Shown: positions 1 through 17,858 of the stretch, in pieces | Layout of the letters: the number at the start of each line of letters is the position of its first letter | How positions within the stretch are numbered: position 1 is the first letter of the stretch | Assembly (NCBI GenBank): GCA_018830405.1 | Contig: JAHJSF010000070.1 | Coordinates: 1-17,858, forward strand | Source: Nitrospinota bacterium | GTDB taxonomy: Bacteria; Nitrospinota; Nitrospinia; UBA9942; JAHJSF01 | Direction of reading: 5' to 3' | Length of the DNA stretch: 17,858 nucleotides | The notes under the pieces: generated by a model | Seen by the model: the letters and a program-made list of their open reading frames with translations, nothing else | The model's database searches: none | Told to the model about the DNA's origin: nothing | Position numbers and translations under genes: made by a program

Positions 1-1649
1 TAAAGATGGCCCAGGGAGCCAAACCTGGTGAAGGGGGACAACTCCCCGGACATAAGGTCAATGAGATAATCGGAAGGGTAAGACACACCACCCCCGGAGT
101 CGGACTCATCTCCCCTCCCCCGCATCATGATATCTATTCGATTGAGGATCTGGCCCAGCTGATATTCGACCTTAAAAACTCAAATCCTAAGGCCGATATA
201 TCGGTCAAGCTAGTTTCCGAGGTGGGTGTTGGAACAATTGCCGCCGGAGTTGCCAAAGGCAAGGCAGACAAGGTACTTATAAGCGGTTGCGAAGGGGGAA
301 CAGGGGCATCACCTATGAGTTCCATTATGCATGCCGGACTTCCCCTTGAGTTAGGGCTAGCCGAGACTCAACAGACCCTTATCCTTAACGACCTTAGGGG
401 AAGAATTAAGCTGGTCACCGATGGTCAGCTTAAGACCGGCTGGGATATAGTAGTAGCCGCCCTTCTGGGGGCCGATGAGTATGGTTTCGCCACCAGCGCC
501 CTGATTGTCTGCGGCTGCGTAATGGCCAGAAAGTGCCATATGAATACCTGCCCTGTCGGTGTAGCCACGCAGGATGAGCGTTTGCGCAAGTTCTATCATG
601 GCGACCCTGAATATGTCGTCAACTACTTCAAGTTCCTGGCTGAAGAGGTAAGAGAATATATGGCCAAACTTGGTTACAGAACTATGGATGAGATGATAGG
701 TCAGGTGCAGAACCTTAAGCAGAAAGAGGGGATAACCCACTGGAAGAGAAAGACTCTCGATCTTAAAGCTATTCTCCATAAGCCTGTTGTGGCGGAGGGG
801 ACAGCCATACGCTTCACCAAAGCTGAAGGGCTGGATCTCTCCAATGTCCTTGACACCAAGTTAATAAAATTGGCCAAGGATGCCATAGAGAATAAGAAGA
901 AGATGGCGATAGATATGCCGGTCAAAAACACAGATAGAACCGTTGGGACAATGCTCGGTCATGAGATAACCAAGCGTTACGCCGATAAGGGCCTTCCAGA
1001 AGATACCCTAACCGTTAACTTTAAGGGGACTGCCGGGCAGAGTTTTGGGGCCTTCCTCCCTAAGGGGGTTACCTTTGTTCTTGAAGGGGATGCCAACGAC
1101 TATATAGGAAAAGGTCTTTCCGGTGGAAACATCGTCGTTAAGAAACCGGCCGTAGCAACATTTAAGGCTGAAGATAATATTATCGTAGGTAACACCTCTT
1201 TATATGGAGCAACCGAAGGGAAGGTCTTCTTAAATGGTGTGGCCGGAGAGAGATTCGGAGTCCGAAACAGCGGAGTTACTGCGGTTGTTGAAGGGGTCGG
1301 TGACCATGGCTGTGAATATATGACAGGGGGACGGGTAGTCATCATCGGTAAAGTCGGAAGAAACTTTGGAGCCGGTATGAGCGGCGGTATAGCCTATGTC
1401 TTTGATGAATCAAAGAGCTTCGATTCCCTCTGTAACAAGGGGATGGTAGGCATCGAGGAGTTAGTAGAAATCGAAGACATCGCCTTCGTTAAGAGTCTTA
1501 TTGAAGAACATCTGACCCTGACCGGAAGTGCCAAGGCCAAGGAGATACTCGACGACTGGGATAGTTCGGTTGCCAAGTTTGCCAAGGTCTTCCCGCACGA
1601 CTATAAGAGGGTATTGGAAGAATTAAAAGCCAAGAATGCGGCTGCGTAG
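1..1649 (+). CDS. gltB: Glutamate synthase large subunit, C-terminal part (cut by left edge)
   Basis: This is the C-terminal part of the NADPH-dependent glutamate synthase alpha subunit, which forms glutamate from glutamine-derived ammonia and 2-oxoglutarate. The frame is open to the left edge. The Met at 6 sits inside the conserved [16 protein letters not shown] stretch of the FMN domain, so it is not a start. Counting from that Met, residues 1-220 are the FMN/synthase domain. The [3Fe-4S] ligands are visible as C171-x5-C177-x4-C182, followed by PVGVATQ. Residues about 265-520 form the Gly-rich C-terminal beta-helix domain ([29 protein letters not shown]). The amidotransferase domain would lie upstream and cannot be seen, so a split or amidotransferase-less form is not excluded. 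gltD follows after a repeat-filled gap. Confidence 0.95.
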
Positions 1650-1652
1650 ATA

Positions 1653-1804
1653 TAACAACCCCCTTATTCCCCCTTTGTTAAGGGGGACTTGAGGAAACTA
1701 TTCCCCCTTTGTTAAGGGGGACTTGAGGAAACTATTCCCCCTTTGTTAAGGGGGACTTGAGGGGACTATTCCCCCTTTGTTAAGGGGGATTAAGGGGGTT
1801 GTTA
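1653..1804. repeat. Palindromic array: four C5TTTGTTAAG5 cores in a 14-bp inverted repeat
   Basis: Perfect outer arms TAACAACCCCCTTA (1653-1666) and TAAGGGGGTTGTTA (1791-1804) enclose tandem 34-bp units at 1666-1699, 1700-1733, 1734-1767 and a diverged fourth from 1768. Each unit has a core CCCCCTTTGTTAAGGGGG (1669-1686, 1703-1720, 1737-1754, 1771-1788) able to form a 7-bp hairpin with a TGTT loop. The linker ACTTGAGGAAACT repeats between cores, changing to ACTTGAGGGGACT in the third. The array fills most of the gltB-gltD gap. Related palindromes occur near 15.3, 16.3 and 16.7 kb. Confidence 0.95.
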
Positions 1805-1848
1805 GCGTTTGAAAGCAACTTCGTATTATAGATAGGAGAGAGAGTTTA

Positions 1849-3285
1849 ATGGGTAAAGAAACAGGTTTTTTAGAGATAGACAGAAAGGAACTTTCCAAGC
1901 GCCCTATTGAAGAAAGGTCCAAGGACTATAAGGAGGTTGCTATTCCGCTGACCGAGGAAGAGGCCTGCGACCAGGCTGCCCGCTGCATGAACTGCGGCAT
2001 ACCCTTCTGCCATAACTCTTGTCCTACCAGTAGCCTTATCCCTGAGTGGAACGACCTTGTATACAATGGTCTTTGGAAAGAAGCCTATGAGAAGCTTATC
2101 GAGACAAATGACTTCCCGGAGTTTACCGGCAGGGTATGCCCTGCCCTCTGCGAAGGTTCCTGTGTGCTCTCTCTCGATAGGGAAGCCGTATCTATAAGAG
2201 CCATAGAACTGGCCATATCTGAAAAGGCCTATAAAGAGGGATGGGTCAAACCTGTTATCCCAACCAAGTCTACCGGAAAAAAGGTGGCCGTTGTTGGAAG
2301 CGGTCCTGCCGGACTAGCCGCTGCTCTACATCTAAACAGAACCGGACATAAAGTCACAGTATTTGAAAAAGCGGACCGTTTCGGCGGAATATTGAAATAT
2401 AGTATCCCTAACTTCAAGCTCGAGAAGAGCGTTGTCAAAAGAAGAATAGATATAATGGAAGAGGAAGGGATTGCCTTTCAGGGAAATACCCATGTAGGGG
2501 TAGATTATTCGGTTGAAGAACTTAAAAATAACTTTGATGCCGTTTGTTTGGCCGGCGGTTCAAGGGTAGCCCGTGACCTACCGGCTGAGGGGAGAGACCT
2601 TAAGGGGATTCACTTCGCTATGGATTACCTTGAGCAGCAGAACAGGCGCTACCTGGGGGACAATGTAGACCCGAAGATAGGGATAACAGCTAAGGGGAAA
2701 CATGTGGTTGTTATCGGCGGGGGTGATACAGGTTCAGACTGTGTGGGAACAGCAGTAAGACAAGGTGCTAAAACAATAAGAAATCTTGAGCTTATGCCTG
2801 AGCCTTTCCCAACCAGAACTGCCAACAACCCTTGGCCGGAGTGGCCATTCATCCTCAGGGTATCAACCTCTCATCAGGAGGCTGAGCAGAATGGTCAGAT
2901 ACGGCAATATTCGGTTATGACCAAGAGATTCTTGGGAGACGGCAAAGGAAATCTCAATAGGATAGAACTGGTCAAAGTAGGCTTTGAAAAAGACCCGGCA
3001 ACCGGCAGGATGAACCTTGAAGAGGTTGAGGGGAGCAATGTGGTTATAGATGCCGACCTGGTTCTTTTGGCCATGGGGTTCGTCAATCCTGAGAGGGAAC
3101 TTTTGAGTAAACTTGGAGTAGAAATTAATGAGCGGGGAAATGTTAAGGTCGACGAGACCAAGGCAACCTCTGTGGCGGGGGTCTTCTGTGCCGGAGATAT
3201 GGAACGGGGACAATCTCTGGTTGTTTGGGCCTTAGCCGCCGGTCGTATCGCCGCAAAGTCGATAAATAAATATCTCTCTAAGTAG
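1849..3285 (+). CDS. gltD: Glutamate synthase small subunit (NADPH oxidoreductase)
   Basis: This is the beta subunit of glutamate synthase. It takes electrons from NADPH through FAD and Fe-S clusters and passes them to the FMN site of GltB. The N-terminal ferredoxin-like domain has C40-x5-C46-x2-C49-x4-C54-x3-C58 and a second group C97, C101, C105. The FAD-binding GSGPAG lies at 150-155, followed by the acidic strand end VFEKADRFGG. The NADPH-binding GGGDTG is at about 290-295. The C terminus has the conserved GVFCAGDMERGQSLVVWA signature. The length of 478 aa is normal for the family. AGGAGAG at 1834-1840, 8 nt before the ATG, supports the start. It presumably shares a transcript with gltB, but the 199-nt gap with a hairpin array is unusual for this pair. 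Confidence 0.96.
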   Translation: MGKETGFLEIDRKELSKRPIEERSKDYKEVAIPLTEEEACDQAARCMNCGIPFCHNSCPTSSLIPEWNDLVYNGLWKEAYEKLIETNDFPEFTGRVCPALCEGSCVLSLDREAVSIRAIELAISEKAYKEGWVKPVIPTKSTGKKVAVVGSGPAGLAAALHLNRTGHKVTVFEKADRFGGILKYSIPNFKLEKSVVKRRIDIMEEEGIAFQGNTHVGVDYSVEELKNNFDAVCLAGGSRVARDLPAEGRDLKGIHFAMDYLEQQNRRYLGDNVDPKIGITAKGKHVVVIGGGDTGSDCVGTAVRQGAKTIRNLELMPEPFPTRTANNPWPEWPFILRVSTSHQEAEQNGQIRQYSVMTKRFLGDGKGNLNRIELVKVGFEKDPATGRMNLEEVEGSNVVIDADLVLLAMGFVNPERELLSKLGVEINERGNVKVDETKATSVAGVFCAGDMERGQSLVVWALAAGRIAAKSINKYLSK

Positions 3286-3328
3286 GTTTACTATAGGCAA
3301 TATCCTTCAATTAAACCGTCTAACGGCT

Positions 3329-4882
3329 ATGAAGATTCTCAATGCGGATCAGATGCGGAAGATAGACCGTGTTACCATCGAAGAGGTCGGTATCCCGGGG
3401 ATAGCCTTGATGGAAAATGCGGCTATCGGGATATTAAAGGTCTTAAAGGAAGAGGTCGAAGACCTGGGAAAAGAGCGGATAGGGATTATAGTCGGACCGG
3501 GAAATAACGGAGGGGATGGCCTGGCTCTGGCCCGTCTCCTCTATCTTGATGGGTGTGACGTCAGGGTCTACCTGCTGGCCGACAAGAATAAGATATCGGG
3601 GGATGCCAAGACCAATCTCGACAGCGCCTCGCAGATTGGAGTCCCTATCTCAGAGTTCCCTGATTACAAAACATTCTCCAAGGCCAAAAATGACCTTTTG
3701 TCAGAAACAGTTCTTATAGACTCCCTCTTAGGGACAGGTCTCTCAAGACCTGTAACCGACTATTACCTCAAGGCAATAAAATTCTTAAATGAGGCAGATA
3801 TTCCTATTCTATCGATAGATATCCCCTCTGGCCTCCCTTCAGACACCCATATAACCGACTATCCGCATATAATAGCCGATATAACCGTGGCCCTGGGCAA
3901 TCCGAAGATACCCCATATACTCCCCCCGACCGCCATAGCCTGCGGGGAGATATTCGTAGCAGACATAGGTATCCCAGAGTCTGTGATAGATGAACATGGG
4001 GGGAATATATACCTTATAACTGATAAGGATATGGAGGAGATACTCCCTAAACGCCCCATGAACAGCCACAAGGGGGACTATGGACATATATTAGGGATAT
4101 GCGGTTCGGTCGGTAAAGGGGGGGCTGCCGCCCTAGCAGCTATGGCGGCCCTCCGCACAGGGGCCGGGCTGATTACACTCGCCCTCCCCTCTTCCCTAAA
4201 TAGTTCCTTTGAGGTCGGCCTGCCGGAGGTCATGACGATTCCCCTCTCCGAAACTGAGGAAGGTTCAGTGAGTGAGGCCGCCTATGAAACGATTCTAAAA
4301 TCAGCCGCTAAAAAGAGTTGCGCCATGGTTGGCCCAGGACTCACAACAAACGAAGAAACAAGCCGTCTGATACTAAAACTTATACCAATACTTGATATTC
4401 CAATGCTTATAGATGCGGATGGGCTGAATATACTGGCCGGCAATATGGGTATCCTAAAAAAGAGAAAAAAGGCTACCATCCTCACCCCCCACCCGGGAGA
4501 AATGGCTCGGCTCTGTAAGGTAGAGATAAGGGATATAGAGGGAGACCCGATCGGCTACACTACTAAAATATCAACTGACTATAATGTTTACACCGTCTTA
4601 AAGGGGGCCAGGACAATCATCGCCTCACCGGAGGGAGCCATCTTTATCAACAAAACCGGAAATCCGGGAATGGCCACGGCCGGAACGGGGGATGTCCTGT
4701 CCGGTATAATAACCGGACTCTTGTCGCAGGGGCTTCCTCCTCTCGAAGCGGCCAAGCTCGGAGTCTACCTTCACGGACTTGCCGGAGATATAGGGGCAGA
4801 AGAGTTGGGGGAATATTCGCTCATCGCCTCTGACCTGATAGAGTATCTCCCCGAGGCAATCAGAAGCGTCGTCGAAGATTGA
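3329..4882 (+). CDS. nnr: Bifunctional NAD(P)H-hydrate epimerase / ADP-dependent dehydratase
   Basis: This metabolite-repair enzyme epimerises damaged NAD(P)H hydrate (NADHX/NADPHX) and dehydrates it back to NAD(P)H using ADP. The N-terminal YjeF_N epimerase domain (about 1-215) shows the family start MKILNADQMRKID, the loop PGNNGGDG (57-64), D131 in DSLLGTG, and D164-IPSG. The C-terminal ribokinase-like dehydratase domain (about 235-515) shows KGDYGHILGICGS, GKGGAA (about 262-267), DADGLN (361-366), TPHPGE (385-390) and the anion-hole motif GMATAGTGDVLSG. At 517 aa it is a complete fused form. No clear Shine-Dalgarno precedes the ATG, but that ATG matches the conserved family N terminus. It is followed 31 nt later by tsaE, a frequent neighbour in bacteria. 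Confidence 0.95.
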   Translation: MKILNADQMRKIDRVTIEEVGIPGIALMENAAIGILKVLKEEVEDLGKERIGIIVGPGNNGGDGLALARLLYLDGCDVRVYLLADKNKISGDAKTNLDSASQIGVPISEFPDYKTFSKAKNDLLSETVLIDSLLGTGLSRPVTDYYLKAIKFLNEADIPILSIDIPSGLPSDTHITDYPHIIADITVALGNPKIPHILPPTAIACGEIFVADIGIPESVIDEHGGNIYLITDKDMEEILPKRPMNSHKGDYGHILGICGSVGKGGAAALAAMAALRTGAGLITLALPSSLNSSFEVGLPEVMTIPLSETEEGSVSEAAYETILKSAAKKSCAMVGPGLTTNEETSRLILKLIPILDIPMLIDADGLNILAGNMGILKKRKKATILTPHPGEMARLCKVEIRDIEGDPIGYTTKISTDYNVYTVLKGARTIIASPEGAIFINKTGNPGMATAGTGDVLSGIITGLLSQGLPPLEAAKLGVYLHGLAGDIGAEELGEYSLIASDLIEYLPEAIRSVVED

Positions 4883-4913
4883 AGGCAGGTCTAACCCTTA
4901 CCCCGAAGGTTCT

Positions 4914-5378
4914 ATGAATAACATCACAATCCTATCCGATTCGCCGCAGACAACAAGGGATATAGGGTTTAAGATAGGCCTGGCCCTCCGAGGGGGAGAG
5001 ATTATATGTCTTCTGGGAGAGCTCGGTGCAGGCAAGACGTGTCTATCGCAGGGGATTATAAACGGGGTCTGCAATAGGAAAGATTATCCCCGTTCCCCCA
5101 CCTTCTCTATAATCAATCCGCATACGGGGCGTTTCCCCATATACCATATAGACCTATACCGCCTTGAAAAGAGAGCAGATATCTTTGAGACGGGGGTTGA
5201 GGAACTAATAAACTCCAAAGAAACTCTCCTCATAGAGTGGGCTGAAAAGATAGCGTATCTTGATATCCCTGATAGAATAGAGGTAACAATCGACGACCTA
5301 GGGGAAGAGAAGCGGGAGATTAAGGTCTCGGGCGCTCCCGCACATATTGAAGAGATATTCAGAGAGATGGAGCTTTAA
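4914..5378 (+). CDS. tsaE: tRNA t6A threonylcarbamoyltransferase complex ATPase TsaE
   Basis: TsaE is the small cytoplasmic ATPase that drives the TsaB-TsaD-TsaE complex making N6-threonylcarbamoyladenosine at position 37 of ANN-decoding tRNAs. The Walker A is GELGAGKT (35-42). Other family marks are SPTFSIIN (61-68), YHIDLYRL (77-84) and the LIEWAEK block around 106-112, where Glu-Trp is characteristic. At 154 aa it has the usual length. A short AAGG at about 4905 precedes the ATG, giving a weak ribosome site. Its stop lies 10 nt before the lptC start used here, so the two are probably co-translated. Confidence 0.94.
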   Translation: MNNITILSDSPQTTRDIGFKIGLALRGGEIICLLGELGAGKTCLSQGIINGVCNRKDYPRSPTFSIINPHTGRFPIYHIDLYRLEKRADIFETGVEELINSKETLLIEWAEKIAYLDIPDRIEVTIDDLGEEKREIKVSGAPAHIEEIFREMEL

Positions 5379-5385
5379 AGAGGGA
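5379..5385 (+). promoter_or_regulatory. Ribosome binding site that decides the lptC start
   Basis: AGAGGGA lies 3 nt upstream of the ATG at 5389. A longer frame opens at an ATG at 5347, inside tsaE. That would add 14 charged residues ahead of the membrane segment and has no better ribosome site. The 5389 start puts the hydrophobic anchor right at the N terminus, as expected for LptC. Confidence 0.6.
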
Positions 5386-5388
5386 AGC

Positions 5389-5940
5389 ATGACTATTAAA
5401 AAGGGGTTAACTGTTGTAATTATAATAATGGTCTTCATAGGCTCTCTTTACCTCGTAAACAGATACGACCTCGCCTCAAACCTCATGGTTATTCCTACCC
5501 TTGAAATGAGGGAACCGGGAGTCAGTATGGTTTTAAAGGGGGTCCGTATATTGGAAAAGAGGGGGGATAAGATGTTATCCGATATACACGCCTCAAAGAC
5601 GATAATAAATGATGAAAAAATGGAGATACAGCTGGTCGAAGTTAACTCAACCCTCTACAACCCGGGACAGCCTACGGTTAACATAAAATCAGACTTAGGA
5701 TATATGGATAAAAATACAAACAATTTAAGGCTTATGGGGAACGTGGTGGTACTATCCGAGGATGGGGGAACGCTCGTAACCGACCGCCTTGATTGGGATG
5801 CGGGCAAGAAGGTCTTTACCACCGATAGTGAGGTGACAATCAAAGGGACTACTTTTAGGTTGATGGGGAAGGAGATGGAGAGCAGCCTCAATCCAAAGGA
5901 CCTGAAACTAGATAAGGACGTCCATGCAATTTTTTATTAA
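5389..5940 (+). CDS. lptC: LPS export ABC transporter periplasmic protein LptC
   Basis: This is a bitopic inner-membrane protein of the Lpt bridge. It receives LPS from the LptB2FG transporter and passes it to LptA. The protein (183 aa from this start) begins MTIKKG, followed by one N-terminal membrane helix at about residues 6-24 (LTVVIIIMVFIGSLYLV). A beta-jellyroll-like periplasmic region follows, with YMDKNTNNLRLMGNVVVLSEDGG and LDWDAGKKVFTTDSEVTIKG, the pattern expected of LptC/YrbK-like proteins. The assignment rests on this pattern, the length, and position directly before lptA and lptB. Overall LptC sequence conservation is low. The 3' end overlaps the lptA start by 17 nt, implying translational coupling. 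Confidence 0.88.
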   Translation: MTIKKGLTVVIIIMVFIGSLYLVNRYDLASNLMVIPTLEMREPGVSMVLKGVRILEKRGDKMLSDIHASKTIINDEKMEIQLVEVNSTLYNPGQPTVNIKSDLGYMDKNTNNLRLMGNVVVLSEDGGTLVTDRLDWDAGKKVFTTDSEVTIKGTTFRLMGKEMESSLNPKDLKLDKDVHAIFY

Positions 5941-6478
5941 ATATAAAGTTAAAAATAGAAATCACCTAATAAACCATTGTTTTATAACGGCTCTATCCTT
6001 AATTTTCATTTTAAGCCCTATCTCCGTAGGAATACTCAAGGGGGAGACAGCCCCGACCAAAAATGAGATTCCTATAGACATAAAATCTGAAAGGATGGTC
6101 TCCGACAACAAGAAGGATATGGTTTCTTTTACAGGAAACGTTGTCGCAGTTAGAGATAAAATGACAACCTATGCGGATAAGATGGATGTCTATACTGAAG
6201 GGACATCCCATCGGATGAAAATGATTATATCTACCGGTAGGGTTAAGATTATCGTTATTGATAAAGAAGACCCTAATAAAAAATGGGTAGGGAAAGGGGA
6301 CGAGGCAATCTACGAAAAAGAGAGTAATCAACTCACCCTAATAGGGAACGCCTCCGTCACCGACGAGAAGAATACCATAAACGGGGATAGGATAATATAC
6401 AATATCGACCAGGAGAGTATGGTATCCTACGGCAAAGAGAACAAAAGGACAGAAACAATCATATTCGAAACAAAATAG
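5924..6478 (+). CDS. lptA: LPS transport periplasmic bridge protein LptA (OstA-like)
   Basis: LptA is the periplasmic beta-jellyroll protein that polymerises into the bridge carrying LPS to the outer membrane. It has a basic N-region (to about residue 17) and a hydrophobic core (about 19-38), consistent with a secretion signal. The mature part shows the OstA/LptA fold pattern: IDIKSERMVSDNKKDMVSFT, GNVVAVRDKMTTYADKMDVY, and GDEAIYEKESNQLTLIGNASV, ending in the GDRIIYNIDQES repeat. The length is 184 aa. AAGGA at 5914-5918 sits 5 nt before the ATG, within the end of lptC, and supports this start. The signal peptide cleavage site is not clear by eye. Confidence 0.9.
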   Translation: MQFFIKYKVKNRNHLINHCFITALSLIFILSPISVGILKGETAPTKNEIPIDIKSERMVSDNKKDMVSFTGNVVAVRDKMTTYADKMDVYTEGTSHRMKMIISTGRVKIIVIDKEDPNKKWVGKGDEAIYEKESNQLTLIGNASVTDEKNTINGDRIIYNIDQESMVSYGKENKRTETIIFETK

Positions 6479-6525
6479 TAATCTGATTGTAGGGCATCCG
6501 CTTAAAAAATATTAAGAGTAGAGAC

Positions 6526-7257
6526 TTGGATATAAAATCTTTAAAAGGCGTAGAACTTCAGAAGGGCTTTAAGGGGCGGCAGGTTGTCAACAATGTTTCC
6601 ATAGAAATAAAGAGGGGGGAGACGGTAGGGCTCCTCGGCCCAAACGGAGCGGGCAAGACAACAACCTTCTATATGGTAGTCGGCCTCATTCGTCCTGAGG
6701 GGGGGCATGTTTTTATAGACAATCGGGAAATAACCGGCATGCCTATGCATAAGAGGGCCAGCATCGGAATAGGCTACCTCCCCCAAGAGGCATCCGTGTT
6801 CAGAAAACTAACCGTAAGGGACAACCTTATGGCCGTTCTGGAGCATACACCCCTCAGCAAGAGTGAGAGGGAAGAGAAATGCGATTCTATCCTAACCACC
6901 CTAAGCATCTCCCACATAAGCAACTCGATGGCCTACTCCCTTTCAGGGGGGGAGAGACGCAGGGTTGAGATAGGGCGAGCCTTGGCCCTCTCACCGGCCT
7001 TCCTCCTACTTGATGAACCTTTTGCCGGTATCGACCCAATCGCGGTCAAGGATATTCAGGGAATCATCAAAAAACTACGCCGAGAAGGTTTGGGGATCCT
7101 GGTGACCGATCATAACGTGCGGGAAACACTTGAGATAACCGATAGCGCCTATATAATAAACGACGGCTCGATAATTGCGCATGGAACCCCCAAGGATATA
7201 GCCGAATCAGAAATATGCCGAAAGATATACCTCGGCGATAACTTTACTTTGAAATAG
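6526..7257 (+). CDS. lptB: LPS export ABC transporter ATP-binding protein LptB (TTG start)
   Basis: LptB is the cytoplasmic ATPase that powers LPS extraction from the inner membrane with LptF and LptG, which are not in this window. It shows Walker A GPNGAGKT (38-45), Q-loop LPQEASVF (Q87), signature LSGGERRR (139-146), Walker B LLLDEP (160-165) and switch His in TDHN (H196). The phrase GIGYLPQEASVFRKLTVRDN is diagnostic of LptB among ABC ATPases. At 243 aa it matches the usual length. The start is TTG, because no ATG or GTG occurs upstream in frame before Walker A. The 47-nt gap after lptA holds only a weak purine-rich ribosome site. rpoN begins 4 nt after the stop. Confidence 0.95.
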   Translation: MDIKSLKGVELQKGFKGRQVVNNVSIEIKRGETVGLLGPNGAGKTTTFYMVVGLIRPEGGHVFIDNREITGMPMHKRASIGIGYLPQEASVFRKLTVRDNLMAVLEHTPLSKSEREEKCDSILTTLSISHISNSMAYSLSGGERRRVEIGRALALSPAFLLLDEPFAGIDPIAVKDIQGIIKKLRREGLGILVTDHNVRETLEITDSAYIINDGSIIAHGTPKDIAESEICRKIYLGDNFTLK

Positions 7258-7261
7258 TAGT

Positions 7262-8653
7262 ATGGGATTAGAAACAGGATTATCTCTTAAACTGCAGAAT
7301 CGGCTGGTGATGACTCCGATGCTTCAGCAGGCCATACAATTACTCCCCCTGACCCGCCTTGAACTTATAAATAAGATAAGGCAGGAGATGCGGGAAAACC
7401 CGATGCTGGAGGAAACCCCCCTTCAAGATACCGAACAGATAGAGATTGAGGGGGAGACCAAGGAAAATGACGACTCTGGGGTAGATGATGATTTGGATAA
7501 CTATCTCAAAATGTCGATGCACGATATATCCCCCAAGCAATACGTAGGACGGGAAAAGCCGAGCCTTGAAAACACCCTAAGCAAAGAGATCTCTCTTTCC
7601 GAACATCTCGAATCACAATTAAGCCTATCGGTGGAAAATGATGATGACCGATACCTCGGGTCTGTTATTATAGGCAACATTAATGAGGATGGTTTTCTAA
7701 GCAGCGGCCTGGAAGAGATATCAAGGTTCACCATGGCCCCAATAGAGGATACAGAGAGGCTCCTTAGAATTATACAAGGCTTTGACCCCCCCGGTATAGG
7801 GGCCAGAGACGTTAAGGAGTGTCTCATGATTCAGAGTGGTTATCTTCCTGAGTATGCTGATATAGCCAAGATACTAATAGAGGGATATCTCGACAATCTT
7901 AATAAAATAAACAGCAAAAAACTAGGGAAAGAACTCTCGCTCTCCCCCTCTGATATAGAATCGGCCATTGAGGCCATAAAGGGCTTAAATCTTAAGCCTG
8001 GGAGTGCCTATATATCCTCGGCCAGGACCCAATATGTTACCCCCGACGTCATAGTCTACAAATTTGAAGGGGAATATCAGGTAGCCTTAAACGAAGATGA
8101 CATCCCCAGGTTGAAGGTAGACTCCTATTACAGTAAAATAATAAAAACTTGCGAGGGAGAGACAAAGGAGTATCTTAAGGAGAGGTTTAAATCGGCCATA
8201 TGGTTGATTAAGTGTATAGAGCAGAGGAGGCAGACCCTCCTCAAGGTATCAAGGAGTATAGTAAAGTTTCAAACAGAGTTTCTCGATAACGGTGTCCCCT
8301 CTTTAAGACCCCTAGTCCTCAAGGATGTGGCGGATGATATAGAGATGCACGAATCAACCGTAAGCCGGGTAACCCGCGGGAAATACATCTATACCCCTCA
8401 GGGCCTTCTGGAACTTAAATTTTTCTTTCATAAGAGTGTTAGTGCGGTAAGCGGCAAGGAGGATATATCCTCCTATAGGGTGAAACAGATGCTTAGGCAG
8501 GCTGTGGAGATGGAGGAGAAGAAAAAGCCATTAACAGACATGGAACTTATCTCCATTCTGCAGTCAAAAGATGTTAACATAGCAAGGAGAACTGTAACCA
8601 AGTATAGGAAAGAGCTAAATATACCTTCGGCCAGTAAGCGTAGAGTTGAATAA
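7262..8653 (+). CDS. rpoN: RNA polymerase sigma-54 factor
   Basis: This is the sigma factor for -24/-12 promoters that require AAA+ enhancer-binding activators. Region I (about 1-48) has the Q/L-rich MTPMLQQAIQLLPLTRLEL. An acidic region II linker follows (about 52-80, rich in D/E). The core-binding domain includes GFDPPGIGARDVKECL. The HTH region (about 348-385) reads VADDIEMHESTVSRVTRGKY. The C-terminal RpoN box ARRTVTKYR is at 441-449. The length is 463 aa. It sits 4 nt behind lptB without an obvious ribosome site, so coupling to lptB translation is likely. The lptABC-rpoN-hpf-ptsN order is a familiar proteobacterial arrangement. Confidence 0.97.
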   Translation: MGLETGLSLKLQNRLVMTPMLQQAIQLLPLTRLELINKIRQEMRENPMLEETPLQDTEQIEIEGETKENDDSGVDDDLDNYLKMSMHDISPKQYVGREKPSLENTLSKEISLSEHLESQLSLSVENDDDRYLGSVIIGNINEDGFLSSGLEEISRFTMAPIEDTERLLRIIQGFDPPGIGARDVKECLMIQSGYLPEYADIAKILIEGYLDNLNKINSKKLGKELSLSPSDIESAIEAIKGLNLKPGSAYISSARTQYVTPDVIVYKFEGEYQVALNEDDIPRLKVDSYYSKIIKTCEGETKEYLKERFKSAIWLIKCIEQRRQTLLKVSRSIVKFQTEFLDNGVPSLRPLVLKDVADDIEMHESTVSRVTRGKYIYTPQGLLELKFFFHKSVSAVSGKEDISSYRVKQMLRQAVEMEEKKKPLTDMELISILQSKDVNIARRTVTKYRKELNIPSASKRRVE

Positions 8654-8691
8654 CCTTAAATATTAAATAATAGAGGAGACAGGGGAAAAAT

Positions 8692-9021
8692 ATGAATATA
8701 TCCATAACCGGCAGACATGTAGAAGTTACAGAGGCAATTAAACAACATGCCGAGGATAAGGTCAAACGTATCAAAAAGTATATGCATGACGTGATTGATG
8801 TACATATAATCTTGTCGGTAGAAAAGTTCAGGCATAAGGCAGAGATAACCGTTCAGGGGGACGGACTAACCCTCCATGGCGAAGATGTGACAGATGATAT
8901 GTATGCATCCATAGATTCAGTAACCAGCAAGGTGGAAACTCAGGCCAGAAAGCACAAAGAGAAGCTTAAGACAGCCAGGGTAAAGGATAAGGATACAACA
9001 AACGGCGAAGAACAGCCGTAA
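8692..9021 (+). CDS. hpf: Ribosome hibernation promoting factor, short form (HPF/RaiA family)
   Basis: This small protein binds the 30S A/P-site region in stationary phase and silences ribosomes. The 109-aa product is the sigma-54-modulation/YfiA domain alone: MNISITGRHVEVTEAIKQHA at the start, KRIKKYMHDVIDVHIILSVEK, the AEITVQGDGLTLHGE strand and DDMYASIDSVTSKVETQ. The Lys-rich tail (about 85-109) is not followed by the C-terminal dimerisation domain of long HPF, so it is of the short type. AGGGGA at 8681-8686 supports the start, with GAGGAG just upstream. Position between rpoN and ptsN is conserved in many Gram-negatives. Confidence 0.94.
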   Translation: MNISITGRHVEVTEAIKQHAEDKVKRIKKYMHDVIDVHIILSVEKFRHKAEITVQGDGLTLHGEDVTDDMYASIDSVTSKVETQARKHKEKLKTARVKDKDTTNGEEQP

Positions 9022-9055
9022 CAACCTTAATAATTTTAACTAAATATCGGTAGAG

Positions 9056-9520
9056 ATGAAAACTTCAGACATATTTGGCAAAAACCTTATAATCCCAGCC
9101 CTTAAGTCATCTGACAAATCTGGAATAATAGAGGAGTTGGCGGATTATTTGGTAGGAGAAGGGGTCATAAAAGATAAAAAGGCCCTAGTTAACGCATTAC
9201 AAGAACGGGAAAAGCTTGGGAGTACCGGCATTGGCGATAATATTGCCATACCACATGCCAAGTCGGCTGAGGTAGACACGGTCATCGCCCTATTTGCCCG
9301 TTCCAAAAAAGGAATTTCCTTTGATTCACTCGACGGCAAACCGGTCAACTATATCTTTCTCCTTATCGCCCCCACCCAATCAGGAGGGGACCACCTGAAG
9401 GCGATGGCCAAGATATCGAAGATGTTGAAGGGGGAAGAATTCAGAAGAAAGCTCTTAACGGCGTCTGACAGCCAAGAGCTTTACCAGGCCATTGTTGATG
9501 AAAATGAAAAAATTATCTAA
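9056..9520 (+). CDS. ptsN: Nitrogen-PTS EIIA regulatory protein PtsN
   Basis: This is the EIIA(Ntr) phosphocarrier, the output protein of the regulatory phosphotransferase chain. In studied bacteria its phosphorylation state controls potassium transport, envelope stress and nitrogen responses. The phosphorylated His is H67 in GDNIAIPHAKS. Other family marks are LQEREKLGSTGIG (48-60), FLLIAPTQSGGDHLKAMAKIS and the PTS EIIA type-2 domain filling the whole 154 aa. The ATG at 9056 has only a weak GGTAGAG ahead. The neighbours rpoN and hpf upstream, and EIIA-Man and EI downstream, mark it as regulatory rather than as part of a sugar permease. Confidence 0.95.
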   Translation: MKTSDIFGKNLIIPALKSSDKSGIIEELADYLVGEGVIKDKKALVNALQEREKLGSTGIGDNIAIPHAKSAEVDTVIALFARSKKGISFDSLDGKPVNYIFLLIAPTQSGGDHLKAMAKISKMLKGEEFRRKLLTASDSQELYQAIVDENEKII

Positions 9521-9569
9521 GCAACCAAACACCACCTCGTACCAATAAAACAAGGAAGGAGTAGCTATA

Positions 9570-9986
9570 GTGATAGGTATAGTTATTGTTACGCACGGCA
9601 ATTTAGGGAGAGAGTTGGTTGAGACGGCCAAACTCATATTTGAACAGGATATTGATATAAAGACCGTATCCGTTAACAGCTCTGAAACCAAAGACTATGA
9701 ATCTCTCCACAAAAAAATAAAAAGCAGTATTAAATCGGCCGAAAAAGGCTCTGGCGTTCTTGTCCTGACAGACCTCTTTGGAGGAACCCCTTCCAATATA
9801 TCCATATCATTGATGGCTTCATCAAACATAGAGGTGGTATCAGGAGTAAACCTCCCTATGGTTATAAAGGCTCACACCCTTCGGGATAAAGAAAGTTTAA
9901 ACAATGCCGCTGTCATGGTAAAAGATTACGGGGTAAAAAACATATCTATCGCCGGTAAAATCTTAAACAAAGACACAAAAGAGTAA
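9570..9986 (+). CDS. PTS system mannose-type EIIA domain protein (stand-alone)
   Basis: This is a free EIIA(Man)-fold phosphocarrier. The active-site His is H9 in GIVIVTHGNLGREL. TDLFGGTPSN (67-76) and VVSGVNLPM are family signatures. It is 138 aa, a single domain. No IIB, IIC or IID permease genes are adjacent, so a regulatory rather than transport role is inferred. The start is GTG at 9570, supported by AAGGAAGGAG at 9553-9562, 7 nt upstream. The stop TAA shares its last A with the ATG of ptsI (1-nt overlap), so the two should be co-translated. In many related clusters an HPr gene lies between these two, but none is present here. Confidence 0.9.
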   Translation: MIGIVIVTHGNLGRELVETAKLIFEQDIDIKTVSVNSSETKDYESLHKKIKSSIKSAEKGSGVLVLTDLFGGTPSNISISLMASSNIEVVSGVNLPMVIKAHTLRDKESLNNAAVMVKDYGVKNISIAGKILNKDTKE

Positions 9987-11788
9987 TGTCCCCAATCAAA
10001 AAAAGACGCCATAAAAAAAAAGAAACGATATTAGAAGGAATATCGGTATCCAGGGGTCTGGCCATGGCCAAAACCTACCTAATGGATCATGGCGGTTTCT
10101 GCATCCTGAAAAATTTCATAACGGATGACCAAGTAGAAGTGGAAATAGAGAGACTCAATAACGCCCTCTACAAGTCGAAGCAGGAACTCTCTAATATCGT
10201 AGAGAAGGGAGTTAAAGAGCTTGGCCCGCAATCTATCAGGGTTCTTGAATCGCAGCTGACAATGCTTGATGATCCCCTACTCTCTGAAAAAACAACCAAC
10301 TATATAAGATCAAGAAAAATAAATGCCGATTGGGCCTTAAAGATATATCTTGATGAAATTGAAGAAAAATTCAAAAAAATAGACAACGAATATATCAAGG
10401 ATCGTATAAAGGATATTGCCGAGATTACCAACCTGGTACACCATAACATGCTTAAGGAAGAAGGAAGAAACACCTCCCTCTATTCCAGCGAGCCTATAAT
10501 AATAGTTGCCCACGACCTATTCGCCTCCGACATCATCAAGCTTAAACAGAAAAATGTACTGGGATTTGTAACCGACACGGGCGGTAAGACATCTCACCTC
10601 GGAGTTATAGCTACGGCCATCGGTATTCCGGCTATAGTCGGATTGAAAAATATCTCTGAACGGGCCATAATGGGCGAACCTGTCATCGTCGATGGCAATA
10701 GTGGTCAGGTTATTCTGGCCCCTAATGAAAAGACCCTGGAAATATATAAGAAGAAAGAGAAGGAATTAAAGAAATATGAAAAGGAACTATTAAAGGGGAT
10801 CAAAGAAGAGGCTGTAACAAAGGATGGTTTTAAGATAAACCTTCTGGGGAATATAGAATACTCGGACGACCTTGACTTGGCCACAAAGTATGGGGCGCAG
10901 GGGATCGGTCTGTACAGGACAGAGTATCTCTTCATAAACCATGAAGGATATCCCTCGGAAAAGGAACAGTTTGAAGACTACAAAAAGGTGGCAGAATGGT
11001 GCCAAAACAAGAGCTACGCTATAATAAGAACCCTTGACCTTGGTCCAAAGAAAAACCTGGCGGAAGGGAAGGATTCTAACGAAGACAAGAATTCGGCCCT
11101 CGGCCTACGCGGCATACGCTTTTGTCTTAACAGAAAAGACATATTTAAGACACAGCTTAGGGCCATATTAAGGGCGAGTCATTACGGCCACCTAAAGATA
11201 ATGTACCCAATGATATCTGATGTCAAAGAGATTAGAGAGGCCAATAAGGTATTGAAGGAATCGATGTCCGAGCTTGATAAAGAGGGAATCAGTTACGACA
11301 AGAAGATAGAGGTTGGGGCTATGATAGAGGTTCCCTCGGCGGCCATATCGATAGATATCATCTGCAAGGAGGTAGATTTTGTCAGCATAGGGACAAACGA
11401 CCTTATACAGTACACCATGGCGGCCGACCGAGACAATGAAACTTTGACATACCTCTACCAACCATTCCACCCGGCCATCATACGGATACTGAGGCGCATA
11501 ATAACAACCGCTGAAGAACTCAAAACACCGGTCAGCATATGCGGCCTGATGGGGAGCGACCCCTTAAGTGTCTTTATGATTATTGGCTTCGGAAAGATAG
11601 AATCATTCAGTATGGACCCTCATCTCCTGCCAACCATACACACGCTTATACGTAATATAAGAAGCAAAGATGCCTCCTCTTTGGCCGAAGAAATTATCAA
11701 CACAGATGACTCAGACAAGATTATGCAGCTTATAAACAATAGATTGACCAAGTTGGGATTAAAGGATAGAATTTCCCTTGATGCTTAG
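9986..11788 (+). CDS. ptsI: Phosphoenolpyruvate-protein phosphotransferase (PTS enzyme I)
   Basis: Enzyme I takes phosphate from PEP and hands it to HPr, the first step of all PTS chains. The HPr-binding and phosphohistidine domain is about 15-250, with H204 in TDTGGKTSHLGVIAT. The linker is Lys-rich (about 250-275). The TIM-barrel PEP domain (about 275-575) shows GIGLYRTEYLF, LGLRGIRFCLNR, GAMIEVPSAA, SIGTNDLIQYTMAADR and the active Cys in SICGLMG. The N terminus carries an unusual basic leader, MSPIKKRRHKKKE. No GAF domain is present, so it is PtsI rather than PtsP. The 600-aa length is slightly above the usual 570-590. Its HPr partner must be encoded elsewhere or replaced. Confidence 0.94.
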   Translation: MSPIKKRRHKKKETILEGISVSRGLAMAKTYLMDHGGFCILKNFITDDQVEVEIERLNNALYKSKQELSNIVEKGVKELGPQSIRVLESQLTMLDDPLLSEKTTNYIRSRKINADWALKIYLDEIEEKFKKIDNEYIKDRIKDIAEITNLVHHNMLKEEGRNTSLYSSEPIIIVAHDLFASDIIKLKQKNVLGFVTDTGGKTSHLGVIATAIGIPAIVGLKNISERAIMGEPVIVDGNSGQVILAPNEKTLEIYKKKEKELKKYEKELLKGIKEEAVTKDGFKINLLGNIEYSDDLDLATKYGAQGIGLYRTEYLFINHEGYPSEKEQFEDYKKVAEWCQNKSYAIIRTLDLGPKKNLAEGKDSNEDKNSALGLRGIRFCLNRKDIFKTQLRAILRASHYGHLKIMYPMISDVKEIREANKVLKESMSELDKEGISYDKKIEVGAMIEVPSAAISIDIICKEVDFVSIGTNDLIQYTMAADRDNETLTYLYQPFHPAIIRILRRIITTAEELKTPVSICGLMGSDPLSVFMIIGFGKIESFSMDPHLLPTIHTLIRNIRSKDASSLAEEIINTDDSDKIMQLINNRLTKLGLKDRISLDA

Positions 11789-11828
11789 TTTAAATTTACG
11801 TTAATTAATTAAATAGGGGAATTTTAGA

Positions 11829-12995
11829 ATGATAAAGGATAAGTATATCTTTTCTTCAGAATCTGTTACCGAAGGCCATCCTGACAAGGTTTCTGACCAG
11901 ATTTCAGACGCCATATTGGATGAAATATTAAAACAGGACCCAGAAGGCCGGGTGGCCTGCGAAACATTGGTTGCCACAGGGCTTGTCTTTGTAGCCGGAG
12001 AGATAACCACCACAGCGGTTCTCGATATCCCGGCCATAGTCAGGAATGTCGTCAAGGATATAGGCTACACCTGCGCCACCTACGGTTTTGATTATGAAAC
12101 ATGCGCTGTCGTAACCTCTCTTAACAAACAGTCGCCGGACATTGCCATGGGGGTTTCCAAGGAGAATAAAGAGGAGCAGGGGGCCGGAGACCAGGGGCTG
12201 ATGTTCGGTTACGCCTCGAATGAAACCCCGGAACTAATGCCTATGCCCATTCATCTCGCCCACAAATTGACCGCCAGACTGGCCGAATTAAGAAAGAATG
12301 GCACCCTCCCCTACCTGAGACCGGACGGCAAATCGCAGGTAAGCATTGAATACGACCAGTGTAAACCGGTTAGGATAACCTCGGTTGTTATCTCAACCCA
12401 GCATGATGACGATATCTCAAACGGGCAGCTAAGGAAGGAAATTATAGAACATGTCATAAAGCCGGTTATCCCGGCTGAGCTTCTTAAGGACAATGATGCC
12501 AAATATCATATAAACCCGACCGGAAGATTTGTTATAGGTGGTCCTAAGGGGGATTGCGGACTGACCGGACGAAAGATTATAGTCGATACCTACGGCGGTA
12601 TGGGAAGACACGGCGGGGGGGCATTCTCAGGCAAAGACCCGTCAAAGGTTGACCGTTCGGCCTGTTATATGACCAGACACATAGCCAAAAACATAGTCGC
12701 CGCCACTATAGCCGACAGGTGTGAGGTTCAGGTTGCCTACGCCATAGGTGTCGCCGAACCTGTCTCCGTGATGGTCAACACATTTGGAACGGAAAAGATT
12801 CCGCACAGCCAAATAGTCGCCCTTATAAACAAACACTTCGATCTGAGACCGGCCAAGATTATTGAGTATCTCAATCTCAAAAGGCCGATATATAGAAAAA
12901 CTGCATCTTACGGACACTTTGGACGTGAGTTGCCGGAATTTACCTGGGAGAGTACAGGTATAGCAGAGACCCTGCGTAAAGAAGCGGGGCTCTAG
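11829..12995 (+). CDS. metK: S-adenosylmethionine synthetase
   Basis: MetK makes S-adenosylmethionine from ATP and methionine, the methyl donor and radical SAM cofactor of the cell. GHPDK (16-20) starts the ATP site, [12 protein letters not shown] lies at 118-129 and the P-loop-like GGGAFSGKD at 262-270. The full 388-aa length is typical of the bacterial enzyme. AGGGGA about 8 nt upstream supports the ATG at 11829. It stands 40 nt behind ptsI, too little room for a SAM riboswitch. The gap is AT-rich and could hold a promoter, but I see no convincing -35/-10 pair. A GC-rich hairpin lies directly downstream. Confidence 0.97.
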
Positions 12996-13000
12996 ATAGT

Positions 13001-13019
13001 GGTCTCCCGTTAGGAGACC
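13001..13019 (+). terminator. Hairpin after metK, possible weak terminator
   Basis: GGTCTCC (13001-13007) and GGAGACC (13013-13019) form a perfect 7-bp stem with a CGTTA loop, 5 nt after the metK stop. No T-tract follows; the next bases are CGGGGGGTTAACC. Intrinsic termination is therefore doubtful, and it may instead be an RNA-stabilising hairpin or a processing site. Confidence 0.35.
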
Positions 13020-13054
13020 CGGGGGGTTAACCAACATTAAGGGGGAGGATTATC

Positions 13055-13513
13055 ATGTCTGGTCAGCAAATAGATCCGGTTGATAATTTGGACGATGAAG
13101 AGAAGGGAAGGGAAGATGAACGGAGAATAGCCCAAAGAAGGCAGGGAAACGATATAGAGTCCCTGCAGCAGGAGGAGAACAGACGGGGCGGGGGAGACAG
13201 AAGGAAGGAAGAACGGAGAATAGCCCAAAGAAGGCAGGGGAATGATGTAGAATACCTGAAACATGAGGGGAACAGAAGAAGGGCGGATAGAAGAAGAGGT
13301 GATGGGGAGGAAACCATAGACCACACCCTGACCGATATGCTCAACAAGGGCCCCGATATGGACAAGGTAATAAAGATTGTCTTTACCAGGGTACTGTTTG
13401 TTATTGCCATGGCTATAATCCTGTATCATATCGCTGCCTATTTCATATTCCCCCGGAATTTGTTTAGGGGAGATTTTAATGACCTCAAGAAGGTAGAGGA
13501 TGTCAAAAAGTAG
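13055..13513 (+). CDS. Unrecognised Arg-rich tandem-repeat protein with one membrane helix
   Basis: I do not recognise this gene. The 152-aa product begins with an acidic stretch, then carries two copies of a 31-residue unit (residues 22-52 and 53-83) with the shared core ERRIAQRRQGND and a trailing NRR...DRR. The units are nearly identical at DNA level (13118-13146 and 13211-13239), so the duplication looks recent or homogenised. A single hydrophobic segment follows at about 107-132 (VLFVIAMAIILYHIAAYFIF). The protein ends with a short charged tail. No signal peptide is seen, so the Arg-rich part is probably cytoplasmic, with the helix as a late anchor. The RBS GGGAGGA near 13043-13049 is strong. 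The SPOR-domain gene follows after 40 nt. A role near nucleic acid or acidic lipids is only a guess from charge. Confidence 0.75.
   Translation: MSGQQIDPVDNLDDEEKGREDERRIAQRRQGNDIESLQQEENRRGGGDRRKEERRIAQRRQGNDVEYLKHEGNRRRADRRRGDGEETIDHTLTDMLNKGPDMDKVIKIVFTRVLFVIAMAIILYHIAAYFIFPRNLFRGDFNDLKKVEDVKK
13118..13303 (+). repeat. In-frame 93-bp tandem duplication (two copies)
   Basis: Two units with a 93-nt period (31 codons) start at 13118 and 13211. Their first 29 bases, including AGAATAGCCCAAAGAAGGCA, are identical, and similarity fades through the rest of each unit. They encode the Arg-rich repeats of the surrounding gene. Confidence 0.85.
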
Positions 13514-13553
13514 TTTTTGTAATATTGTCTGTCCGTAACGGAGAAATATTGAT

Positions 13554-14432
13554 ATGTCTATCAGAAAGGTTATAGGCGTTATAGCCATTATCGCCATATT
13601 GGGGGGAGGTTATTACCTATATCCTTCAGTTGTGGATCAATATTTTTCTCCACCGCCGGAACATCTGGAAGATGCCGAAAAGGGTTCCTTGCCCCAACCG
13701 GAAGAGAGCCAACCTGAAGTAGCAGCAGAGAAAAAAATATCACCGGAAGAAGATGCAGGGGATAAGGCGGAGGCCCCTCTGCCCCAATCACCTGAAACCC
13801 AACCCGACTTAAAGGTAGGGCAGCCGATTGTAAAGATATTGACCGTAGGGAAAGATAGTAAGGTGACTTCCTTAAAGAACGAAAAAGAGGCTGATAAAGT
13901 TGCTTCAAAGGACACCCCAACCGCAGAGGAGGTAAAAAATAAGGAACCGGAAGTTACAGAACACACCGCAAAAGCCAAAAAAAAATATACGGTTCAAGTA
14001 GGCACCTATATTCACAAGTCGAGTCTAATTGAGGGGGGTAAAATATTATCTTCTCTCGGATTTGAAGGATACGCCTTTAAACAGACTGTCACCCTTCCCA
14101 AATATAGGGTCATGGTAGGCCGATTTCAGAAGGCGGAAGAGCCTGCGGAAATAGTTACAAATCTGATTAACGACAACATTGGTGCCAAGTTTTACGTATT
14201 GAGCCCCCATCTCTACTCAATATATGTAGCCGGCTCTTACGATAAAAATGAAGCGGAGAACCTCAAAAATGATCTTATTCTTAGAGGGTATAGTGCTTGG
14301 GTACTAACATCAAAAGGGAAAAAGCGGGCGTATGTTCTCAAGATAAAAGGAGCAACCGACAAAGGGGAAGCCTTAAGGAGGATAGATGCACTGAAAAGTA
14401 GGAGCATTGAGGCTGTGCTCTTAAATAAATAA
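13554..14432 (+). CDS. Membrane-anchored protein with two C-terminal SPOR-type domains
   Basis: The 292-aa protein starts with a membrane anchor at about residues 5-23 (KVIGVIAIIAILGGGYYLY). A long Pro/Glu-rich, low-complexity periplasmic linker follows (about 30-140). The C-terminal part has two SPOR-like beta-alpha repeats. The first, about 143-216, reads KYTVQVGTYIHKSSLIEGGK and RVMVGRF. The second, about 220-291, reads LYSIYVAGSYDKNEAENLK and YVLKIKGATDKGEA. SPOR domains bind denuded glycan strands at division septa, so a cell-wall or division role is inferred. No catalytic domain is seen. The second domain is more diverged than the first. GGAGA 9 nt before the ATG supports the start. Confidence 0.8.
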   Translation: MSIRKVIGVIAIIAILGGGYYLYPSVVDQYFSPPPEHLEDAEKGSLPQPEESQPEVAAEKKISPEEDAGDKAEAPLPQSPETQPDLKVGQPIVKILTVGKDSKVTSLKNEKEADKVASKDTPTAEEVKNKEPEVTEHTAKAKKKYTVQVGTYIHKSSLIEGGKILSSLGFEGYAFKQTVTLPKYRVMVGRFQKAEEPAEIVTNLINDNIGAKFYVLSPHLYSIYVAGSYDKNEAENLKNDLILRGYSAWVLTSKGKKRAYVLKIKGATDKGEALRRIDALKSRSIEAVLLNK

Positions 14433-14454
14433 CCTCCAACATTGGCCGCCATAC

Positions 14455-15144
14455 ATGTTTAAGAAAATACCGGTATTCTTGCTGCTCCTAATGTGCGCTA
14501 CACCCTCTTTCGCCCTTAATAAGGGGGCTATAGAGCAAAAATTAAATATTGATATAAAAACCATCTCCCCTACTCCCATCAAGGGGATTCTGGAGGTAAT
14601 CACGGAAGATAAAAATATATTCTACATAGACTCGACCGGAAAATACCTACTCGTTGGCAATATAATTGATGCCGACAAGCGTATAAACCTGACGGGAGAG
14701 AAATTGGCCAAGATAAGGACGGTAGATTTTAAATCTCTCCCCCTCAATAATGCCGTAAAAACCGGCCGAGGAGCTAAGAAGATGGCCGTCTTCCACGACC
14801 CTGATTGCCCCTACTGCCGAGATTTACACCGGGAACTAAAGAAACTTAAGGGGGTGGAAATATACAACTTCCTCTTTGACAAGCCGGAGCTGCACCCCAA
14901 GGCCTATCTGAAAGCAAAGAAGATCTATTGCGCCGAAGACCCTGTAAAAGCACTGGATATGGCCATGAGCGGCAATGAACTTACCGGCTTTAGCGACTGC
15001 GCCACAAACAAGGTAGATGAAAACAGGAGTCTGTCCAAGAGGCTGGGGATAAACGGGACTCCTTTCATAATATTGGAAAACGGATCAACTATACGGGGCT
15101 TTGTGCCGGTCAAGGTGATAGAGAAGGCAATAGACAATAAGTAG
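14455..15144 (+). CDS. dsbC: DsbC-like periplasmic thiol:disulfide isomerase
   Basis: This is a periplasmic thioredoxin-fold protein that reshuffles wrong disulfides, normally kept reduced by DsbD. It has a clear signal peptide (MFKKIPVFLLLLMCATPSFA, cleavage probably after A20). An N-terminal DsbC dimerisation-like domain (about 22-85, with IKGILEVITEDKNIFYIDSTGKYLLVG split by charged turns) precedes the thioredoxin domain. The active site is CPYC at 118-121 in HDPDCPYCRDLH, with the cis-proline in NGTPFIILENG (P203). C159 and C182 match the positions of a second structural cysteine pair. At 229 aa it is typical of DsbC/DsbG. The start has no obvious ribosome site but is fixed by the signal peptide. 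Confidence 0.9.
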   Translation: MFKKIPVFLLLLMCATPSFALNKGAIEQKLNIDIKTISPTPIKGILEVITEDKNIFYIDSTGKYLLVGNIIDADKRINLTGEKLAKIRTVDFKSLPLNNAVKTGRGAKKMAVFHDPDCPYCRDLHRELKKLKGVEIYNFLFDKPELHPKAYLKAKKIYCAEDPVKALDMAMSGNELTGFSDCATNKVDENRSLSKRLGINGTPFIILENGSTIRGFVPVKVIEKAIDNK

Positions 15145-15168
15145 ATGGTTTGCCGGCCTCCCAACCAT
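15145..15168 (+). terminator. Short hairpin directly after dsbC, weak terminator candidate
   Basis: ATGGTT (15145-15150) pairs with AACCAT (15163-15168) across a GC-rich 12-nt loop, immediately after the stop codon. No T-run follows, so support for factor-independent termination is weak. Confidence 0.25.
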
Positions 15169-15200
15169 TAGCCGTTGCTAGTGTTTAGTTGCATAAGTCT

Positions 15201-15239
15201 GCGTCAGTACCAAAACTGAGAATTTGGTGCGGCTGGCGC
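15201..15239. repeat. Two-part inverted repeat / long hairpin
   Basis: GCGTCAG (15201-15207) pairs with CTGGCGC (15233-15239) with one G-T wobble. Inside it ACCAAA (15209-15214) pairs with TTTGGT (15223-15228) around the loop ACTGAGAA. No T-tract follows on either strand. It could be a remnant of a mobile element or a stable RNA 3' end between convergent genes. Confidence 0.5.
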
Positions 15240-15256
15240 AAAGACAACCACAGCCG

Positions 15257-15302
15257 TACAACCCCCTTATTCCCCCTTAACAAAGGGGGATAGGGGGTTG
15301 TA
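15257..15302. repeat. Compound palindrome, single-core member of the C5TT/AAG5 family
   Basis: Perfect outer arms TACAACCCCC (15257-15266) and GGGGGTTGTA (15293-15302) enclose an inner hairpin CCCCCTT (15272-15278) / AAGGGGG (15283-15289). The outer arms share ACAACCCCC with the array between gltB and gltD, but here there is one core instead of four. Confidence 0.9.
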
Positions 15303-15374
15303 TAGCGAGGATTGACAACAAAGCCAGGCGCGCCAAAGGCCGGTCGACTACAGCAAGATTTATACAATTAAGCA

Positions 15375-16250
15375 CTATAGGAAGATATCGGCAATTGCCG
15401 CCAAGGATATCAGAATACTTACCAACCCATTAACCTTGAAAAAGGCGACATTCACCCTTGAAAGGTCGTCCGGCCTGACTATGGAGTGCTCATAGGTAAG
15501 GAGGCTGGTCACCAGAAAAAGCCCCGCAAGATATATCCCCCCAAAAAGATTATATAAAAAGTAGAGTGACAGAAGAAATAGGAGCATCACTATATGAAAT
15601 ATGGAGGAAAGCCGGAGAGACCTCTCTATTCCATAAGAAGCGGGGAAGGAAAATAGCCCTGCCCTCTTATCAAAATCAACATCTTGGCAAGAATAGATGA
15701 TATCAAGCCCGGCCAGCCAGAAAATAATAGCCAGCATCAGGATGACAGACTTGGCCGATATCTCCTCTCTAACGGCCACCCAAGCCCCGACAGGGACAAT
15801 CCCCAGGGCCAGACCAAGAAAAAAATGGGAATAGGGGGTAAACCTCTTAGTAAGGGAATAGCCGAAGATTATCAGAAGGGCTATTGGAGAGAGTTTTAGG
15901 GTAAGGGGATTCAGCATGTAGCAGGAAAATTCAAAGAGGAGCACGGCCAGTAGAAGAAAGAATATATATTCCCCCATAGCAGCTCTGCCGGAGGGGAGCG
16001 CCCGTCCGGTTGTCCTGGGATTCTCCCTGTCAAATTTCATATCAACCATACGATTAAAGACCATCGCCCCGCTCCGTCCCCCAGCCATGGCCCCCAGAAT
16101 CCAGATAATAACAGAGAGAGGCGGAACCCCCTCGGCAGCCATAAAGGCGGCCATAAAGGCAAAGGGAAGGGCAAAAACGGTGTGCTGTATCTTTATGTCC
16201 TCAAATAAAATTTTGGGTCTTCGCGTAAGAGTGTGGGTGATTTTTTGCAT
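15375..16250 (-). CDS. UbiA-family polyprenyltransferase, probably for menaquinone (MqnP-like)
   Basis: This integral membrane enzyme attaches a polyprenyl chain to an aromatic acid in quinone synthesis. The first Asp-rich motif is NRMVDMKFD (N66, D70, D74), followed by RENPRTTGRALPSG. The second is GLDIIYSCQDVDFDKRAGL (D183, D190, D194). Eight to nine hydrophobic segments span the 291 aa. The IKIQHTVFALPFAFMAAF start and the YSCQDVDFD motif resemble the UbiA subgroup seen in organisms using the futalosine menaquinone pathway, so an MqnP role is likely. No other mqn gene is present to confirm it. AGGAG (16258-16262 on the complement) lies 7 nt before the ATG. Codons 5-15 lie within the left arm of a 33-bp inverted repeat, and the upstream side is occupied by a repeat-flanked nuclease gene. 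Confidence 0.9.
   Translation of the reverse strand: MQKITHTLTRRPKILFEDIKIQHTVFALPFAFMAAFMAAEGVPPLSVIIWILGAMAGGRSGAMVFNRMVDMKFDRENPRTTGRALPSGRAAMGEYIFFLLLAVLLFEFSCYMLNPLTLKLSPIALLIIFGYSLTKRFTPYSHFFLGLALGIVPVGAWVAVREEISAKSVILMLAIIFWLAGLDIIYSCQDVDFDKRAGLFSFPASYGIERSLRLSSIFHIVMLLFLLSLYFLYNLFGGIYLAGLFLVTSLLTYEHSIVRPDDLSRVNVAFFKVNGLVSILISLAAIADIFL
16206..16238. repeat. Left arm of 33-bp imperfect inverted repeat
   Basis: This arm matches the reverse complement of 16794-16826 at 29 of 33 positions without gaps. That includes an exact 18-bp run (16206-16223) and an exact 8-bp run, GTGTGGGT. It lies within the first codons of the prenyltransferase gene. Confidence 0.85.
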
Positions 16251-16269
16251 TTTTATTCTCCTAATAACC

Positions 16270-16303
16270 TCCCCCTTTGGAAAAGGGGGATTGAGGGGGA
16301 TTT
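16270..16303. repeat. Left flanking palindromic repeat of the DUF559 unit
   Basis: TCCCCCTTT (16270-16278), loop GGA, AAAGGGGGA (16282-16290) form a 9-bp hairpin, followed inward by TTGAGGGGGATTT. Read inward, it matches the reverse complement of 16724-16759 almost throughout apart from C/G-run length. It lies 20 bp upstream of the ubiA-like start. Confidence 0.88.
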
Positions 16304-16316
16304 TCAGGGGTTACCT

Positions 16317-16337
16317 GCCTGCGCGCGACGCACAGGC
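16317..16337. repeat. GC-rich hairpin downstream of the DUF559 gene
   Basis: GCCTGCGCG (16317-16325) pairs with CGCACAGGC (16329-16337) with one C-A mismatch and a CGA loop. It is 18 nt past the DUF559 stop on the - strand. No T-tract follows, so it may be a REP-like palindrome rather than a terminator. Confidence 0.55.
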
Positions 16338-16355
16338 GGAGGGGAGATTTTATAA

Positions 16356-16703
16356 TCATGGCTCACACCATATCTTTTCCAAAACTGCATCGAGATTCCC
16401 CAATACCTCTCTATCAGAAAACCTAAGAACAGTTATTCCCGTTCTAATCATATAATCATCTCTCTTTTTGTCTTTTTCCTTTCCTTCCGTGCTATAGTGC
16501 TGCCCGCCATCAACCTCAATAACTAGCTTTAATTTCGGACAATAAAAATCAGCAATATAACTACCTATAATCTTCTGTCTATAAAACTGACATCCCTTTA
16601 ACTGTTTACCCCTGAGTTTTGCCCATAGCAACGTCTCTGCATCTGTCATGTTTCTTCTTAGATTTCTTGATATCTGTTTCAGGCTTTTATTATACGAAAG
16701 CAT
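16356..16703 (-). CDS. Stand-alone DUF559 (Vsr/PD-(D/E)XK-like) endonuclease-domain protein
   Basis: The 115-aa product is a complete DUF559 protein. It opens with ISRNLRRNMTDAETLLWAKLR, the usual family start. The nuclease core is YIADFYCPKLKLVIEVDGGQH, with D52, E63, D65, Q68 and H69 as candidate catalytic or metal residues. It ends with GITVLRFSDREV. DUF559 belongs to the very-short-patch-repair-like nuclease fold. Its cellular substrate is not known to me. No methyltransferase or restriction partner is adjacent. The gene sits alone between two inward-facing copies of a palindromic repeat (16270-16303 and 16724-16759), with only about 20-70 bp between gene ends and repeats. All key residues are intact, so it appears functional. 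Confidence 0.88.
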   Translation of the reverse strand: MLSYNKSLKQISRNLRRNMTDAETLLWAKLRGKQLKGCQFYRQKIIGSYIADFYCPKLKLVIEVDGGQHYSTEGKEKDKKRDDYMIRTGITVLRFSDREVLGNLDAVLEKIWCEP

Positions 16704-16723
16704 AGAGCCGCCTCCCGGTTTTC

Positions 16724-16759
16724 AAATCCCCCCTCACCCCCCTTTTCTAAAGGGGGGGA
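16724..16759. repeat. Right flanking palindromic repeat of the DUF559 unit
   Basis: CCCCCCTTT (16737-16745), loop TCT, AAAGGGGGG (16749-16757) form a 9-bp hairpin. The inward side reads AAATCCCCCCTCA. It is the inverted counterpart of 16270-16303, so the DUF559 gene has matching ends of about 35 bp in terminal-inverted-repeat orientation. Confidence 0.88.
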
Positions 16760-16793
16760 TTACCACTATAGTAACCCTTTTCATGAAGATTTT

Positions 16794-16826
16794 ACCCACA
16801 CATATACACGAAGACCCAAAATTTTA
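16794..16826. repeat. Right arm of 33-bp imperfect inverted repeat
   Basis: ACCCACAC (16794-16801), 7 partly differing bases, then the 18-bp exact block starting CGAAGACCCAAAATTTTA (16809-16826). It is the inverted counterpart of 16206-16238, inside the non-coding gap after the radical SAM gene. Confidence 0.85.
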
Positions 16827-16932
16827 AACCTATTTCTTTGTAACATATTTCTCGAGACATACGATTTCCCCATATATGGTTTAATGAACTTACTCCATAA
16901 TGGTTTTTTCAGCTGGTTAGATTTTGATTCGG

Positions 16933-17858
16933 TTATACCTTGCTTATAAAACGCCTGTAAGAATATCTCCTGTCTGCCAAGTTAAGCCTTATGGTATAGC
17001 CAAGTTGGGTTCTGGATTGCAAGAGTCTTATTAGTATAGAAGGCATGGAGTAGAATTGCCGGTTTACCCAATTGTGCCCTTCCTGAAGTTCCTCAGGAGA
17101 CATCATTTTCGGAACAAAGACTACATGATCTGAATTATATTTTGGCCAATCACGATGTAATATTCTCCCCTCAGATTCCATCCTCTTAAAGAAGGGGGTC
17201 CCCGGATATGGGGTTAAAATACTAAAACTTGCGCCATCCAGGGCTACTTTATTGGCAATCTCCACCGTTCTTTTAAAAATATCTTTGTCATCGGTATCAA
17301 AACCAAATATCATTCCGGCAAATACCGCTATCCCCTCGTCGTGTATCTTTTTTATATCCTCTTTCAATGAACCAACCTTATTAAAACCCTTTGAAACTGT
17401 TTCCAGGCTCTCCTGTGAAACTGACTCAACACCTACAAAGAGTCCTATACAGCCACTCTGGGCCGCAAGGTGCAGAAGCTCCTTATCTCTTGTTATATTT
17501 ATAGAGCACTGACCAAACCATTTCTTCTTATACGGAATTAATCTTTTAAATAGCTCTTTGGCATATAGTGGGGAGCCGATAATATTGTCGTCCCAGAAAA
17601 CAAGAATACTGTCTCCAAAGGCCTCTATCTCTTTTATCACGTCGCCTACGGGGCGAGTTCTATGGCCATAACCATATATAAAACCGAGGGAACAAAAATC
17701 GCATTTGAACGGACAGCCTCTTGATGCCTGTATTATGTCCGTCGTAATATAACGCTCCTTTCTAAGTAAATCCCTCCTCGCTAAGGGAAGAGATGTAAGG
17801 TCAGGAGACTTTGATTGATAGAATGGTTTTAATCTATTACTTCTAAAGTCTTCTACGA
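16933..17858 (-). CDS. Radical SAM protein, B12-binding type (5' end beyond right edge)
   Basis: This is the radical SAM part of a large enzyme. The frame is open through the right edge, and the GTG at 17638-17640 is an internal Val, not a start. The [4Fe-4S]/SAM motif C-x3-C-x2-C lies at 17692-17715 in SRGCPFKCDFCSLGFIYG, followed by HRTRPVGDVIKEIEAFG. The barrel continues with FWDDNIIGSPLYAKELFKRL, the GVES motif and LTPYPGTPFFKRME. The C-terminal part (MSPEELQEGHNWVNRQFYS) matches the tail typical of B12-binding-domain radical SAM proteins. The cobalamin domain would be upstream and is not visible, so the subfamily and substrate cannot be given. The protein ends YSYRRFISKV, while another frame stays open beyond the stop. 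Confidence 0.88.
   Translation of the reverse strand, partial: VEDFRSNRLKPFYQSKSPDLTSLPLARRDLLRKERYITTDIIQASRGCPFKCDFCSLGFIYGYGHRTRPVGDVIKEIEAFGDSILVFWDDNIIGSPLYAKELFKRLIPYKKKWFGQCSINITRDKELLHLAAQSGCIGLFVGVESVSQESLETVSKGFNKVGSLKEDIKKIHDEGIAVFAGMIFGFDTDDKDIFKRTVEIANKVALDGASFSILTPYPGTPFFKRMESEGRILHRDWPKYNSDHVVFVPKMMSPEELQEGHNWVNRQFYSMPSILIRLLQSRTQLGYTIRLNLADRRYSYRRFISKV

Follow-up and report, generated by a model that had tools for sequence, protein, structure and literature searches.

A DUF559 nuclease gene between triplex-coded repeats: a possible enzyme for the BoxC/PIT/TM repeat family

The window analysed here (the whole stretch of 17,858 nucleotides of contig JAHJSF010000070.1 from a Nitrospinota bacterium) carries a small mobile unit in which a DUF559 gene is enclosed by two inverted triplex motifs (TM). 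This unit is inserted into the 5' end of ubiA. The features are listed in the order of their coordinates, with the basis of each assignment in brackets.

1657-1800, no strand assigned: gene-free TM array of four hairpins with a 34-bp period and outward tails at both ends (scanner)
15260-15300, no strand assigned: gene-free two-sided TM, tail'-hairpin-tail (triplex-motif scanner)
15375-16250, minus strand: present-day ubiA, whose N-terminus MQKITHTLTRRP comes from the end of the inserted unit (ORF, Pfam, joined flanks)
16207-16214, no strand assigned: left copy of the target-site duplication, 8 bp, AAAATTTT (read directly)
16215-16238, plus strand: left terminal inverted repeat (TIR) GGGTCTTCGCGTAAGAGTGTGGGT, ISL3-type (sequence comparison)
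16248-16260, minus strand: ribosome-binding site (AGGAG) and new ubiA ATG, both from the inserted unit (sequence, frame)
16270-16303, plus strand: TM on the 3' side of the DUF559 gene (triplex-motif scanner, score 19)
16356-16703, minus strand: DUF559 gene, 115 aa, predicted nuclease of the EDxHD/Vsr fold (ORF translation, Pfam, structure prediction)
16724-16757, minus strand: TM on the 5' side of the DUF559 gene, tail facing the gene (triplex-motif scanner)
16794-16817, minus strand: right terminal inverted repeat, GGGTCTTCGTGTATATGTGTGGGT on the minus strand (sequence comparison)
16818-16825, no strand assigned: right copy of the target-site duplication, 8 bp, AAAATTTT (sequence comparison)
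16826-16846, minus strand: original 5' end of ubiA, now separated from the gene by the insertion, with its ATG at 16846-16844, MLQRNRF... (joined flanks compared with relatives)

The reading frame at 16356-16703 on the minus strand matches Pfam family PF04480 (E 2e-35), and the inverted repeats around it (16265-16303 and 16724-16762) are 82% complementary. Within each 34-bp flanking repeat, a pyrimidine arm is followed by a purine arm, a turn of 3 nt and a purine tail in mirror order to the arm. The copy at 16270-16303 comprises a C-rich arm, the G-rich arm AAAGGGGGA, the turn TTG and the gene-facing mirror tail AGGGGGATTT. The triplex-motif scanner reported nine units in the window, among which the two copies at the gene scored highest; locally shuffled windows gave a mean of 0.11 units when any score was counted. 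A preliminary description of this DNA had placed a 115-aa DUF559 gene between two inverted repeats, and reading frame, Pfam match and scanner all agree with this arrangement. It had also noted a hairpin with an adjoining 'GAGGGGGATTT' segment. Both are present, but the segment appears to be more than an accessory and matches what the third strand of an intrastrand triplex with mirror code would look like.

The flanking repeats share the arms, the short turn and the mirror tail (G.GC, A/T.AT) of the BoxC/PIT/TM repeats. To judge from their sequence, they are a fold-back triplex code and identical in kind with these known, enzyme-less elements. BoxC/PIT/TM repeats have been on record since the 1990s, and in E. 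coli genomes they are markers of unstable spots. Triplex folding in vitro has been shown for the E. coli motif by Holder et al. (2015, PMC4666352); according to the same authors, no mobility gene lies near these repeats and the flanking genes share no common function. Rfam contained no family matching the window. The DUF559 unit was also considered as a defence system, a candidate that we rejected: PADLOC gave just weak nuclease-fold domain matches to other defence proteins. Elsewhere in the window (13107-13276), a 77-bp near-tandem duplication (84%) lies within an ORF at 13055-13513.

The preliminary description had treated the hairpins as the borders of the mobile unit and had looked for its empty site in the interval from ubiA to the radical SAM gene. 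Neither view holds. The ends are the 24-bp ISL3-type inverted repeats at 16215-16238 and 16794-16817, they delimit 603 bp (16215-16817) between the two 8-bp copies of AAAATTTT, and the 5' end of ubiA is interrupted. When the flanks were rejoined with a single copy of AAAATTTT, an open frame ran through MLQRNRFKILFEDIKIQHTVFALPFA, which agrees with the ubiA start in relatives (MLKRFKIILEDIKIQHT...), and therefore the unit interrupted codons 8-10 of ubiA. The AGGAG and ATG with which the present gene starts are located inside the end of the unit. ISL3 insertion makes 8-bp target duplications, and an ISL3 element in the same genome ends with GGCTCTTCGCGTAAGAGTGTGGGT beside pieces of PF01610 (ISL3 transposase); the left TIR of the window unit differs from this end by one base. 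Reading frames and Pfam indicated no transposase within the 603 bp, and in its TIR match, its 8-bp duplication and the absence of a transposase of its own the unit conforms to an ISL3-type MITE. Most likely, the ISL3 transposase of this genome acted in trans and inserted the unit into ubiA. Because of the ISL3-type TIRs, the 8-bp duplication and the presence of an ISL3 element with nearly the same TIR in the genome, this jump needs no action of DUF559. Several ISL3 copies of this genome (G000) end at contig edges (C7, C21, C44, C56, C62, C82, C110, C137, C148), and therefore the assembly is probably broken at this insertion sequence.

The same outer ends with an 8-bp repeat of their own (TATCTTTT) are present at a second locus (L051). 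A further DUF559-TM unit with ISL3-type ends, in a relative (L251, G004:C98:1-900), interrupts a CRISPR array at one of its repeats or next to one. The ends and target duplication of the window unit, the ISL3 element in its genome and the same outer ends at L051 and L251 are what one would expect if DUF559 were mere cargo in small elements that depend on conventional transposases for movement (in this case ISL3 in trans) and if the TMs were independent of it and accumulated nearby. We regard this explanation as improbable, since most of the 80 DUF559 loci described below have TMs and no ISL3-type outer ends, yet hardly any gene except DUF559 is flanked by TMs there.

The genome also contains related DNA without the gene. 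The preliminary description had reported gene-free relatives of the flanking repeats, which are real (1657-1800, 15260-15300) but represent a tail'-hairpin-tail sub-variety with the tail AGGGGGTTGT and are not direct copies of the repeats flanking the gene. It was right in expecting a gene-carrying copy with gene-free derivatives, as of an autonomous element with non-autonomous ones. On three other contigs of this genome (C27, C41, C167), MITEs retain the outer ends of the window unit, the TM, the segment GATTTGAAAAC preceding the start codon and the last DUF559 codons with the trailer (ATATGG...GATTATAAAATC), and the gene body is gone. In the C27 copy, the stretch from the outer left end through the TM is nearly unchanged. 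Going by the parts retained, these MITEs are internal-deletion derivatives of the gene-carrying unit. In two other genomes (G058, G028), each gene-free unit is a pair of hairpins whose tails point outward and whose spacing hardly departs from 61 bp. Gene-free facing pairs in G041 and G044 have two different end types each, and all nine short facing pairs listed for these genomes combine one AAAGAGGG end with one AAAGGGGG end.

These pairs bear on the possibility that TMs are local terminators, insulators or self-regulatory sites of DUF559 and that gene-free TMs are old remnants. The position of the TMs, within a few dozen bp of the DUF559 start and stop codons, would suit such a service. However, gene-free pairs retain both end types, as in G041 and G044 and in the five type A/type B pairs of E. 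coli (Holder et al., PMC4666352), and in work cited there PIT elements had neither promoter nor terminator activity in E. coli. Thus, we consider local service quite unlikely.

The arrangement is general. A set of 80 DUF559 loci from many phyla was taken GTDB-wide by protein alone. All enrichment figures refer to the strict triplex scanner (an earlier hairpin detector was looser). TMs were found on both sides of 57 of the 80 DUF559 genes and on at least one side of 76, whereas the corresponding numbers for control ORFs of at least 90 aa in the same loci were 2/606 and 57/606 (p 1e-61). Tails facing the gene from both sides were seen at 51/80 DUF559 genes and at 0/606 other ORFs; the orientation varies among the 80 genes, with 51 facing and 15 outward arrangements. 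The loci (1.07 Mb) contained 327 TM units, compared with 4 after local shuffling. Facing TM pairs at a distance of 200-900 bp numbered 56; the DUF559 gene used as query lay within 52 of them, and one of the four remaining pairs (L059) turned out to hold a second, unsought DUF559 gene (E 3e-43). An inverted-repeat score gave a similar picture: 65 of 79 DUF559 loci, one or two of which are runs of masked bases, exceeded a level reached by 75 of 8999 control positions. At two DUF559 domains located in long multi-domain ORFs of genomes related to that of the window (L044, L047), inverted repeats were absent. In the open-access literature we found no description of a link between DUF559 and these repeats.

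Across loci, the tail of a TM mirrors the purine arm of the same repeat: G stays G, and A either stays A or becomes T. This is the rule of purine-motif triplexes. Examples of arm and tail are GGGAGAAGG with GGATGAGGG, AAAGGGGG with GGGGGATTT and AAAGAGGGG with GGGGAGATTT. In 171 repeats, the arm-tail mirror match was 0.90 and fell to 0.74 when the tails were swapped between loci (z 16.7), and the mirror rule fitted these repeats better than a direct-repeat rule. Repeat and protein covary as well. In a phylogeny of 97 DUF559 proteins, the TM arm class changed 9 times compared with a mean of 32.6 after shuffling (0 of 500 shuffles as low), a count of a kind that near copies inflate, on a tree with few well-supported branches. 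Single genomes nevertheless support the covariation: the three DUF559 genes of the window genome have different repeat types, each fitting its own clade, and the repeat types of the two DUF559 genes at L059 likewise fit their clades. This tracking of TM type with clade, even within one genome and one locus, also argues against DUF559 as cargo among independent TMs.

Among 60 genomes related to that of the window, 33 supplied DUF559 genes, mostly flanked by inverted repeats. Genome-wide counts were obtained by pattern searches with reversed-pattern controls: arm-plus-tail patterns gave 1397 matches in the 60 genomes and reversed patterns gave 1. TM half-units occurred in 26/26 genomes with a stand-alone DUF559 gene, and the 30 relatives without a detected one comprise 12 without and 18 with TMs (p 2e-4; 5e-5 in the comparison with Y1_Tnp below). 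The preliminary description had named DUF559 genes without the repeats, and repeats abounding where DUF559 is absent, as observations that would speak against its reading. Nearly all stand-alone genes in relatives carry repeats. On the second point, TMs occur in 18 of the 30 genomes without a detected stand-alone gene and in none of the other 12, set against their presence in all 26 with the gene. The 18 genomes may have lost DUF559, or the gene may have been missed through incomplete assembly.

Hairpin repeats with gene-free inverted pairs resemble REPINs, and Y1_Tnp is present in 26/60 relatives. TMs could therefore be REPs moved by a RAYT (Y1 HUH) transposase encoded elsewhere, with DUF559 being incidental. 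Against this, Y1_Tnp is missing from many genomes in which TMs and DUF559 are present (e.g. G025, G028, G037, G041, G044), 5 of the 26 Y1_Tnp genomes have no TM, the tails are not GTAG/CGTC tags, and the association of Y1_Tnp with TMs is weak (p 0.026 vs 5e-5 for DUF559). We rejected Y1_Tnp as driver on account of this weak association and regard a RAYT origin as highly improbable.

Beyond these relatives, TMs adjoin DUF559 on replicons of Deinococcus, Azospirillum, Synechocystis, Sphingomonas and Sinorhizobium, and no TM lies next to the DUF559 gene of Picosynechococcus pAQ6. A DUF559 gene of E. coli K-12, ycjD, is accompanied by BoxC at the 3' side only. Many TMs are remote from any DUF559 gene: viral contigs chosen by TM alone contained 3 DUF559 genes among 542 TMs, all at most 300 bp from a TM. 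Most facing TM pairs in these contigs enclose ordinary genes and the TMs are mostly intergenic to ordinary genes. With so few DUF559 genes, TMs alone do not predict DUF559. This scarcity is expected if gene-free copies dominate, and it is equally expected if many TMs have other origins. In some contigs (L411, L444, L471, L481, L489), the TMs lie between ordinary, apparently phage structural, genes.

Several comparisons indicate movement. Two loci (L049, L052) share a 438-bp unit with 97% identity in unrelated flanks, starting at the hairpin. A sub-family (L307, L312, L313, L319, L038) occupies unrelated sites with homology from AATCCAACCCTCCCC... and outward tails, and two of its copies lie in one genome with 90% identity. 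In both comparisons the elements have sharp edges at the repeats. In Alphaproteobacteria, the pheS-pheT interval holds the unit in some cases, a gene-free TM in one and nothing in three. As read from the aligned sequences, these three comparisons show gain or loss over time, which is a statement about outcome, not about mechanism. At L311 (G039:C46:4300-6164), a DUF559 unit is present as a tandem duplication with a period of 656 bp (98.5% over 800 bp), and repeats lie where the two copies meet. Presence or absence of ycjD in E. coli was unusable as an empty-site test because the eef efflux operon occupies this position in strains that lack ycjD; in L209 and L210 this operon lies between sapF and fabI. 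The DUF559 site of B. acaciae provided no clean empty site since other Bradyrhizobium carry other repeats at this position.

The structure of the DUF559 protein was predicted with a mean pLDDT of 90. The model resembled NGO0050, a DUF559 protein of Neisseria (Z 15.3), as well as I-Bth0305I, a homing endonuclease (Z 10.9), and Vsr (Z 9.9), and D52, E63, D65, H69 and D78 are invariant across 47 DUF559 sequences. In this predicted fold and in its conserved acidic and histidine residues, DUF559 corresponds to the EDxHD/Vsr nucleases. The family had been assigned to EDxHD before (PMC9403480), and YcjD to PD-(D/E)XK, near Vsr (PMC1189080). In a Caulobacter methyltransferase mutant, the SOS response depends on VsrA, a DUF559 protein that has been proposed as a mismatch-repair nuclease (PMC12907096). 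The VsrA-dependent response is consistent with nuclease activity of DUF559 in cells. The Vsr-like predicted fold and the proposal for VsrA would also suit a host repair enzyme that clears triplex or mismatch blocks and thereby neutralises neighbouring TMs without spreading them. However, one such enzyme should guard the whole genome from any position, and the gene-proximal TMs, the coexistence in one genome of several DUF559 genes that differ in TM type and the patchy presence fit a selfish unit better. We therefore consider the repair role unlikely, on a par with local service.

When compared with known systems, the repeats share with BoxC/PIT/TM the arm-arm-mirror-tail logic, the intergenic position and two end types often paired in inverted orientation, and in E. 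coli BoxC adjoins ycjD; the difference is that here a nuclease family is flanked by the repeats across phyla, with the repeat type tracking the protein clade. The comparison with REP palindromes drawn in the preliminary description is apt, and the link between DUF559 and repeats is general. REP/REPIN-RAYT systems have one dedicated gene between inverted palindromes and many gene-free single or paired copies, and DUF559-TM likewise shows the inverted palindromes around the gene together with gene-free genomic copies. In contrast, the enzyme is a DUF559 nuclease and not a Y1 HUH transposase (PF01797), the repeats are triplex-coded, and no GTAG/CGTC tag was found at the hairpin foot. With ISL3 insertion sequences and MITEs the window unit shares its 24-bp ends and 8-bp target duplication, but it carries the DUF559-TM cassette in place of a transposase. 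I-Bth0305I and Vsr resemble DUF559 in the fold and the invariant D/E/D/H/D positions, whereas DUF559 stands alone as a domain of about 115 aa and lacks the extended DNA-binding part of I-Bth0305I. Its units are paired with repeats and occupy many unrelated sites, which may set them apart from a homing endonuclease inserted at its own recognition site in one cognate allele.

We favour, with some confidence, a reading with two nested layers, an inner DUF559-TM unit of nuclease and repeats and an outer ISL3-type element in this lineage. It draws on the observed anatomy, the association and its statistics, the arm-tail and protein-repeat covariation, the ends, the target duplication, the restored ubiA start, the deletion derivatives and the predicted fold. 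Against it stand the variable orientation of the TMs, the many TMs far away from DUF559 genes, the 18 relatives that have TMs but no detected stand-alone DUF559 gene, and the presence of BoxC on just one side of ycjD. The inner layer would be a DUF559 nuclease with its own pair of intrastrand-triplex repeats, REP/RAYT-like without being a REP/RAYT system; such a role is likely. The nuclease would recognise the folded TM (hairpin plus third strand) when the DNA is single-stranded, for instance at replication forks, and would cut there, after which host repair would copy or move the TM-bounded DNA. The outcome would be many gene-free TMs and few gene-bearing units per genome. We infer from the sequence patterns that DUF559 binds or cuts TMs and thereby spreads them. 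A hydrolytic nuclease alone cannot join DNA, and so host repair or a transposase would be needed for copying; the ISL3 layer at this locus is an example. In the outer layer, an ISL3 transposase acting in trans would have inserted the cassette, as a 603-bp transposase-less element, into ubiA codons 8-10, and the end of this element gives ubiA its new ribosome-binding site and start codon. The wider proposition, that DUF559 is the enzyme of BoxC/PIT/TM, which reads a three-stranded DNA fold and spreads this fold with its own gene in many phyla, is put forward tentatively, with the chances slightly against it.

A repeat that has been an orphan for about 30 years, also in E. coli, is now tied to a candidate enzyme, and the presence of this nuclease family beside TMs in many phyla, with matching repeat types, makes it a concrete enzyme to test. 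E. coli K-12, with ycjD beside BoxC and 23 BoxC sites in all, is a system in which the idea is testable. A possible function would be assigned to a Pfam domain of unknown function, and DUF559 might be a natural protein reader of DNA triplexes. If true, these units would be a class of selfish elements distinct from transposons, RAYTs and homing endonucleases.

Two minor observations concern the DUF559 reading frames. Many DUF559 proteins, among them those of L001, L023, L034 and L027, extend into the repeat and have terminal tails such as PPLNPLPSREG or LTPALSRRERG; in annotated proteins, tails of this kind may be markers of translated TMs. On a Patescibacteria contig (L066:10001-10339), the DUF559 frame contains one stop codon when read with table 11.
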